Source of the DNA: Subsaxibacter sp. CAU 1640
Lineage (GTDB): Bacteria > Bacteroidota > Bacteroidia > Flavobacteriales > Flavobacteriaceae
Assembly: GCF_023156585.1 (NCBI RefSeq)
Contig: NZ_JALNMI010000001.1
Span: 496,001 to 560,000 of the forward strand
Direction of reading: 5' to 3'
Length of the DNA: 64,000 bases
Shown: positions 1 through 64,000 of the stretch, piece after piece
Layout of the letters: each line of letters starts with the position of its first letter
Position numbering within the stretch: the first letter of the stretch is position 1
Program-made: the position numbers and the translations under genes
The notes under the pieces: model-generated
Seen by the model: the letters and a program-made list of their open reading frames with translations, nothing else
What the model was told of the DNA's origin: nothing
The model's database searches: none

Positions 1-1265
1 TCTCCTGATGTTGGTTCATAAAACCGAAGCAATAATTTGGTCAAGGTTGTTTTTCCTGCACCATTTTGCCCAACAAATGCCATTTTTTCTCCAACATCAA
101 TCTTAAAACTGATGCCTTTCAGAATTTCATTGTCTGAATCGGGATAAGAAAATCGTACATTTATAAATTCAAAACCTGTTTGAATTTTAATAGGCAACGG
201 AATGTCTTCAACCGTTTTAGATTCAACAGATATATCCAAAAATTCAAAATAATCTTTTAGGTACAACGCACTTTCTGTAATACGAGTGAATTTTGAAAAG
301 AATTCCTGAAGGTTACGCGTCAAACGATTGAAAGCTCCGGACAAAAATGTCAACTCACCAAGAGTGATGATGCCAGATATCACTCGATAGATGATGAAAA
401 TATAGGCGCCATAATAACTCAACGTTCCCAAAACATTGAACAAAAACCCTAGTGCCGAGCGCTTGATTGCCAGTTTTTTGTTAAGATCGAAATATTCGTT
501 TGAAAGATTTTTGAATCGATCTACGATAAAATCTGTCAGGCCAAACAATTTGATTTCTTTGGCAGTCATATTGTTGGCTCCAATGAATCTCAAGTAATCC
601 AATTCACGACGTTCTGCCGTCCATCCACGTGCAAGAGAATATTGTTGTTGACTGAACCAAATTTCGTTTATGAACGATGGAATGATGCTCAACACCAAAA
701 GAATAATCAAATAAGGTTCAAAATAAATCAAACCCGCAACCAATGTCGCAATGGATATCAAGCTTTGAACTTCGCCAAGTGCATTCGACATTAAGTTGAC
801 ACGGCCAGCTGTTTGAATTCTGGCGCGTTCCAATTTGTCATAAAACTCGGAATCTTCCAATAAGCTGATGTCAATTTGATTGGTTTTTTTGATGATTGAT
901 ACCGAAGAATCTATGGAATAAGCATCACCAAGCAAACTATCTGTCAATGAAATGGCACGACTGACCAAATCAGAAAGAATTATTAAGCCAAATTCAATGG
1001 CTACATAGGTCCAGAGTTTTGTTAAGTCTGATACTTCGAGTTTAGATTGCAGTACGATTTCATCAATGATGACTTTTCCAATCCAAAGAATGACCACAGG
1101 CAATAATGCTCCGATCAATCTGCAAACCGCAGACATCAGGAACATTTTCTTATTGGTCTTCCAAATTTCCTTGAAAAATCGAGGAATAAATATGAGAGCG
1201 CTAAAAGACTGTCTTAAGCTTGTTTTGCTATTATCTTTTAGCGATTTAGGAGTTGGCCTAGGCAT
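1..1265 (-). CDS. ABC transporter, fused permease and ATPase (C-terminus cut by window edge)
   Basis: Half-transporter with an N-terminal membrane domain followed by the nucleotide-binding domain; about 421 codons lie in the window. The reverse strand starts MPRPTPKSLKDNS at 1265 and has hydrophobic segments typical of the type I ABC exporter fold. Walker A GQNGAGKTT lies near residue 395, close to the window edge; the signature and Walker B lie outside. The start sits 14 bp after the sufT stop, so it probably belongs to the sufE-sufT transcript. Exporters of this layout move lipids, peptides or drugs across the inner membrane; the substrate cannot be told from what is visible. A link to Fe-S assembly is only positional. 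Confidence 0.9.
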   Translation of the reverse strand, partial: MPRPTPKSLKDNSKTSLRQSFSALIFIPRFFKEIWKTNKKMFLMSAVCRLIGALLPVVILWIGKVIIDEIVLQSKLEVSDLTKLWTYVAIEFGLIILSDLVSRAISLTDSLLGDAYSIDSSVSIIKKTNQIDISLLEDSEFYDKLERARIQTAGRVNLMSNALGEVQSLISIATLVAGLIYFEPYLIILLVLSIIPSFINEIWFSQQQYSLARGWTAERRELDYLRFIGANNMTAKEIKLFGLTDFIVDRFKNLSNEYFDLNKKLAIKRSALGFLFNVLGTLSYYGAYIFIIYRVISGIITLGELTFLSGAFNRLTRNLQEFFSKFTRITESALYLKDYFEFLDISVESKTVEDIPLPIKIQTGFEFINVRFSYPDSDNEILKGISFKIDVGEKMAFVGQNGAGKTTLTKLLLRFYEPTSG

Positions 1266-1279
1266 TAATTATCATCAAA

Positions 1280-1606
1280 TTAGAGCATTCCAAGTTCTAA
1301 CTTGGCTTCTTCACTCATCAAATCCTGGCTCCAAGGTGGGTCAAACGTGATTTCAACTTCGGCAGATTTTACTTCATTAATGGATTTGATTTTTTCTTCA
1401 ACTTCCACTGGCAAAGTTTCGGCCACGGGACAATTAGGCGTCGTTAAGGTCATCAAGATTTTGACATCGTAATCCTCATTGACAAAAACGTCATATATCA
1501 ACCCAAGTTCGTAGATGTCCACTGGGATTTCAGGATCATAAATAGTTTTCAAAACCTTCACTATTTTTTCGCCCAATGCATTTGTATCTATAGTTGCTTC
1601 GCTCAT
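1280..1606 (-). CDS. SufT-like DUF59/MIP18-family Fe-S assembly protein
   Basis: A 108-residue single-domain DUF59 protein. Family members (SufT, PaaD, eukaryotic CIA2/MIP18) help load or mature Fe-S clusters on target proteins in the cytosol. The diagnostic stretch TIYDPEIPVDIYELGLIYDV (residues 21-40) and TTPNCPVAE with the conserved Cys59 are both present. Length fits the family. It follows sufE by about 60 bp and precedes the ABC transporter by 14 bp. In Flavobacteriaceae this gene is routinely found near suf genes. The symbol sufT is left out because the experimentally studied SufT proteins are more distant. Confidence 0.92.
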   Translation of the reverse strand: MSEATIDTNALGEKIVKVLKTIYDPEIPVDIYELGLIYDVFVNEDYDVKILMTLTTPNCPVAETLPVEVEEKIKSINEVKSAEVEITFDPPWSQDLMSEEAKLELGML

Positions 1607-1669
1607 ATTCTAATGTTCCAAGTTCAAAATTCAAAGTTGAATCAAAAAGAAATCTTAAATTTTGAATGT

Positions 1670-2092
1670 TTAATTTAATTGTGTTTGGTATGCGATAGCA
1701 TACATTTTTAACTGCTTGATCATACTCACTAATCCGTTGGCGCGAGTAGGTGACAAATGTTCTTTTAAACCTATCTCATCTATGAAACCTGTATCAGCTT
1801 CAATAATGTCTTTGGGGCTTTGATTTGAAAACACTCGTATCAAAATTGCAATAATTCCTTTGGTGATAATGGCATCGCTATCGGCTGTAAAAATCACTTT
1901 ATCATTTTCCATTTCCGCGTACACCCAAACCTTGCTTTGACAGCCTTTGATGATGTTTTCTTCAGTTTTGTATTGTTCGTCAATCAATGGTAGAGTCTTG
2001 CCTAAATCAATCATATATTGATAGCGTTCCTCCCAATCTTCAAACATTGAAAATTCATCTATTATTTCTTCTTGTATTTCCTTGATTGTCAT
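1670..2092 (-). CDS. sufE: SufE family cysteine desulfuration protein
   Basis: SufE accepts the persulfide sulfur from the SufS active-site cysteine and passes it to the SufBCD scaffold in the cytosol. The 140-residue protein has the usual family length, and the catalytic cysteine is Cys51 in IIKGCQSKVWV, the SufE signature. SufS itself is encoded 2 kb upstream on the same strand, separated by two exported-protein genes. A perfect -7 box at 2107-2114 lies directly before the start, so sufE appears to begin its own unit sufE-sufT-ABC rather than relying on the main suf promoter. Confidence 0.96.
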   Translation of the reverse strand: MTIKEIQEEIIDEFSMFEDWEERYQYMIDLGKTLPLIDEQYKTEENIIKGCQSKVWVYAEMENDKVIFTADSDAIITKGIIAILIRVFSNQSPKDIIEADTGFIDEIGLKEHLSPTRANGLVSMIKQLKMYAIAYQTQLN

Positions 2093-2106
2093 TTCAAAAT
2101 TTTACG

Positions 2107-2114
2107 CAAAGATA
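2107..2114 (-). promoter_or_regulatory. -7 promoter box upstream of sufE
   Basis: The reverse strand reads TATCTTTG, a perfect match to the Bacteroidota -7 consensus TAnnTTTG. It lies 15 bp before the sufE ATG. No clear TTG element is seen about 20 bp upstream, so support rests on the -7 box alone. Confidence 0.55.
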
Positions 2115-2122
2115 CGCTTTAT

Positions 2123-2611
2123 CTAATTTTTTTCGTGAGATGCTTTTATGGATAACACTTTATTAACAACTGCTTCAATAGCTTTTGGTGGATGTCCGTG
2201 ATCAAAACTGTTGCTGGTTGTTTCCGATTTACCTTCAACCACACCCAAAGTGGCAAATGCAGCACCATCATACTGTCTCATAGATGTTGGTGCTTCGAGA
2301 TTAGGCAGCTCATTGACTTTTACTTTGTTTAATTTCTCCATAAGTTCATTCCAATCACCTTCTGAAGTTGGGTATGTCATTTTTGAAACATGGTTTCTGT
2401 CCATTGTGATGGTTGTGGAATCTTTAGACACCCAGATGCGCTCATAAAAACCGCGTGTTGAAGCTTCATACCAGATAGTTTTAATTTCTTGTGACATGTC
2501 GTGAGATGTTTTTTCAGAATTGTCTCTGCCTATAGTCAATTCTGATGCTTTATTTTGCTCACAATCCTTGTTGAGCATAAAAATAGCAAGTATGGCAAAT
2601 AGTAATTTCAT
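2123..2611 (-). CDS. Conserved hypothetical secreted protein
   Basis: A 162-residue protein I do not assign to a named family. It starts with a short hydrophobic stretch (MKLLFAILAIFMLNKDC) that looks like an export signal; Cys17 could be lipidated, but the preceding LNKD is not a canonical lipobox. The rest is soluble and predicted mixed alpha/beta, with a distinctive YDGAAFATLGV segment and an SFDHGHPPKAIE segment near the C-terminus. It sits between the M43 protease gene and sufE on the same strand. The function is unknown; its position inside the split suf region may be incidental. Confidence 0.8.
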   Translation of the reverse strand: MKLLFAILAIFMLNKDCEQNKASELTIGRDNSEKTSHDMSQEIKTIWYEASTRGFYERIWVSKDSTTITMDRNHVSKMTYPTSEGDWNELMEKLNKVKVNELPNLEAPTSMRQYDGAAFATLGVVEGKSETTSNSFDHGHPPKAIEAVVNKVLSIKASHEKN

Positions 2612-2763
2612 GATTTAAGTGTTTCTATATTTAATACAAAAACGAAGCCAAAAGAATTTTGTCTCAATTTAATCTTTGAAAAAAACTGCATGAGTATAGC
2701 TTTCTGTTTTCATGAACAAAAGTATCAAAATTTTACCTCACACAAACTGCTAAACAAATGTAT

Positions 2764-2802
2764 AATACTGAAAAGACGCCAATGTGGCGTCTTTTCAGTA
2801 TT
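2764..2802 (-). terminator. Perfect 17-bp hairpin downstream of the M43 protease gene
   Basis: Arms 2764-2780 and 2786-2802 are exact inverted repeats around a 5-nt loop, and end 15 bp past the protease stop codon. The uridine tract lies within the stem rather than after it, so the hairpin may act as an intrinsic terminator or as a 3' end stabiliser. Confidence 0.7.
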
Positions 2803-2816
2803 AGTAAGCTTTGAAA

Positions 2817-3878
2817 TTAGTTAATCATAGACGCTCTTGGGCCTCCAGATTCAAAGATTGTTCTCATTCTTGCCTTTTGACCTTCGGTAAACATATACAT
2901 ACAAGCGTCATCTGTATAATCCATATAATTCATGGTCATATCTGTAGAATTGCAATGATTTGTTGGAAACGAAGGACATCCATAATTTGGTCTATCTGAC
3001 GAAGGAGTATCCGAAACATAATCATCCCTATTACATCTTCCATCTCCCCAAATATGTCTTAAATTTAGATAGTGACCAACTTCATGTGTTGCTGTTCTTC
3101 CTTTGTCAAAAGGCGCTGAAACATATCCTGTTGTTCCAAAATATTGTGGGGAAATAACCACGCCATCTGTTGAAGAAGGACCACCAGGAAATTGTGCATA
3201 ACCTAATATGCCTCCACCTATATTACAGACCCATATATTCAAATGTGTTTGCGGAGTCACTGGAGGATAAGCAGCTTTCATGGCATCATTTGTCCCCCAA
3301 GAAGATTGAGAATTGGCATGTCTAAATGTACCTGCCAATACAAACTCAATTTCAGAATCTGTAGCCACACCAGAGAACAATGAAGGAACTTGGTTACTGT
3401 CTGAATTATTTTTTCTAAAATCTCTATTGAGAACAGTTATTTGAGAGTTAATTTGAGTATCACTAATATTCTGCGCAGAAGTACTATATATTACGTGAAC
3501 ATATACGGGGATTGTAATAACTCCTAAATTGTCACCGGTTCCGGGGTCAGGATCAGAACCTCCATTGCCATTACCATTGCCATTGCCCGCCCCATCAGGT
3601 TTTTTTGCAGCAATACTCTTACGCGTGTTGTACTCTATATCATACATTTTTTTATATAAACCTTCGTTTTCATTGAGTAATCTGTTAAGATTTACCATTG
3701 AATAGCAAGATTTGGAACCTTCAGCTACTCTTGCAGCTTCTTCTGAATCAGAATCTGTGTAAACATAAAAATCACTCATGTCAACTTTACTTTGTTCTTG
3801 ATTTGGCGCTTCTTCATCTTTGTTACAAGACGTAAAAATCATGGCAAGGGCAGCCATGCTTAAAATCATTTTTTTCAT
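2817..3878 (-). CDS. Secreted M43-family zinc metalloprotease, lipoprotein
   Basis: A 353-residue exported metzincin of the M43 (cytophagalysin/pappalysin) type. The chosen start is the ATG at 3878, because it opens a clean lipoprotein signal, MKKMILSMAALAMIFTSC, with Cys18 as the lipidation site; an in-frame upstream ATG at 3950 would add 24 residues before it. A Gly/Asn-rich linker follows near residues 95-110. The zinc motif HEVGHYLNLRH is at 265-275, with the third His ligand and the Met-turn segment NYMDYTDDACMYMF further on. Asn replaces the usual metzincin Gly in the motif, a variant I recall from other Bacteroidota M43 proteins. It probably digests extracellular protein from the cell surface. 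Confidence 0.9.
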   Translation of the reverse strand: MKKMILSMAALAMIFTSCNKDEEAPNQEQSKVDMSDFYVYTDSDSEEAARVAEGSKSCYSMVNLNRLLNENEGLYKKMYDIEYNTRKSIAAKKPDGAGNGNGNGNGGSDPDPGTGDNLGVITIPVYVHVIYSTSAQNISDTQINSQITVLNRDFRKNNSDSNQVPSLFSGVATDSEIEFVLAGTFRHANSQSSWGTNDAMKAAYPPVTPQTHLNIWVCNIGGGILGYAQFPGGPSSTDGVVISPQYFGTTGYVSAPFDKGRTATHEVGHYLNLRHIWGDGRCNRDDYVSDTPSSDRPNYGCPSFPTNHCNSTDMTMNYMDYTDDACMYMFTEGQKARMRTIFESGGPRASMIN

Positions 3879-3992
3879 TTTGTTGATGTTTTGGTTAAAA
3901 AATTTGCTTAATATATAATTAAACAACCAATTTTTTGGTTTTTTATTCAATTAAACATAAGATTTTCGATGAAATGCAAATCTATTTGGAAA

Positions 3993-4020
3993 TTAAAAAA
4001 GCACTTAAGAAGGTGCTTAA
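3993..4020 (-). terminator. Terminator of the main suf operon
   Basis: On the reverse strand a stem AAGCAC/GTGCTT (3999-4004 with 4013-4018) is followed by a run of T, about 25 bp past the sufS stop. This marks the likely end of the sufABCDS transcript. Confidence 0.7.
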
Positions 4021-4045
4021 CAATAACAAACTAACTATGAGTTAC

Positions 4046-5260
4046 TTATGAAAGCATCGCTTTTGCTTTTTTAACGCCTTCCACCAAAGCATCAATTTCT
4101 TGTTTGGTATTATAGAATGCAAAGGAGGCTCGCACAGTACCTGGAATTTTGAAATAATCCATAATAGGTTGTGCACAATGGTGTCCAGTCCTAACTGCAA
4201 TTCCCATTTTGTCCAAAATTGTGCCTACATCGTAAGGATGAATTTCTTCCAAATTAAAAGAAACAACAGATGTTTTATGTTTTGAAGTTCCATAGATTTT
4301 TAAACCATCAATTTCAGAGAGTTTTTCTGTGGCATATTCCAAAAGTTCGTGCTCATAAGATTCAATGGCATCAAAACCGATGTGATTGAGGTAGTCAATA
4401 GCTGCTCCGAAAGCAATTCCTCCACAAATGTTTGGCGTCCCGGCTTCAAACTTATGTGGCAAATCAGCATAGGTGGTTTTTTCAAACGTTACTTCGGCAA
4501 TCATTTCTCCACCTCCTTGATATGGAGGCAACTTTTTAAGCCATTCTTCTTTTCCATACAACATTCCTACACCTGTTGGGCCACACATTTTGTGTGCTGA
4601 TGCTACATAAAAGTCAACATCCAATTGTTGTAAATCTGGTTTTAAATGGGGACACGCCTGCGCTCCATCAACCAAAACAGCTGCGCCAAAACTATGTGCC
4701 TTGTCGATGATATATTTGATAGGATTTATAGTGCCTAGAGCATTCGAAATATGATTGACAAAAACCAATTTTGTCTTCTCCGAAAGTAATTGGTCATATT
4801 CTGACATTATCAACTCCCCATCTTGATTCATCGGGATGACACGCAATGTGGTACCACTTCGCTCACAGAGCATTTGCCAAGGCACGATATTGCTGTGATG
4901 TTCCAATGCAGAAACCAACACTTCATCTCCTTTTTTCAGAAAGGATGAAAAACCGTTTGCAACGAGATTAATGCCGTGCGTTGTACCAGAGGTCATAATG
5001 ATTTCGTGGCTGTGTTTGGCATTAAAGTGCTTTTGGATTTTTAATCTAGCTTGCTCATATTTGTCAGTAGCTTCTTGACTTAAGCTGTGAACACCACGAT
5101 GAATATTTGCGTTATAATTTGAATAATAATCTACAATGACGTCTATGACTTGTGTTGGTGTTTGGGACGTTGCGGCATTATCAAAATACACCAAAGGCTT
5201 GCCATTGACTTTACGGGAAAATATGGGAAAATCTTTTCTTATGTTTTCTATGTTGAGCAT
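4046..5260 (-). CDS. sufS: Cysteine desulfurase SufS
   Basis: PLP-dependent group II cysteine desulfurase that releases sulfur from cysteine as a persulfide for SufE and the SufBCD scaffold. The start at 5260 gives MLNIENIRKDFPIFSRK and 404 residues, the usual SufS length; an in-frame ATG at 5308 would add 16 residues encoded by a repeat-like spacer and is rejected. The PLP lysine is Lys224 in ASAHKMCGPTG and the catalytic cysteine is Cys362 in RTGHHCAQP. It is the last gene of the sufA-B-C-D-S operon, 83 bp downstream of sufD, and is followed by a terminator. Confidence 0.97.
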   Translation of the reverse strand: MLNIENIRKDFPIFSRKVNGKPLVYFDNAATSQTPTQVIDVIVDYYSNYNANIHRGVHSLSQEATDKYEQARLKIQKHFNAKHSHEIIMTSGTTHGINLVANGFSSFLKKGDEVLVSALEHHSNIVPWQMLCERSGTTLRVIPMNQDGELIMSEYDQLLSEKTKLVFVNHISNALGTINPIKYIIDKAHSFGAAVLVDGAQACPHLKPDLQQLDVDFYVASAHKMCGPTGVGMLYGKEEWLKKLPPYQGGGEMIAEVTFEKTTYADLPHKFEAGTPNICGGIAFGAAIDYLNHIGFDAIESYEHELLEYATEKLSEIDGLKIYGTSKHKTSVVSFNLEEIHPYDVGTILDKMGIAVRTGHHCAQPIMDYFKIPGTVRASFAFYNTKQEIDALVEGVKKAKAMLS

Positions 5261-5343
5261 CTTGTTACGTTTAGCCCAGATTGAGGCATTGTTGGAGCTC
5301 TTTTGCAAAGCAAAAAGCGACTGCCGAAAGCTGGAAATTGCTT
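5261..5343. repeat. Repeat-like hairpin spacer between sufD and sufS
   Basis: This 83-bp gap contains an imperfect hairpin, GCTCTTTTGC (5297-5306), AAA loop, GCAAAAAGC (5310-5318), in a stretch richer in G+C than its surroundings. It also forms an open N-terminal extension of the sufS frame. Its look is that of a dispersed intergenic repeat; only one copy is seen in the window, so that remains inference. Confidence 0.4.
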
Positions 5344-6657
5344 CTAAAGATCAAAACCGATATTCACACCCAGCTTCGTGGCAATAATTTTAGTGATTCG
5401 TTGCTTGATTTCTGGGATTTTCACTGAACTCAAAACATTGTTGCTAAACGCATACATCAACAACGCCTTGGCTTCTTTTTCAGGAATTCCTCTTGAACGA
5501 AGATAAAACATAGCACTTTCATCCAACTGACCGATGGTACAGCCGTGCGAACACTTCACATCGTCTGCAAAAATTTCCAGTTGCGGCTTGGTGTTGATGG
5601 TTGCCTTATCGCTCACAAGGATATTGTTGTTGGCTTGAAACGCATTGGTTTTTTGTGCTTCCTTGTTGACAATGACCTTGCCATTAAAAACACCTGTTGC
5701 GCTGTCTCCAAAAATTCCTTTATAGTCTTGATGGCTTTCGCAGTTTGGCTCAATGTGATGTACCAAAGTGTTATGATCCACGTGCTGCTTATTACCAATA
5801 ATGGTAACGCCTTTCAACGTTGAATCGATACGTTCGCCATTTTGATAAAAGTTGAGATTATTACGCGTTAACTTACCACCAAAAGAAAAAGTATGCACTG
5901 AAGTAACACTTTCTCGTTTTTGGTCGATAAAAGTATTGTCTATCAACGATGCATTTTCGTTGTCATTCTGAATTTTATAATAATCTACGATGGCGCGCTT
6001 GTCTGCATAGATTTCTGTAACGCTATTGGTCAATACAGGATTGTCAGTCAAACTTTGATGACGCTCGATGATTTGAACGTGCGAGTTCTCATCAACAACG
6101 ATTAAATTACGAGGTTGCAACATTAAAGCTGCTTCACTTCCTGTAGAAAAATGTACAATTTGAATAGGTTTTGCTACAGATATATTCTTTCCGATATGAA
6201 TATAAGCTCCTTCGCAAGAAAATGCTGTATTGAGAGACGTAAGGCCATCTTTGGTAGCGACTTTGTCAAAATAATTTTCAATGATCGGTTGATATTTAGG
6301 TTTTGACAAGGCGGATGACATCAAACACACATCAATACCTTCGTGGGTGGTCTGTGATAAATGCGAAGCATATTTTCCATCGATGAAGACCACTTTATAG
6401 GTATCTATATCGTGTATAAAATACTTTTTGACATCGTTATATTCAATGGCATTATCGTGTTTTGGAAAAACGCTATAGTTGTGTTTTAACACATTATTCA
6501 GAGATGTATATTTCCAATTTTCTTCTTTTTTTGATGGAAATCCTTGAGATTCAAATCTCTTTATCGCTTCACTCCTAACATCGTGTACTGGTAAATCTAC
6601 ATCCACCAGATTTTCAAATGCCATAAAGGATGATATGAGTTTTTCTTTTAATTCCAT
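5344..6657 (-). CDS. sufD: Fe-S cluster assembly scaffold protein SufD
   Basis: A 437-residue member of the SufB/SufD family, which forms the SufBC2D scaffold where new Fe-S clusters are built in the cytosol. The C-terminal half carries the conserved parallel beta-helix, with DDVKCSHGCTIGQLDE and the following helix FYLRSRGIPEKEAKALL as the recognisable family segments. The N-terminal part is helical, as in SufD. It lies after sufC and before sufS. The 73-bp gap to sufC holds a long imperfect palindrome that might affect expression of sufD and sufS relative to sufB and sufC. Confidence 0.96.
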   Translation of the reverse strand: MELKEKLISSFMAFENLVDVDLPVHDVRSEAIKRFESQGFPSKKEENWKYTSLNNVLKHNYSVFPKHDNAIEYNDVKKYFIHDIDTYKVVFIDGKYASHLSQTTHEGIDVCLMSSALSKPKYQPIIENYFDKVATKDGLTSLNTAFSCEGAYIHIGKNISVAKPIQIVHFSTGSEAALMLQPRNLIVVDENSHVQIIERHQSLTDNPVLTNSVTEIYADKRAIVDYYKIQNDNENASLIDNTFIDQKRESVTSVHTFSFGGKLTRNNLNFYQNGERIDSTLKGVTIIGNKQHVDHNTLVHHIEPNCESHQDYKGIFGDSATGVFNGKVIVNKEAQKTNAFQANNNILVSDKATINTKPQLEIFADDVKCSHGCTIGQLDESAMFYLRSRGIPEKEAKALLMYAFSNNVLSSVKIPEIKQRITKIIATKLGVNIGFDL

Positions 6658-6670
6658 TTTGTTTAGTTTT

Positions 6671-6720
6671 CAGTCGCAGTCACAGTTTTCAGTTCCACTG
6701 TTTACTGCTACTGCGAACTG
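6671..6720. repeat. CAGT/ACTG imperfect palindrome between sufC and sufD
   Basis: The gap between sufC and sufD is made of short CAGT units in the left arm (6671-6693) and ACTG units in the right arm (6697-6720). The arms are imperfect inverted repeats and could fold into a roughly 20-bp stem in RNA or a cruciform in DNA. Seen directly; function is not known. Confidence 0.6.
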
Positions 6721-6730
6721 CATACTTAAA

Positions 6731-7483
6731 TTATGCGTTTACTTCTTCCTTAATCCAATCGTAACCTTTTTCCTCAAGTTCGTGAGCTAGTTCCTTGCCT
6801 CCTGATTTTACGATACGACCATCGTAAAGAACGTGTACAAAATCCGGTACGATGTAATCTAACAAACGTTGGTAGTGTGTGATTACAATCACTGCATTAT
6901 CTTTACTTTTAAGCTTGTTGACACCATTGGCCACAATTCGAAGGGCATCAATATCTAAACCTGAATCAGTCTCATCGAGAATTGCCAATTTCGGCTCCAA
7001 CATTGCCATTTGGAAAATTTCATTACGCTTTTTCTCTCCACCTGAAAAGCCTTCGTTTAAGGAACGTGACAGAAATTTACGGTCAATTTCCAGCATTTCA
7101 GATTTCTCACGGATCATTTTCAGCATTTCGTTAGCTGGCATATCAGGCAACCCTTTTGCCTTTCTGGTCTCATTGATGGCAGCCTTCATAAAATTGGTGA
7201 CACTTACGCCTGGTATTTCAACTGGATATTGAAATGATAAAAAGATGCCTTTATGCGCACGCTCTTCGGCAGCTAATTCATCTATGTTCTCATCATCCAA
7301 GAGAATTTCTCCTTCACTGACTTCATATTCTTCCTTTCCTGCAATGACTGAAGCCAAGGTACTCTTACCAGAACCATTCGGTCCCATAATGGCGTGTACT
7401 TCTCCTGGTTTTACTTCCAAATTAATGCCTCTTAAAATGGATTTATCTTCTACGCTTGCGTGTAAATTATTGATTTTTAGCAT
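6731..7483 (-). CDS. sufC: Fe-S cluster assembly ATPase SufC
   Basis: A 250-residue ABC-type ATPase without membrane domain; it powers cluster assembly on the SufBD scaffold. Walker [10 protein letters not shown] is at residues 34-42, the SufC-type signature [11 protein letters not shown] is near 145, Walker B with the switch region [12 protein letters not shown] is near 165, and the H-loop histidine is in VITHYQ. These are the diagnostic SufC residues. The start overlaps the end of the preceding lipoprotein gene by 17 bp, which suggests coupled translation. It is the third core gene of the operon. Confidence 0.98.
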
Positions 7484-7892
7484 TACTATCTTTTCCTAAT
7501 TTTATAATATTATTGTCGTTTGGGTCTGCCATTGAAACCTTGATGATTTCCAAGATCTCGATTCTATTGTCCCAACCTTCTTCGTTTTCTGGTTTTTTTG
7601 ATTTTTTTACTCTTAAAGTAACCTTAACTTCATCCGTAGCATCAGTTTTAAGAGGTTCAGACTGTATGATCAAATCTTGAAGCATTTGATTTTCTACAAC
7701 TCCGAACAATTCACTTTTAGTTTGAAATACTGCAGCATCGGCATAATACATAAAATTGCCTGAAACCAAGCTTTCATCAGAAGTTAGAGGTGTTTCGATG
7801 GTTTCAACCTCATTTTCAACTTCATTCTTCTTGTCGCTTTTACAACTTACAAGGACGATAACAATTGCCAAAAGTGAAATTATTTTTTTCAT
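7467..7892 (-). CDS. Lipoprotein of unknown function inside the suf operon
   Basis: A 141-residue protein with a clear lipoprotein signal, [17 protein letters not shown], with Cys17 as the lipidation site, then an acidic, Lys/Glu-rich linker. The mature part has a strand-like core ([20 protein letters not shown]) and no motif I recognise. It sits between sufB (27 bp gap) and sufC (17 bp overlap), so it must be co-transcribed with the cytosolic SUF machinery although its product is exported. No function is known; whether it is a passenger or takes part in iron or sulfur homeostasis cannot be told from sequence. Confidence 0.85.
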
Positions 7893-7918
7893 TAAATATT
7901 TGACTTTAAAATGATTAA

Positions 7919-9367
7919 TTATCCCACAGAGCCTTCAAGGCTTATTTCCAATAATTTTTGAGCTTCCACAGCAAACTCCATCGGTAACTTGTTTAAAACC
8001 TCTTTACTAAATCCGTTTACGATTAATGCAATGGCTTTTTCCGTATCAATTCCTCTTTGATTACAATAGAAAATTTGGTCTTCGCCAATTTTACTGGTCG
8101 TTGCCTCGTGCTCGATTTTAGCCGTTTTGTTTTTTGCTTCGATATATGGAAAGGTATGAGCGCCACATTCATTACCCATCAACAAACTATCACATTGGGA
8201 GAAGTTACGCGCATTGTCTGCTCTTGAACTTATCTGAACCAATCCTCGGTAAGAGTTTTGGGATTTTCCAGCAGAAATACCTTTGGAAATAATCGTTGAT
8301 TTTGTGTTTTTTCCAAGGTGAATCATTTTCGTTCCAGTATCTGCCTGCTGAAAATTATTGGTAACTGCAATCGAATAAAATTCACCAACAGAGTTATCGC
8401 CTTTCAAGACGCAACTTGGATATTTCCACGTAATTGCCGAACCTGTTTCTACTTGTGTCCACGAAATTTTCGCGTTTTTTTCGCAAAGACCTCGCTTTGT
8501 TACAAAGTTGTAAACACCGCCTTTTCCTTCGGCATTGCCAGGAAACCAGTTTTGTACTGTAGAGTATTTTATTTCGGCATCTTCCAAAGCAATCAATTCC
8601 ACGACTGCTGCGTGCAATTGATTTTCATCACGACTTGGAGCTGTACATCCTTCCAAATAACTCACATAGCTACCTTCATCCGCAATCACCAAGGTGCGCT
8701 CAAACTGACCTGTTCCTGCTTGATTGATTCGGAAATAGGTTGACAATTCCATAGGACATTTTACACCTTTCGGAATGTAGCAAAAGCTTCCGTCACTGAA
8801 AACAGCCGAATTTAAAGCTGCATAAAAGTTGTCTTTTTGAGGGACGACGGTTCCAATATATTTTCTGACTAGTTCAGGATATTCTCTAATGGCTTCACTA
8901 ATGGAACAAAAAATAATTCCCTTTTCGTTCAAAGTTTTTTTGAAAGTCGTTGCTACTGAAACTGAATCTACAACTACATCCATCGCCACACCAGCAAGCT
9001 TTTTTTGCTCATCTAGGGAAATCCCAAGTTTTTTGAAGGTTTCCAACAGTTCTGGATCTACCTCATCCAAACTATCGTATTTCGGTTTTTTATTTGGAGC
9101 AGAATAGTATGATATCGCTTGAAAATCGGGCTTAACATAATTAACATTTGCCCATTCTGGCTCAAGCATTTCTTTCCAAGCTCTAAACGATTCCAATCGC
9201 CATTCGGTCATCCAAAGCGGTTCTTCCTTCTTCGAAGAAATAGCCTTGATGATATCTTCATTTAATCCAACAGGAAATGTATCCGATTCAATATCAGTAT
9301 AGAAACCATACTCGTATTCCTTGGTTTTTAATTCTTCCCTTAAATCGTCTTCGGTATATTTACTCAT
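7919..9367 (-). CDS. sufB: Fe-S cluster assembly scaffold protein SufB
   Basis: A 482-residue SufB, the subunit of SufBC2D on which the nascent cluster is assembled. Family segments seen include [39 protein letters not shown] and, in the C-terminal part, [17 protein letters not shown] and [20 protein letters not shown]. The length fits SufB (about 465-495). It follows sufA by 9 bp and precedes the suf lipoprotein. The start has the conserved SufB N-terminal region with no better alternative downstream. Confidence 0.98.
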
Positions 9368-9376
9368 TGTTTTATT

Positions 9377-9706
9377 TTAAAGAGAGAAGCTTTCTCCACA
9401 GCCACAAGTTCTATTGGCATTTGGATTGTTGAATACAAAACCAGAGCCATTCAAACCGCCTGAATACTCCAATGTAGTGCCAATCAAATACAAAAAGCTT
9501 TTTTTGTCTACGATAATCCTAACACCATTGTCTTCAAAAACCTTATCATCATCTTGTTGAGCATTGTCAAACTTCAAATCATAAGACAAGCCTGAACAAC
9601 CACCACTTTTTACGCCAACGCGCACAAAGTCTGTTGCAGAGTTAAAGCCATCCTCGCTCATAAGCTCAATGACTTTCTTTTTAGCTGTTTCAGAAACTTT
9701 AATCAT
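9377..9706 (-). CDS. sufA: A-type Fe-S carrier protein (SufA/IscA/ErpA family)
   Basis: A 109-residue A-type carrier, which receives clusters from SufBCD and delivers them to apoproteins. The three conserved cysteines are Cys37 (SGGCSGLSY) and Cys101/Cys103 (TCGCGES) near the C-terminus. It is the first gene of the suf operon, with a promoter-like box 31 bp upstream. The name sufA is given on operon position; by sequence alone the family members IscA, ErpA and SufA cannot be separated here. Confidence 0.93.
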   Translation of the reverse strand: MIKVSETAKKKVIELMSEDGFNSATDFVRVGVKSGGCSGLSYDLKFDNAQQDDDKVFEDNGVRIIVDKKSFLYLIGTTLEYSGGLNGSGFVFNNPNANRTCGCGESFSL

Positions 9707-9737
9707 TTATACTGTAAATTAGGTCTAAATAAGACTG

Positions 9738-9745
9738 CAAATATA
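9738..9745 (-). promoter_or_regulatory. -7 promoter box of the suf operon
   Basis: The reverse strand reads TATATTTG, a perfect TAnnTTTG box, giving a predicted leader of about 25 nt before sufA. A -33 TTG element is not obvious. No binding site for a known Fe-S regulator could be recognised. Confidence 0.6.
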
Positions 9746-9859
9746 CGATTTAAGTCCTGTTTTACCATAGAACCTAACATTATATTAGCAAATGGATTAA
9801 TAGGTTTTGCAAATACGAATTAAATACAGAAAGCTAGGGTTATTTATTTTGATAATTGG

Positions 9860-9867
9860 TAATTTTG
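9860..9867 (+). promoter_or_regulatory. -7 promoter box directly before thiL
   Basis: TAATTTTG matches the TAnnTTTG consensus and ends only 4 bp before the thiL ATG. If it is the real -7 box the transcript would be leaderless or nearly so. Confidence 0.4.
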
Positions 9868-9871
9868 CAGA

Positions 9872-10918
9872 ATGATAGAAGATAAAAATCCACAGCGAAC
9901 CTCTATAAGTGAATTGGGCGAATTTGGCCTCATAGATCACCTCACCAAAAATTTTGAAATCAAACAGAAAACCACCATCAAAGGAATAGGCGACGATGCA
10001 GCTGTTTTGGATTTTAAATCGAAAAAAATTGTGGTCACCACTGACCTTTTGATAGAGCAGGTACACTTTGATTTGAGCTATATGCCTTTAAAACATTTAG
10101 GGTATAAAGCCATTATGGTCAATCTGTCGGATGTATATGCAATGAACGCCAAGGCCACACAGGTAACTGTTTCTATAGCTGTTTCCAATCGTTTTCCATT
10201 AGAAGCTTTGGAAGAACTATATGCTGGCATTGAAACTGCTGCCAAAATCTATGAAGTTGATGTGATAGGAGGAGATACCACATCGTCAACCACAGGATTG
10301 ATTATTTCTGTAACAGCTATTGGCCAAGCTGATGAAAGTGACATTGTTTATAGAAATGGCGCAAAACCCAATGATTTATTGGTGGTAACAGGAGATTTGG
10401 GCGCCGCTTATATGGGATTGCAGATTTTGGAAAGGGAAAAAGAGGTTTTTAAGGTAAATCCAAACAATCAACCAGATTTGGATATGTATACTTACATTAT
10501 TGAGCGCCAACTAAAACCTGAAGCGCGAAAAGATATTGTGAATCTTTTGGAGGCATTGAAAATAAAACCAACGTCTATGATTGATATCAGTGATGGATTG
10601 TCTTCTGAAGTGATTCATTTGTGCAAGCAAAGCAAAGTAGGTGTCGAGCTTTATGAGAATAAAATTCCTTTGGACCCTCAAGTAATCTCTACCTGTGAGG
10701 AGTTTAATATTGATAGTACTACAATAGCGTTAAATGGTGGTGAAGATTATGAATTGTTGATGACTATATCACAAGAAGATTATCCGAAAATTAAAGGGAA
10801 CCCAAACTTAACCGTAATTGGATATATGACAGATAAAGAAAACGGTATGAATCTGGTGACTAGAGCAGAAACACTCATTCCATTAATAGCAAAAGGCTGG
10901 AATTCCTTTAATGCTTAA
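9872..10918 (+). CDS. thiL: Thiamine-monophosphate kinase ThiL
   Basis: ThiL phosphorylates thiamine monophosphate to the cofactor thiamine diphosphate in the cytosol. The 348-residue protein shows the PurM-like fold motifs GIGDDAAVLDF near residue 39, TTDLLIEQVHFDLSYMP near 55, GGDTTSS near 133, MIDISDGLSSE near 237 and GGEDYELLM near 290. The start is supported by the conserved beginning with GEFGLIDHLTKNF shortly after it. Divergent from the suf operon; its 3' end overlaps the convergent small Cys-rich gene by 11 bp. Confidence 0.97.
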   Translation: MIEDKNPQRTSISELGEFGLIDHLTKNFEIKQKTTIKGIGDDAAVLDFKSKKIVVTTDLLIEQVHFDLSYMPLKHLGYKAIMVNLSDVYAMNAKATQVTVSIAVSNRFPLEALEELYAGIETAAKIYEVDVIGGDTTSSTTGLIISVTAIGQADESDIVYRNGAKPNDLLVVTGDLGAAYMGLQILEREKEVFKVNPNNQPDLDMYTYIIERQLKPEARKDIVNLLEALKIKPTSMIDISDGLSSEVIHLCKQSKVGVELYENKIPLDPQVISTCEEFNIDSTTIALNGGEDYELLMTISQEDYPKIKGNPNLTVIGYMTDKENGMNLVTRAETLIPLIAKGWNSFNA

Positions 10919-11141
10919 AAACCAATAGACCTTCTAACTTTTTAGATTTTCTTTTTTCGTGAATACGCTCAAGAACTGAATTGATTTCTTTATATTTTGG
11001 GGTTAGAGGAGTTAGCTCGCCTTTGCCGTTGGTTGTCATTTCAACATTACAATGAGTACACTTGTATTCATTGACATAATACGTTACCTTTTTAGAAATT
11101 ACATACTGGTGCCCAAATACTGAACAATAAATGCTTTTCAC
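10908..11141 (-). CDS. Small Cys-rich (zinc-ribbon-like) protein, paralogue 1
   Basis: A 77-residue protein of unknown function. An N-terminal YCSVFGHQY segment gives Cys6 and His11, followed by CTHC (Cys28, Cys31), so four possible metal ligands are present in a zinc-ribbon-like spacing. A basic C-terminal helix follows (YKEINSVLERIHEKRKSKK). The next gene upstream encodes a clear paralogue with the same plan. The last 11 bp overlap the end of thiL on the other strand. It recalls small DUF1660-type proteins, but the match is not certain; it may bind nucleic acid. Confidence 0.75.
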   Translation of the reverse strand: MKSIYCSVFGHQYVISKKVTYYVNEYKCTHCNVEMTTNGKGELTPLTPKYKEINSVLERIHEKRKSKKLEGLLVFKH

Positions 11142-11196
11142 TGGTCTATTAATTTTAGTTACTATTTAAGAGGATGCTTAAATATAACAAAATCAA

Positions 11197-11481
11197 TCAA
11201 TAACCTACAGCATTGCTCAAATATATCGATGAAGTGAATGTTTTTTGCTGCAAACGCATTTTTCGGCGCATATAAATATCTTCCAAAACAGCATTGATTT
11301 CTCTAAATTTAGGAGTTAACTCAATTAGGTTTCCATTGCCGTTTGTGGTTAATTGTCGCTTGCAACACTTGCACGTATATTCTTTTACATGGCGTGTAAC
11401 TTTTTTAGAAACTTCGTATTGATGTCCAAAAAGACTGCAATATAGTTTCAAAGGGGCTGAAGTAGATTGCGATTTACTCAT
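11197..11481 (-). CDS. Small Cys-rich (zinc-ribbon-like) protein, paralogue 2
   Basis: A 94-residue protein that aligns with the downstream 77-residue gene along its whole core: YCSLFGHQYEVSKKVT, then a CKCC cluster (Cys37, Cys39, Cys40), then a helix with the shared pattern LTPKFREINAVLEDIYMRRK. It has an extra Ser/Thr-rich N-terminus and a short C-terminal tail. The two genes lie in tandem with 55 bp between them and look like a local duplication. A TAGTTTTG box on the reverse strand at 11502-11509 could be the promoter. Function unknown. Confidence 0.75.
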   Translation of the reverse strand: MSKSQSTSAPLKLYCSLFGHQYEVSKKVTRHVKEYTCKCCKRQLTTNGNGNLIELTPKFREINAVLEDIYMRRKMRLQQKTFTSSIYLSNAVGY

Positions 11482-11541
11482 GGTGCATTGGTTAATAGTC
11501 TCAAAACTAATAAAATAATCAAACCAATGCGTTAAATGGAA

Positions 11542-12318
11542 TTATTTTTCGATGAAATGAATTAATTTGTAAGATAATTCTTTTTTATTTTCAATATGGC
11601 TCATATGTCCATCGGAAAACTGTACTATTTCGATAGTGTTTGACGACATTTGATCAATCACAGTTTTATAGTCCAAAACAGGATCCTTTTCTCCTATAAC
11701 AATCATTTTTTTATATGATACCGTAGAAAACAGTCCGCTTCTATCCTTACGTTCTTTCATGCCTTCAAGAGCCGCCACCACTCCTTGCACAGGCATTTTT
11801 AACGCTTCTTTCTTAACCTCATCAATTTTTTTTGAAAACTTCTTTCGGTTATCTTCAGCGAATAGGTTTGCAACAGACATACTGATAAAAGTCCCTGGAT
11901 TTTGCTTTACAGCCTTAATAGCCCTATCTCTATTTAACTTTCGTTCTTCCGAATCTGCTGCAGCCGTAGAATTCATCAAACAGAGACCATTTATTTTTTC
12001 GGGATAGAGTTCAGCGAACGCCAATGCCACATATCCACCCATAGAATGGCCAATTAAAAGTGCTTCATCAATCTCAAGATGCTCGAGAACTCGATTAACA
12101 CATTCCGCCATTAATTCCATTGAATGCACGTAACCTATGCAACCTGTTTGACCGTGGCCCAACAAGTCAATGGTAATAATTCTATTTTTTTTTGAAAATA
12201 TTGGAATGAAATTATCCCACATTGTAGAATTTTCAAGAAAGCCATGGAGTAATACAACAGCTTTACCGAAGCCGTAATCCTCGAAATGTATCTCCGTTTC
12301 CTTAAAATTGAGTGTCAT
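11542..12318 (-). CDS. Alpha/beta-fold hydrolase
   Basis: A 258-residue soluble alpha/beta hydrolase. The oxyanion-region motif LLHGFLEN is near residue 23, the nucleophile elbow GHSMGG puts the catalytic serine at about residue 92, and the C-terminal SDGHMSHIE supplies the likely catalytic histidine near 242. No signal peptide, so it acts in the cytosol. Substrate cannot be inferred; esterases, BioH-like and menaquinone-pathway enzymes share this plan. Its start overlaps the aminopeptidase stop by 4 bp (ATGA), so the two genes are translationally coupled. Confidence 0.9.
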   Translation of the reverse strand: MTLNFKETEIHFEDYGFGKAVVLLHGFLENSTMWDNFIPIFSKKNRIITIDLLGHGQTGCIGYVHSMELMAECVNRVLEHLEIDEALLIGHSMGGYVALAFAELYPEKINGLCLMNSTAAADSEERKLNRDRAIKAVKQNPGTFISMSVANLFAEDNRKKFSKKIDEVKKEALKMPVQGVVAALEGMKERKDRSGLFSTVSYKKMIVIGEKDPVLDYKTVIDQMSSNTIEIVQFSDGHMSHIENKKELSYKLIHFIEK

Positions 12319-13628
12319 TTTTTGTTCATCAAACTTTCAATCTCTTCTGCTTCAATCGGAATATTTCTCATCAAATTAAAAGGTTCGCCCTTCTTTTGAA
12401 TCACCACATCATCTTCCAATCGGATTCCAAAACCTTCCTCCGGAATATAAATACCAGGTTCTACAGTAAATACCATATTTGCTTGCATAGGTTCCGTTAA
12501 AATCCCATAATCGTGAGTATCCAACCCTATATTGTGACTTGTACCATGCATAAAATATTTTTTATAGGCAGGCCAATCCTTGTCTTCGTTTTTCACATCT
12601 GCCTTGTCAAGTAATTTTAAATTTAACAATTCCGAAGTCATAAGCTTACCTACTTCAATGTGGTAATCAGCCCAAAGTGTTCCTGGAACCAACATTTTTG
12701 TAGCTTCATCTTTCACTCTGTTTACGGCATTATAAACCTCCTTTTGACGTTTGGTAAATGTTCCGGAAACAGGAATTGTTCTTGTCATATCGCTTGAATA
12801 ATTGGCGTATTCCGCTCCCACATCTAACAAGATTAAGTCTCCTTTTTTACATTGCTGATTGTTTTGGATATAATGGAGCACATTGGCATTATTGCCAGAA
12901 GCTACAATTGGTGTGTACGCAAATCCTTTTGAACGATTACGCAAAAACTCGTGCATCAATTCTGCCTCTATTTCATATTCCCAAACACCTGGTTTTACAT
13001 AATTGAGCAATCTTCTAAAACCTTTTTCAGTGATATCACAGGCTTGCTGCATCAAATCCAACTCAATTTTATCTTTTACGGAACGTAACCTTTGAAGAAT
13101 AGGATTGCTTTTGGCGACACTATGCGCTGGATATTTATCATTCAACCATTTTGTAAAACGATCTTCCCGCGTTTCGGTTTCTACATTGGCGCGATAATGC
13201 TCATTGGTATTAATATAGACAGTATCACATTGAGTCATTAATTCAAATATGATTTTTTCCATATCTTTCAACCAATAAACAGTCTTGATACCTGAAGTTT
13301 CAAAAGCAGCCTCTTTGGTCAGCTTTTCACCTTCCCACACAGCAATATGGTCATTTGTTTCCTTCAGAAATAATATTTCACGATGCTTTTCTTTTGGACA
13401 ATCAGGAAACAGTACCAAAATACTTTCTTCCTGGTCAACACCACTTAAATAGAAAATATCTCTATGTTGCTGAAAAGGCATCGTACTGTCTGCACTAATC
13501 GGATAAATGTCATTGGAGTTGAAAAACGCAATACTATTAGGCTTCATTTGAGCGGTGAAATTTTTGCGGTTTTTTATGAAAAGCTGGTTCTTGATTGGAT
13601 GATATTTCATTTTATATCTTTTTGACAT
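12315..13628 (-). CDS. pepP: Xaa-Pro aminopeptidase (M24B family)
   Basis: A 437-residue M24B metallopeptidase that removes an N-terminal residue before proline. An N-terminal creatinase-like domain (about 1-180) precedes the pita-bread catalytic domain. Metal ligands are visible in LLDVGAEYANYSSDMTRT (the two Asp), HGTSHNIGLDTHD (His), FTVEPGIYIPE (Glu) and GIRLEDDVVI (Glu). An alternative ATG six codons in (MKYHPIKNQ) would give a slightly shorter protein. No signal peptide, thus cytosolic. Overlaps the next gene by 4 bp. Confidence 0.93.
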   Translation of the reverse strand: MSKRYKMKYHPIKNQLFIKNRKNFTAQMKPNSIAFFNSNDIYPISADSTMPFQQHRDIFYLSGVDQEESILVLFPDCPKEKHREILFLKETNDHIAVWEGEKLTKEAAFETSGIKTVYWLKDMEKIIFELMTQCDTVYINTNEHYRANVETETREDRFTKWLNDKYPAHSVAKSNPILQRLRSVKDKIELDLMQQACDITEKGFRRLLNYVKPGVWEYEIEAELMHEFLRNRSKGFAYTPIVASGNNANVLHYIQNNQQCKKGDLILLDVGAEYANYSSDMTRTIPVSGTFTKRQKEVYNAVNRVKDEATKMLVPGTLWADYHIEVGKLMTSELLNLKLLDKADVKNEDKDWPAYKKYFMHGTSHNIGLDTHDYGILTEPMQANMVFTVEPGIYIPEEGFGIRLEDDVVIQKKGEPFNLMRNIPIEAEEIESLMNKK

Positions 13629-13764
13629 TCTAATTTGAAATTCTAAATTTCACAATATTTTATGAGATAATTGAGTTTATAAAGGTAATAACTTTAAATT
13701 GTTTGGTTTCATCGTCATTTATCGTTTATTTTACAACCTCAAAAAATTGAATAAAACATACAAA

Positions 13765-15531
13765 ATGCGAAAGATTACATTTAAAAAGAAATTATTTACA
13801 ACCCTTTGCTCATTGTTTGTTGGTCTTATCTTCTGCTCTGCCCAAGAAATGATGTATGAGATCCCGTTGAGCAATCAAGTTTCTAATTCTAACCAAATTG
13901 TCGAAGGTAAAGTTATCTCAAAAAACTCGTTTTGGGATCTTAATCACCAAAATATTTACACTGTGAATATCGTGGAAGTATATAAAGTGTTTAAAGGCCA
14001 AGCCCTTACAACACTCCAAATTATTACAGAAGGAGGTGTGGTTGATATGACTGCCCAAATAACCACTTTAAGTTTGGAACTGGCAGTTGGAGACATAGGA
14101 GTTTTTATGCTTCATGATTCCAATGTTCGTTTTTATGATGACATCACATTTTCAAATAAATTTGAATCTTACAGTGCCATTCAAGGATTCTACAAATATG
14201 ATCTACAAGAAAATCGCGTTTCGAATCCCTATTTAAGTGTTGATGGTATCGGTGATAATTTCTATCCAAAGGTGACAAGTCAAACCCAATCGGATTTTAT
14301 TGTAATGAGTTCATTCGATATTGATAACCATATTAGGAATCACTCATTTAATCGATTGGGTGGTTTGGTCATTACAGATTTCAGTCCAAGTTCGATAACT
14401 GGAGGGACCAGATCAATTTTGACAATTAATGGAGCTGGTTTTGGAGCCACTATGGGTAATGTATTGTTTAGAGATGCCAACAGTGGAGGATCAACATATT
14501 TTACGTCATTAGACTCTCAAATAATTAGTTGGTCCGACACCCAAATACTGGTTGAAGTGCCTAGCAGAGCTGGCACGGGCACTTTTAGAGTAGTCAATTC
14601 CGGCGGAGGATTTAATAACTCTGGCAACCCTGTTGTAATTCCTTATTCTGAAATAAACGTGACAACTTCAAGTGATATCGCATATCCAACACAACATGTT
14701 GACGACAATGGAAACGGCGGCTATACTTGGTCAATGAATGTAACCTTTTTTCTGAACAATGATGCCAATCAATCTTTTACTAGAGCTTTTGATACTTGGC
14801 GATGTGAAACTGGCATTAATTGGGATCTAGACCCTTCTTTTACAACTATCAACACTATTGCATTGGACAACACAAATATCATTCGATTTGATAATTCTAC
14901 TGAACTCCCTGCTGGGGTTTTAGGAAGAAACACCTCATATTTTAGCGGATGTTCTGGCGGAACCGAATGGTATATTTCAGAACTTGATATTGTTTTTGAT
15001 AGTGGCACCAATTGGCAATATGGACCTGGAGCTCCAACTTCATCACAGATCGATTTTGAAACCGTGGCAGTGCATGAATTAGGCCATGGACATCAATTAG
15101 CTCATGTAATTGACCCCAACGCTATTATGCATTACGCTGTAGGAAGCGGCGTGAGCAATAGAGTGTTATCTACAAATGATATCTTGGGGGGTAACGATGT
15201 ACAAGACAGAAGCACAACGACTCCAGTTTGTTTTAGAGGCCTTATGACGGATCATAGTTGTTCATTAGGAATTAATGAATCAGAGCTTCAAAACCTTGTA
15301 TCGATTTATCCAAACCCTGCTAAAAATGAAATTTTCATCAGAAATGATTATCATGTCTCAATAGACAAAATTGAAATGTATGATATAACGGGGAGAGTTG
15401 TGAAAGTTTCGAGATTAGAAAACTCAAACAGCCTTCACTCGTTAAATGTCAGTGAATTATCAAATGGTGTTTATTTGGTAAACATTGATATCGAAGGAAA
15501 AGTACTAACAAAGAAAATAGTAATTGAATAA
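13765..15531 (+). CDS. T9SS-exported metzincin-like metalloprotease with IPT/TIG domain
   Basis: A 588-residue exported protein. The start at 13765 opens a signal peptide (MRKITFKKKLFTTLCSLFVG..FCSAQ); the in-frame ATG 66 bp upstream is rejected. Domain order: N-terminal region to about 200; an IPT/TIG beta-sandwich with ITDFSPSSITGGTRSILTI; a matrixin-like catalytic domain with HELGHGHQLAH at 437-447 and Met-turn-like AIMHYAV; and a C-terminal T9SS type A sorting domain (IYPNPAKNEIFI to the end, about 510-588). Gln stands where metzincins usually have Gly in the zinc motif. It is probably secreted or surface-attached by gliding-type secretion and degrades extracellular protein. A terminator follows. 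Confidence 0.88.
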   Translation: MRKITFKKKLFTTLCSLFVGLIFCSAQEMMYEIPLSNQVSNSNQIVEGKVISKNSFWDLNHQNIYTVNIVEVYKVFKGQALTTLQIITEGGVVDMTAQITTLSLELAVGDIGVFMLHDSNVRFYDDITFSNKFESYSAIQGFYKYDLQENRVSNPYLSVDGIGDNFYPKVTSQTQSDFIVMSSFDIDNHIRNHSFNRLGGLVITDFSPSSITGGTRSILTINGAGFGATMGNVLFRDANSGGSTYFTSLDSQIISWSDTQILVEVPSRAGTGTFRVVNSGGGFNNSGNPVVIPYSEINVTTSSDIAYPTQHVDDNGNGGYTWSMNVTFFLNNDANQSFTRAFDTWRCETGINWDLDPSFTTINTIALDNTNIIRFDNSTELPAGVLGRNTSYFSGCSGGTEWYISELDIVFDSGTNWQYGPGAPTSSQIDFETVAVHELGHGHQLAHVIDPNAIMHYAVGSGVSNRVLSTNDILGGNDVQDRSTTTPVCFRGLMTDHSCSLGINESELQNLVSIYPNPAKNEIFIRNDYHVSIDKIEMYDITGRVVKVSRLENSNSLHSLNVSELSNGVYLVNIDIEGKVLTKKIVIE

Positions 15532-15550
15532 TTACTTCTGAAAATAAAAA

Positions 15551-15577
15551 AGAGCGCCAAACAGCGCTCTTTTTTTG
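15551..15577 (+). terminator. Intrinsic terminator after the T9SS metalloprotease gene
   Basis: Stem AGAGCGC (15551-15557) pairs with GCGCTCT (15564-15570) around a 6-nt loop and is followed by a T run. It lies 20 bp past the stop codon. Confidence 0.9.
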
Positions 15578-15649
15578 TTTAGAACTTTATTCAAAATTTT
15601 GTTTGCACCTGCATAATTGCTAATTTTCAGAATGTAAAAAACCATGCTC

Positions 15650-18493
15650 ATGAAGATTTCAAAATTAATAGTTTTTACTTTTTTGGTCCTATCATTCTAT
15701 TGCTACTCGCAACAACCACCAACACCAGCTTCAACCGTTGAAAATTCTTTAAAACAGAAGCAGACAATGACTCAAAACTCTCTCGTTAAAAATGTGGAGT
15801 TCAAAAATATTGGCCCAACTGTAATGAGTGGTCGTGTGACTGATTTGGCTGTCAATCCTGAAAATCCCACGGAATTTTATGTGGCCTATGCATCTGGTGG
15901 TTTGTGGCATACAACAAACAATGGTACATCCTTTACTCCAATACTCGACAATTCAGATACACAGAATATTGGAGACATTGCCGTCGACTGGAAAAACAAA
16001 ACCATTTGGGTTGGAACTGGAGAAAATAATTCATCCCGTTCTAGCTATGCCGGCATTGGAATCTTGAAATCTTCAGACAATGGCAAAACTTGGGAAAATG
16101 TAGGGCTTACTGATTCCCACCATATTGGTCGTATTCTTATAAACCCTAATAATCCAGATGAAGTCGTAGTAGGTGTCACTGGACATTTATATTCGCCTAA
16201 CAATCAACGTGGAATTTATAAAACCGTAGATGGTGGAAAAACTTGGATCCAAACGCTGTTTGCCGACACGATGAGTGGCATTATTGACCTTCAACATTCT
16301 CCAGACAATTTTAGCATCATGTTTGCCTCCTCATGGACAAAAGATAGAAAGGCGTGGAATTTTGATGGAAATGGAGACAATTCAGCCATCTACAAAAGCT
16401 TTGATGCTGGACAAACCTGGACCAAGGTCTCAACTGAAAAGAGTGGTTTTCCAACAGGAAATGGCGTTGGGAGAATCGGTTTGGCAATTTATGATGATGA
16501 GACTATCTATGCTATTCATGATAACCAATTTAGAAGACCAGAAGAACAAAAAAAGAGTGATTCAAATGTTTTGACAAAAGATGATTTCAAAACAATGTCT
16601 ATGGAAACTTTTTTGAAATTGGATGATAAAAGATTGAATGATTTTTTAAAAACGAATGATTTTCAGGAAAAATATCGTGCTGATAACGTCAAACAAATGG
16701 TGAGAAGTGGAAATGTAAAGCCAGTAGATTTAGCAAAATATCTTGAAGATGCCAATTCGATGTTGTTTGACACTCCAGTGATAGGCGCGGAAGTTTACAA
16801 GAGTATTGACGGCGGAACTACTTGGAAGAAAACCCATGACGGTTATTTGGATGGCTTATATTACAGTTATGGTTACTATTTTGGACATATTTATGTCTCT
16901 CCTAAAAACGCGGAGCATATTTATGTGTATGGTGTGCCTATTTTAAAGTCAAAAGATGGCGGTAAAACGTTTTCCTCTATGGATGCCGACAATGTTCATG
17001 CCGATCATCATACCCTATGGATAAATCCTGAAAACCCAAATCATTTAATCAATGGAAATGATGGTGGTGTGAATATCACATATGATGATGGTGAACATTG
17101 GATCAAAAACAATTCGCCTTCTGTTGGACAATTTTATGCTATTAATGTTGACAATGAAAAGCCTTATAACGTCTACGGAGGACTTCAAGACAATGGGGTT
17201 TGGGTTGGTCCTCATAATGCTTCGGAAGATGTTGGTTGGCATCAAAGCGGTCAATATCCATGGGAAGCGATTATGGGTGGTGATGGTATGCAGGTTCAGA
17301 TAGACAGTCGAAATTCAAACATAGTTTACACAGGGTTTCAGTTTGGTAATTACTTCAGGATCAATCGTGAAACCGACGAAACTACTTATATTCAACCGAA
17401 GCACGAATTAGGTGAAAATCCATATCGATTCAATTGGCAAACACCTATTCTGTTATCACCTCATAATCAGGATATTTTATATTTAGGTGGAAATAAATTA
17501 ATGCGTTCTATGAACCAAGGAACCGATTTTACAGCCATTAGCGATGATTTAACTAATGGCGGGAAAAAAGGAAATGTAGCCTATGGCACGCTCACGACCA
17601 TTAGCGAATCACCTTTTCAATTCGGATTGATTTATACTGGAAGTGATGATGGACTGATTTATGTTACAAAAGATGCTGGAGGCGCTTGGAAAAATGTTTC
17701 ATCAACTTTACCAAAAGATCTATGGGTGAGCAGAGTGATTGCGTCCAAACATAAAAAAGAAAGAGTCTATGCTGCACTCAATGGATACCGATGGGATGAT
17801 TTTTCGGTGTATTTATATGCAAGTGAAGATTATGGACAAACCTGGAAAAGCATAGCAAGTGGTATTCCCACTTCACCTGTAAACGTCATTAAAGAAGATC
17901 CAAAAAATGAGAACTTATTGTTTGTTGGCACAGACAATGGTGCTTATGTGTCGTTCGATAGAGGAGCGTCTTGGGAGGTATTCAGCAAAGGACTTCCGAA
18001 TGTGGCCTTCCATGATATCGTCATTCAGCCGGAAGCCAATGATCTACTTTTGGGAACACATGGCAGAAGCATCTATAAAACCAATATCGAAAATTTGCAA
18101 AAAATGACTTCAGAAGTGATGAAGTCTGCAATTACGTTGTTTCCTGTGGAAAGTGTACGTTTTTCAAATCGTTGGGGCAGTTCTTTCAATTCTTGGTCAG
18201 AGGTCTATACACCATCTGTTTCAATTCAATATTATTCGAATGGTTCAGGTCAAAAGACTATCAAAATTCTTTCAGAAAAGAATACGCTTCTCAACGAGTT
18301 AAAAGTTGAGGCCGACAAAGGTTTTAACACCTCATCTTACGATTTGTCAATAACCGAATCAGGAAAAAAAGCGCTTGAAAAAGAAAACACTAGCGTCGAA
18401 ATCAACAAATCGGGTAATGGATTGTACTATTTGCCAAAAGGTGTCTACACTATTCAAATTGATGACCAAAAAACAAAACTTGAGATAAAATAA
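15650..18493 (+). CDS. Secreted sortilin/VPS10-like beta-propeller protein (Asp-box repeats)
   Basis: A 947-residue exported protein, often annotated in Flavobacteria as glycosyl hydrolase or VPS10-domain protein. The start at MKISKLIVFTF gives a good signal peptide (cleavage near SYCYSQ|Q); an ATG two codons earlier is equally possible. At least eight Asp-box turns of the S-x-D-x-G-x-T-W type are spread over the chain (for example SSDNGKTWENVG, SFDAGQTWTKVS, SEDYGQTWKSIA, SFDRGASWEVFS), so most of it should fold as one or two beta-propellers. The C-terminal 150 residues are a separate beta domain without the T9SS pattern. No catalytic residues identified; enzyme activity is unproven. Confidence 0.85.
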   Translation: MKISKLIVFTFLVLSFYCYSQQPPTPASTVENSLKQKQTMTQNSLVKNVEFKNIGPTVMSGRVTDLAVNPENPTEFYVAYASGGLWHTTNNGTSFTPILDNSDTQNIGDIAVDWKNKTIWVGTGENNSSRSSYAGIGILKSSDNGKTWENVGLTDSHHIGRILINPNNPDEVVVGVTGHLYSPNNQRGIYKTVDGGKTWIQTLFADTMSGIIDLQHSPDNFSIMFASSWTKDRKAWNFDGNGDNSAIYKSFDAGQTWTKVSTEKSGFPTGNGVGRIGLAIYDDETIYAIHDNQFRRPEEQKKSDSNVLTKDDFKTMSMETFLKLDDKRLNDFLKTNDFQEKYRADNVKQMVRSGNVKPVDLAKYLEDANSMLFDTPVIGAEVYKSIDGGTTWKKTHDGYLDGLYYSYGYYFGHIYVSPKNAEHIYVYGVPILKSKDGGKTFSSMDADNVHADHHTLWINPENPNHLINGNDGGVNITYDDGEHWIKNNSPSVGQFYAINVDNEKPYNVYGGLQDNGVWVGPHNASEDVGWHQSGQYPWEAIMGGDGMQVQIDSRNSNIVYTGFQFGNYFRINRETDETTYIQPKHELGENPYRFNWQTPILLSPHNQDILYLGGNKLMRSMNQGTDFTAISDDLTNGGKKGNVAYGTLTTISESPFQFGLIYTGSDDGLIYVTKDAGGAWKNVSSTLPKDLWVSRVIASKHKKERVYAALNGYRWDDFSVYLYASEDYGQTWKSIASGIPTSPVNVIKEDPKNENLLFVGTDNGAYVSFDRGASWEVFSKGLPNVAFHDIVIQPEANDLLLGTHGRSIYKTNIENLQKMTSEVMKSAITLFPVESVRFSNRWGSSFNSWSEVYTPSVSIQYYSNGSGQKTIKILSEKNTLLNELKVEADKGFNTSSYDLSITESGKKALEKENTSVEINKSGNGLYYLPKGVYTIQIDDQKTKLEIK

Positions 18494-18537
18494 TAATTTT
18501 CGGTTTTCGAAGTTATACTGTTAAACTCCAAATCATT

Positions 18538-19410
18538 ATGAAACCTTTAAAACTATCTTTCGTCGTTGTTGCTCTCTTATTGTTTTCATGCTCAAGCGAT
18601 GATAACAACAATCCTCCTACTGAATCACCACAACTGATTATCAAATTAAAGTTTAATCCTAATCAGGCCAGACTCAACAACCTTGGCCAACCTTCGACCA
18701 TTCCATCAAGTAACGCTGCTCAATCACCTACTGTAAGGCAGATGAGTGCCAATTATATTGAGTTTGCGCCAAGTGCTACAACGTTGTTGGGTGAAGGGGA
18801 AATTATCTTTTCAGGGGATGAAACCACTGCGGGCGGTGGCAATGCTATCAATTTTCAAAACGCAATGTTTGCTGGTAACAATGAAACTTTTTTAACCATT
18901 CCGTTAAGTGAGGTTGCCAATGGCAACTATGAATGGGTCCGAGTGTCCTTGGCTTATCAAGAAGGTGATATAAATTTTAAAGCTACAGATGGCAATTCGT
19001 ATACTGGCACATTGGCTAGTTTTGTTGGTTATAACACTTACATTACTTCTTTTGATTTGAATGGAAGCGCGATTGAGGTGAATGCAAACAGGCTCCAAGG
19101 ATTCTGGGCGTTTGAAGCCCTTGGTTTCACAGCGCAAGGCCAAGCTCCCGCAGGTGCTACTACAGTTCCAAATCCATTGTTCAATTCATCTCCCATACCT
19201 CAAGGTTCTTGTGTTGTAACGGGACAATTTGAAAACGGATTGACAATTACCGGCAATGAAACTCAAGATGTGGTCGTAACACTTTCATTTTCAATAAACG
19301 ATAGTTTTGAATGGACGGAAGTAAATTTTGACGGGCAGTATGAACCTGGAGCTGGAGAGCAAGTGGTCGATATGGGACTTCGAGGTCTGATTCCTTTAGT
19401 GGGAAATTAA
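18538..19410 (+). CDS. Hypothetical surface lipoprotein
   Basis: A 290-residue protein with a lipoprotein signal, MKPLKLSFVVVALLLFSC, with the lipidation Cys at 18, followed by an Asp/Asn-rich stretch SSDDNNNPPTE typical of surface-exposed lipoproteins in Bacteroidota. The body is beta-rich with repeated NYEWVRVSLAY/SFEWTEVNFDG-like segments and no motif I recognise. It follows the propeller gene by 44 bp and may share its transcript. Function unknown. Confidence 0.85.
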   Translation: MKPLKLSFVVVALLLFSCSSDDNNNPPTESPQLIIKLKFNPNQARLNNLGQPSTIPSSNAAQSPTVRQMSANYIEFAPSATTLLGEGEIIFSGDETTAGGGNAINFQNAMFAGNNETFLTIPLSEVANGNYEWVRVSLAYQEGDINFKATDGNSYTGTLASFVGYNTYITSFDLNGSAIEVNANRLQGFWAFEALGFTAQGQAPAGATTVPNPLFNSSPIPQGSCVVTGQFENGLTITGNETQDVVVTLSFSINDSFEWTEVNFDGQYEPGAGEQVVDMGLRGLIPLVGN

Positions 19411-19464
19411 TACATTGTTTATGTAAATTAAAATCATTCTAAATATTCATTATTGAAGCTATTT

Positions 19465-19496
19465 TTTGGCTTTCAAATGTTTGAGGTGTATCTTTG
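19465..19496 (+). promoter_or_regulatory. Promoter of the sdhCAB operon
   Basis: TTTG at 19465-19468 and TATCTTTG at 19489-19496 are separated by 20 bp, the spacing of the Bacteroidota -33/-7 promoter. Transcription would start about 18 nt before the sdhC ATG. Confidence 0.7.
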
Positions 19497-19520
19497 TGAG
19501 ATATAAATTAACTTCAACAG

Positions 19521-20195
19521 ATGAGCGGAATTTTTAATTCTTCGATTGGAAGAAAGTTTGCCATGGCACTTTCGGCATTCTTCCTAATGATTTTCTTATT
19601 ACAACATTTTGCAATCAACATCCTTTCTGTGTTTAGTGAAGAGGCGTTTAATAGTGCCTCCCACTTTATGGGTACATTTTGGGTTGTGCAATATATTTTT
19701 CAGCCCGTACTTATTTTTGGTGTGATTTTTCATTTCATAATGGGGTTTGTACTTGAAATTCGCAATCGAAATGCCAGAAAAATCAGTTATGTCAAAAACA
19801 ATGGTGGCGCCAACTCCACATGGATGAGCCGAAATATGATTTGGAGCGGTCTCACCATACTGGCTTTTTTGGTGCTCCATTTTATTGATTTTTGGATTCC
19901 AGAAATTAGCACAAAATATTTTCAAGGGGATATGACAGGTTTATTACCAGATGGTAATTTTCGTTATTACGAAGAATTACATCATAAATTTGAAAATCCA
20001 TTAAGGGTTGCGGCATACTGCCTAGCTTTTGTATTTCTATCCCTGCACTTGCTACACGGTTTTAACTCGGCATTTCAATCAGTTGGAGCCAATAATAAGT
20101 ATACAAAAGGATTAAAAGGATTTGGTAAAGCTTATGCCATCCTGATACCATTAGGATTTGTTTTCATAGCACTTTATCACCATTTCAACCATTAA
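19521..20195 (+). CDS. sdhC: Succinate dehydrogenase cytochrome b subunit (b558 family)
   Basis: A 224-residue membrane anchor with about five transmembrane helices, of the single-subunit di-heme type found in Bacteroidota succinate:menaquinone oxidoreductase/fumarate reductase. Likely heme-ligating histidines are in [23 protein letters not shown] and SLHLLHGFN. It holds the SdhAB dimer to the inner membrane and passes electrons to menaquinone. First gene of sdhCAB, with 13 bp to sdhA and a good promoter upstream. Confidence 0.95.
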
Positions 20196-20208
20196 AATCA
20201 CATCTAAA

Positions 20209-22221
20209 ATGGCTTTAGATTCTAAAATACCTTCCGGTCCTATTGCAGACAAATGGACCAATTATAAAAACCACATAGACCTCGTTAACCCAGCAAACAA
20301 GCGATTGATTGACGTCATTGTTGTAGGAACTGGTTTGGCAGGAGGTTCTGCTGCTGCAACTTTGGCAGAGTTGGGTTATAACGTAAAAGCATTTTGTTTT
20401 CAGGATTCGCCACGTCGTGCGCACTCAATCGCTGCTCAAGGTGGTATAAATGCTGCAAAAAATTATCAAGGCGATGGAGATTCCATCTATCGTTTGTTTT
20501 ATGATACTGTAAAAGGTGGCGATTACCGTTCACGTGAGGCCAATGTCTATCGTTTGGCAGAAGTGTCAGGTAACATTATTGATCAATGTGTAATGCAAGG
20601 TGTTCCTTTTGCTCGTGAATATGGAGGTTTGTTGGACAACCGTTCGTTTGGTGGTGTTTTGGTTTCCAGAACATTCTATGCTGCAGGACAAACTGGACAG
20701 CAATTGTTGCTGGGTGCTTATTCTGCAATGAACCGTCAAATTGGTCGCGGTAAAATCAAAATGTACAACCGACACGAAATGTTGGATGTTGTAGTAGTTG
20801 GAGGAAAAGCGCGCGGCATCATTACACGAAATCTTATCACTGGCGAAATTGAGCGTCATTCGGCACATGCCGTAGTGCTTGGAACTGGTGGTTATGGTAA
20901 CGTTTTCTTTTTGTCTACCAATGCTATGGGAAGTAACGTAACAGCTGCTTGGAAAGCCCACAAACGTGGTGCTTACTTTGCAAATCCTTGCTATACGCAA
21001 ATTCACCCAACTTGTATTCCTGTTTCTGGCGACCATCAATCAAAATTAACATTGATGTCAGAGTCACTTCGTAATGACGGACGTATTTGGGTACCGAAGA
21101 AAATGGAAGATGTTGAAGCCATTCGTGAGGGAAAACTAAAACCTACACAAATCGCTGAAGAAGATAGAGATTACTATTTAGAGCGACGTTATCCAGCTTT
21201 TGGTAACCTTGTGCCTCGTGACGTGGCATCTCGTGCGGCCAAAGAACGTTGCGATGCTGGTTACGGTGTTAACAAAACTGGTGAAGCGGTTTATCTAGAT
21301 TTCGCTTCAGCCATCGAGCGCTACGGAAAAGTTCAGGCTACCATTAAGCATTTGGACGTAAACGATAAAGCTTTGGTTAAAAAATTAGGTCAAGAAGTCA
21401 TCAAGGAAAAATACGGAAACCTTTTCCAGATGTATGAAAAAATTGTAGACCAAGACCCATATGAAACGCCAATGATGATTTATCCTGCGGTACACTACAC
21501 AATGGGTGGTGTTTGGGTAGATTATAATTTAATGACAACCGTTCCTGGTTTGTATTGCATAGGAGAAGCCAACTTCTCTGACCACGGAGCCAACCGTCTG
21601 GGTGCTTCAGCTCTGATGCAAGGTTTGGCTGATGGATACTTTGTATTGCCTTACACTATTGGTGACTATCTATCAAAAGATATTAGAACTGGTAAAATTC
21701 CAACGGATTCTCCGGAATTTGATGAGGCAGAGAACAATGTGAGAGAACGCATCAACCGTTTCATCAATAATAACGGAACACATTCTGTAGATTATTTCCA
21801 TAAGAAATTAGGAAAAATTATGTGGAACAAAGTTGGAATGTCTCGAAATACACAAGGTTTGAAAGAAGCCATTTCTGAAATTAAAGCCTTGCGCGAAGAG
21901 TTCTGGAAAGATGTGAAAGTTCCAGGAACCAATGAAGAGTTCAATGAAGAATTGGCAAAAGCCGGAAGAGTGGCTGATTTTCTGGAATTGGGCGAATTGT
22001 TTGCAAAAGATGCTTTACATAGAGAAGAATCTTGCGGAGGACACTTTAGAGAAGAATCCGTTGAAGAAGACGGCCCTCAAAAAGGTGAAGCAAAACGAGA
22101 TGATGAAAATTTCGCTTATGTGGCTGCTTGGGAATACAAAGGCGAACCAAGTGATGCTGTTCTTCATAAAGAAGAATTGGAATTTAAAGATATTGAGTTG
22201 AAACAAAGAAGTTATAAATAA
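20209..22221 (+). CDS. sdhA: Succinate dehydrogenase/fumarate reductase flavoprotein subunit
   Basis: A 670-residue catalytic subunit that oxidises succinate to fumarate with covalently bound FAD in the TCA cycle. The FAD-binding Rossmann motif [19 protein letters not shown] is at about residues 37-55; the flavinylation region with [14 protein letters not shown] follows near 67; and [20 protein letters not shown] near 460 is the conserved FAD/substrate segment. Length is as usual for the Bacteroidota-type (B-type) enzyme. It sits between sdhC and sdhB with short gaps of 13 bp each, so the three are one operon. Confidence 0.98.
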
Positions 22222-22234
22222 GAATAGGAAAGCT

Positions 22235-22981
22235 ATGAATTTAACGTTAAAAATATGGCGCCAAAAAAACGCCAACGATAAAGGAAAACTTGTTGATTAC
22301 AAGATTAGCGACGTTTCTCCTGATATGTCTTTCCTTGAAATGCTAGACGTTTTAAACGAAGATTTAATCAACAAAGGTGAAGACCCTGTAGCCTTTGACC
22401 ACGACTGTCGCGAAGGTATTTGTGGTATGTGTTCTTTATATATCAATGGTGAAGCACACGGACCTGATAGAGGCGTAACCACTTGCCAATTGCATATGCG
22501 AATGTTCAAGGATGGTGATACCATTTTTATAGAACCATTTAGGGCAACTGCATTCCCTGTCATTAAGGATTTGGTGGTCGATAGAAGTTCCTTCGACCGT
22601 ATTCAACACGCTGGTGGATTTATTTCAGTAAATACTTCTGGACGTCCAGTTGATGCCAATAATATTCCAGTCAATAAACACGATGCTGACGAAGCATTTG
22701 AAGCAGCAACGTGTATTGGTTGTGGCGCTTGCGTGGCAAGCTGTAAAAACTCTTCAGCGATGTTATTTGTTGGTGCTAAAGTTTCACAATTTGCGCTCTT
22801 GCCACAAGGTAAAGTTGAAGCTACAGAACGCGTCTTGAATATGGTAAAACAAATGGACGAAGAAGGTTTTGGTAACTGTACAAATACTGGTGCCTGCGAG
22901 GTGGAATGTCCTAAAGGTATTTCCCTTGAAAATATCGCTCGAATGAACAGAGAATATTTGGCAGCAAGTTTAAAAGGCTAA
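22235..22981 (+). CDS. sdhB: Succinate dehydrogenase/fumarate reductase iron-sulfur subunit
   Basis: A 248-residue electron-transfer subunit with three Fe-S clusters. The 2Fe-2S cysteines are in CREGICGMC plus the Cys of VTTCQLHM; the C-terminal ferredoxin-like domain has [11 protein letters not shown] and [14 protein letters not shown] for the 4Fe-4S and 3Fe-4S clusters. It takes electrons from SdhA FAD to SdhC heme and quinone. Last gene of the operon; an intrinsic terminator follows within 50 bp. Its clusters are made by the SUF system encoded in the same window. Confidence 0.98.
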
Positions 22982-23001
22982 AATCCTCTAATAAAATCTT
23001 A

Positions 23002-23030
23002 AATCCCAAGTGAACGCTTGGGATTTTTTG
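23002..23030 (+). terminator. Intrinsic terminator after sdhB
   Basis: AATCCCAAG (23002-23010) pairs with CTTGGGATT (23017-23025) around TGAACG and runs into a T tract. Confidence 0.92.
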
Positions 23031-23055
23031 TTTCTTTATATTTCAAATTTAAACG

Positions 23056-24825
23056 ATGGATACACCATTCTCATTTTATAAACAGAATCAAGAAAAATAC
23101 AAATCTGAAGCCGAAAAACTCTCAAAGCAGATGACGATGTTGAGCTCTTTGCGTCTCCTCATTTTTTTGCTCACGGCTTTAGGAATTTATTTTTTCATAA
23201 ACCATTGGCTCGCCCCAACAATTATTGGAATCATAGGTGCAGGTATTTTCATTTATTTATTGTCTCGATATTCAGATGTCAAAAGTGAAAAACAGCTGAA
23301 ATCAGCTTTAGAAAACATTAATAAAACAGAGTTAGAAATTCTTAACGGACATTATTACTCCAGACCAAAAGGTTTGGAATTTCAAGACCCAAACCATTTT
23401 TATGCTTTGGATATTGATTTATTCGGAAGAGGTTCATTCTTTCAATTTATCAACAGAACGTCTATAAATGAAGGAACCGCCTTGTTGGCAGAAGCATTGA
23501 AAGCGAACGACACCAACGATGTTGAGTTACGCCAAAAAGCCATTAAGGAGTTGGCGTCAAAACCAGACTGGCGACAATTATATTCAGCAAATGCCAGTTT
23601 GATTGAAGTTGACACTCCTGCTATACAAATCATCGGCTGGCTAAAAAACCACAAATCATTTTTACCCAGAAACATTCAGTGGCTACCTATTGCCTTTTCT
23701 ATAGGTACGTTCGCAGTTTTTGCGCTCTTTATTTTTAAGGTGATTGATATCGAATTTGTGGGTTATTGGTTGCTTTTGGGGCTAATGATTACTGGTCGCT
23801 ATCTAAAAAAAATCAATGTTTTATCGTCGAATACTCAAAAAGTTAAGGATACCTTCAAACAATATGCTTTACTATTGAATCAAATTGAAAATGAAACATT
23901 CCATTCCGAATTGTTACTTAAAAAACAAGATTTCATTCGAAACGAAACTGAAAAAGCATCTGACATATTTAAAAAGCTTTCCAAATACTTGGATGCTTTA
24001 GACAATAGGAACAATATGATTTCCGCAATTTTCGGCAATGGCTACTTTTTGGTTGACTTGAAAAACAGTTATAAAATCGAACGTTGGATTGCGACATATA
24101 AAGACAAAATTAATGACTGGTTTGAAGTGGTTTCCTTCTTTGATGCCTACAACAGTTTTGGCAACTATGCATTCAATCATCCAAATTATGTGTATCCAAA
24201 AATCACCGATTCACTTAATGTCATCAATGCTGAACAATTGGGACATCCTTTGTTGAAAGAAGAAAAACGAATCGACAATGATTTACTTATAGAGAATGAG
24301 CAATTTTTCATCATCACAGGAGCGAATATGGCTGGAAAAAGTACATTTTTAAGAACCGTTTCAATACATATCGTGATGGCAAATGTTGGATTGCCTGTTT
24401 GTGCGGCTTCAAGCAATTATCATCCCGTAAAGCTCATAACGAGTATGCGCACAAGCGATTCTTTAACTGATGAGAGTTCGTATTTCTTTTCGGAATTAAC
24501 ACGTTTAAAGTTTATTGTAGACGCCATTCAAGAAGAGTCCTATTTTATTGTCTTGGATGAAATCTTAAAAGGAACCAATAGCACAGACAAAGCGATTGGC
24601 TCTAAAAAGTTTGTTGAAAAGCTGGTCGCCTTAAAAGCTACAGGAATCATTGCAACGCACGATTTGAGCTTATGTGAGATTGAAAATGAGTTGCAAGAAG
24701 TTAAAAACTATTATTTCGATGCAGAAATCATCAATGATGAACTTCATTTTGACTACCAATTCAAGAAAGGTGTTTGCAGCAATATGAATGCAAGCTTTTT
24801 GTTGAAGAAGATGGATATTGTGTAA
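23056..24825 (+). CDS. Membrane-anchored MutS-family ATPase (not a canonical mismatch-repair MutS)
   Basis: A 589-residue protein with the MutS C-terminal ATPase: Walker A ITGANMAGKSTFLRT near residue 420, the segment DESSYFFSELTRL near 475, Walker B YFIVLDEILKGTNS near 500 and the switch histidine in IIATHDLSL. In place of mismatch-recognition domain I it has two hydrophobic hairpins, at about residues 33-69 and 207-248, which look like four transmembrane helices around a soluble segment. A helical core-like region links these to the ATPase. Thus it should sit in the inner membrane, with no evident role in mismatch repair. The function is unknown. Ends at a shared bidirectional hairpin. Confidence 0.88.
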   Translation: MDTPFSFYKQNQEKYKSEAEKLSKQMTMLSSLRLLIFLLTALGIYFFINHWLAPTIIGIIGAGIFIYLLSRYSDVKSEKQLKSALENINKTELEILNGHYYSRPKGLEFQDPNHFYALDIDLFGRGSFFQFINRTSINEGTALLAEALKANDTNDVELRQKAIKELASKPDWRQLYSANASLIEVDTPAIQIIGWLKNHKSFLPRNIQWLPIAFSIGTFAVFALFIFKVIDIEFVGYWLLLGLMITGRYLKKINVLSSNTQKVKDTFKQYALLLNQIENETFHSELLLKKQDFIRNETEKASDIFKKLSKYLDALDNRNNMISAIFGNGYFLVDLKNSYKIERWIATYKDKINDWFEVVSFFDAYNSFGNYAFNHPNYVYPKITDSLNVINAEQLGHPLLKEEKRIDNDLLIENEQFFIITGANMAGKSTFLRTVSIHIVMANVGLPVCAASSNYHPVKLITSMRTSDSLTDESSYFFSELTRLKFIVDAIQEESYFIVLDEILKGTNSTDKAIGSKKFVEKLVALKATGIIATHDLSLCEIENELQEVKNYYFDAEIINDELHFDYQFKKGVCSNMNASFLLKKMDIV

Positions 24826-24826
24826 T

Positions 24827-24858
24827 AAAAAACCCTCTCTATTTAGAAAGGGTTTTTA
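24827..24858. terminator. Bidirectional terminator between the MutS-like gene and rpmA
   Basis: AAAAACCCT (24828-24836) pairs with AGGGTTTTT (24849-24857); both strands have a T run after the stem, as suits two convergent transcripts. Confidence 0.85.
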
Positions 24859-24880
24859 AACTTTTAAAGAAAGTCTCTAA

Positions 24881-25141
24881 TTAAGCCTCAAACGGCTCCA
24901 CTGACACATAAGACTTGTTGTCTTTTTTCTTTTCAAATTTTACGATGCCGTCAACCTGGGCATGTAATGTATGGTCTTTTGAAGAATATACATTTTCACC
25001 TGGATGGTGTGTATTACCTCTTTGTCTTACGATGATGTTTCCAGCCACAGCAGCTTGACCACCAAAAATCTTTACGCCAAGACGTTTTGATTCTGATTCT
25101 CTACCGTTTTTAGAACTACCAACTCCTTTTTTATGAGCCAT
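24881..25141 (-). CDS. rpmA: 50S ribosomal protein L27
   Basis: An 86-residue L27 with the conserved start [19 protein letters not shown] and the core [21 protein letters not shown] (residues 21 onward). L27 lies at the peptidyl transferase centre with its N-terminus. No N-terminal cleaved extension of the Firmicutes type is present. It follows rplU by 20 bp in the usual rplU-rpmA operon. Confidence 0.98.
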
Positions 25142-25161
25142 TGTCTTAAGGTTTTATATTG

Positions 25162-25914
25162 TTATTTTTTATCTTTCAACAAAGCTTTCGCTTGTTTCAC
25201 CCACTCTTCAGCTTCGATTTTCTCACGTGTGATACCGTCAATAGCAGAAAGTTCATCTCTATCAGCTGCTTTAAGTTTGCTGATTTGTTCGTATGTATAA
25301 ATACCTACTTCGTTCAATTTTTTCTCGTAAGCAGGGCCAATTCCGTTGATTTCTTTCAAATCATCAGCTTCAGCTTTAGTTGCAGTACCAATGCTATGAA
25401 GAATTTTATCGATGTTGATTTCGATGTGTGCATCTTCTGCGCGGTGCTCTGCACGAGTGATTAGGTTTTCACTTACCTCAACCTCTTCTTTTTTAGATTT
25501 AGTTGCAGGTTTCGCTTCAGCTTTTTTGGTTTCTTTTGCTGGAGCAGCTTTTTCAGCTTTAGCTGGTTTCGCTTTTTCTGTTTTTTCAGCTTTTGTTGCT
25601 CCTGAAGCTACAATGCTTTCAATTACGATTTCAGTAAGAGCTTGACGGTGTCCGTTTTTTATACGGTAACCTTTACGTCTTTTCTTTTTGAAAACGATCA
25701 CTTTATCACCTTTAAGGTGACTTAAGACTTTTGCTCCTACTTGAGCTCCGTCTATAGCTGGGGCGCCTAAAGTAATATTCTTGCCATCACCAATCAAAAG
25801 AACGTTATCGAAAGAAACTTTCTTACCTTCTTCTGTTGCTAAACGGTGAACAAACACTTTCTGGTCTTTTTCAACTTTGAATTGTTGCCCTGCTATCTCT
25901 ACAATTGCGTACAT
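25162..25914 (-). CDS. rplU: 50S ribosomal protein L21 with C-terminal helix-hairpin-helix extension
   Basis: Residues 1-103 are a normal L21 (MYAIVEIAGQQFKVEKDQ.., KKKRRKGYRIKNGHRQ). Standard L21 ends here, but this 250-residue protein continues through a Lys/Ala/Glu-rich low-complexity linker (about 104-150) into a helix-hairpin-helix-like domain (about 186-245) with NGIGPAYEKKLNEVGIYTYE and DGITREKIEAEEWVKQA. The extension resembles the predicted nucleic-acid-binding domain found behind several Bacteroidota proteins. Frame is continuous and codon use unchanged, so it is a true fusion. It has a strong promoter and precedes rpmA. Confidence 0.95.
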   Translation of the reverse strand: MYAIVEIAGQQFKVEKDQKVFVHRLATEEGKKVSFDNVLLIGDGKNITLGAPAIDGAQVGAKVLSHLKGDKVIVFKKKRRKGYRIKNGHRQALTEIVIESIVASGATKAEKTEKAKPAKAEKAAPAKETKKAEAKPATKSKKEEVEVSENLITRAEHRAEDAHIEINIDKILHSIGTATKAEADDLKEINGIGPAYEKKLNEVGIYTYEQISKLKAADRDELSAIDGITREKIEAEEWVKQAKALLKDKK

Positions 25915-25956
25915 AGCGTAACGTTTAAGTTTAAATTAATTATTATAAAATGGGTG

Positions 25957-25987
25957 CAAATATACACCTAAATTATTAATCTACAAA
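25957..25987 (-). promoter_or_regulatory. Promoter of rplU-rpmA
   Basis: On the reverse strand TTTG (25987-25984) and TATATTTG (25964-25957) are 19 bp apart, matching the Bacteroidota -33/-7 consensus very well. The leader before rplU would be about 35 nt. Confidence 0.75.
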
Positions 25988-26066
25988 CGTTTTTTGTCGG
26001 CACCGGTCAATTTAAATAAGGTCGAGGTGAGTTTTATTAAAATAAATGTTATTAAAGCAGAACAAA

Positions 26067-26558
26067 TCAACTGGCGAGATCATCTTCTCTATTATGCTCT
26101 AACAGATTTTCTTGTTGACCAACATTATGGCTCTTTTTGAAAAGTTGCATACACGTGAGAGTGATAACCACACTCGTAGCGAATCCCATTATTGCGACCA
26201 CAAAAGATATAATACCAATACTATCATCGTATTCTCTGTCTACAGTCTCAAGAAGTGCTGGCAGAAAATCTTTATCTAACTCTGTAGCATAAAATGCGAA
26301 AAAAATGGTAAATATCAATGTGGAAATAAAGCCTGTCAAAATTCCAACTGTAAAACCTTTTGAGTAATCAAATTCATTTCCTTGTTCCAACTTATATGAT
26401 TTTATGGCTGCGTAAATTCCAAATGCTGAAATTGCAGCATTTACAAAACTGAAAACAGGATTTGTATGCAAACCCATTAAAGCAAGTAATAGGAAATATG
26501 CGATCAAACAACCGCTCAATGCCAAAGCATATCGTATAGGAAGAATCATTTTTTTCAT
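26067..26558 (-). CDS. DUF4199 family membrane protein
   Basis: A 163-residue integral membrane protein with four predicted helices, at about residues 8-28, 34-52, 72-93 and 116-140 from the chosen start. The start at 26558 (MKKMILPIRYALALSG) is preferred over an in-frame ATG 57 bp upstream because it opens directly into the first helix as in DUF4199 relatives. The segment GNEFDYSKGFTVGILTGF is typical of that family. Function unknown; single gene, divergent from the M16 peptidase pair. Confidence 0.82.
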   Translation of the reverse strand: MKKMILPIRYALALSGCLIAYFLLLALMGLHTNPVFSFVNAAISAFGIYAAIKSYKLEQGNEFDYSKGFTVGILTGFISTLIFTIFFAFYATELDKDFLPALLETVDREYDDSIGIISFVVAIMGFATSVVITLTCMQLFKKSHNVGQQENLLEHNREDDLAS

Positions 26559-26667
26559 GGCATAATTTTTAGATGGTTTTCCATAAAGTTCGTAAAAAAT
26601 TAATGATTCCAACAAATTTTAATACTCTTTTCACAATTAAAACCTAAAAATCTATCTTATGATTTTA

Positions 26668-26675
26668 TACTTTTG
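26668..26675 (+). promoter_or_regulatory. -7 promoter box of the M16 peptidase operon
   Basis: TACTTTTG is a perfect TAnnTTTG box, about 75 bp before the first peptidase start. No convincing -33 TTG is seen. Confidence 0.5.
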
Positions 26676-26749
26676 TGCGAATAATGTAACATTCTAGTCT
26701 AATCATAGACTTACATTACATACAAACTAATATTTAAAACAAACTCACA

Positions 26750-28069
26750 ATGAAAAAAGGCTTATTTTCTTTAGCTTCTTTGATGCTTTTTGGTTTTATG
26801 ACCAATGCTCAAAAAGTTGAATTCGAAGAGTATGATCTTGACAACGGTATGCATGTCATTTTGCATCAGGACAATACCGCTCCAGTAGTGATCACTTCAG
26901 TAATGTACCATGTAGGTGCTAAAGATGAAAACCCTGAAAGAACTGGTTTTGCCCATTTTTTTGAACATCTTTTATTCGAAGGAACCGAAAACATTAAACG
27001 TGGTGAATGGTTCAACATAGTATCTTCAAATGGCGGCAGTAACAATGCCAACACAACAGATGACAGAACTTATTACTATGAAGTGTTCCCTTCCAATGCA
27101 GTGGAATTGGGACTATGGATGGAATCGGAACGATTGATGCATCCCATCATCAACCAAATAGGTGTGGATACTCAAAATGAGGTGGTAAAAGAAGAAAAAA
27201 GATTAAGAGTTGACAATCAGCCTTACGGAAATCTTTTGGCTGAAATTAAAAAGAATTTGTTCTTCAAACACCCTTATCGTTGGGCTACGATTGGCTCTAT
27301 GGATCATTTAGATGCTGCTACTCTTGAAGAGTTCCAGGCATTTAACAAAAAATTCTATGTGCCTAACAATGCGGTTTTAGTCGTTGCAGGAGACATCAAT
27401 AAATCTGAAGTCAAAAAAATGATTAAAGATTATTTTGGTCCAATTCCTAGAGGTGCTGAAGTAGGGAGAGATCTTGAGCGCGAAGAACCTATCACTGAGA
27501 CTTTGAAAGCCACAGCTTATGATCCCAATATTCAAATTCCTGCAATTATCGCAGCCTACAGAACCCCTTCTCAAAAAAGTAGAGATTCATATATTTTGAA
27601 TATGATCTCTAGCTATTTAAGTGGTGGAAAAAGCTCTGTACTTTACAAGAAATTAGTTGATGAGAAAAAAATGGCACTTGCAGTACAAGCCGTAAACATC
27701 AGCCAAGAGGATTATGGTACCTACGCTCTATTTGCGCTTCCTTTGGGAGATGTTAAGTTAGAAACATTGTTGTCTGAAATGGATGAAGAGGTTGTAAAAA
27801 TACAAACAGAATTAATTTCCGAAAGAGATTATCAAAAACTTCAAAATCAATTTGAGAACCAATTTGTGAATTCAAATTCCAGCATTGCAGGTATTGCCGG
27901 CTCTCTGGCAACTTATTATATGCTTTATGATGATGTGAACCTCATCAATAATGAAATAGACATTTATCGTTCTATTACTAGAGAAGAAATTCAAGCGGCT
28001 GCAAAAAAATACTTAAATCCGAACCAGCGCTTGGTTTTGGAATACTTACCAAAAAAGGATGATAAATAA
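26750..28069 (+). CDS. M16 family zinc metallopeptidase, catalytic subunit
   Basis: A 439-residue exported insulinase/processing-peptidase relative. A signal peptide MKKGLFSLASLMLFGFMTNAQ precedes the catalytic half. The inverted zinc motif HFFEHLLFEGT (HxxEH) is near residue 66, and the third ligand Glu lies in NEVVKEEKRLRV near 145. Members of this type act as heterodimers with a non-catalytic partner, here encoded 9 bp downstream. Likely periplasmic, degrading small peptides. Confidence 0.92.
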   Translation: MKKGLFSLASLMLFGFMTNAQKVEFEEYDLDNGMHVILHQDNTAPVVITSVMYHVGAKDENPERTGFAHFFEHLLFEGTENIKRGEWFNIVSSNGGSNNANTTDDRTYYYEVFPSNAVELGLWMESERLMHPIINQIGVDTQNEVVKEEKRLRVDNQPYGNLLAEIKKNLFFKHPYRWATIGSMDHLDAATLEEFQAFNKKFYVPNNAVLVVAGDINKSEVKKMIKDYFGPIPRGAEVGRDLEREEPITETLKATAYDPNIQIPAIIAAYRTPSQKSRDSYILNMISSYLSGGKSSVLYKKLVDEKKMALAVQAVNISQEDYGTYALFALPLGDVKLETLLSEMDEEVVKIQTELISERDYQKLQNQFENQFVNSNSSIAGIAGSLATYYMLYDDVNLINNEIDIYRSITREEIQAAAKKYLNPNQRLVLEYLPKKDDK

Positions 28070-28078
28070 TAAAAAACA

Positions 28079-30163
28079 ATGAAAATTATGAAAACTTATA
28101 TATCAGCATTTTTAATGGTTTGTTTTTTGGCTTTCGGTGCACAGGCACAGATAGACCGTTCGCAAGCGCCAAAACCCGGACCAGCTCCAAAAATTGATTT
28201 AAAATCTCCACAAGAATTCACTCTTAAAAATGGCATGAAAGTTCTTGTAGTGGAAAACCATAAGCTCCCTAGAGTTTCATTCAGTCTTAATATCGACAAC
28301 AAGCCTACCCTTGATGGCGACAAACATGGTGTCTCAAGTATACTTGCTGGTATGATGGGGAATGGAACCAAATCGATCCCAAAAGACAAATTCAATGAAG
28401 AGGTTGATTTTCTAGGAGCAACCATCAATTTTGGTTCATCTGGAGGTTACGCTGCTTCACTTACTAAATATTCAAATAGAATTTTAGAATTGATGGCTGA
28501 TGCCGCAATGAATCCTCTTTTGGTTGAAGAAGAATTTCAAAAAGAAAAAGATAAGCTTCTTGAAAACCTAAAATCAGAAGAAAAAAGCGTTGATGCAGCT
28601 GCAGGACGTGTAGGCGATGCGCTTTCTTATGGTACTAATCATCCTTACGGTGAATTTACAACTCAAGAAACTGTAAACAACATCAATTATGGAGATGTTT
28701 ACGCCTTTTATCAAAAACAATTCAATCCAAACAACGCTTATTTGGTTGTTGTAGGTGATGTGAATTTCAAGGATGTTAAATCTGAAATCGAAAAACGTTT
28801 TGGTGTGTGGAAAAAATCGGTTGTTGTAGAAACCACTGTTCCTGCAGCAAAAGCAAATGCTCAATACACGCAAATCAATTTTGTGGATATGCCAAACGCC
28901 GTTCAATCTAACATTAGCTTAAAGCATAATGTTGATTTGAAAATGAACAATCCTGATTATCACGCTGTGTTGATTGCCAATAAAATTTTAGGTGGCGGTT
29001 TTAACAGTTATTTGAACATGAACCTTCGTGAGGAGCATGGTTATACATATGGAGCTCGTTCAGGAATTGATGCCGACAAGTATGTTGGACAATTTTCTGC
29101 AAGTACTGCAGTAAGAAATATGGTGACGGATAGTTCGGTTGTGAATATTCTGAAAGAAATCAACAGAATCAAAACAGAACCTGTAAAGGCTGAAGATTTA
29201 GCAAATGCAAAAGCTAAATATGTAGGAGATTTTGTATTGGCTCTTGAAAGTCCACAAACCATTGCACGTTATGCATTGAATATCAAATTGAATGATTTAC
29301 CTAAAGATTTCTATTCAACATACCTTCAAAAAATCAATGCAGTAACTGCTGATGATGTTATGCGTGTAGCAAACAAATATTTCAAAACTGAAAACTCACG
29401 TATTGTTGTAGTTGGTAAAGGAAGTGATGTGATTGAAAACTTGGAAAAAACGGGAATTCCAATTATGTATTTTGATAAATATGCAAATCCTGTTGATAAA
29501 CCTGTGTTCTCAAAACCACTCCCAGAAGGATTGACTGCTCAAACTGTAATTGACAATTACTTGACAGCTATTGGAGGAAAAGACAAAGCCAAAACTGTAA
29601 AAAGTGTTCACAGCACTGCCAATGTTACAATTGAAGGCGTGCCAATTCCTTTGAAAGCTGAATTAAAAGCTATGGCGCCTAATATGGAGTCTATGGAAAT
29701 GACTGCTGAAGGAATGGGTACGTTGATGAAGCAAAAATTCGATGGCACAACAGGATACCAGGAACAGCAAGGTATGCGTAAAGAATTGACTGCTGAAGAA
29801 ATTGCGGAAGCAAAAGTTAAAAAGTCAATTTTCCCAGAGCTTTATTACGAAGCTGGAAATATCAGCTTGGAAAGCGTTACCACGATTGATGGTAGCGACG
29901 CTTATAAAGTTAAGGTTTCTAAAGATGGTAAAGATTCTTTTAGATATTATGATGCCAAATCGAATCTATTAGTGAAAGTTGAATCTACTGAAGAAGCTCA
30001 AGGACAATCAATTACCACAGTAGTTGATTATGATAACTATTCTGATGTGAGTGGTTTAAAATTCCCTTATAGCCAATCTATCAAAGCTGGACCACAAGTC
30101 GTTAATTTGAACATTACCAATGTAAAAGTTAACGAAGGCGTGACCGAAGCTGATTTTAAATAA
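28079..30163 (+). CDS. M16 family peptidase-like protein, non-catalytic partner with C-terminal extension
   Basis: A 694-residue exported protein. A signal peptide (MKTYISAFLMVCFLAFGAQAQ after an optional three-residue start) is followed by two M16 domains. At the place of the HxxEH zinc motif it reads GVSSILAGMMGNGTKS, so the ligands are missing, while the C-terminal M16 substrate-binding segment LREEHGYTYGARSG is kept. Residues from about 490 onward form an extra domain (LTAQTVIDNYLTAIGGKDKAKTV.. to the end) resembling outer-membrane lipoprotein-carrier-like beta folds. Together with the upstream gene it should make the active/inactive pair typical of this family. Confidence 0.9.
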   Translation: MKIMKTYISAFLMVCFLAFGAQAQIDRSQAPKPGPAPKIDLKSPQEFTLKNGMKVLVVENHKLPRVSFSLNIDNKPTLDGDKHGVSSILAGMMGNGTKSIPKDKFNEEVDFLGATINFGSSGGYAASLTKYSNRILELMADAAMNPLLVEEEFQKEKDKLLENLKSEEKSVDAAAGRVGDALSYGTNHPYGEFTTQETVNNINYGDVYAFYQKQFNPNNAYLVVVGDVNFKDVKSEIEKRFGVWKKSVVVETTVPAAKANAQYTQINFVDMPNAVQSNISLKHNVDLKMNNPDYHAVLIANKILGGGFNSYLNMNLREEHGYTYGARSGIDADKYVGQFSASTAVRNMVTDSSVVNILKEINRIKTEPVKAEDLANAKAKYVGDFVLALESPQTIARYALNIKLNDLPKDFYSTYLQKINAVTADDVMRVANKYFKTENSRIVVVGKGSDVIENLEKTGIPIMYFDKYANPVDKPVFSKPLPEGLTAQTVIDNYLTAIGGKDKAKTVKSVHSTANVTIEGVPIPLKAELKAMAPNMESMEMTAEGMGTLMKQKFDGTTGYQEQQGMRKELTAEEIAEAKVKKSIFPELYYEAGNISLESVTTIDGSDAYKVKVSKDGKDSFRYYDAKSNLLVKVESTEEAQGQSITTVVDYDNYSDVSGLKFPYSQSIKAGPQVVNLNITNVKVNEGVTEADFK

Positions 30164-30183
30164 TTGATTTCACATACAATCAT

Positions 30184-30219
30184 AAAAATCCGAAGATTTA
30201 ATGCTTCGGATTTTTTTTT
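30184..30219 (+). terminator. Intrinsic terminator after the M16 pair
   Basis: AAAAATCCGAAG (30184-30195) pairs with CTTCGGATTTTT (30204-30215) and continues into a T run. Confidence 0.92.
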
Positions 30220-30278
30220 GCCTTCATCCATCAATCTTAAAAATCGTTAAAGTATAGTCATTAAGTTTCAATATTTAT

Positions 30279-30286
30279 TAGATTTG
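30279..30286 (+). promoter_or_regulatory. -7 promoter box of the HMA lipoprotein gene
   Basis: TAGATTTG fits TAnnTTTG. It covers the alternative upstream start at 30284, which supports the ATG at 30311 as the real start. Confidence 0.55.
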
Positions 30287-30310
30287 TGCTCAACGCAATT
30301 TATAATAGAT

Positions 30311-30703
30311 ATGAACACAGTAAAAAATATAGCACTTGTTGCAATCGTTTCAATTTTTACGCTTGCCTGTAAAAATGACAAACAGCCTGAAGTTAAAACG
30401 GTTGATACCGAAGTAGCTTTGAACGAAAATACTTTGGATCCAAATGCACATTACGCCAAAGCTGAATTTAGCATCGAAGGAATGACTTGTGCTATGGGTT
30501 GTGCAAAAACTATTGAAAGAAAAATTGCCAATATGGATGGCGTTAAGTCTGCAAAAGTGGATTTTGACAAACAACTGGCGATGGTGGAATATGATGATGC
30601 TAAAGTAACACCACAATCATTGGAAGCAGTGGTGAAGAAAACTGGCGAAATGTATTCTGTGAAAGATATGAAAACTGTGGAGTCTTTTTCAGAAGAACAA
30701 TAA
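30311..30703 (+). CDS. Heavy-metal-associated (HMA) domain lipoprotein
   Basis: A 130-residue exported protein: lipoprotein signal MNTVKNIALVAIVSIFTLAC with Cys20 as lipidation site, a spacer of about 30 residues, then one HMA ferredoxin-like domain (about 50-117). The metal-binding loop reads GMTCAMGCAKTIE, with Cys60 and Cys64 separated by three residues in place of the usual two. The start is set at 30311 because the promoter box covers the earlier ATG. It may bind Cu(I) or a similar ion at the cell envelope. Single gene with its own terminator. Confidence 0.87.
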   Translation: MNTVKNIALVAIVSIFTLACKNDKQPEVKTVDTEVALNENTLDPNAHYAKAEFSIEGMTCAMGCAKTIERKIANMDGVKSAKVDFDKQLAMVEYDDAKVTPQSLEAVVKKTGEMYSVKDMKTVESFSEEQ

Positions 30704-30725
30704 TCCTCAAAAAAAATATTATTTG

Positions 30726-30756
30726 AAGCCACTTTTTACAAGTGGCTTTTTTTTTA
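30726..30756 (+). terminator. Intrinsic terminator after the HMA lipoprotein gene
   Basis: AAGCCACTT (30726-30734) pairs with AAGTGGCTT (30740-30748) and is followed by a T run on the plus strand only. It ends at the convergent YciI gene. Confidence 0.9.
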
Positions 30757-31257
30757 TCTCAAAGGAAACCCTTTAGCTGCCCACCAAGGATGGATTTCAA
30801 TGGTCAATCTACCCGCTTTTACCATTGGGTCAGCATTGGCCAGGCTGTCTGCCATTTCGATGGTTGGCACGTTATAAATGGTGATGCCTCTAATATCGCC
30901 ATCGTCTCCAAATGGACCGGAAATATCAGCATAACCCAATTCATACATCTTTCCTAAATGTGCTAAATGTAGGTTTTGCAAACTATCTGATTCTGCTTTG
31001 TTTTGTGAACGATTGGTTCCCCTCTTTAAGAAAGCTATGAAATACTGTTGCATCAAGATGGTGTCTTTTGTTTTTTCATCTACATAATCAAAGATTTTGT
31101 ACCCTTTTGAAGTCAGACCTTCCTTAATATCCGTAATTGATTTTTCTGATATTTTTTCAATAACCACTGACTCTTTTTCGATAGTTTGTTCCTGATTTTG
31201 TTCTTTGCAAGAAACAAAAAGGATCAAGCTAAAAAATATGGCGAACATTGTTTTCAT
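30754..31257 (-). CDS. YciI-like domain lipoprotein
   Basis: A 167-residue protein with lipoprotein signal MKTMFAIFFSLILFVSC (Cys17), a linker, and a C-terminal YCII-related dimeric ferredoxin-like domain (about 70-167). Recognisable parts are QQYFIAFLKRG, LHLAHLGKMYELGYADISGP with the conserved His, and GITIYNVPTIEMADSLANAD. Function of this family is poorly known. Exported YciI-like proteins are common in Bacteroidota. It is the third gene of an operon, overlapping the CYTH gene by 4 bp. Confidence 0.85.
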   Translation of the reverse strand: MKTMFAIFFSLILFVSCKEQNQEQTIEKESVVIEKISEKSITDIKEGLTSKGYKIFDYVDEKTKDTILMQQYFIAFLKRGTNRSQNKAESDSLQNLHLAHLGKMYELGYADISGPFGDDGDIRGITIYNVPTIEMADSLANADPMVKAGRLTIEIHPWWAAKGFPLR

Positions 31258-31727
31258 AATTTCCAGTATTTAAAAGGGTTTTTGCTTAATTGAGAGTTAT
31301 AGTACTTTGATAATCCCGTGACTTCTCTACCTAACCAGTTTGGCTTTTTAAAAATTTCTGATACGTGATTCAATTCCACTTCTGCGACAACCAAACCCTC
31401 ATTCTCACCAAGAAATTCGTCCACTTCAAACAGATGATTTTCAACTTGAACATTATATCTTATTTTGTCAATGATGCCTTCTTCACATAGCTTCAATAGT
31501 GAATCAGCTTCTTCTTTTGAAATGTCCTTTTCCCATTCAAAACGAGACAAACCGCCATCATTTGATGCACCTTTTACAGTCAAGAAACCTTGATTGTCTT
31601 TAATCCTTACACGAACTGTTCGTTCTTTATCAGAATTCAAAAAGCCTTGAACAATCCTTGTTTCAGATTGTGCCTCTTCTTTAAAATCATCCGATGTCAC
31701 TAAAAATTTTCTTTCTATCTCAATCAT
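31254..31727 (-). CDS. CYTH domain protein
   Basis: A 157-residue CYTH-fold protein; the signature EIERKFLVTS is at the N-terminus and charged strands line a tunnel (RVRIKDNQGFLTVKG, EVELNHVSE). Bacterial relatives are tripolyphosphatases or uncharacterised, and bind triphosphates with divalent metal. No signal peptide. It is coupled to both neighbours by 4-bp overlaps, downstream of the NAD(P)-binding oxidoreductase and upstream of the YciI lipoprotein. The exact reaction is not clear. Confidence 0.9.
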   Translation of the reverse strand: MIEIERKFLVTSDDFKEEAQSETRIVQGFLNSDKERTVRVRIKDNQGFLTVKGASNDGGLSRFEWEKDISKEEADSLLKLCEEGIIDKIRYNVQVENHLFEVDEFLGENEGLVVAEVELNHVSEIFKKPNWLGREVTGLSKYYNSQLSKNPFKYWKL

Positions 31728-32389
31728 ATATCATCTGTTATCTCTTGAATAATTTTTGACTCTACACGTCCTGGTTGGTATTCGTTATTTCCCAACCAAA
31801 CCATACACTTGGCAATGGTTTTGGGATGAATAGGACGATACCTTTCCAAATCACCAAATCGAAGTAACGGCTTTAACATTGACATCAAAAATTTCATTAT
31901 GGATTCGCCAATTCGTTTTTCGTCTCGTTCACCGCTAATCAAAGAGGGTTGCAAAATATAGGTGTTTTTGATATTGAAGCTCAAAACCGCTTCTTCCATC
32001 TTACCTTTCACTCTATTATAAAATATTTTGCTTTTCTTTTTGGCTCCCAGAGCAGAAATCACCATAAATGTCTCTATACCATTCTCTTTACACAATTTTG
32101 CAGCAGCTGTAGGAATTCCATAATCAATCTTGGTATAAATGTCCTTATTTGGTGTTTTGGCTTTAGTTGTTCCTATGCAGCAAAACACTTCATCTGCCTG
32201 AAATAGCTCTTGTTGATTTTCAAGATGCAATACATTTACGATGTGTTCTGTTAACTTTGAGTGACCAACACCGCAGGTTTTTCTTCCAAAAACAATAATC
32301 CGTGCATACCGTTCGTCATCCAACAGCAATTGCAACAGATGGCTTCCTGTTAAACCTGTAGCTCCTAAAATAATGGCTGTTTTAGACAT
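31724..32389 (-). CDS. NAD(P)-binding oxidoreductase (HTATIP2/YbjT-like atypical SDR)
   Basis: A 221-residue Rossmann-fold protein. The chosen start at 32389 opens at MSKTAIILGATGLTGSHLL, with the dinucleotide-binding GATGLTGS at residues 9-16; an in-frame ATG at 32464 would add 25 residues with no homology and is rejected. Further support: FCCIGTTKAKTPNKD and the segment YILQPSLISGERDE, both typical of the HTATIP2-like atypical SDR group. Substrate unknown. First gene of the three-gene overlapping operon. Confidence 0.88.
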   Translation of the reverse strand: MSKTAIILGATGLTGSHLLQLLLDDERYARIIVFGRKTCGVGHSKLTEHIVNVLHLENQQELFQADEVFCCIGTTKAKTPNKDIYTKIDYGIPTAAAKLCKENGIETFMVISALGAKKKSKIFYNRVKGKMEEAVLSFNIKNTYILQPSLISGERDEKRIGESIMKFLMSMLKPLLRFGDLERYRPIHPKTIAKCMVWLGNNEYQPGRVESKIIQEITDDI

Positions 32390-32491
32390 AGTCTGTTGTT
32401 TTTTATGGGTTCCTTTTGGATATCGAAGTTTCGGCTTAAAATTCCATTTCAATAAGTATAGCAAAAGGGTTTTAATCCCTAAATTTACGTT

Positions 32492-33601
32492 ATGCCAAAC
32501 GATTTACCAATAAGAAAGATTATTCACGTGGATATGGATGCGTTTTATGCATCTGTGGAACAAATGGACAATCCCGAATTAAAAGGGAAACCTTTGGCTG
32601 TTGGTGGAAGCGAAAAACGAGGCGTAGTGAGTGCTGCAAGTTATGAAGCGAGAAAATTTGGTGTTCGAAGTGCGATGAGTGGTGTTCAGGCGAAGCGCAA
32701 TTGCCCAGATTTAATTTTTGTGAGACCGCGTTTTGACAGATATCAAGAAATTTCAAAGAAAATAAGAAAGATATTTTATGACTATACCGATTTGGTAGAA
32801 CCATTGTCGCTTGACGAAGCCTATCTTGATGTTACTGAAAACAAAAAAGGCAATCCGAGTGCGACATTGATAGCGAAAGAAATACGCGATAGAATTTTGA
32901 ATGAGGTTGGCCTGACAGCTTCCGCAGGAATTTCTATCAATAAATTTGTTGCCAAAATTGCAAGCGACTATAACAAACCCAATGGGCAAAAAACGGTAAA
33001 TCCCGAAGAAGTATTAGAGTTTCTGGAGCATTTGGATATCCGAAAGTTTTATGGTGTAGGAAAAGTCACGGCCGAAAAGATGTATCAATTGGGAATCTTC
33101 ACCGGAAAAGATTTGAAATCAAAATCCATCGAGTATCTTGAAGAGCATTTTGGGAAATCAGGTAGTTACTATTACTTTATTGTCAGAGGCATTCATAACA
33201 GCGAAGTCAAGCCGAGTAGGATCAGAAAATCATTGGCAGCTGAACGAACTTTTAATGAAAATCTATCCAGCGAAATATTTATGATGGGAAAACTGGAGAA
33301 AATTGCCAAAGAAGTTTCAAAACGCTTGGAAAAAAGCAAAGTGTCTGGGAAAACGGTGACTTTGAAAATAAAATACAGTGATTTTACTCTTCAAACGCGT
33401 AGTAAAACGGTTCCTTATTTTATCAACGATAAAGATGTGATTCTTGAAACAGCGAAAGATTTGCTGTATCAGGAAAAACTCAACAATTCTGTCCGTTTAC
33501 TTGGTATTTCAATGTCCAATTTAAATACAGAAAGTGAGAAAAAAGCCGAATCTGAAGAGAAGGAAAAAGTAGTGAGCGTGCAATTAAAATTTGAATTTTG
33601 A
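32492..33601 (+). CDS. dinB: DNA polymerase IV (Y-family)
   Basis: A 369-residue translesion polymerase. Catalytic acidic residues are in IIHVDMDAFYASVEQ (residues 10-24) and LSLDEAYLDVT near 102. The thumb with helix-hairpin-helix is seen around GVGKVTAEKMYQLGI near 190 and the little-finger domain follows. The extreme C-terminus QLKFEF is a beta-clamp-binding peptide. Likely stress-induced, but no LexA-type box was recognised. Its stop overlaps the next gene start by 1 bp (TGATG). Confidence 0.97.
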   Translation: MPNDLPIRKIIHVDMDAFYASVEQMDNPELKGKPLAVGGSEKRGVVSAASYEARKFGVRSAMSGVQAKRNCPDLIFVRPRFDRYQEISKKIRKIFYDYTDLVEPLSLDEAYLDVTENKKGNPSATLIAKEIRDRILNEVGLTASAGISINKFVAKIASDYNKPNGQKTVNPEEVLEFLEHLDIRKFYGVGKVTAEKMYQLGIFTGKDLKSKSIEYLEEHFGKSGSYYYFIVRGIHNSEVKPSRIRKSLAAERTFNENLSSEIFMMGKLEKIAKEVSKRLEKSKVSGKTVTLKIKYSDFTLQTRSKTVPYFINDKDVILETAKDLLYQEKLNNSVRLLGISMSNLNTESEKKAESEEKEKVVSVQLKFEF

Positions 33602-34779
33602 TGGGTTTGAAAAAGATAAATATCGTTTTGGCGATTAGTTTATTTCAACTGACGAGTCTATTCTCACAAGAACATCAAATTCCTTTTACGGTTGATTCGC
33701 TGTTCGATATGAGCAAACCTGAAACACTCGGTTTAAAATTCGTCGAAAAAGCTGAAACTTTCACGGTTTTTTCACCGCAAAAAGATGGCAACAAATACAA
33801 TCACGGAGCAGTTCTGTTTCCATTCAAAGGGTATCTCTATGCGCAGTGGCAAAGTTCATCTGTAGATGAAGATGGTGAGGATACACAAGTGTTCTATAGT
33901 AGAAGTAAAGATGGTAAGGTTTGGGAAAAGCCGATGAAATTGACAGAAATTTATGAAAATGGTATCAAAACCAATGGTGGATGGTATAGTGGAGGCCACA
34001 CTTTGATTGCTTATATCTGCGTTTGGCCAAATTTTTCAAATGAGATCAAGCAAGGATATACCGAATATGTAAGTTCCAATGATGGTTTGACTTGGAGTAA
34101 ACCGCTTCCTGTAACTGATTCTGACGGCAAACCTATTCCTGGAATTATAGAACAGGATGTTCGCGCATTGCCAAACGGACGACTCGTTACTGCATTTCAT
34201 ATGCAGCCTGGATTAAATGCCAAACCATTTTATTCAGATGACACTTTAGGAATTTCCAATTGGAAAGTTGGAAGAATGCAAAATATGACAGCAAAGGATA
34301 GTTTAATGAGCCGAGAGTTGGAGCCCAGTTGGTTTTATAGAAAGGATGCTGCGATTGTTATGGTGTTTCGAGATCAAAATAGTTCATTCAAAAAACTGGC
34401 TGCTGTAAGTTATGATAATGGGGAAACTTGGACGCAGCCACAATTAATCGACACTCCAGATTCAAGGGCAAAACAAAGTGCAGGAAATTTATCTGACGGA
34501 ACGGCTTTTATGGTTAACAATCCTTCAGGGAATAAAAATCGATTTCCTTTGGCAATCACTTTAAGCAAAGATGGTTTTGTGTTTGACAAGGCATATTTGA
34601 TACGTTCTGGAGATGAAAACCTGCAGCCTATGCGATACGATGGAAAATACAAAAGAATCGGTTACAGCTATCCTAAAAGCATTATTTGGGACGATTACCT
34701 ATATGTTTCTTATGCTACCAATAAAGAAGATATTGAAATCACAAGAATTCCTATTTCGTATCTGATTTACAAGAACTAA
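33601..34779 (+). CDS. Secreted sialidase-like (BNR/Asp-box) beta-propeller protein
   Basis: A 392-residue exported protein with a signal peptide MGLKKINIVLAISLFQLTSLFSQ. Asp-box turns include SKDGKVWEKP, SSNDGLTWSKPLPV and SYDNGETWTQPQLI, which place it in the sialidase superfamily of six-bladed propellers. The Arg triad and Tyr/Glu pair of true sialidases were not firmly located, so the substrate is open. The ATG at 33601 is used; a TTG one codon earlier is not needed. It is coupled to dinB by the TGATG overlap, an unexpected partner. Followed by a hairpin shared with pyk. Confidence 0.83.
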   Translation: MGLKKINIVLAISLFQLTSLFSQEHQIPFTVDSLFDMSKPETLGLKFVEKAETFTVFSPQKDGNKYNHGAVLFPFKGYLYAQWQSSSVDEDGEDTQVFYSRSKDGKVWEKPMKLTEIYENGIKTNGGWYSGGHTLIAYICVWPNFSNEIKQGYTEYVSSNDGLTWSKPLPVTDSDGKPIPGIIEQDVRALPNGRLVTAFHMQPGLNAKPFYSDDTLGISNWKVGRMQNMTAKDSLMSRELEPSWFYRKDAAIVMVFRDQNSSFKKLAAVSYDNGETWTQPQLIDTPDSRAKQSAGNLSDGTAFMVNNPSGNKNRFPLAITLSKDGFVFDKAYLIRSGDENLQPMRYDGKYKRIGYSYPKSIIWDDYLYVSYATNKEDIEITRIPISYLIYKN

Positions 34780-34806
34780 AAAAGCAGGAACTTATTCCCG
34801 CTTTTC
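34777..34806. terminator. Bidirectional hairpin between the sialidase-like gene and pyk
   Basis: AAAAGCAGGAA (34780-34790) pairs with TTCCCGCTTTT (34795-34805) with one mismatch; A and T runs flank both sides. Confidence 0.7.
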
Positions 34807-34827
34807 TTATTAATTATTTAATTCGAA

Positions 34828-36270
34828 TTAAAAACTACAACTCGAAATTTCAGTCACACGAAGTGTATTTACCATCCCTTTTTCTTGAATAGGCATTGCC
34901 GCAAGACTCACCAACATATCTCCAACTTCCAAATAGCCTTTCTTACAGGCAATGGCGTTTACATCTTCAATGGTTTCATCAGTGCTGACAAACTTATCAT
35001 AATAAAAAGCCTTTACGCCCCAAAGCAAATTGAGTTGCGTTAAAATACGCTTATTTGAGGTGAAAACCAATATATGAGCACTCGGTCTCCAAGCGGAAAT
35101 CTGAAACGCTGTATAACCACTATTTGTTAATGTTGAAATGGCTCTTGCATTGATTTCATTTGCCATATGTGCAGCGTGATAACAAATTGATTTTGTAATG
35201 TAACGCTTGGTACGAATATGTGGTGGAATTTGAGGCACTTTAATCAGCGGAGAATCTTCAACACTTTTGATAATGTTCGACATTTGCTTGATGACTTGAA
35301 CCGGGTAACTACCTACAGACGTTTCACCAGATAACATCACAGCGTCGGCACCATCCATGACTGAATTGGCAACGTCATTGACCTCTGCCCTTGTTGGTGT
35401 AAGGCTTGAAATCATCGTTTCCATCATTTGAGTTGCAATAATCACAGGGATTCTTGCTCTTTTTGCCCTTAAAACCAATTGCTTTTGAATCAATGGAACC
35501 TCTTCAGCTGGAATTTCAACACCCAAATCTCCACGAGCCACCATCAAACCATCACAATAAGCGACAATTTTATCAATGTTTTCAACAGCTTCTGGTTTTT
35601 CGATTTTTGCAATTATCGGAATTTTATGATCACTATGTTCTTTAATCAATTCTTCCAATTGCATCAAATCTTCTGCGTGTCTTACAAACGAAAGTGCAAT
35701 CCAATCAACTTTCATCTTGATGGCAAAAAGTGCATCCTCAATATCCTTCTCGGTCAAAGCTGGCTGTGAAATATTGGTGTTTGGCAAGTTGACACCTTTC
35801 TTTGATTTCAAAGGACCACCTTGAATAACCTTTGCCTTCACTTCTGATTTTTTATCGGTTGAAACCACTTCAAAAATCAACTTTCCATCATCAAGAAGGA
35901 TTCGCTCTCCAGCTTTTGCATCTTGAGGAAAATTATCGTAGGTCATATAAACACGTTGTTTATTGCCTTCAAACTTTTTTCCGGTAGCAAATATGATTTC
36001 ATCACCTTCATTAACTACGACCTCACCTTTCATAACACCGACACGTAGTTTAGGTCCTTGTAAATCGGCAAGAATGGCAACATTATAGCCAAACTCTTCA
36101 TTCAGTTCACGTATCATAGTAATGCGCTCTTCCACATCTTTATAATCTGCATGCGAAAAATTGACCCTAAACACATCGACACCTTCCTCCATCATAGCTC
36201 TCAACACCTCTTTCGTACTAGTTGCTGGTCCTAAAGTGGCTACAATCTTGGTTTTCTTTCTTTTTGACAT
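34828..36270 (-). CDS. pyk: Pyruvate kinase
   Basis: A 480-residue glycolytic enzyme that converts phosphoenolpyruvate and ADP to pyruvate and ATP in the cytosol. Motifs: KIVATLGPATS at the N-terminus, DVFRVNFSHADY, the catalytic Lys in IPIIAKIEKPEAVENIDKI, GLMVARGDLGVEI and MDGADAVMLSGETSVGSYP. The full A, B and C domains fit the length. It lies 3 bp after the IPExxxVDY gene, in a run acpP-fabF-rnc-IPExxxVDY-pyk on one strand. Confidence 0.98.
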   Translation of the reverse strand: MSKRKKTKIVATLGPATSTKEVLRAMMEEGVDVFRVNFSHADYKDVEERITMIRELNEEFGYNVAILADLQGPKLRVGVMKGEVVVNEGDEIIFATGKKFEGNKQRVYMTYDNFPQDAKAGERILLDDGKLIFEVVSTDKKSEVKAKVIQGGPLKSKKGVNLPNTNISQPALTEKDIEDALFAIKMKVDWIALSFVRHAEDLMQLEELIKEHSDHKIPIIAKIEKPEAVENIDKIVAYCDGLMVARGDLGVEIPAEEVPLIQKQLVLRAKRARIPVIIATQMMETMISSLTPTRAEVNDVANSVMDGADAVMLSGETSVGSYPVQVIKQMSNIIKSVEDSPLIKVPQIPPHIRTKRYITKSICYHAAHMANEINARAISTLTNSGYTAFQISAWRPSAHILVFTSNKRILTQLNLLWGVKAFYYDKFVSTDETIEDVNAIACKKGYLEVGDMLVSLAAMPIQEKGMVNTLRVTEISSCSF

Positions 36271-36273
36271 GTA

Positions 36274-36753
36274 TTAAAAAATTAAATTGTCTTTTGATTT
36301 TATATTTTCTACATCGACACTATAACTTGTAACCAAATGCGGAATGTCTTGTAATTTGTTTAGTAATTCTTTCTCATCTATTGAGCCTTCATCAGTAGAT
36401 ATTTTGATGAAATAATCTACTTTTTTGAATTCTGGCAACAGATGGTATGTTTTTAAAACTATTTGTTCTGTATTAAACAGCGAACCTGAACTTTGTAAAC
36501 TTGCTTCTTCCTTTTTGCAGACGTTTGAAATCAAATTCCATATGGTTTGCTGTTGTACATCTTCCCATTCATAAACAGAGTAATTTGAATCTAGATATCT
36601 GTAATCCAAATCATTTGGTAAACGAACAAGTTTAATGTTTAAATGCTTATTGAGGAGATACGCCATTCGATAGTCCTCTAACCTACAGTGAATGGCAATT
36701 AGGGAAAAAGAAGGGTCATAAAAATCATCGACAAGCAGTTTATGTACAGCCAT
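36274..36753 (-). CDS. IPExxxVDY family protein
   Basis: A 159-residue protein of a small Bacteroidota-restricted family named for a conserved motif, here read as LPEFKKVDYFIKIS near residue 105. It starts MAVHKLLVDDFYDPSFSLIAI and has a conserved CRLEDYRMAYLLNK segment. It lies 3 bp upstream of pyk and downstream of rnc, its usual place in this phylum. The function is unknown; constant linkage with pyk and rnc is the only clue. Confidence 0.9.
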   Translation of the reverse strand: MAVHKLLVDDFYDPSFSLIAIHCRLEDYRMAYLLNKHLNIKLVRLPNDLDYRYLDSNYSVYEWEDVQQQTIWNLISNVCKKEEASLQSSGSLFNTEQIVLKTYHLLPEFKKVDYFIKISTDEGSIDEKELLNKLQDIPHLVTSYSVDVENIKSKDNLIF

Positions 36754-36887
36754 AATTATACAATTATGAGTGGTAAATATAGTATTTTATCATCACTGCA
36801 GTATGAAGTTTTTGTTATTCTTAACTAACAAAACACACGAAAACGTTATAGTTTGAGCGATTTTAAAGAAAGCTCTGACTCAAATAT

Positions 36888-37628
36888 TTAAAAAGGCCTC
36901 GAGATTTTATTCTGGAGCGCAAAAAAGGCTCTTTTGGATGCTTTTTCTTCTGCTTTTTTTTTGGAAGTCGCACGTGCTTTTGCAACAACTTTTTTGTCTA
37001 TTGAGAGTTTGACGCTGAAATGTTTGATGTCATCATTCCCTGTGTCTTCATAGACATTGTAATCGAAGGTCTTTTTTTCCTTTTGGCACCATTCAATTAA
37101 TAAACTTTTGTAACTGATCACCTTTCCTTCAAGTGTTTCAATGTCTACATGAGCGTCAATCACCCTTTTGTAAATGAATTTTTCACAATATTTATAACCT
37201 CTATCCAAAAAAATTGCTCCAACTAGAGCTTCGAACAAATTACCATGGATATTATTTCCGAAATTATTCTTTGGGATTTTGGATTCTACAAAGTTGATTA
37301 GGTTCAACTCTTTGCCCAATTCATTGAGATGCTCTCTACTGACTACCTTTGAGCGCATTTTTGTTAGATATCCTTCATCTCCTTGTGGAACTTCACCGTA
37401 TAAATACGATGCAATCACCGCTCCAAGCATGGCGTCTCCCACAAACTCAAGCCTCTCATAGTTTACGGCGGCTCCATTTTTGTCTTTAACGTTCATAGAG
37501 CGATGAGTGAACGCCTTCACGTAAAGACTCTTTGTTTTTGGCTTGAAACCAATTATTTTTTCAAGTTGCAAAAAAAAATTCCCGTTACTACTTGAACGGG
37601 AATTTAATATGTTACGAATGTAATTCAT
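36888..37628 (-). CDS. rnc: Ribonuclease III
   Basis: A 246-residue double-stranded RNA endonuclease for rRNA and mRNA processing. The catalytic signature ERLEFVGDAMLGAVIASYLY is near residues 59-78 and the second acidic cluster is in NLFEALVGAIFLDRGY near 130. A C-terminal double-stranded RNA-binding domain begins near 165 and ends with the ARATSKKKAEEKASKRA helix. It follows fabF by 99 bp, and no TAnnTTTG box is seen in the gap, so it may be read from the acpP-fabF promoter. Confidence 0.96.
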   Translation of the reverse strand: MNYIRNILNSRSSSNGNFFLQLEKIIGFKPKTKSLYVKAFTHRSMNVKDKNGAAVNYERLEFVGDAMLGAVIASYLYGEVPQGDEGYLTKMRSKVVSREHLNELGKELNLINFVESKIPKNNFGNNIHGNLFEALVGAIFLDRGYKYCEKFIYKRVIDAHVDIETLEGKVISYKSLLIEWCQKEKKTFDYNVYEDTGNDDIKHFSVKLSIDKKVVAKARATSKKKAEEKASKRAFFALQNKISRPF

Positions 37629-37727
37629 CTGATATTTTCTATTATATGATTTGGTCAGATGTTATAAACCATTTTCACTGTATTTACATAAAATAACATA
37701 AAGAACAAGGTTTATTTCATTCGATAA

Positions 37728-38978
37728 TTAATCTAATTTTTTGAACAACACACAAGCATTATGGCCTCCAAATCCGAAGGTATTACTCATAACTACTTTT
37801 ACATCTCTCTTTTGAGCTTTGTTTAGAGTTAAATTCAATTCAGGATCAATGTTCTCATCAACTACAGAATGGTTAATGGTAGGAGGTACTACACCATGTT
37901 CTATCGCAAGGATAGAGGCAATGGCCTCAATTGCACCTGCAGCTCCCAATAAATGACCAGTCATAGACTTAGTAGAGTTGATATTCATGGTCTTTGCATG
38001 TTCTCCAAAAACTTCAGTAATAGCTTTAAGTTCGGCAACATCACCAAGTGGTGTTGATGTTCCATGAGTATTGATATGGTCAACATCTTCTGGATTTAAC
38101 CCAGCGTTTTCCAAACAATTCTTCATTACAGCCATTACACCTATTCCATCAGGATGAGGTGCTGTCATATGATATGCATCTGATGACAAACCACCACCTA
38201 AAAGTTCTGCGTAAATTTTGGCTCCTCTTGCCTTGGCATGCTCATATTCTTCAAGAATGATGGCTCCAGCGCCTTCTCCCAAGACAAATCCATCTCTGGT
38301 TGCATCAAATGGGCGTGAGGCTGTTTCTGGGCTTTCATTTCTGGTTGAAAGGGCATGCATGGCATTAAAACCACCCATTCCGGCAATGGTAACTGCGGCC
38401 TCACTTCCACCTGTCACAACAACATCACAATACCCTAATCTAATATAATTGAGGGCATCAATCATTGCGTTGGCAGATGATGCGCAAGCCGATACAGTTG
38501 TATAGTTAGGACCCATAAACCCATGCTTGATGGAAATGTTTCCTGGCGCTATATCAGCAATCATTTTCGGAATGAAAAAAGGATTAAAACGAGGTGAGCC
38601 ATCACCTTTAGCGTAATTCAAAACCTCTTCTTGAAACGTTTCCAAACCTCCAATTCCAGCTCCCCAAATGACACCTACACGTAGTTTGTCAACGGAATCT
38701 AGGTCCAATTTAGCATCTGCTATTGCTTCATCTGAAGCCACCATAGCATACTGCGTAAATTTGTCCATTCTACTGGCCAATTTTCGGTCTATAAAGTCTG
38801 TTGCAACGAAGTTTTTTAATTCGCAAGCAAATTTTGTCTTGAACTTTTCAGTATCAAAATATGTTATAGGTGCAGCACCACTTTTACCTTCCACCAATGC
38901 ATTCCAATAATCATCTTTGGTATTGCCAATGGGTGTGAGAGCGCCTAAACCTGTAACTACAACTCGCCTTAATTCCAT
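37728..38978 (-). CDS. fabF: Beta-ketoacyl-ACP synthase II (FabF)
   Basis: A 416-residue condensing enzyme of type II fatty acid synthesis in the cytosol. The nucleophilic cysteine is in VSACASSANAM near residue 165, with active-site histidines in NTHGTSTPLGD near 305 and MTGHLLGAAGA near 342. Length and motifs are those of FabF (KAS II), not FabH. It lies 13 bp after acpP, whose product is its substrate carrier, and before rnc. Confidence 0.98.
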   Translation of the reverse strand: MELRRVVVTGLGALTPIGNTKDDYWNALVEGKSGAAPITYFDTEKFKTKFACELKNFVATDFIDRKLASRMDKFTQYAMVASDEAIADAKLDLDSVDKLRVGVIWGAGIGGLETFQEEVLNYAKGDGSPRFNPFFIPKMIADIAPGNISIKHGFMGPNYTTVSACASSANAMIDALNYIRLGYCDVVVTGGSEAAVTIAGMGGFNAMHALSTRNESPETASRPFDATRDGFVLGEGAGAIILEEYEHAKARGAKIYAELLGGGLSSDAYHMTAPHPDGIGVMAVMKNCLENAGLNPEDVDHINTHGTSTPLGDVAELKAITEVFGEHAKTMNINSTKSMTGHLLGAAGAIEAIASILAIEHGVVPPTINHSVVDENIDPELNLTLNKAQKRDVKVVMSNTFGFGGHNACVLFKKLD

Positions 38979-38991
38979 AAAGTTTTGTTAC

Positions 38992-39225
38992 TTATTTTGC
39001 TGCTTCTATATAAGAGATAGCCTGACCAACAGTAGCAATATTTTCAGCTTGGTCATCTGGGATTTGAATATCAAATTCTTTTTCAAATTCCATGATTAGT
39101 TCAACAGTATCCAAAGAATCTGCGCCTAAATCATTTGTGAAGCTTGCTTCTGTTACGACTTCGTTTTCATCTACTCCTAGCTTATCAACGATAATCGCTT
39201 TTACTCTTGATGCAATGTCTGACAT
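38992..39225 (-). CDS. acpP: Acyl carrier protein
   Basis: A 77-residue acidic four-helix carrier; the phosphopantetheine attachment serine is Ser37 in [11 protein letters not shown]. It shuttles acyl chains between fatty acid synthesis enzymes. It leads the acpP-fabF-rnc run with a promoter-like box 32 bp upstream, and is divergent from purN. Confidence 0.98.
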
Positions 39226-39256
39226 AATTTTTTAATTTTAAGTTTTAATTAGATGG

Positions 39257-39264
39257 CAAAAATA
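39257..39264 (-). promoter_or_regulatory. -7 promoter box of acpP
   Basis: The reverse strand reads TATTTTTG, matching TAnnTTTG, 31 bp before acpP. A -33 element is not clear. Confidence 0.5.
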
Positions 39265-39410
39265 AAAAACTTTATTTTAAAACCCATCTTATATTTTTAA
39301 ATGTGATTGTAATTTAATGAAAATCCATTGAAGAATTTCCATTTTGCCTTCTAATTGTTAATAATTATTCCTTTTTTTGTTTCTGAATAATTGAACAAGA
39401 ATATCTGTAG

Positions 39411-39977
39411 ATGAAACGTGTGGTAATCTTTGCGTCCGGAAGTGGTACTAATGCTGAAAATTTAATTAAGTTTTTTCAAAACAGAGAAACTGGTTCTGTC
39501 ATTCAGGTGTTGACTAACAATCCTCATGCCAAAGTTTTGGAACGAGCTAAAAATTTGAACATTAGCGCATTGTCTTTCAATAGAATAGCGCTCTACAAAA
39601 CAGATGATGTTCTCAATATTCTCAAATCATCAAATCCTGACCTTATAGTTTTGGCTGGGTTTTTATGGAAATTTCCTGAAAGTATTCTTCACGTTTTTCC
39701 GAATAAGGTCATCAACATACACCCTGCTCTTCTGCCCAAATATGGTGGCAAAGGAATGTATGGTCATTTTGTTCACGAAGCAGTGGTTGCCAACAAGGAG
39801 AAAGAAACAGGTATTACTATTCACTATGTCAATGAAAATTATGATGAAGGTGCCATCATCTTTCAGGCTAAATGTGATGTTGACTCCACCGATTCTGCTG
39901 AAGACGTTGCTGCCAAAATTCATCAACTGGAAATGAAACATTTTCCAGAAGTAGTGGAATCTCTTTTGGTAAAATGA
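39411..39977 (+). CDS. purN: Phosphoribosylglycinamide formyltransferase
   Basis: A 188-residue enzyme of purine synthesis that formylates GAR using 10-formyltetrahydrofolate. The N-terminal phosphate-binding FASGSGTNAENL is at residues 7-18. The catalytic Asn-His pair is in VINIHPALLPKYGG near 106-111, and the Asp of ENYDEGAIIFQ completes the triad. Its stop overlaps the next gene by 4 bp (ATGA). Unlinked to the purF gene 2 kb downstream but on the same strand. Confidence 0.96.
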   Translation: MKRVVIFASGSGTNAENLIKFFQNRETGSVIQVLTNNPHAKVLERAKNLNISALSFNRIALYKTDDVLNILKSSNPDLIVLAGFLWKFPESILHVFPNKVINIHPALLPKYGGKGMYGHFVHEAVVANKEKETGITIHYVNENYDEGAIIFQAKCDVDSTDSAEDVAAKIHQLEMKHFPEVVESLLVK

Positions 39978-40612
39978 GCAAGAAGAAAAAGAAATATTAC
40001 ACCGTTTGGAAAGGGCGTCATACGGGAGTTTTTGAATCGTGGGATGATTGTAAGGCGCAAATTAAAGATTTTGAAGGCGCACAATACAAATCTTTTGAAA
40101 CCTTTGATGCAGCGAAACAAGCTTTAAAAGGTAATTATAAAGATTATATTTCGAAAGGAAAGTTTAAAAGTGAACTGTCTGATGCCGAACTAAAAAAAAT
40201 TGGACAGCCTAATTACAATTCCATTTCGGTAGACGCAGCCTCCAGCGGCAATCCAGGAAAAATGGAATATCGCGGTGTGGACACCAAAACGAAAAAGCAA
40301 TTGTTCATTCAAGGGCCTTTTGAGGAAGGCACCAATAACATAGGAGAGTTTTTGGCTATTGTGCACGGTTTGGCTTTATTGAAAAAACAAAGCAGCGACA
40401 GAATCATCTATACAGATTCAAAAACGGCAATCAGTTGGGTCAGAAAAAAGACCTGCAACACGAAATTGGAACGCAATGCAAAAAATCAAGCGCTATTTGA
40501 GCTCGTAGACAGGGCCGTATCCTGGCTAAAAACGAATACTTATAATACTCCAATTGTCAAATGGGAAACCAAAGCTTGGGGAGAAATTCCGGCAGACTTC
40601 GGCAGGAAATAA
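39974..40612 (+). CDS. Ribonuclease H with N-terminal viroplasmin domain
   Basis: A 212-residue RNase H1-like protein. Residues 1-50 form a viroplasmin/caulimovirus-type domain (KYYTVWKGRHTGVFESWDDC) that binds RNA-DNA hybrids; the nuclease domain from about 75 has the catalytic acids in ISVDAASSGNPGKMEY, NNIGEFLAIVHGL and IIYTDSKTAISW. It removes RNA from RNA-DNA hybrids in the cytosol. It overlaps purN by 4 bp. The architecture equals eukaryotic RNase H1 and is widespread in Bacteroidota. Confidence 0.93.
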   Translation: MSKKKKKYYTVWKGRHTGVFESWDDCKAQIKDFEGAQYKSFETFDAAKQALKGNYKDYISKGKFKSELSDAELKKIGQPNYNSISVDAASSGNPGKMEYRGVDTKTKKQLFIQGPFEEGTNNIGEFLAIVHGLALLKKQSSDRIIYTDSKTAISWVRKKTCNTKLERNAKNQALFELVDRAVSWLKTNTYNTPIVKWETKAWGEIPADFGRK

Positions 40613-40638
40613 ATTAGCTTATTACTCTATAAAAACAC

Positions 40639-40646
40639 TATATTTG
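40639..40646 (+). promoter_or_regulatory. -7 promoter box of the PfkB kinase gene
   Basis: TATATTTG, a perfect TAnnTTTG box, lies 22 bp before the ATG. The -33 element is weak or absent. Confidence 0.55.
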
Positions 40647-40668
40647 CACCAAATTTTGAAACCTCAAC

Positions 40669-41595
40669 ATGAGCAAATTAGTAATCGTCGGGACAGTTGC
40701 GTTTGATGCCATTGAAACCCCTTTCGGAAAAACAGATAAAATTTTAGGTGGCGCTGCAACCTTTATTGGCTTGGCAGCATCACAGTTTAATGTTGATGCA
40801 GCAGTTGTGTCAGTGGTAGGTGGCGATTTCCCGCAAGAATACTTGGATTTGCTTTCCAATAAAAACATTGATGTTTCTGGAGTGGAGATTGTAAAGGAGG
40901 GAAAAACATTCTTCTGGAGCGGTAAGTATCACAATGATATGAATACGCGAGATACATTGGTGACAGAGTTAAACGTATTGGCCGATTTTAAACCTGTTGT
41001 GCCGCAAGATTACAGACATTCAGAAATTGTAATGTTGGGTAATTTGCACCCTTTAGTGCAAATGGGTGTTTTGGAGCAAATGGAGAAAAAACCAAAATTG
41101 GTAATCCTAGATACAATGAACTTCTGGATGAATTGTGCTCTGGAAGATTTATTGGCAGTTATCAAGAAGGTAGATGTCATTACTATCAATGATGAAGAAG
41201 CAAGACAGTTGACAGGCGAATATTCTCTGGTAGTTGCAGCTCGTAAGATTCACGAAATGGGTCCAAAATATGTAGTGATCAAAAAAGGAGAACATGGAGC
41301 GTTATTGTTTCACGATGATAACGTGTTCTATGCGCCAGCTTTGCCATTGGAAGAAGTATTTGATCCAACAGGAGCAGGAGATACTTTTGCCGGTGGTTTT
41401 GCGGGTTACTTGTCAAAAACCGAAGATGTTTCTTTTGAAAATATGAAAAGTGCTGTGATTTATGGCTCCACTTTAGCATCGTTCTGTGTGGAAAAATTTG
41501 GTACAGAGCGAATGGAAAATTTGAGTTATAAGGAAGTGCATCAGCGTTTGCAACAATTTAAGCAACTCACACAGTTTGAAATAGAATTAGCATAA
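40669..41595 (+). CDS. PfkB family carbohydrate/nucleoside kinase
   Basis: A 308-residue ribokinase-fold kinase. The N-terminal PfkB signature is GGAATFIGLAASQF near residue 25 and the C-terminal signature DPTGAGDTFAGGFAGYL near 232, with the catalytic base Asp about 238 in GAGD. A cytosolic enzyme that phosphorylates a sugar or nucleoside; the substrate is not fixed by sequence. Location between RNase H/purN and purF hints at purine ribosides, but that is only context. Own promoter box and strong terminator. Confidence 0.92.
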   Translation: MSKLVIVGTVAFDAIETPFGKTDKILGGAATFIGLAASQFNVDAAVVSVVGGDFPQEYLDLLSNKNIDVSGVEIVKEGKTFFWSGKYHNDMNTRDTLVTELNVLADFKPVVPQDYRHSEIVMLGNLHPLVQMGVLEQMEKKPKLVILDTMNFWMNCALEDLLAVIKKVDVITINDEEARQLTGEYSLVVAARKIHEMGPKYVVIKKGEHGALLFHDDNVFYAPALPLEEVFDPTGAGDTFAGGFAGYLSKTEDVSFENMKSAVIYGSTLASFCVEKFGTERMENLSYKEVHQRLQQFKQLTQFEIELA

Positions 41596-41596
41596 A

Positions 41597-41626
41597 CAAA
41601 CGCGCTCCATTACGAGCGCGTTTTTT
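41597..41626 (+). terminator. Intrinsic terminator after the PfkB kinase gene
   Basis: AAACGCGCTC (41598-41607) pairs with GAGCGCGTTT (41614-41623) and is followed by T. Confidence 0.95.
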
Positions 41627-41708
41627 AATCACCATTGTTTGTAAATTTATAGAAGTTTTTTCGACAATGGTATATCACAAAAACCGAATCTAAAATCTAA
41701 CAAAGCGA

Positions 41709-43607
41709 ATGAGCGATATGTTAAAGCATGAGTGTGGCATTGCACTCATTAGATTATTAAAGCCTTTAGAATTTTATAAAGAAAAGTATGGCAGTGCGTT
41801 TTATGGTGTCAATAAGATGTACTTGATGATGGAAAAACAGCACAATCGTGGGCAGGATGGTGCAGGTTTTGCCAGTATAAAATTGGATACAGCTCCCGGT
41901 GAAAGATATATCAGCCGTGTAAGGTCAGTTGCACAGCAACCCATTCAGGATATTTTTGCCCAGATAAATGATCGCATCAACAAAGATTTTAAGGAACATC
42001 CAGAGTATATGGATGATGTAGCACTTCAGAAAAAACACATTCCGTATATAGGTGAATTGCTTTTAGGTCACGTGAGATATGGAACTTTTGGTAAAAATAG
42101 CGTTGAGAGCGTTCATCCTTTCTTAAGACAAAACAATTGGATGCACAGAAATCTGATTGTTGCAGGTAATTTCAATATGACCAATGTGAATCAGTTGTTT
42201 GAAGGATTGGTAAGATTAGGGCAACACCCAAAAGAGAAGGCAGATACCATTACCATAATGGAAAAGATTGGTCACTTTCTGGATGATGCTGTGGCGAAAA
42301 AATACAAACAACTGAAAAAAGAAGGCTATTCAAAAATGGAATGCAGCCCATTGATTGCTGACCGATTGAATGTTGCTAAAATTCTTAAGAAGGCTTCCAA
42401 AAATTGGGATGGTGGTTATGCCATGGCTGGTCTATTAGGACATGGTGATTCTTTTGTGCTTCGTGACCCTTCAGGTATTCGGCCGGCATATTATTACAAA
42501 GATGATGAGATTGTTGTGGTCGCATCAGAACGCCCTGTAATTCAAACGGTTTTTAATGTCGATTATAATGACGTTAAAGAGCTGGATCCTGGACATGCCA
42601 TCATTACAAAAAAATCTGGTGATACATCTATCAAAAAAATCCTTGAGCCTTTAGAAAGAAAAGCCTGTTCGTTCGAAAGGATATATTTTTCTAGAGGAAG
42701 CGATGCTGAAATTTATCAAGAGCGCAAGCAACTGGGTAAATTGTTGATGCCAAAAGTTTTGGAAGAGATTGATTACGATACGAAAAATACTGTTTTCTCC
42801 TACATTCCAAATACGGCTGAAACATCTTTTTTTGGAATGATTGAAACTGTAGAGGATCATTTAAACAAAAAGAAAACACAGGCCATTCTTGATGGCAATG
42901 GCAAACTATCTGCTGAAAAAGTAACCCAAATTCTATCCGAAAGGCCTCGTATTGAAAAAATCGCCATCAAGGACGTAAAGCTGCGAACTTTCATAACAGA
43001 AGACAGCAGTAGAGATGATTTGGTCGCCCACGTTTATGACATTACTTATGGCGTCATTAAACCTACCGACAATTTGGTGATCATTGACGATAGCATTGTT
43101 CGTGGAACAACCTTGAAGAAAAGTATCATCAAAATGATGGACCGTTTAAAGCCAAAGAAAATTATCGTGGTCTCATCTGCGCCCCAAATACGCTATCCTG
43201 ATTGTTATGGCATCGATATGGCGCGTCTTGAAGGATTAATTGCATTTAGAGCGATGCTGGAGTTGCTAAAAGAAAACAACAAATATCATTTGGTAGAAGA
43301 AGTTTATCAAAAATGTAAAGCTCAAGTAGATTTTGAAGATAAAGACGTTCATAATTATGTGAAAGAACTTTACGCTGAATTTACAGACGAGCAAATCTCA
43401 GACAAAATCGCAGAACTTATCTCTGATTTTTCAGTTAAAGCAGAGGTGAAAACTATATTTCAGTCTGTGGATAATTTACATAAAGCTTGTCCTAAAAATC
43501 TTGGTGACTGGTATTTCACGGGAGATTATCCAACAATTGGTGGAAACCGAGTTGTTAATCGAGCATTCATTAATTTCTATGAAGGGAACGACGAAAGGGC
43601 CTATTAG
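41709..43607 (+). CDS. purF: Amidophosphoribosyltransferase, long Bacteroidota form
   Basis: A 632-residue PurF-like enzyme, first step of purine synthesis (PRPP + glutamine to phosphoribosylamine). The catalytic glutaminase cysteine is Cys9 in KHECGIALI after a short propeptide-like start; LLGHVRYGTFGKNS is the glutamine-site segment. The PRPP-binding motif VIIDDSIVRGTTLKK is near residue 455. It is 120-150 residues longer than usual PurF, with an inserted segment between the two domains and a C-terminal extension to NRAFINFYEGNDERAY. Stands alone, with no TAnnTTTG promoter seen. Confidence 0.9.
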   Translation: MSDMLKHECGIALIRLLKPLEFYKEKYGSAFYGVNKMYLMMEKQHNRGQDGAGFASIKLDTAPGERYISRVRSVAQQPIQDIFAQINDRINKDFKEHPEYMDDVALQKKHIPYIGELLLGHVRYGTFGKNSVESVHPFLRQNNWMHRNLIVAGNFNMTNVNQLFEGLVRLGQHPKEKADTITIMEKIGHFLDDAVAKKYKQLKKEGYSKMECSPLIADRLNVAKILKKASKNWDGGYAMAGLLGHGDSFVLRDPSGIRPAYYYKDDEIVVVASERPVIQTVFNVDYNDVKELDPGHAIITKKSGDTSIKKILEPLERKACSFERIYFSRGSDAEIYQERKQLGKLLMPKVLEEIDYDTKNTVFSYIPNTAETSFFGMIETVEDHLNKKKTQAILDGNGKLSAEKVTQILSERPRIEKIAIKDVKLRTFITEDSSRDDLVAHVYDITYGVIKPTDNLVIIDDSIVRGTTLKKSIIKMMDRLKPKKIIVVSSAPQIRYPDCYGIDMARLEGLIAFRAMLELLKENNKYHLVEEVYQKCKAQVDFEDKDVHNYVKELYAEFTDEQISDKIAELISDFSVKAEVKTIFQSVDNLHKACPKNLGDWYFTGDYPTIGGNRVVNRAFINFYEGNDERAY

Positions 43608-43687
43608 TCAAAGGGTTATTGAATATTCAGAACTTGCAAAAATTCACTTCACCTAGAAAAATAGCTTTTTATCGGATAAAAATGCAT

Positions 43688-43733
43688 TTTGTCTAATATT
43701 TTGAACTTCTTAACTAATTTCCGCATACTTTAG
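43688..43733 (+). promoter_or_regulatory. Promoter region of small RNA-like unit 1
   Basis: TACTTTAG (43726-43733, one mismatch to TAnnTTTG) lies 4 bp before the unit, with TTTTG 22 bp upstream of it. A TTTGTCTAA element at 43688-43696 starts 38 bp before the -7 box, exactly as in unit 2. Confidence 0.5.
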
Positions 43734-43737
43734 TGTC

Positions 43738-43810
43738 ACCATAACATAAGTAGGTTAAGTTCATGGTAGATTTGGGGCAAAAAAAGGTGAACACTTGTTC
43801 ACCTTTTTTT
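43738..43810 (+). ncRNA. Putative small RNA, tandem unit 1
   Basis: A 73-nt unit: 5' hairpin with arms ACCATAA (43738-43744) and TTCATGGT (43760-43767), a single-stranded GATTTGGGGC-type linker, then a perfect terminator hairpin 43779-43792/43797-43810 with loop ACTT and T-rich 3' arm. A near-identical copy lies 232 bp downstream. The reading frames of the two copies differ by an indel, so it is not coding. It may be a short stable sRNA, perhaps a known flavobacterial motif such as Flavo-1; I cannot test that here. Confidence 0.6.
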
Positions 43811-43918
43811 ATTGCACTACCTGTAATTTGGGACTTCTTTTTTTAATTATTCATTGATTCACGCCGCAAAACACTTCCGTTCGTCGATTAAATTTCTTTT
43901 AGCCTAATTTATAAGTCG
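43811..43918. other. Intergenic DNA between the two small RNA-like units
   Basis: Part of the 542-bp gap between purF and the superoxide dismutase gene. Apart from the two units, their promoters, one short dispersed repeat and the sod terminator, I see no reading frame or structure in it. Confidence 0.5.
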
Positions 43919-43964
43919 TTTGTCTAAAAAATTTAACAAATCGAATTAACTCATCATATATTTG
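43919..43964 (+). promoter_or_regulatory. Promoter region of small RNA-like unit 2
   Basis: A perfect -7 box TATATTTG (43957-43964) lies 5 bp before the unit. TTTGTCTAA at 43919-43927 starts 38 bp before it, matching unit 1 in sequence and spacing. Confidence 0.6.
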
Positions 43965-43969
43965 CTTCA

Positions 43970-44040
43970 ACCATAACATAAGTAGGTTAAGTTTATGGTA
44001 GATTTGGGGCAAAAAAGGTGAACACTCGTTCACCTTTTTT
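43970..44040 (+). ncRNA. Putative small RNA, tandem unit 2
   Basis: A 71-nt near-copy of unit 1, with two substitutions and two single-base indels. The 5' hairpin here is perfect (ACCATAA 43970-43976 with TTATGGT 43993-43999). In the terminator the A run and the T run are each one base shorter than in unit 1, so the stem stays perfectly paired. The loop is ACTC. This paired change argues for selection on RNA structure, or at least for a functional terminator. Confidence 0.6.
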
Positions 44041-44044
44041 CATT

Positions 44045-44069
44045 TCATCCCTGCGGAAACAGGAATCTC
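44045..44069. repeat. Dispersed intergenic repeat, copy 1
   Basis: TCATCCCTGCGGAAACAGGA and flanking bases are the degenerate inverse of the element at 60332-60354. Both look like members of a common flavobacterial CCTGC..GCAGG intergenic repeat. Confidence 0.5.
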
Positions 44070-44093
44070 AAAACAATTCCCAGCGTTTGACAC

Positions 44094-44128
44094 AATAAAA
44101 AAAGCAAACACTTTCGCGTTTGCTTTTC
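44094..44128 (-). terminator. Intrinsic terminator of the superoxide dismutase gene
   Basis: AAAAGCAAAC (44100-44109) pairs with GTTTGCTTTT (44118-44127); on the reverse strand the stem runs into a T tract. Confidence 0.88.
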
Positions 44129-44149
44129 TAGTAGAGTATACAACCTTAT

Positions 44150-44758
44150 TTATTTGGCTTCTGCGTATCTTCTTTCAACTTCGTTCCAATTGATCACATT
44201 AAAAAATGCATTAATGTAGTCAGGACGTCTGTTTTGATAATTCAAATAATATGCGTGTTCCCAAACATCCAATCCAAGTATCGGTGTTCCACCACATCCT
44301 GTCCCTGGCATTAGTGGATTGTCTTGATTTGGTGTTGAACAAATTTCAATTTTTCCGCCTTTGTGAACGCACAACCAAGCCCATCCAGATCCAAATCTTG
44401 AGGCAGCAGCTTTGCTAAATTCATCTTTAAAAGCATCAAACGATTTGTATTTTGCCTCGATGGCATCTTTTAGTTCACCTGAAAGTCTTCCTTTGTTTTC
44501 AGGATTCATCACTTCCCAAAACAATGAATGATTATAAAAACCTCCTCCATTATTTCTAACTGCCTTATTCTCCATATCAAGATTAATAAGGATGTTTTCA
44601 ATGGTCTTTCCTTCTAAATCTGTTCCTTCGATAGCGCTGTTAAGATTGTTTGTATAACCTTGATGATGTTTTGTATGATGTATTTCCATTGTACGAGCGT
44701 CAATGTTTGGTTCCAAAGCGTCGTATGCATATTTTAATTTCGGTAATTCGAAAGCCAT
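44150..44758 (-). CDS. sodA: Superoxide dismutase, Mn-type of the Fe/Mn family
   Basis: A 202-residue cytosolic enzyme that dismutates superoxide to oxygen and hydrogen peroxide. Metal ligands are His27 (MEIHHTKHH), His77 ([11 protein letters not shown]), Asp164 and His168 ([17 protein letters not shown]). The Gly before FYNH and the Gln of [11 protein letters not shown] favour manganese over iron, though cambialistic use is possible. Single gene with a -7 box at 44796-44803 and a terminator. Confidence 0.96.
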
Positions 44759-44795
44759 AATATTTTGATTTTATGTGTTAATAATTAATTTCTTT

Positions 44796-44803
44796 CAAAT
44801 TTA
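44796..44803 (-). promoter_or_regulatory. -7 promoter box of the superoxide dismutase gene
   Basis: The reverse strand reads TAAATTTG, a TAnnTTTG match, 37 bp before the ATG. Confidence 0.5.
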
Positions 44804-44891
44804 CTCATAATACAGATAATACGCCACATTAAAAAATAATTAATTGTTATTAAATCATAGAGAGTTTTTATCTTGTATGAAATTTTAATCG

Positions 44892-47800
44892 ATGTCAAAA
44901 GAGTGTGCTTTTACGATTTATAACGCTTCCGCTGGAAGTGGTAAAACCTATACTCTGGTTATGGAATATTTAAAGATCCTTTGTAAGTCCAAATCAAACT
45001 TGGCCTTTAAAAATATCCTGGCTCTCACATTTACCAACAAGGCAGTCGCCGAAATGAAAGAGCGAATTGTGAAAATGCTTATGCAATTTTCTGATGAACA
45101 AATTTTGAGCAGCTCAAACCCAATGTTTGAAGAATTGCAGAAAGTGTTAAATATGGATGCCCTTTCTCTACATCAGAAGTCAAAGCACATTTTGTTGAAT
45201 ATTGCCCATAATTACGCCTCCTTCGATGTCTCGACTATTGATAAATTTAATCATAGGCTTATTCGAACTTTTGCTTATGACCTAAAGTTGCCGCTCAATT
45301 TTGAGGTTGAATTAGACACTATCAATCTACTACATAAGGCCGTTGACAAACTTATCGACAAGGCTGGCACCAATAAAGACCTTACTAAAGTGCTTGTGGA
45401 CTTTGCCATTGAAAAGGCAGATAATGATAAGAGTTGGGACGTGTCGTATGATTTTAACAACATTGCGCAATTGCTAATCAGTGAAAATGATGTGCGATTT
45501 ATTGATTCGCTCAAAGTAAAAACCCTTGAAGATTTTAAAGAATTGAAATCGCAACTAACAAAAACGATGACACTTCTCGAATCTAAATTAATTAATACTG
45601 CAAGGGAAACATTGGAGCTCATTGTGAATTACGGCTTACAGTTCAATGATTTCTCAAGCGGCTACTTGCCTAAATACTTTCAGAAGTTGGTCGATGGATC
45701 TTTTGACGTGAATTTTGGATTGAAATGGCAAGAAGATTTAGAGGATGGTTCAACACTTTATCCTAAACGAGTTTCTAGTGAAACTGCCGCCTTGATTGAT
45801 TCCATTCAACCAAAACTTCTGGAAAATTTCAATCAAACAAAACAACAAGTCATTCAATATAAATTCGTTAAAAATGTTCTGAACAACATAACTCCTTTAT
45901 CGGTTTTAAACGAAATCAACACATCACTTCAAGAACTCAAAGACGAAGATGATCTGTTATTGATATCTGAATTTAATGCGCTCATCAGCAGAGAAATAAA
46001 AAATCAGCCAGCGCCTTATATTTACGAACGCATTGGTGAAAAATTCAAGAATTATTTTATTGATGAGTTTCAGGACACCTCAACTATGCAATGGCAAAAT
46101 ATGATTCCGCTGATTGGAAATGCACTTTCTGGCGAGAATTTTAAGGGAGAATCAGGCTCTGCGATGATTGTTGGCGATGCTAAACAGGCCATTTATCGTT
46201 GGCGAGGCGGCAAAGCAGAACAATTCATTGACCTGTATACGGATGGCAATCCTTTCTACATTGAAAAGTGTGTCAAAAACTTGCCAGCAAACTATCGCAG
46301 TTCAAAGCAAGTGGTGAATTTTAATAATTCATTTTTTAAACATCTATCTAGCTTCGTGTTTTCAAACTCTGAACATCAGGCCATTTATGAAGCGAGCAAA
46401 CAAGACAGTACTGTTGATGCTGATGGTTTTGTGGAAATATCATTTTTGGATGTCAAAAATTTAGAAGAAAACGATAGCAAAGATTTATTGCATTGTCAAA
46501 AAACACTTGAAAACATACAAGAGGCTCAACAAAAGGGTTTCGATTTAAAAGACATTTGTGTCATCACTCGAAAATCAAAAGAAGGTATTGCCATAGCAGA
46601 ATATTTGAGTTCGCATCAAATACCTATTGTTTCTTCAGAATCTCTTTTGCTCAAAAATTCTCCTGAAATCGGTTTTATATCAGCTATTATCGGTTTATCA
46701 ACCCAACCAGAAAACGAACAACTCAAAATCGAAGTATTGTCCTACCTAGCAGAATTCAAGCTTCAACTAGAAGATAAACATTCCTTTTACAATGGTTTGT
46801 ACCGTTTGGAGGTTAATTCTATGTTCGCTGCTTTGGCTTTGCACCATTTTTATTTTGATTTTAACAAATTTCTGAAATCACCTATCTATGAAGCTGTTGA
46901 AAACATCATCAGAAGTTTTAAATTGAATGATGCATCAAATGCTTATCTGCAGTTTTACTTGGATGAAGTTTTGGATTATTCACAACGACACAATTCAAGT
47001 TTACTCGGATTTATCAATCATTGGGACAAAAAGAAAGATAAGTTGAGCGTAGTTTCTCCTCAAGCCAATAACGCCGTTCAGATTATGACCATACATAAAT
47101 CTAAAGGCTTGGAATTTCCTGTCGTTATTTTCCCTTATGCCAATCAGGAAATATATTTTGATATGTCTCCAAAAACTTGGTTTCCTGTGAGTGAGGATGA
47201 TTTTAGCGGTTTTTCAAATTTGTTCATCAATCTCAACAAAGATCTTGAGGAATTTGGAGAGCTGGGTTTCAGCATTTATAGCAATTATCGTTCAGAATTG
47301 GAATTGGACAGCATAAATTTGTTGTATGTAGTTTTGACGCGTGCAGTAGAGCAACTTTACGTTATTTCTGAATTGGATTTGGATGCTAAGCAAAATGAAA
47401 AACTCAACCTCTATTCTGGTTTGTTTATTAATTATCTAAAATCCATTAATCAATGGAATAACCTTGAAAACACATATATTTTTGGCAACCCGGAAAGGCA
47501 ATTGTCTTCAAAAGAATCGAAAACTGCTGTCACTCAAAAAGAATTCATCTGTACTCCAAAAGAGAGCCACAACTTGAACATTGTTACAAATTCAGGATAT
47601 TTATGGGACACTGCACAGGAAAAGGCACAAGAAAAAGGAAATTTGGTGCACAACATTATGTCGCAGATACATACCGTCAGCGATGCTCCATTTGTGATGG
47701 ATGAATTTGTTTCATCTGGAAAACTGAATGAAGAACAGTTTGAGGAACTATCAAAGGCGATTGCCCAAATAGTTGAAGGTGACAATTTAAAGCAGTTTTT

Positions 47801-48050
47801 TGCTGATGATTTGATCATTTACAATGAAAGAGATATCATCACAAAAGAAGGCATAATTTTGCGTCCAGACCGAATTGTTGTAACTCAAAACAGAGAAACA
47901 GCAATCATTGATTACAAGACTGGCAATGAAAAGCCTTCGCATTTTCAACAACTTTTGAGCTACCAATCAGTTTTGGAAGAAATGGGCTTTAACGTCACAA
48001 AAAAAATATTGATTTACATAAATGAGGACATTCAAATAAAAGAATTCTAA
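44892..48050 (+). CDS. AddA-like UvrD/RecB helicase-nuclease
   Basis: A 1052-residue superfamily 1A helicase with C-terminal RecB-type nuclease. Walker A NASAGSGKTYTL is at residues 11-22, Walker B FIDEFQDTSTMQW near 395, then GDAKQAIYRWRGGK, motif V IMTIHKSKGLEFPVV near 732 and motif VI YVVLTRAVEQL near 817. The nuclease shows LRPDRIVV and IIDYKTGNEKP near the C-terminus. It probably forms with the 922-residue gene at 50815 an AddAB-type exonuclease for double-strand break repair and destruction of linear foreign DNA. Confidence 0.92.
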   Translation: MSKECAFTIYNASAGSGKTYTLVMEYLKILCKSKSNLAFKNILALTFTNKAVAEMKERIVKMLMQFSDEQILSSSNPMFEELQKVLNMDALSLHQKSKHILLNIAHNYASFDVSTIDKFNHRLIRTFAYDLKLPLNFEVELDTINLLHKAVDKLIDKAGTNKDLTKVLVDFAIEKADNDKSWDVSYDFNNIAQLLISENDVRFIDSLKVKTLEDFKELKSQLTKTMTLLESKLINTARETLELIVNYGLQFNDFSSGYLPKYFQKLVDGSFDVNFGLKWQEDLEDGSTLYPKRVSSETAALIDSIQPKLLENFNQTKQQVIQYKFVKNVLNNITPLSVLNEINTSLQELKDEDDLLLISEFNALISREIKNQPAPYIYERIGEKFKNYFIDEFQDTSTMQWQNMIPLIGNALSGENFKGESGSAMIVGDAKQAIYRWRGGKAEQFIDLYTDGNPFYIEKCVKNLPANYRSSKQVVNFNNSFFKHLSSFVFSNSEHQAIYEASKQDSTVDADGFVEISFLDVKNLEENDSKDLLHCQKTLENIQEAQQKGFDLKDICVITRKSKEGIAIAEYLSSHQIPIVSSESLLLKNSPEIGFISAIIGLSTQPENEQLKIEVLSYLAEFKLQLEDKHSFYNGLYRLEVNSMFAALALHHFYFDFNKFLKSPIYEAVENIIRSFKLNDASNAYLQFYLDEVLDYSQRHNSSLLGFINHWDKKKDKLSVVSPQANNAVQIMTIHKSKGLEFPVVIFPYANQEIYFDMSPKTWFPVSEDDFSGFSNLFINLNKDLEEFGELGFSIYSNYRSELELDSINLLYVVLTRAVEQLYVISELDLDAKQNEKLNLYSGLFINYLKSINQWNNLENTYIFGNPERQLSSKESKTAVTQKEFICTPKESHNLNIVTNSGYLWDTAQEKAQEKGNLVHNIMSQIHTVSDAPFVMDEFVSSGKLNEEQFEELSKAIAQIVEGDNLKQFFADDLIIYNERDIITKEGIILRPDRIVVTQNRETAIIDYKTGNEKPSHFQQLLSYQSVLEEMGFNVTKKILIYINEDIQIKEF

Positions 48051-48055
48051 ATTTG
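48048..48055 (+). promoter_or_regulatory. -7 promoter box of kbl
   Basis: TAAATTTG overlaps the stop codon of the helicase gene and lies 18 bp before the kbl ATG; its separate promoter would explain why a metabolic gene follows a repair gene. Confidence 0.45.
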
Positions 48056-48073
48056 TAATAAACTCAAAAACCT

Positions 48074-49267
48074 ATGTACGGAAAACTACAACAACATTTA
48101 CAAGAAGAACTACAAAAAATTAAAAATGATGGTCTCTACAAGGAAGAGCGCATCATCACATCACCTCAAGGGGCTGAAATCACACTGAACACTGGTGAAA
48201 CGGTATTGAATTTTTGCGCGAACAATTATTTAGGCCTGTCATCACATCCAGAAGTGATTCAAGCTGCAAAAGATGCGATGGATACACACGGTTTTGGTAT
48301 GTCGTCTGTTCGTTTTATTTGTGGCACTCAAGATATTCACAAAACTTTAGAGCAAAAGATTGCTGATTTCTATGGCACAGAAGATACCATCCTTTACGCA
48401 GCGGCATTTGACGCCAATGGAGGTGTTTTTGAACCGCTTCTTGGAGAAGAAGATGCCATTATTTCTGATTCCTTAAATCACGCATCGATTATTGATGGGG
48501 TTCGGTTGTGCAAAGCTGCTCGATATCGCTATCAAAATAGCAATATGAAGGATTTGGAGGAACAATTGATTGCAGCAAACGATAGAGGCTCACGCTTCAA
48601 GATTATCGTGACAGATGGGGTGTTTTCAATGGATGGTCTGGTCGCTCCGTTGGATAAAATTTGTGATTTGGCCGACAAATATGATGCCTTGGTGATGATA
48701 GACGAGTGCCACGCGGCAGGGTTTATAGGAGAAACTGGCCGAGGAACTCTAGAGGACAAAGGCGTTATGGGCAGAATTGATATCATTACTGGTACCCTCG
48801 GAAAAGCACTGGGTGGAGCTATGGGAGGTTATACAACCGGCAAAAAAGAAATCATTGATATGTTGAGACAGCGCTCTAGGCCATATCTTTTTTCAAATTC
48901 TTTGGCTCCAGCAATCGTTGGAGCATCCATTAAGGTTTTTGAAATGCTTGCCGACAATACAAAATTAAGAGATACGTTGGAAGAAAACACGGCCTATTTC
49001 AAAGCAGGAATGAAAAAAGCTGGCTTTGACATCATAGATGGAGATTCTGCTATAGTTCCAGTAATGCTATATGATGCCAAACTGTCTCAAACTATGGCTA
49101 AAATGTTATTGAAAGAAGGTATTTATGTCATAGGATTCTTTTTTCCTGTGGTTCCAAAAGACAAAGCCAGGATACGGGTTCAGTTATCTGCGGCTCATAC
49201 CAAAGATCATTTGAATAAAGCCATTTCAGCTTTTACCAAAGTTGGTAAGGCTTTGGAAATTATTTAA
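48074..49267 (+). CDS. kbl: Glycine C-acetyltransferase (2-amino-3-ketobutyrate CoA ligase)
   Basis: A 397-residue PLP enzyme of the alpha-oxoamine synthase family that makes or splits 2-amino-3-ketobutyrate with glycine and acetyl-CoA, in threonine breakdown. [33 protein letters not shown] and the PLP lysine in [14 protein letters not shown] (about 245) are seen. The length and start fit Kbl; BioF is a close relative and cannot be fully excluded. It lies between the two AddAB-like genes. Confidence 0.92.
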
Positions 49268-49314
49268 AATCAATCCAAAATCGCACATTTTAGGGCAAAT
49301 AATCAATATTTTTA

Positions 49315-49322
49315 TATATTTG
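49315..49322 (+). promoter_or_regulatory. -7 promoter box of the OmpA gene
   Basis: TATATTTG, a perfect -7 box, about 68 bp before the ATG, giving a leader of about 60 nt. Confidence 0.55.
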
Positions 49323-49390
49323 TCTTTGTTAATAGAATTTAACAACTTACTTTTGCTTACAATTAACACTTAAAATTAAATTATTAGAAT

Positions 49391-50752
49391 ATGAAAAATC
49401 TTAGCAGATTATTTATTGCAACGTTGCTTTTATTGAGCTTCAGCAACGCTAATGCACAGGATGAGAATAATCCTTGGGCTATAGGAGTTGGTGCCAATGC
49501 CGTTGACTTCTACCCTGTAGGTGAGGATGCTCCACTTGGTGAGTATTTTGATGAATACTTTAATTTATCAGACCATTACAATTTTCTACCTTCTTTGTCT
49601 TCAATTTCAGTTTCAAGATATTTAAGCGATGGATTTATCTTCACTGCCGCCGGAACGATTAATGAAATTGATAAAGTGGGCGATGCTTCAGCTGCTGATT
49701 TATCATATTATGCCGTTGATGGTACAATTAAGTATAGTTTTGGTAAGTTACTAAATAAATCATGGTTAGATCCTTATTTAGGTGTTGGTGGTGGTTACAC
49801 TTGGGTTGATGAGATTGGTGCTGGAACATTGAATGGTACTGTGGGTCTAAATTTTTGGTTCACTGAAAACGTGGGTCTTTCTGTTCAGTCTTCTTACAAA
49901 CATGCATTTGAAGACTATTTAGCAAAACATTTCCAACACACAGTTGCATTAGCCATCAAATTTGGCGGAAAAGATACTGATGGTGATGGTATTTACGATA
50001 AAGATGATGCTTGTCCTGAAGTTCCAGGTCTTGAAGCTTTCAATGGTTGTCCTGATTCTGATGGTGATGGTATCGAAGATGCTAAAGATGACTGTCCTAA
50101 CGAAGCTGGTTTAGCTGAATTCAACGGTTGTCCTGATTCTGACGGCGACGGTGTTCCAGACAATCAAGATGCTTGTCCTACAGTTGCTGGTTTGAAAGCT
50201 TTGGCTGGATGTCCTGATGCTGACGGTGATGGAGTTGCTGATAAAGATGACGAGTGCCCTAACCAAGCTGGTCCTGCTGCTAACAAAGGTTGCCCTTGGC
50301 CAGATACTGATGGTGACGGTGTGCTAGATAAAGATGATAAATGTCCTAACGAAAAAGGAACTGTTGCGAACAACGGATGTCCTGAAGTTAAGCCTACTGT
50401 TGAAGTTATGAAGCAATTGAATGAGTACGCTAGAACTATTTTGTTCGATACTGGAAAAGCTACTTTCAAGAAAGAATCTATTCAAACTTTAGAGTCAATG
50501 AATGCAATCTTTAAAGAATATCCAAAAGCTGACTTCTACATCGATGGTCACACTGATAGCGTAGGTTCTGAAAAATCTAATCAATTGCTTTCTGAAAGAA
50601 GAGCAACCGCTGTTAGAGATTGGTTAATTGCTAATGGAATTGACAAAGATAGATTAGAAGCAAGAGGTTTTGGTGAATCTAAGCCAATTGATTCTAATAA
50701 AACTGCTGGTGGAAGAACAAACAACAGACGTGTTGAGGTACTTCTTAAATAA
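49391..50752 (+). CDS. OmpA family outer membrane protein with thrombospondin type 3 repeats
   Basis: A 453-residue outer membrane protein. Signal peptide [23 protein letters not shown], then a beta-barrel of about 175 residues, then five Ca-binding TSP3 repeats ([75 protein letters not shown]), then a C-terminal peptidoglycan-binding OmpA domain with [20 protein letters not shown]. It anchors the outer membrane to the wall. Own promoter and terminator, so probably independent of its neighbours. Confidence 0.95.
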
Positions 50753-50772
50753 GAAGTTATCAAATAAATAAT

Positions 50773-50803
50773 AAAAAACGCTCCGATATTCGGGGCGTTT
50801 TTT
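50773..50803 (+). terminator. Intrinsic terminator after the OmpA gene
   Basis: AAAAAACGCTCCGA pairs with TCGGGGCGTTTTTT (one G-U) around a 3-nt loop, 20 bp past the stop and 12 bp before the AddB-like start. Confidence 0.92.
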
Positions 50804-50814
50804 AATTTTATGCT

Positions 50815-53583
50815 ATGACAAGTTTCCTTCAAGATGTCATTGCAGACCTTCAGAAAAAAGATGTTGATTTTTCTCAACTCATATTTGTGTTACCTAGCAA
50901 GAGAGCTGGACTATTCCTAACCCATAGTTTATCAAAAGCTCTTAAAAAGACCATTTTTGTTCCAGAAATTATCTCGATAGAAGAGTTTGTTGAAAACCTT
51001 TCAGAACTCAAATACGCCACTAATACGGAACTGCTGTTTGATTTTTATGGTGTTTATAGCAACGTCATTCCAAAAGAGCAACTAGAACCCTTTGACAAGT
51101 TTTCAAAATGGGCTCAAATTCTTCTACAAGATTTTAATGAGATTGATAGGTATCTTATTGAACCAGAAAACATTTTTGAATATCTTAAAGCCATCAAGGA
51201 ACTAAATCATTGGTCATTATCAGAAAATCAAACGGATGCAACCAAAAATTATATATCCTTTTGGTCATACATACAAACCTTTTATTTCAAGTTTAAAGAT
51301 TGCTTAACTGAAAGAAAGAAGGGCTACCAAGGTCTTGTGTATCGCGAAGCTGTCGAAGGCGTTGAACATTATGTGGCGAATAATCCTAACAAAAGGCACG
51401 TGTTTGTAGGTTTTAATGCACTCAATAAAGCCGAAGAAATTATCATTCAAGAATTACTTCAGCAAGAGCTGGCCTATATTTATTGGGATATTGATGAGAC
51501 ATTCATAAAAAATCCAATTCACGATGCAGGATTATTTATGCGTAATCATAAGGCTACTTGGTCGTACTTTGAAAAACATCCATTTAATTGGACAAACACA
51601 CATTACCAATCACAAAAGAATATTGAAGTTGTAGGCATTCCAAAGAACATTGGGCAAGTCAAATACATAGGCGAACTTCTAGATAAATTACACACCAAAC
51701 AAACTGGTTTGGAAAACACTGCTATTGTTTTGGGTGATGAGACCTTGTTGTTGCCTTTGTTAAACAGTATTCCTGCTGAAATTGATGCTATCAACATCAC
51801 GATGGGATTGCCTCTAAAATCGATTCCATTGGCAACCTTATTTGAGGAGTTGTTCTTGATTCATAAAAATGATCGTAAGAATGAATTTTATTATAAAGAC
51901 GTAGTGTCCATTCTGTCGCATCAATTCGTCAAACCTTTGTTCCAGACTGAAACGGTCAATTACTCTGACGAAATTATAAACCATATTTTAAAGAACAATA
52001 TCGTTTACGTCTCGCTACATAAATTAGAAGAGCTCTGCGGCGTAAAAAAGCACATTATTAGCTTTCTATTTGAATCTTGGGATAATTTGCCTGAAAAAGC
52101 CATAAAACAATGTTCCGAGTTAATCATTGCTATTAAAAACAATCTTTCCATACAAAAGGATAGAAATCTTTTGGAACTGGAATATTTGTATCGTTTCAAC
52201 GAAATTTTCAATGAGCTGAACCAACTCAATTTAGCTCATCACCATATAAACAATATCCAGGTACTCTTGAGCTTGTACAAAGAACTTTTAAAGAACGAAA
52301 CATTGGACTTCAAAGGAGAGCCACTTCAAGGGTTGCAAATTATGGGAATGTTGGAATCTCGTGTCCTGGATTTTGAAACAGTCATCATATCATCTGTTAA
52401 TGAAGGGATTCTTCCTGCAGGAAAAAGCAATAATTCATTTATTCCGTATGATGTGAAGATTGAAAACGGATTGCCTACATACAAAGAAAAGGATGCCGTT
52501 TATACGTACCATTTCTATCGACTGCTGCAACGAGCGAAAAATGTTTACATTCTTTATAACACAGAGCCTGATGTGTTGAATGGAGGCGAAAAGAGCAGAT
52601 TTATAACTCAACTGGAAATCGAAAAGCTTCACGACATCAATCATTATATGGTAGCGCCGATTGTACCTCCCATTTCACCTTCGCTGAAAGTGGTAAAAAA
52701 AACTGACGATGTTCTCCAAAAAATAAAATCTGTTGCCGAAAAAGGGTTTTCGCCTTCATCGTTGACCAATTACATTCGTAATCCGATAGATTTCTATTAT
52801 GAAAAAATTCTTGGTATCAAACGCTATGAAGAAATAGAAGAAACTGTAGCTGACAATACTTTGGGAACCATCATTCACGAAACTTTAGAAGAGTTCTACA
52901 AACCTGTTGTCGGTCAAATTCTCACAGAGAAACATATCATTGAAATGAAAAGTTTTATCGACACAACAGTCGAGAAGTTTTTTAAAGCTCATTACAAGGA
53001 AGGAACTATCAATAAAGGCAAAAACCTTATCATTTTTGAAATTGCAAAACGATATGTGAATAATTTCTTGAATAAAGAACTGGAATCCATTCAAGCTGGA
53101 AACAGCATCAAGATTTTGGCGCTTGAACAAGAGGTTAAAACCGAAATACGAATAGCAGCCATCGATTTTCCAATAACCATCAAGGGAAATGTTGATAGGA
53201 TAGATGAGTTTAATGGTACAAAACGTATTATTGACTATAAAACCGGCAAGGTTGAACAGCATAAGGTTGAGGTTGTTGATTGGGAAGCTATTCTGACCGA
53301 TTATGATAAGTACTCCAAAAGCTTCCAAGTGTTGACATACGCTTACATATTAAATGCTATGGAAGCTTTTTCTAGCCCAATTGAAGCGGGAATTATATCC
53401 TTTAAAAATCTTCAGGGCGATTATTTTCTGAAATTTGCTAAAAAAGATAAGTCTGGACGCGGCGCGCAAAAGGAATTTGCAATCTCTTCCGAAATTCTAA
53501 CAGCGTTTGAAACACAACTAGTAGTATTGATTTCAGAAATCTGTAATCCAGAAATTGATTTTGTGGAAAAACTGCTTGATTAA
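50815..53583 (+). CDS. AddB-like PD-(D/E)XK nuclease
   Basis: A 922-residue protein with an inactivated helicase-like N-terminal part (VLPSKRAGLFL at residue 24 in place of a Walker A) and a C-terminal RecB-type nuclease with ITIKGNVDRIDEF and RIIDYKTGKVEQHK. FSPSSLTNYIRNPIDFYYEK corresponds to the AddB segment that usually starts the Fe-S cluster with Cys; here Asn replaces it, so the cluster seems absent. It should pair with the AddA-like helicase at 44892. The start lies 12 bp past the OmpA terminator, without a visible promoter. Confidence 0.9.
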   Translation: MTSFLQDVIADLQKKDVDFSQLIFVLPSKRAGLFLTHSLSKALKKTIFVPEIISIEEFVENLSELKYATNTELLFDFYGVYSNVIPKEQLEPFDKFSKWAQILLQDFNEIDRYLIEPENIFEYLKAIKELNHWSLSENQTDATKNYISFWSYIQTFYFKFKDCLTERKKGYQGLVYREAVEGVEHYVANNPNKRHVFVGFNALNKAEEIIIQELLQQELAYIYWDIDETFIKNPIHDAGLFMRNHKATWSYFEKHPFNWTNTHYQSQKNIEVVGIPKNIGQVKYIGELLDKLHTKQTGLENTAIVLGDETLLLPLLNSIPAEIDAINITMGLPLKSIPLATLFEELFLIHKNDRKNEFYYKDVVSILSHQFVKPLFQTETVNYSDEIINHILKNNIVYVSLHKLEELCGVKKHIISFLFESWDNLPEKAIKQCSELIIAIKNNLSIQKDRNLLELEYLYRFNEIFNELNQLNLAHHHINNIQVLLSLYKELLKNETLDFKGEPLQGLQIMGMLESRVLDFETVIISSVNEGILPAGKSNNSFIPYDVKIENGLPTYKEKDAVYTYHFYRLLQRAKNVYILYNTEPDVLNGGEKSRFITQLEIEKLHDINHYMVAPIVPPISPSLKVVKKTDDVLQKIKSVAEKGFSPSSLTNYIRNPIDFYYEKILGIKRYEEIEETVADNTLGTIIHETLEEFYKPVVGQILTEKHIIEMKSFIDTTVEKFFKAHYKEGTINKGKNLIIFEIAKRYVNNFLNKELESIQAGNSIKILALEQEVKTEIRIAAIDFPITIKGNVDRIDEFNGTKRIIDYKTGKVEQHKVEVVDWEAILTDYDKYSKSFQVLTYAYILNAMEAFSSPIEAGIISFKNLQGDYFLKFAKKDKSGRGAQKEFAISSEILTAFETQLVVLISEICNPEIDFVEKLLD

Positions 53584-53588
53584 ATTAT

Positions 53589-55949
53589 TTAAGCAATTTT
53601 CAGTAAGCTATCGCTGCATTGATACATTTTTTCTGACAATAAATCCTTGTTTACCGGTTTTGTCATATAATCATTCATTCCAAGGTCAAGAACGCGCTGT
53701 CTTGTTTCTTGCATTGCATCGGCCGTTACGGCGATAATTGGAATTTCCATAATGGTCTTGCCCAATTCTCCACTGCGGATGATTTTTGTCGCTTCATAAC
53801 CATCCATTATCGGCATCTGCAAATCCATCAACACCATATCATAAACATCTTTCTTGAGAGCTTCAAGCGCTTCTGAACCGTTATTGACGACCGCAAAACT
53901 CACGTTGGTCATTCCGTTCAAAAGTTTCTTCATTACCATTTGATTCATTAAATTATCCTCAACCACCAATACGTGTAAAGGCTTTACTTCTGTTGAAATT
54001 TTAGTGTTGATGTTTGCATTGCTACTGCTTTTTGAAACTACTTTCAATGGCAAATCTACATAGACTTCTGTGCCTTTCCCCTCGGTACTTTCAATACTGA
54101 TTTTGCCTTCAAAAAGCTCCACCAAATGCTTCACGATGGTTAAGCCAAGCCCAATACCTCCAAACTGTCGTTTATGATTAAGCCTCATTTGATTAAAACT
54201 ATCGAAAACATTTTTTTGAGCTTCCTTGCTCATTCCAATTCCTGTGTCTATGACCTGAAATGAAAAACGACAGATATCACCAGGCTGTGAATTGCATCTT
54301 AATTTGAATGACACGCCTCCTTCAACAGTAAATTTTACTGCATTACCCAATACATTATTTATAATTTGCAAGAATCTTTCCGAATCACCATTAACAATGG
54401 TCGGGATTTCGTAATCCATTTCAAAATCATAGCGCAAGCCTTTGTTTTCAGCTTCTGTTTTCCAATTATTGCTGATTTGATGCAGCGCAATTGAAGGATT
54501 GAAGTCTTCATTTTTTAATTGAAGTTCATTTTTCTCAATCTTTTCGAAATCCAAAATATCATTGACGTTGCTTAACAAGCTTAAAGAGGCATTCTTTATA
54601 ATTTCAAATTGCTTTCGTTGTTCAACCGTTGTCTGTTCTGCCAATTGGATTTCAGCAATTCCCATAATGGCGTTAATAGGAGTTCGCAACTCGTGGCTCA
54701 TATTCGACATAAAATAGGTTTTCAGCTCACTTATTTCCAACGATTTTTGCAAGGCTTCTTCTTGAGATTTTTCCTTTTCCAGTCTTAATTTTCGAATCAA
54801 ATTGGTCATCGAAAGAGATAGAAATATCACCTCGAATCCTGAACCAAATTTGGCACTGTTGAGTGTGTAAAAATTGTTTGGCAACAAACTCAAATTATTC
54901 ATTACAAAACCAAGCAGACCGATTACCAAAAAGAAAATACCTATCGAGAAATAAGCGTCAATTCTCATTTGTTTAAAACGCATTACAAACACCACCGTAA
55001 GTATTAAAATTAAACTAATCAATCCATTAAGGTTTGCAATAGGATAAACCAGCTCAAGAGTTTTGGAATTGATGAACACCATCGCAAACAATCCTATTAG
55101 AATGACATATACAGACTTAAATAGCTTTTGAAATGATGGCAACCTATCATTTACCTGTAAGAAGTATTCACAATATTTTAGTAGAAAAAAATTTGAAAAC
55201 AAAGCAGTTATCATCACTGCCCTATCATTGAAAAAGCCTCCTCCCGGAAATATATATTGAAAAATCAGTCCATCTAACGCAGCTTGCATAAATGCGATGG
55301 AAAACACATATAAACCATAATAGAGAAATGATTTTTCCTTTAAGCTTGTATAAAAAAACAGATAAATGACTCCAGCAAGGAAGAGCAATCCATAAAAAAG
55401 CCCTAAAAATAGCTGTTGTTTATAGTTAGTTTGCCAAAAATCGGCTTCACTATAAAGGTTTAATGGCATATTAATGGTTTCGCCATCACTACTAAAATGT
55501 AGATAGAATTCGTTTACACTGCCTTCTTCAAGATCTACCTTAAAAACTGTTGAACGATGTTTTACCTGTCTATTTTCAAAGGGAATTTGGTCACCACTTT
55601 CAAAAAACTGACTTCCGTTCGGTTTCAATTGATACAATTCGGCCACATCTGTGATTGGTCTCGCTGTCTCAAGGTAATAGGTTTTTACGCGATTACTGGA
55701 ATTTTCCAATTTGAATTTTACCCAATAATTGCTAGTAGTAAAGCCAACACTGTGATTGTCTGACTCAAGAGGCTGATAATGATATGAATGATTATTTTGG
55801 AGTTCTTCTAACTCCAAATCTTTATCGCCTACGTCGATAAATTCAGCATATTCAAAAAGTTCTCCCTTGCTGTTTTCGGGATTATAAGTAGGTGTTTGGG
55901 CGTGCAAAAATAGGCCAAACAGGCAAGCTATTACGGTTAGTTGTTTCAT
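53589..55949 (-). CDS. Hybrid sensor histidine kinase with 7TMR-DISM input
   Basis: A 786-residue membrane kinase. The start at 55949 opens a signal peptide (MKQLTVIACLFGLFLHAQTP); an ATG eight codons upstream is less likely. Order: extracellular 7TMR-DISMED2 sensor (about 20-170), seven transmembrane helices (about 175-370), coiled coil, HisKA with the phospho-His in MSNMSHELRTPINAIMG near 416, HATPase with NVLGNAVKFT and FGGIGLGLTIVKHL, and a C-terminal receiver with VVEDNLMNQ and phospho-Asp in VLMDLQMPIMDG near 705. It probably senses a carbohydrate or other ligand. No DNA-binding output, so a separate regulator is needed. Confidence 0.93.
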   Translation of the reverse strand: MKQLTVIACLFGLFLHAQTPTYNPENSKGELFEYAEFIDVGDKDLELEELQNNHSYHYQPLESDNHSVGFTTSNYWVKFKLENSSNRVKTYYLETARPITDVAELYQLKPNGSQFFESGDQIPFENRQVKHRSTVFKVDLEEGSVNEFYLHFSSDGETINMPLNLYSEADFWQTNYKQQLFLGLFYGLLFLAGVIYLFFYTSLKEKSFLYYGLYVFSIAFMQAALDGLIFQYIFPGGGFFNDRAVMITALFSNFFLLKYCEYFLQVNDRLPSFQKLFKSVYVILIGLFAMVFINSKTLELVYPIANLNGLISLILILTVVFVMRFKQMRIDAYFSIGIFFLVIGLLGFVMNNLSLLPNNFYTLNSAKFGSGFEVIFLSLSMTNLIRKLRLEKEKSQEEALQKSLEISELKTYFMSNMSHELRTPINAIMGIAEIQLAEQTTVEQRKQFEIIKNASLSLLSNVNDILDFEKIEKNELQLKNEDFNPSIALHQISNNWKTEAENKGLRYDFEMDYEIPTIVNGDSERFLQIINNVLGNAVKFTVEGGVSFKLRCNSQPGDICRFSFQVIDTGIGMSKEAQKNVFDSFNQMRLNHKRQFGGIGLGLTIVKHLVELFEGKISIESTEGKGTEVYVDLPLKVVSKSSSNANINTKISTEVKPLHVLVVEDNLMNQMVMKKLLNGMTNVSFAVVNNGSEALEALKKDVYDMVLMDLQMPIMDGYEATKIIRSGELGKTIMEIPIIAVTADAMQETRQRVLDLGMNDYMTKPVNKDLLSEKMYQCSDSLLKIA

Positions 55950-56070
55950 AGTTTGGGGGACTAAAACATACAAGGATACGAATAAAAACTGATTGAAAGT
56001 AAAATTTTTCAGAAAAAATGATTTTTAATCTGATTTTTGTGCTTTTTGTCGATGTTTTTCGGGCTGGAAA

Positions 56071-56096
56071 TAAAAAAAGCAACCGATTGGTTGCTT
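56071..56096 (-). terminator. Intrinsic terminator of the tRNA-Ala gene
   Basis: AAGCAACC (56077-56084) pairs with GGTTGCTT (56089-56096) and on the reverse strand is followed by a T run, right after the tRNA 3' end. Confidence 0.88.
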
Positions 56097-56101
56097 CAAT
56101 G

Positions 56102-56175
56102 TGGAGAAGATGGGGCTCGAACCCACGACCTTTTGGCTGCCAGCCAAACGCTCTAGCCAACTGAGCTACATCCCC
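56102..56175 (-). tRNA. tRNA-Ala (anticodon GGC)
   Basis: A 74-nt cloverleaf on the reverse strand. The acceptor begins GGGGATG and pairs with CTTCTCC, including the G3-U70 identity pair of alanine tRNA and one U-U mismatch. The D arm has GCTC/GAGC, the anticodon loop reads CTGGCAG (anticodon GGC, codon GCC), and the T arm has GTGGG TTCGAGC CCCAT. The discriminator is A73; CCA is not encoded. A terminator follows. Confidence 0.95.
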
Positions 56176-56259
56176 AAAATTTTGACGAAAGTAATAAAAA
56201 AATAAACATCATCACATTTAACATTCCTTTTGTGAAAAAACACAGAAACAAATCAACAT

Positions 56260-57054
56260 TTATTTAAGTCCACCCAAAACCAAAACAGGTAATGTAGTGT
56301 AAAATTCTTTCTTCAGAATGGTATTATTCTCCCATAACTTGGTGAAAAATCCTCGCTTACGGCGAACAACACACAGCAAATCTGGATCATTGGTTTTATA
56401 ATGCTCCAAAACCCCTTGATAGGTGGTTGGATTGTCGGTATAAATAATATCTTCAACCATCGATGCAAGTTCCTTATTGACATCAAAATCTCCTTCGTTG
56501 TGAAAAGGTGTTTTCACCAACAATAGATTGATTTTTGCTTTAAAATGATTTTGAATCTCTTTCAACGGCGTTAAGGCGGCATCCTTTTTAACTATAGCCG
56601 ATTTGAGAGCCATTAAAACACTGCTTACAGGTTTATAAGTATAACCTTCAGGAACAATTAGTGCAGGAATGTTGGTTCTTTTGATGATTTTTCCGGAAGT
56701 TTCTCCCAAAAAGACTTCGTCTTTGATGGAAGTTGTTCTTGGTTCAATCAAAATCAAATCGATATCTGCTGCTTGACAAACCAATTCCAATGTATCAATC
56801 AATTTCCCCTTGAATGTTTTTACAATCACCTCAACACCTTTGGTATCTACATTTGCCACGTGCGATTTTAGAAACGCCAAGCTCTCTCTTTCAAGAATAT
56901 GGTCAACTTTCATCATCGTCCCAGCTTTTGTATACACATTAAATATTTGAATAACATAAAGCTTTGCACCAAATTCCTTCGCAAAATCAACCGCATATTG
57001 CAGATGGCTAACCGCATTTTTTGATGAACCAACAGGAACTAAAATATTCTTCAT
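56260..57054 (-). CDS. Universal stress protein, tandem domains
   Basis: A 264-residue cytosolic protein with two UspA folds: N-terminal from MKNILVPVGSSKNAVSHLQYA with LIPALIVPEG-type strand end near 145, and a weaker C-terminal domain ending LPVLVLGGLK. The exact ATP-binding G-x-x-G motif is not preserved in the first domain (LGETSGKIIKRT). The start is set at the second of two nearby ATGs. A TATTTTTG box on the reverse strand at 57092-57099 is the likely promoter. Divergent from the GNAT gene. Confidence 0.87.
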   Translation of the reverse strand: MKNILVPVGSSKNAVSHLQYAVDFAKEFGAKLYVIQIFNVYTKAGTMMKVDHILERESLAFLKSHVANVDTKGVEVIVKTFKGKLIDTLELVCQAADIDLILIEPRTTSIKDEVFLGETSGKIIKRTNIPALIVPEGYTYKPVSSVLMALKSAIVKKDAALTPLKEIQNHFKAKINLLLVKTPFHNEGDFDVNKELASMVEDIIYTDNPTTYQGVLEHYKTNDPDLLCVVRRKRGFFTKLWENNTILKKEFYTTLPVLVLGGLK

Positions 57055-57091
57055 CGTCAAAAATTAAAACTAAATTTACCTAAAATTAACG

Positions 57092-57099
57092 CAAAAATA
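57092..57099 (-). promoter_or_regulatory. -7 promoter box of the universal stress protein gene
   Basis: TATTTTTG on the reverse strand fits TAnnTTTG, about 38 bp before the chosen start. Confidence 0.45.
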
Positions 57100-57109
57100 A
57101 ACAATATTA

Positions 57110-57610
57110 ATGATTCGTGTTGCCACACACTCTGATATTACAAGTGTTTTGAAACTCACTCAAGCGTGCTCAAAGCATATGATTGAAAATGAAATTTTTC
57201 AATGGAATGAGCATTATCCCAATCAATCAGCTTTCGAAAATGATATTGACAGGCAAGAGCTATATGTGGCAGAAATCGATGAAAAAATCGTTGGCTGTAT
57301 TGTCATTTCAACTTTTATGGATGAGGAATATCGTTCTGTGGAATGGCTGACACCAACTCAAGACAATCTTTACATTCATCGACTTGCAGTGCATCCAGAT
57401 GTTCAAGGAAAAGGCTTGGCGCAGCGTATGATGGATTTCGCCGAAACGAAGGCCAAAACCGATAAGAAATGTTCGATTAGGCTGGATACTTTCTCACAAA
57501 ACAAACGAAACCAAAAATTTTACGAACTTCGTGGCTACAAGCGATTGGGTTCCATTTATTTTCCCAAACAAAGCGAACATCCTTTTTATTGCTATGAATA
57601 CGTATTGTGA
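57110..57610 (+). CDS. GNAT family N-acetyltransferase
   Basis: A 166-residue acetyl-CoA-dependent transferase. Motif A with the CoA-binding loop is IHRLAVHPDVQGKGLAQRMM (about 87-106) and the C-terminal strand IRLDTFSQNKRNQKFYELRG follows. Acceptor substrate unknown. Its stop overlaps the GTG start of the MATE gene by 4 bp, so the two are coupled. Confidence 0.9.
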   Translation: MIRVATHSDITSVLKLTQACSKHMIENEIFQWNEHYPNQSAFENDIDRQELYVAEIDEKIVGCIVISTFMDEEYRSVEWLTPTQDNLYIHRLAVHPDVQGKGLAQRMMDFAETKAKTDKKCSIRLDTFSQNKRNQKFYELRGYKRLGSIYFPKQSEHPFYCYEYVL

Positions 57611-58941
57611 ATTCGACCATAAGCTTTAAACATATTAACAAACTTGCCATACCTGCATTGATTTCTGGCGTGTCAGAACCCATACTTTCCATCACAGACA
57701 CGGCAATTGTAGGAAATATGGATGTAAATGCCACAGAATCCTTGGCGGCAGTGGGAATTGTGGGCGCTTTTATCTCGATGCTGATTTGGGTTTTGGGCCA
57801 GACCAGAAGTGCCATTTCTTCAATCGTTTCGCAATATGTTGGCGCTAATCAATTGGAGGATGTAAAAACGCTCCCATCTCAAGCAATTTTCATCATTACT
57901 TCATTGAGTGTTTTGATTATTTTAGGCACATTCCCTTTTGCTGAAGCCATTTTTAAACTTTACAATGCAAGTGGATTGATACTTGAGAATTGCGTGGATT
58001 ATTACCGAATTCGCGTGCTCGGATTTCCATTTACGCTGTTCACTATTGCTGTTTTTGGAGCGTTCCGCGGCCTGCAGAACACCTATTATCCTATGATTAT
58101 TGCATTGATTGGTACTTTTACCAATGTTGTTCTAGATGTTGTTTTGGTCTATGGCATCGATGGATTTATATCGCCAATGCATATCAAAGGTGCTGCCTAT
58201 TCGAGTCTTATCGCTCAAGCTTTGATGGCAATTTTTTCAGCCTATTATTTATTGAAGAAGACCGAAATTCCTTTGAAAGGCACATTCCCATTCAACAAGG
58301 AAATTGAGCGTTTTCTTCTGATGATTCTGAATCTTTTTGTAAGAACTTTGGCGTTGAATGTCACGCTGTATTATGCCAACGCCTTTTCGACCAGCTACGG
58401 AAAACAGTACATTGCAGCATATACCATTGCGATTAACTTTTGGTTTTTGGGTGCTTTTATTGTGGATGGTTACGCGAGTGCAGGAAATATACTTTCGGGG
58501 AAACTTTTAGGAGCAAATCGGCCTGATTTGCTCATTAAATTGAGTAACAAACTCATTAAATATGGCATAGTAGTGGGAATGATTTTGGCGGTTGTCGGAG
58601 CGATTCTGTATTATCCTTTAGGAACTATTTTCTCCAATGACCCAGAAGTTTTGAATCAGTTCTATTCAATCTTTTGGATTGTTTTGGCAATGCAACCGTT
58701 TTGTGCTTTGGCTTTCATTTTTGACGGAATGTTCAAGGGTTTGGGAATGATGAAATATCTGCGGAATTTGCTTTTGATTTCAACCTTTTTGGTGTTTGTG
58801 CCTCTCCTGTTTTGGCTTGATAGCTTGGATTTAAAACTTTATGCTGTTTTTATTGCGTTTACGGCGTGGATTATTGCCAGAGGAATTCCGTTGATATTAA
58901 AATTTAGAAGTCTGTTTTTGCCAAGTGCACAAAACGATTAA
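57607..58941 (+). CDS. MATE family efflux transporter
   Basis: A 444-residue inner membrane antiporter with about twelve transmembrane helices. The first helix IPALISGVSEPILSITDTAI and the following segment GNMDVNATESLAAVGIVGAF are typical of DinF/NorM-type MATE proteins, which expel cationic drugs using Na or H gradients. The start is a GTG that overlaps the GNAT stop (GTGA); the first ATG lies inside the first loop at codon 38 and would remove helix 1, so GTG is preferred. Confidence 0.92.
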   Translation: MNSTISFKHINKLAIPALISGVSEPILSITDTAIVGNMDVNATESLAAVGIVGAFISMLIWVLGQTRSAISSIVSQYVGANQLEDVKTLPSQAIFIITSLSVLIILGTFPFAEAIFKLYNASGLILENCVDYYRIRVLGFPFTLFTIAVFGAFRGLQNTYYPMIIALIGTFTNVVLDVVLVYGIDGFISPMHIKGAAYSSLIAQALMAIFSAYYLLKKTEIPLKGTFPFNKEIERFLLMILNLFVRTLALNVTLYYANAFSTSYGKQYIAAYTIAINFWFLGAFIVDGYASAGNILSGKLLGANRPDLLIKLSNKLIKYGIVVGMILAVVGAILYYPLGTIFSNDPEVLNQFYSIFWIVLAMQPFCALAFIFDGMFKGLGMMKYLRNLLLISTFLVFVPLLFWLDSLDLKLYAVFIAFTAWIIARGIPLILKFRSLFLPSAQND

Positions 58942-58972
58942 CTTTGGCGACAGAACATTTAGTCGAATATCT

Positions 58973-59071
58973 ATGAATCTCTTGGAATTTTTAAGCGGAA
59001 ACGGCCTTTTTCTCCTGCTTGCCGTCGTACTTATTATTGTCTATTTCTACAACCGAAGAAAAAACAGATAA
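58973..59071 (+). CDS. Small single-span membrane peptide (32 residues)
   Basis: ATG-to-TAA frame of 32 codons encoding MNLLEFLSGNGLFLLLAVVL then a continuing hydrophobic stretch and a basic tail FYNRRKNR. It is one transmembrane helix with positive residues at the C-terminus, so N-out/C-in. It lies 31 bp after the MATE gene and its stop abuts the convergent oxygenase stop (59072). No family recognised. It could be an accessory peptide of the transporter or chance. Confidence 0.5.
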   Translation: MNLLEFLSGNGLFLLLAVVLIIVYFYNRRKNR

Positions 59072-59713
59072 CTATCTGGTTTTTAACCAACCTGTGATAC
59101 TCAATCGCTCGGTATTCACAGGCTTTACTTCGTGCTCTATGATTTGACTCTCAAAAATAACGACGCGACCAGGAAACGGATAAATTACTTTTTCCACTTC
59201 TTGTCCATTTTCATCGAGATATAAAACCAGTTCACCTCCATTTTCTGGCAACCAACCATCTTCGTTCAAATAGCACACAAAAGACAATTTCCTACGGTCA
59301 TCATTCTGAAACGTATCAATGTGGCGCTTGTAAAACGTTCCCGTTGGGTACAATGCATAATGAAATTCTTTGTGCAAAATCCCCAAGAAGCAAGTTTTGT
59401 TTAAATAGGACACCAAGCTATTGATTTTCTTGAAGAAAAGTGCTTCGGCAGTATTGGATTTTAGTTCATCAATCCATAAAATGATATCGCCTCTAACCGA
59501 TTTTAGGATGATTTCATTGGTGTAATTGCCAATGGCAGCTTTTTTGAAACGATCTTCTTCGTGTTTTTCCAACAATGAAGCTCTCAAAGCCAATACTTCT
59601 TCCGCAGAAAAAAAGTCCTCAACAATGGAATATTTCTTCGAAATGACGTCTTCAATGATTTGCTCATATTGCAAATTCTCGACAAATTCAATTTCTTCAA
59701 AAAGCTGATTCAT
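59072..59713 (-). CDS. 2-oxoglutarate/Fe(II)-dependent oxygenase (prolyl 4-hydroxylase-like)
   Basis: A 213-residue non-heme iron oxygenase. The iron ligands are His and Asp in FYKRHIDTFQNDDRRKL near residue 135, and the distal His in IIEHEVKPVNTER near 192, with Arg of TERLSITGW binding 2-oxoglutarate. The family hydroxylates proline or other residues or small molecules; the substrate here is unknown. Own promoter box at 59737-59744. Confidence 0.88.
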   Translation of the reverse strand: MNQLFEEIEFVENLQYEQIIEDVISKKYSIVEDFFSAEEVLALRASLLEKHEEDRFKKAAIGNYTNEIILKSVRGDIILWIDELKSNTAEALFFKKINSLVSYLNKTCFLGILHKEFHYALYPTGTFYKRHIDTFQNDDRRKLSFVCYLNEDGWLPENGGELVLYLDENGQEVEKVIYPFPGRVVIFESQIIEHEVKPVNTERLSITGWLKTR

Positions 59714-59736
59714 AGTTCAATTTGGATAAAAGTGCG

Positions 59737-59771
59737 CAAATGTAATCTAAAAACTGATTGCTTTTACAAAA
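59737..59771 (-). promoter_or_regulatory. Promoter of the 2OG-Fe(II) oxygenase gene
   Basis: On the reverse strand a TTTTG element (59771-59767) and TACATTTG (59744-59737) are 22 bp apart, and the ATG follows after 23 bp. It overlaps the divergent queD promoter region. Confidence 0.5.
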
Positions 59772-59775
59772 CAAT

Positions 59776-59783
59776 TATCTTTG
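59776..59783 (+). promoter_or_regulatory. -7 promoter box of queD
   Basis: TATCTTTG, a perfect TAnnTTTG box, lies 19 bp before the queD ATG, and shows that the upstream TTG start at 59758 is wrong. Confidence 0.6.
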
Positions 59784-59802
59784 TACTGAAAATGACATTA
59801 CA

Positions 59803-60255
59803 ATGAATACCATTCGTATCACAAAACAATTTTCGTTTGAAACTGGCCACGCACTGTATGGCTATGATGGCAAATGCAAGAATGTGCACGGACACAGTTA
59901 TAAATTATCGGTCACTGTTATTGGGTCTCCAATTACAGATACTTCAAACGTAAAATATGGGATGGTCATCGATTTCAGTGATTTGAAGAAAATTGTGAAA
60001 ATCGAGATAGTTGATGTGTTTGACCACGCCACGGTGTTCAACAAAAATACGCCTCACGTAGAGCTGGCAAATGAATTGGAGCAGAGAGGTCACAATGTGT
60101 TATTGGTTGATTATCAGCCTACCAGTGAAATGATGGTGGTTGATTTTGCTGAAAAAATCAAGAAACATTTACCTGAAAATATTCAACTGTATTCCTTAAA
60201 ACTTCAGGAAACCGAAACGAGTTTTGCTGAATGGTATGCTTCGGATAATCAGTAG
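59803..60255 (+). CDS. queD: 6-carboxytetrahydropterin synthase (QueD family)
   Basis: A 150-residue tetrahydrobiopterin-fold enzyme of the queuosine/7-deazaguanine pathway, converting dihydroneopterin triphosphate to 6-carboxytetrahydropterin. Zinc ligands His16 (ETGHALYG), His29 and His31, with catalytic Cys25, are in CKNVHGHSYKL; the later DHATVFN and LQETETSFAEWY supply the other active-site acids. The start at 59803 follows its promoter box. Other members make sepiapterin; QueD fits best for this CxxxHGH motif. Confidence 0.93.
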   Translation: MNTIRITKQFSFETGHALYGYDGKCKNVHGHSYKLSVTVIGSPITDTSNVKYGMVIDFSDLKKIVKIEIVDVFDHATVFNKNTPHVELANELEQRGHNVLLVDYQPTSEMMVVDFAEKIKKHLPENIQLYSLKLQETETSFAEWYASDNQ

Positions 60256-60331
60256 GCATTATTCAGCAGCATTTGGCAGTAAAAACATTGTTTTTATGCT
60301 TTCCTTTATAGAAAATTAAAGAACCTTTTAT

Positions 60332-60354
60332 TAGATTCCTGCCTGCGCAGGAAT
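60332..60354. repeat. Dispersed intergenic repeat, copy 2
   Basis: A hairpin ATTCCTGC (60335-60342), CTGC loop, GCAGGAAT (60347-60354), preceded by TAG. It matches the inverse of 44045-44069. It lies 17 bp before lpxH, in a gap without other signals. Confidence 0.55.
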
Positions 60355-60370
60355 TTGTTATATTTACTCT

Positions 60371-61123
60371 ATGAACATTCCAGCTGGTAAAAAAATATAC
60401 TTCGCATCCGACAATCATTTGGGCGCACCAACAACGGAAGCCTCTCGTCCCAGAGAGCAGAAGTTCGTGGCTTGGTTGGATGACGTAAAAAAAGATGCTG
60501 CAGCCATATTTTTGCTTGGCGATTTATTTGATTTTTGGTTTGAATACAAAACAGTTGTTCCAAAAGGTTTTACAAGAACTTTGGGAAAGTTGGCCGAAAT
60601 CACTGATTCGGGAATTCCTGTGTATTATTTTGTTGGTAATCACGACCTGTGGATGCACGGGTATTTTGAGGAAGAACTCAATATCCCTGTTTATCATTCA
60701 CCGAAAGAATTCACATTTAATGACAAAACCTTTTTTATAGGCCACGGTGACGGTTTAGGACCTGGCGATAAAGGTTACAAACGGATGAAAAAAGTATTTA
60801 CCAACCCGTTTTCAAGATGGTTTTTTCGATGGTTACATCCTGATTTGGGTGTGAAACTGGCGCAATATATGAGTGTCAAAAACAAATTGATTTCTGGTGA
60901 TGAGGATGCCAAGTTTTTGGGAGAAGACAACGAATGGTTGGTACAATATTCAAGAAAAAAGCTTCAGGAAAAACATCGCGATTATTTTGTGTTTGGGCAT
61001 CGTCATTTGCCTTTGGAAATCAAATTGAATGACACTTCAACCTATTTCAACCTTGGCGACTGGATAGGCTACTATACGTACGGCGTTTTTGATGGAGCAA
61101 CTTTTGAGTTGAAAACCTATTAG
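60371..61123 (+). CDS. lpxH: UDP-2,3-diacylglucosamine diphosphatase (LpxH-type)
   Basis: A 250-residue calcineurin-like phosphoesterase of lipid A synthesis. The metal-binding motifs are ASDNHLGAP (Asp14, His16), FLLGDLFDFWFEYK, FVGNHDLWMHG, IGHGDGLGPGDKGYKRMK and VFGHRHLPLE. The GDLFDFW and HGDGLGPGDKGY forms are typical for Bacteroidota LpxH. It hydrolyses UDP-diacylglucosamine to lipid X at the membrane surface. Convergent to the MFS gene with a 4-bp overlap. Confidence 0.93.
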   Translation: MNIPAGKKIYFASDNHLGAPTTEASRPREQKFVAWLDDVKKDAAAIFLLGDLFDFWFEYKTVVPKGFTRTLGKLAEITDSGIPVYYFVGNHDLWMHGYFEEELNIPVYHSPKEFTFNDKTFFIGHGDGLGPGDKGYKRMKKVFTNPFSRWFFRWLHPDLGVKLAQYMSVKNKLISGDEDAKFLGEDNEWLVQYSRKKLQEKHRDYFVFGHRHLPLEIKLNDTSTYFNLGDWIGYYTYGVFDGATFELKTY

Positions 61124-62397
61124 TCTTCCTTCTCGTTTTCTTCCATATCCTTTCTCAAATCTAGTTTTCTGAACGAAGGAGATACGATTCCCGTTGTGAT
61201 GACCGTAAGCAATGTCATTGAACCTCCAAAAACAACGGCTGTAACTGTTCCCATTAATTTGGCTGTCAATCCGCTTTCAAACGCTCCCAATTCATTTGAC
61301 GACCCAACGAACATCGAATTTACCGAAGAAACACGACCTCGCATATGGTCTGGAGTTTTCAACTGTAAGATGGTTTGCCTTACTACTACAGAAACTCCAT
61401 CTGTCAATCCACTAAAGAACAGTGCCAATACAGAAATCCAGAAAATGTTCGAAAGTCCAAAGACGATGATTGAAACGCCAAAACCAAAAACGGCTGCCAA
61501 CAATTTCATACCAGCGTTTTTACTGATTGGAATGTAAGCGGTGAGGATGAGCATTAAAAAAGTTCCGACTGCGGGCGCTGCTCTCAACACACCAAATCCT
61601 TCGGGTCCCACTTTTAAAATATCTTGTGCAAAAACTGGCAACAAGGCTACTGCTCCACCAAAAAGAACTGCAACCATATCCAACGTAATGGCTCCTAAAA
61701 TAGCTTTTGTTTTGAACACATAATTCAATCCTTCTTTAAGGCTATCCATAATCGGTTCGCCAATTTTCGGATTCAGAACTGGCTTTTTCTTTATTCTAAA
61801 TAGAACCATCAACGAAAACATCACCAATCCGAAGATAAAACACAGCGTCCAGTGTACACCTATCCAATTGATGGAAAATCCAGCAAAGGCTGGACCCAAA
61901 ACCGAAGCCATCTGCCAAGTGGAACTGCTCCAAGTAGCTGCATTTGGATACGCTTTTTTGGGAACGATGAGTGCCACCAAAGAAAAGATTGTCGGCCCAA
62001 AAAATGAACGCACGAATCCGCCAAAAAACACCAATGCATAAATACAATACAAAATGGTTTTTGTAGACCAATCTGATACAATCGCAGGCCAAGTCAACAA
62101 GAATAGACCAAAACTAATCAGTGAGAAGGCAGCAATACAGATGGCCAATAGATTTCGTTTTTCACGTTGGTCAGCAATGTGGCCAGCAAATAGTGACATT
62201 GACAATGCTGGAATGATTTCCATAAGTCCGATAACTCCTAACGACAAAGGGTCTTTAGTAAGCGAATAGACTTCCCACTCGATTACAATGAATTGCATTG
62301 ACCAAGCAAAAACGAGTGCAAACCTTACTAATAAAAATATGTTGAATTCCCTAAAGCGAAGTGCTGCGTAAGGGTCTTTTTTGATGGGTTTTTCCAT
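61120..62397 (-). CDS. MFS transporter, enterobactin exporter-like (DHA3 type)
   Basis: A 425-residue inner membrane protein with about twelve helices. The start MEKPIKKDPYAALRFREFNIFLL and the segment FAGHIADQREKRNLLAI (loop 2-3 signature) fit the DHA3 drug or siderophore exporters. The cytosolic loop near residue 190 and the C-terminal tail are charged. The substrate is unknown. It is preceded by a TATTTTTG box at 62445-62452 (reverse strand); recJ ends 148 bp upstream. Confidence 0.9.
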   Translation of the reverse strand: MEKPIKKDPYAALRFREFNIFLLVRFALVFAWSMQFIVIEWEVYSLTKDPLSLGVIGLMEIIPALSMSLFAGHIADQREKRNLLAICIAAFSLISFGLFLLTWPAIVSDWSTKTILYCIYALVFFGGFVRSFFGPTIFSLVALIVPKKAYPNAATWSSSTWQMASVLGPAFAGFSINWIGVHWTLCFIFGLVMFSLMVLFRIKKKPVLNPKIGEPIMDSLKEGLNYVFKTKAILGAITLDMVAVLFGGAVALLPVFAQDILKVGPEGFGVLRAAPAVGTFLMLILTAYIPISKNAGMKLLAAVFGFGVSIIVFGLSNIFWISVLALFFSGLTDGVSVVVRQTILQLKTPDHMRGRVSSVNSMFVGSSNELGAFESGLTAKLMGTVTAVVFGGSMTLLTVITTGIVSPSFRKLDLRKDMEENEKED

Positions 62398-62444
62398 ATG
62401 GTTAGCTCATTTTAAACACAAAATCGTGAGTTTAAAATCTGATG

Positions 62445-62452
62445 CAAAAATA
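62445..62452 (-). promoter_or_regulatory. -7 promoter box of the MFS gene
   Basis: The reverse strand reads TATTTTTG, a TAnnTTTG match, 47 bp before the ATG. Confidence 0.45.
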
Positions 62453-62545
62453 GGATATGCTTTCATGTTATGTTGTTTTTAACAAAAATTAACTTCGAGA
62501 AAAAAGATTTTTATCAAATAGTGAAAAAGGAGGTTTGTTTTTGAA

Positions 62546-64000
62546 TTATTCTTTGATATCCCTCAACTTCAATTGCAAACTCGCAGTGCCTTGCCATTCA
62601 TTTTCATCAATGGAATAGACAGCTTTAAATCGTTTTCTATCCGTTATCAAATCACATTTATCTCCGAGATTGAAACCAATGGCAACAATTTTATCGGCAT
62701 CGGGTTGCGTAACTGTAACGCGCAAATGCTTATCATCTTCGCCTACACATTTGCCGTAACCAGTGTCTCTTAAATTTTCGGTCATAAAAACAGGTGTCAT
62801 ATTTCCTGGTCCGAAAGGCGCGAATTGTTTCAGAATTCTATAAAACTTTGGAGTGATGTCTTTCAAATCAATTTGCATATCGATTTTGATTTCGGGAGTC
62901 AACAAGGTTCTATCGATAGTTTTTGAAACCTCATCCTCAAACGCTTGCTTGAAGGCTTCATAGTTTTCTTCCTTCAAAGTCAAGCCTGCAGCATATTTAT
63001 GTCCGCCAAACTGTTCAATATATTGCGAACAAGCTTCAATGGCATTATAGACATCAAATCCACTGACTGAACGAGCTGAAGCTGCCAATTTATCGCCACT
63101 TTTGGTAAAGACCAATGTTGGACGATAATAAGTTTCCGTCAATCGTGAAGCCACAATACCAATGACGCCTTTATGCCAAGTTTCGTTATAAACAACCGAC
63201 GTAAAACGCTCTTGTTCTTTGCAGGTTTCTATTTGTTGCAATGCTTCATGAGTAATTTGTTGGTCAGCTTCTTTCCTATCAGAATTGAATTGCTCAATGT
63301 CAATCGCATAGCGCATTGCCAAATTAAAATCAGTTTCTGTTAAAAGCGTTACAGCGTGATTGCCATGTTTCATTCGACCAGCAGCGTTGATACGAGGAGC
63401 AATAATGAACACGACGTCTGTAATGGTCAATTCTTTTTTCTTCACTTGGGCAATCAAAGCTTTGATGCCAGGTCGTGGCTGTTGATTGATAATTTGCAGT
63501 CCAAAATAGGCAAGTGTTCTGTTTTCACCTGTAATAGGAACTATATCTGCACCAATTGCTGTTGCCACAAGATCTAGATACTCCACTAAATCTTCAACAG
63601 ACTTGCCTTCATTGATTGCCAATGCCTGAATCAGTTTAAAACCAATTCCACAACCACAGAGTTCATCATAAGGATATGAGCAATCATCTCGCTTTGGGTC
63701 CAAAACTGCAACAGCTTTTGGCAATTCGTTTCCAGGCCTGTGATGGTCACAGATGATGAAGTCGATGCCTTTTTCTTTTGCATACACTACTTTTTCTACG
63801 GCTTTGATACCACAATCCAGTGCAACAATCAACGTGAAATCATTATCGTGTGCAAAGTCAATTCCCATATAGGAAACTCCGTAACCCTCTTCATATCTAT
63901 CTGGAATGTAGGTAGCGACTGTTTCCGTCCGTGTTTTTAAATAGGAAGACATCAAAGCCACAGATGTTGTACCATCTACATCATAATCGCCGAAAACAAG
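62546..64000 (-). CDS. recJ: Single-stranded-DNA-specific exonuclease RecJ (N-terminus cut by window edge)
   Basis: The frame stays open to the right edge; 484 codons plus stop are visible. At the edge the reverse strand encodes VFGDYDVDGTTSVALMSSY, the first DHH-family motif, so about 80-100 N-terminal residues are missing. Further motifs are DFIICDHHRPGNELP (DHH), CGCGIGFKLIQAL and the DHHA1 segment SVSGFDVYNAIEACSQYIEQ with GGHKYAAG. The C-terminal OB domain follows. RecJ degrades single-stranded DNA 5' to 3' in recombination and repair, working with the AddAB/RecQ class of enzymes. Confidence 0.96.
   Translation of the reverse strand, partial: LVFGDYDVDGTTSVALMSSYLKTRTETVATYIPDRYEEGYGVSYMGIDFAHDNDFTLIVALDCGIKAVEKVVYAKEKGIDFIICDHHRPGNELPKAVAVLDPKRDDCSYPYDELCGCGIGFKLIQALAINEGKSVEDLVEYLDLVATAIGADIVPITGENRTLAYFGLQIINQQPRPGIKALIAQVKKKELTITDVVFIIAPRINAAGRMKHGNHAVTLLTETDFNLAMRYAIDIEQFNSDRKEADQQITHEALQQIETCKEQERFTSVVYNETWHKGVIGIVASRLTETYYRPTLVFTKSGDKLAASARSVSGFDVYNAIEACSQYIEQFGGHKYAAGLTLKEENYEAFKQAFEDEVSKTIDRTLLTPEIKIDMQIDLKDITPKFYRILKQFAPFGPGNMTPVFMTENLRDTGYGKCVGEDDKHLRVTVTQPDADKIVAIGFNLGDKCDLITDRKRFKAVYSIDENEWQGTASLQLKLRDIKE

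Follow-up and report, generated by a model that had tools for sequence, protein, structure and literature searches.

A putative tandem small RNA gene array behind purF in Flavobacteriaceae and its predicted pairing with surface-protein mRNAs

Behind purF in the genome of Subsaxibacter sp. CAU 1640, two near-identical units of about 70 nt follow one another, and the question raised by this locus is whether they are small RNA (sRNA) genes and, if so, on what such RNAs might act. To our knowledge, few studies have dealt with small-RNA regulation in flavobacteria. The locus was analyzed within a window of 64,000 nucleotides, the whole stretch of DNA under study, in which an initial annotation had read the units as possibly a duplicated short sRNA, a sponge or an antiterminator-type RNA. 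Features are collected in Table 1. We take the flanking ORFs to be purF (amidophosphoribosyltransferase) and a superoxide dismutase gene (sod), names that come from the initial annotation.

On re-reading, the units had the ends and lengths first given for them. They differ by two substitutions (TTC/TTT and ACTTG/ACTCG) and, within the terminator arms, by two single-base indels (an A and a T), and TTTGTCTAA stands exactly 38 bp ahead of the -7 box in both copies (43688-43696 and 43919-43927). A repeat search recovered perfect terminator stems of 15 bp in unit 1 and 13 bp in unit 2, again as claimed, and returned the units as ungapped repeats of 47 nt at 98% identity and an overlapping 45 nt at 87%. 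Missed by the initial annotation was a second upstream box, 20-21 bp farther out ahead of each copy, so that TTTGTCTAA is the proximal one of two. Folding of both RNAs beat 200 of 200 shuffles (z -3.98 for copy 1 and -4.16 for copy 2). This gain sits in the terminator, as the 41-nt 5′ part alone scored only z -0.96 and -0.85, respectively.

Table 1. Features of the purF-sod interval and its flanking genes, in window positions.
Feature	Position	Strand	Remarks
purF ORF, conserved upstream neighbour	41709..43607	+	homologue in 102/118 loci among matches listed
distal activator-type box, copy 1, GCTTTTTATCGGA	43664..43676	+	
proximal activator-type box, copy 1, GCATTTTGTCTAA	43684..43696	+	20 bp from distal box
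-7 box TACTTTAG, copy 1	43726..43733	+	
sRNA copy 1	43738..43810	+	73 nt; 5′ end inferred from promoter
5′ hairpin of copy 1, predicted	43738..43767	+	conserved loop region AAGUAGGUUAA = candidate seed 1; without covariation support
linker AGAUUUGGGGC of copy 1	43768..43778	+	unpaired in predicted fold; candidate seed 2
terminator hairpin, copy 1	43779..43810	+	
distal box, copy 2, TTTTAGCCTAA	43897..43907	+	
proximal box, copy 2, GTCGTTTGTCTAA	43915..43927	+	
-7 box TATATTTG, copy 2	43957..43964	+	
sRNA copy 2	43970..44040	+	71 nt; 5′ end inferred from promoter
5′ hairpin of copy 2, predicted	43970..43999	+	
linker AGAUUUGGGGC, copy 2	44000..44010	+	
terminator hairpin, copy 2	44011..44040	+	
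superoxide dismutase ORF, convergent downstream neighbour	44150..44758	-	homologue in 93/118 loci among matches listed

An exact scan for AAGTAGGTTAAGTTYATGG returned at least 118 stretches, in which identity of the core is a matter of construction; the record titles of the 118 listed name flavobacterial genera, "Flavobacteriaceae", or unplaced Bacteroidetes, Bacteroidia or Bacteroidota MAGs. Among the matches listed, together with the window, a profile search found 248 copies of the ~73-nt RNA gene in 118 loci. Array sizes in these sources, which are lower bounds since loci stop at tile or contig edges, were one copy in 53, two in 29, three in 18, four in 13, five in 5 and six in 1. Neighbouring copies lay on the same strand in 129/129 pairs, at a median spacing of 206 nt. 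Both flanking genes were found in 81 of the 118 loci listed and neither in 4. In all 102 purF-bearing loci among the matches listed, every copy was on the purF strand and behind purF, with the first copy 65-150 bp past the aligned purF end in 98 (233, 244, 305 and 2585 bp in the other four). Judged by these positions, most of the loci examined among the matches listed keep the array in a fixed place after purF. The element is thus not a dispersed repeat, one of the outcomes that the initial annotation had named as speaking against its own reading.

A variant linker, GGGACG, was present in 34 of the 248 copies of the listed loci and window, and in 34/34 cases this was the last copy found in its locus (for example L016:3335-3410, from Maribacter sedimenticola, L021:1968-2044, from Zobellia uliginosa, and L040:2242-2318). 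By eye, the upstream region of these copies (CACAATACCAGTAWTTTAGT) differs and is without clear boxes, which may point to separate regulation of one array member.

Presence across genomes was measured with a covariance model (R1), in searches run with stricter filters, which may miss weak relatives. Within the order, 33 of 246 genomes matched at E <= 0.01: all 33 belong to the window's family, of which 40 genomes were sampled, and the other 206 gave no match. A search of related genomes had been proposed in the initial annotation, with absence there counting against the element; instead, most of the family genomes sampled carry it. One of the 33 (G221) has only a degenerate match, L198, in contig C53, in which box and terminator are present and the core is eroded; this copy possibly reflects decay of the family in one lineage. 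Across the phylum, 29 of 296 genomes matched at E <= 0.1, 26 of them among the 30 sampled from the window's family, and the three matches outside it (L192, L193 and L194) were weak and were rejected on alignment. Searching the window's own genome gave, besides the two copies, matches to their palindromic terminators, a single antisense stretch (L004) and some weak hits, and neither there nor in the listed loci were many scattered copies found in one genome, as a dispersed or REP element would have. Core, promoter geometry and location all recur across the family, and the pair in the window therefore goes beyond chance.

The promoter region was then compared across copies. In 242 copies aligned on their best match, the -7 consensus TAnnTTnG was kept at T 98%, A 99%, T 99%, T 99% and G 84%, percentages that are partly a product of construction because the match was picked by score. 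In 197 of 243 copies it stood 12 nt before the presumed start of the RNA. Boxes reading roughly GCATTTCATCGA or TTTGTCTAA peaked at -58/-57 and -38/-37 before the -7 box in the 242 aligned copies, a period of 20-21 bp. These promoter elements and the intrinsic terminator are kept in homologues, as in an sRNA gene with its own promoter and terminator, and the sequence supports the duplicated short sRNA of the initial annotation. From the alignments, copies carry a -7 promoter and a terminator of their own and typically two direct-repeat boxes 20-21 bp apart. LytTR regulators bind direct repeats of ~9 bp, ~21 bp apart, upstream of the promoter, and the AlgR site is ACCGTTCGTC. Box peaks 20-21 bp apart and ahead of the promoter have this geometry, and the form and spacing of the boxes recall LytTR sites, a likeness we treat as a lead only. 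The own genome encodes 8 LytTR proteins; their loci contained no exact box, only two with 2 mismatches, and none of the genes was linked to boxes.

The structural covariation expected in the initial annotation was borne out for one of the two hairpins. The terminator varies compensatorily: an uninterrupted stem of at least 8 bp, G-U pairs counted, was kept in 244 of 245 copies (3 skipped) across 85 different 5′ arms. For the 5′ hairpin (ACCAU/AUGGU plus RRC/GYY), 88.5% of cells were paired in 23 variants picked from 54 strings, but covariation was not above that of shuffles, 79/500 of which reached the score and 88/500 the number of paired cells. Two segments are nearly invariant, AGUAGGUU, which is constant in the 23-variant set, and AUUUGGG, which is almost so. 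An RNAalifold structure of R1 pairing UUAAGUU with GAUUUGG was set aside as evidence because its columns hardly vary.

What might such RNAs pair with? Two genomes (G114 and G119) had weak R1 matches that proved to lie antisense to leaders of genes for CAP-type lipoproteins. In one such leader, L196, nearly the whole 41-nt core pairs in a predicted duplex of -41.4 kcal/mol. At L197, two CAP-lipoprotein-like starts occur in one locus, each preceded by an GCCCCACATCTAC leader. These two loci prompted a search for CAP-lipoprotein homologues, which at E <= 1e-15 turned up in 42 of 60 family genomes, and 32 leaders (the 30 best-match loci plus L196 and L197) were examined. Exact complementary runs of at least 8 nt were present for the loop segment in 15/32 and for the linker in 13/32. 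One or the other segment had such a run in 24/32 leaders, or 23/30 with the two prompting loci left out, against 0/32 for reversed segments; the other 8 were without any complementary 8-nt run. The small MPRM/MARAM protein family, first met via L199, was itself tried as a target and then served as the control gene family: 6/31 of its leaders had a complementary run of at least 8 nt, and 2/31 had one to reversed segments. Median duplex energies were -21.7 kcal/mol for CAP leaders and -13.2 for the control family. With the reversed sRNA, too, CAP leaders gave the stronger pairing (-16.85, against -12.8 for control leaders), and the pairing signal is therefore partly one of base composition.

The CAP complementarity often uses both segments in the right order and recurs across genera, and in leaders such as L217, L218, L220 and L229 the predicted duplex or matching run spans the start codon; that of L218, ACCAAATCTAAATTTACCTACTTATG, is typical. 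The core is too invariant for compensatory change to be tested against targets. CAP genes also carry the array's boxes: within 250 nt upstream, boxes with up to 2 mismatches preceded 23/32 CAP genes and 0/31 control genes, and with up to 3 mismatches 28/32 and 7/31. The own-genome CAP gene (G000:C4:267191-267670, PF00188) has boxes and CCAAATCTAAATAACCCTCTTATG, and its leader contains CCAAATCTA together with CTTATG over the start codon (-21.9 kcal/mol).

Co-occurrence of boxes and complementary sites was then assessed in the own genome, where the pattern gave 213 box places (first 100 listed), 33 of them with at most one mismatch. Downstream of these 33 boxes, within 300 bp, lay 9 of 58 linker-complementary sites. 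The box-site places numbered 8, or 7 distinct ones since two boxes flank the CAP gene, against a maximum of 4 in 20,000 random placements, a null that ignores the intergenic bias of both motifs. True patterns outnumbered reversed ones in box places (213 vs. 82) and in the other count (60 vs. 17), differences that are only indicative as reversed patterns differ in dinucleotides, while the loop complement went the other way, with 50 occurrences against 196 for its reversed control. When 18 box-preceded leaders were compared with 64 control leaders by duplex energy, the true core separated the groups at p 0.013 and the reversed sRNA at p 0.0005, so this test is confounded. No mono-shuffled core, of 60 tried, gave a median shift as large as the true one; by segment, the linker separated the groups (p 0.003) and the 5′ hairpin alone did not (p 0.19). 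Of 13 leader-like sites in the own genome, only 3 were accompanied by a box (up to 2 mismatches, no more than 260 nt away), and the ORFs behind several of the 13 are doubtful. Counts of CCCCAAATCT did not discriminate either: the median was 1.14 per Mb in 32 sRNA genomes (G221 dropped, for its degenerate match) and 1.20 in 38 rows of an sRNA-less family (f5), with sRNA copies subtracted approximately because GGGA-linker copies escape the pattern. Given the confounded energy test and these negative site and genome counts, it is the CAP family and the co-occurrence of boxes with sites that carry the evidence for targets.

Other box-preceded genes of the own genome with CCCCAAATCT-like leaders encode an esterase-domain protein (L276, PF00756), a Fer4_19 protein (L280) and a small protein without Pfam match whose start is lipoprotein-like by eye (L301). 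An exact TGCATTTCATCGA box, with a weaker site, lies upstream of gldK (L281, G000:C2:322043, TIGR03525), whose product we take to be the T9SS ring lipoprotein, and the box regulon may thus include gliding or secretion genes. The stretch L004 (G000:C5:97741-97784), 44 nt long and antisense to the sRNA core, stands directly ahead of a 127-aa ORF without Pfam match. With one mismatch, a box is found ~500 bp upstream; an exact match is more distant.

Three box-preceded stretches of the own genome with linker-complementary sites look like decoys, having no ORF of at least 50 aa that starts within 60 nt and no 100-aa ORF over the site. The first (C1:744873-744986, L315) is intergenic, with three GCCCCAAATCTA sites and a box with 1 mismatch; it converges on a gene that by eye reads like an ABC-transporter ATPase. 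The second (C2:147746, L336, minus strand) is a small terminator-ended unit with an inverted box of 2 mismatches, in which GCCCCAAA is predicted in a hairpin loop before the terminator and AACCTACTTA lies upstream. The third (C2:211366) has an exact box and a site ahead of a terminator, and its fold is no better than that of shuffles (14/200 as good). The sponge reading of the initial annotation is thus probably reversed: the array units look like regulators, and sponge-like complementary stretches occur elsewhere in the genome. For its antiterminator reading no support emerged from these analyses.

That an RNA gene family exists here we regard as highly probable. From the sequences we infer its transcription, its pairing, the direction of control and its regulator, and the best reading, which we hold to be fairly probable, is an activator-driven array of trans-acting sRNAs that would repress co-induced surface-protein mRNAs. 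An activator, perhaps of LytTR type, would bind the boxes and turn all copies on together. Each RNA would then use two segments, the loop region (AGUAGGUUAA) and the linker (GAUUUGGGGC), to pair with a target in its leader and around its start codon, the predicted partners being leader CCAAATCT and linker AGAUUUGG; with the reversed-core controls taken into account, we rate this pairing mechanism as fairly probable. Bacteroidota mostly initiate translation without Shine-Dalgarno sequences. The first target would be the CAP-domain lipoprotein mRNA, made from a promoter with the same boxes, and its translation would be blocked. With target and repressor under the same boxes, their joint induction would form an incoherent feed-forward loop. 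The sRNA may in turn be titrated by further RNAs that follow a box and offer complementary sites. We propose only tentatively the full three-part circuit for Flavobacteriaceae, in which one activator box would drive the sRNA array, the repressed surface-protein mRNAs and the decoy RNAs. If it holds, array copy number would set the threshold between co-induction and shut-off.

Competing explanations can be weighed against the same observations. Every unit is terminator-ended and lies between converging genes, which would suit a dispersed or REP-like element, or a plain row of purF and sod terminators without RNA function. This is very improbable in view of the single locus and constant strand in the 102 listed loci, the conservation of promoter boxes and of a core outside the terminator, and an own-genome search that, beyond the two copies, returned the palindromic terminators, antisense L004 and weak matches. 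A less remote alternative, though still an unlikely one, accepts the RNAs as real and conserved and has them mainly bind protein, titrating an RNA-binding protein, with leader complementarity secondary or partly due to chance. The two conserved segments do vary less than pairing with variable leaders seems to need, and the pairing signal is partly compositional; moreover, in Bacteroides the RRM protein RbpB is bound by FopS RNAs, which are also multicopy, according to the accessible text of PMC11697453. Such binding would leave unexplained a CAP complementarity that often takes both segments in the right order, reaches several start codons and recurs across genera, while reversed segments give no run of 8 nt in 32 leaders.

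The pairing could also activate, the sRNA opening or stabilizing the leader, and co-induction from boxes common to target and sRNA could suit this as well. We consider activation improbable, as the start codon is covered by the predicted duplex or matching run in leaders such as L217, L218, L220 and L229, and FopS represses susC translation (PMC11697453, accessible text). Most of the family genomes sampled keep this RNA at a single, deletable locus with a varying number of copies, and with its predicted targets and predicted decoys it would offer a genetic handle on post-transcriptional control of Bacteroidota surface proteins.

The Rfam scan proposed in the initial annotation gave no family at gathering scores for the array, a tRNA being the only match in the window; at a permissive threshold 24 sub-threshold matches appeared, many on the terminator and FopS among them. 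Comparison with other sRNAs that come in several near-identical, regulator-driven genes, such as Qrr, the Cia-dependent sRNAs and LhrC, is by description. These sets, named together as multicopy sRNAs in the accessible discussion of PMC11697453, resemble the array in their near-identical genes, here with common promoter boxes, and differ from it in that the predicted targets here carry the sRNA's own promoter boxes. The Rfp RNAs of Flavobacterium psychrophilum, from the one flavobacterial sRNA study met here (PMC9723704, accessible text), are likewise conserved flavobacterial sRNAs; Rfp18 has its pairing region in a third stem-loop, whereas two hairpins are predicted here. Compared by description in that text, one of Rfp1-89 is possibly identical with the array RNA. 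In the literature searched, mostly without subscription journals and supplements, no published description of this RNA was found, and the conserved tandem sRNA gene family is apparently undescribed.

The nearest described RNA met here is FopS, by weak sequence overlap, multiple copies and targeting of start regions. The units scored 21.9 bits (E 0.59) against the FopS model (RF04319), below its cut-off of 56, and FopS shares UUCAUGGUA-AGAUUU with the core, a local score reached by 23/2000 and 107/2000 shuffles for two core variants. Among 247 genomes sampled from the phylum, two had a FopS match above cut-off, and both lie outside the window's family; matches outside Bacteroides-like genomes (L205 and L206) were sub-threshold. 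Like FopS and GibS, the units are multicopy Bacteroidota sRNAs with a short 5′ part and a terminator, and pairing at translation initiation regions is predicted or, in the accessible literature, shown. The 5′ end of FopS is single-stranded and its promoters are canonical (PMC11697453, accessible text), unlike the purF-linked tandem array, paired upstream boxes and predicted 5′ hairpin described here, and the array now allows one to ask whether this RNA and the FopS of Bacteroides have a common ancestor.
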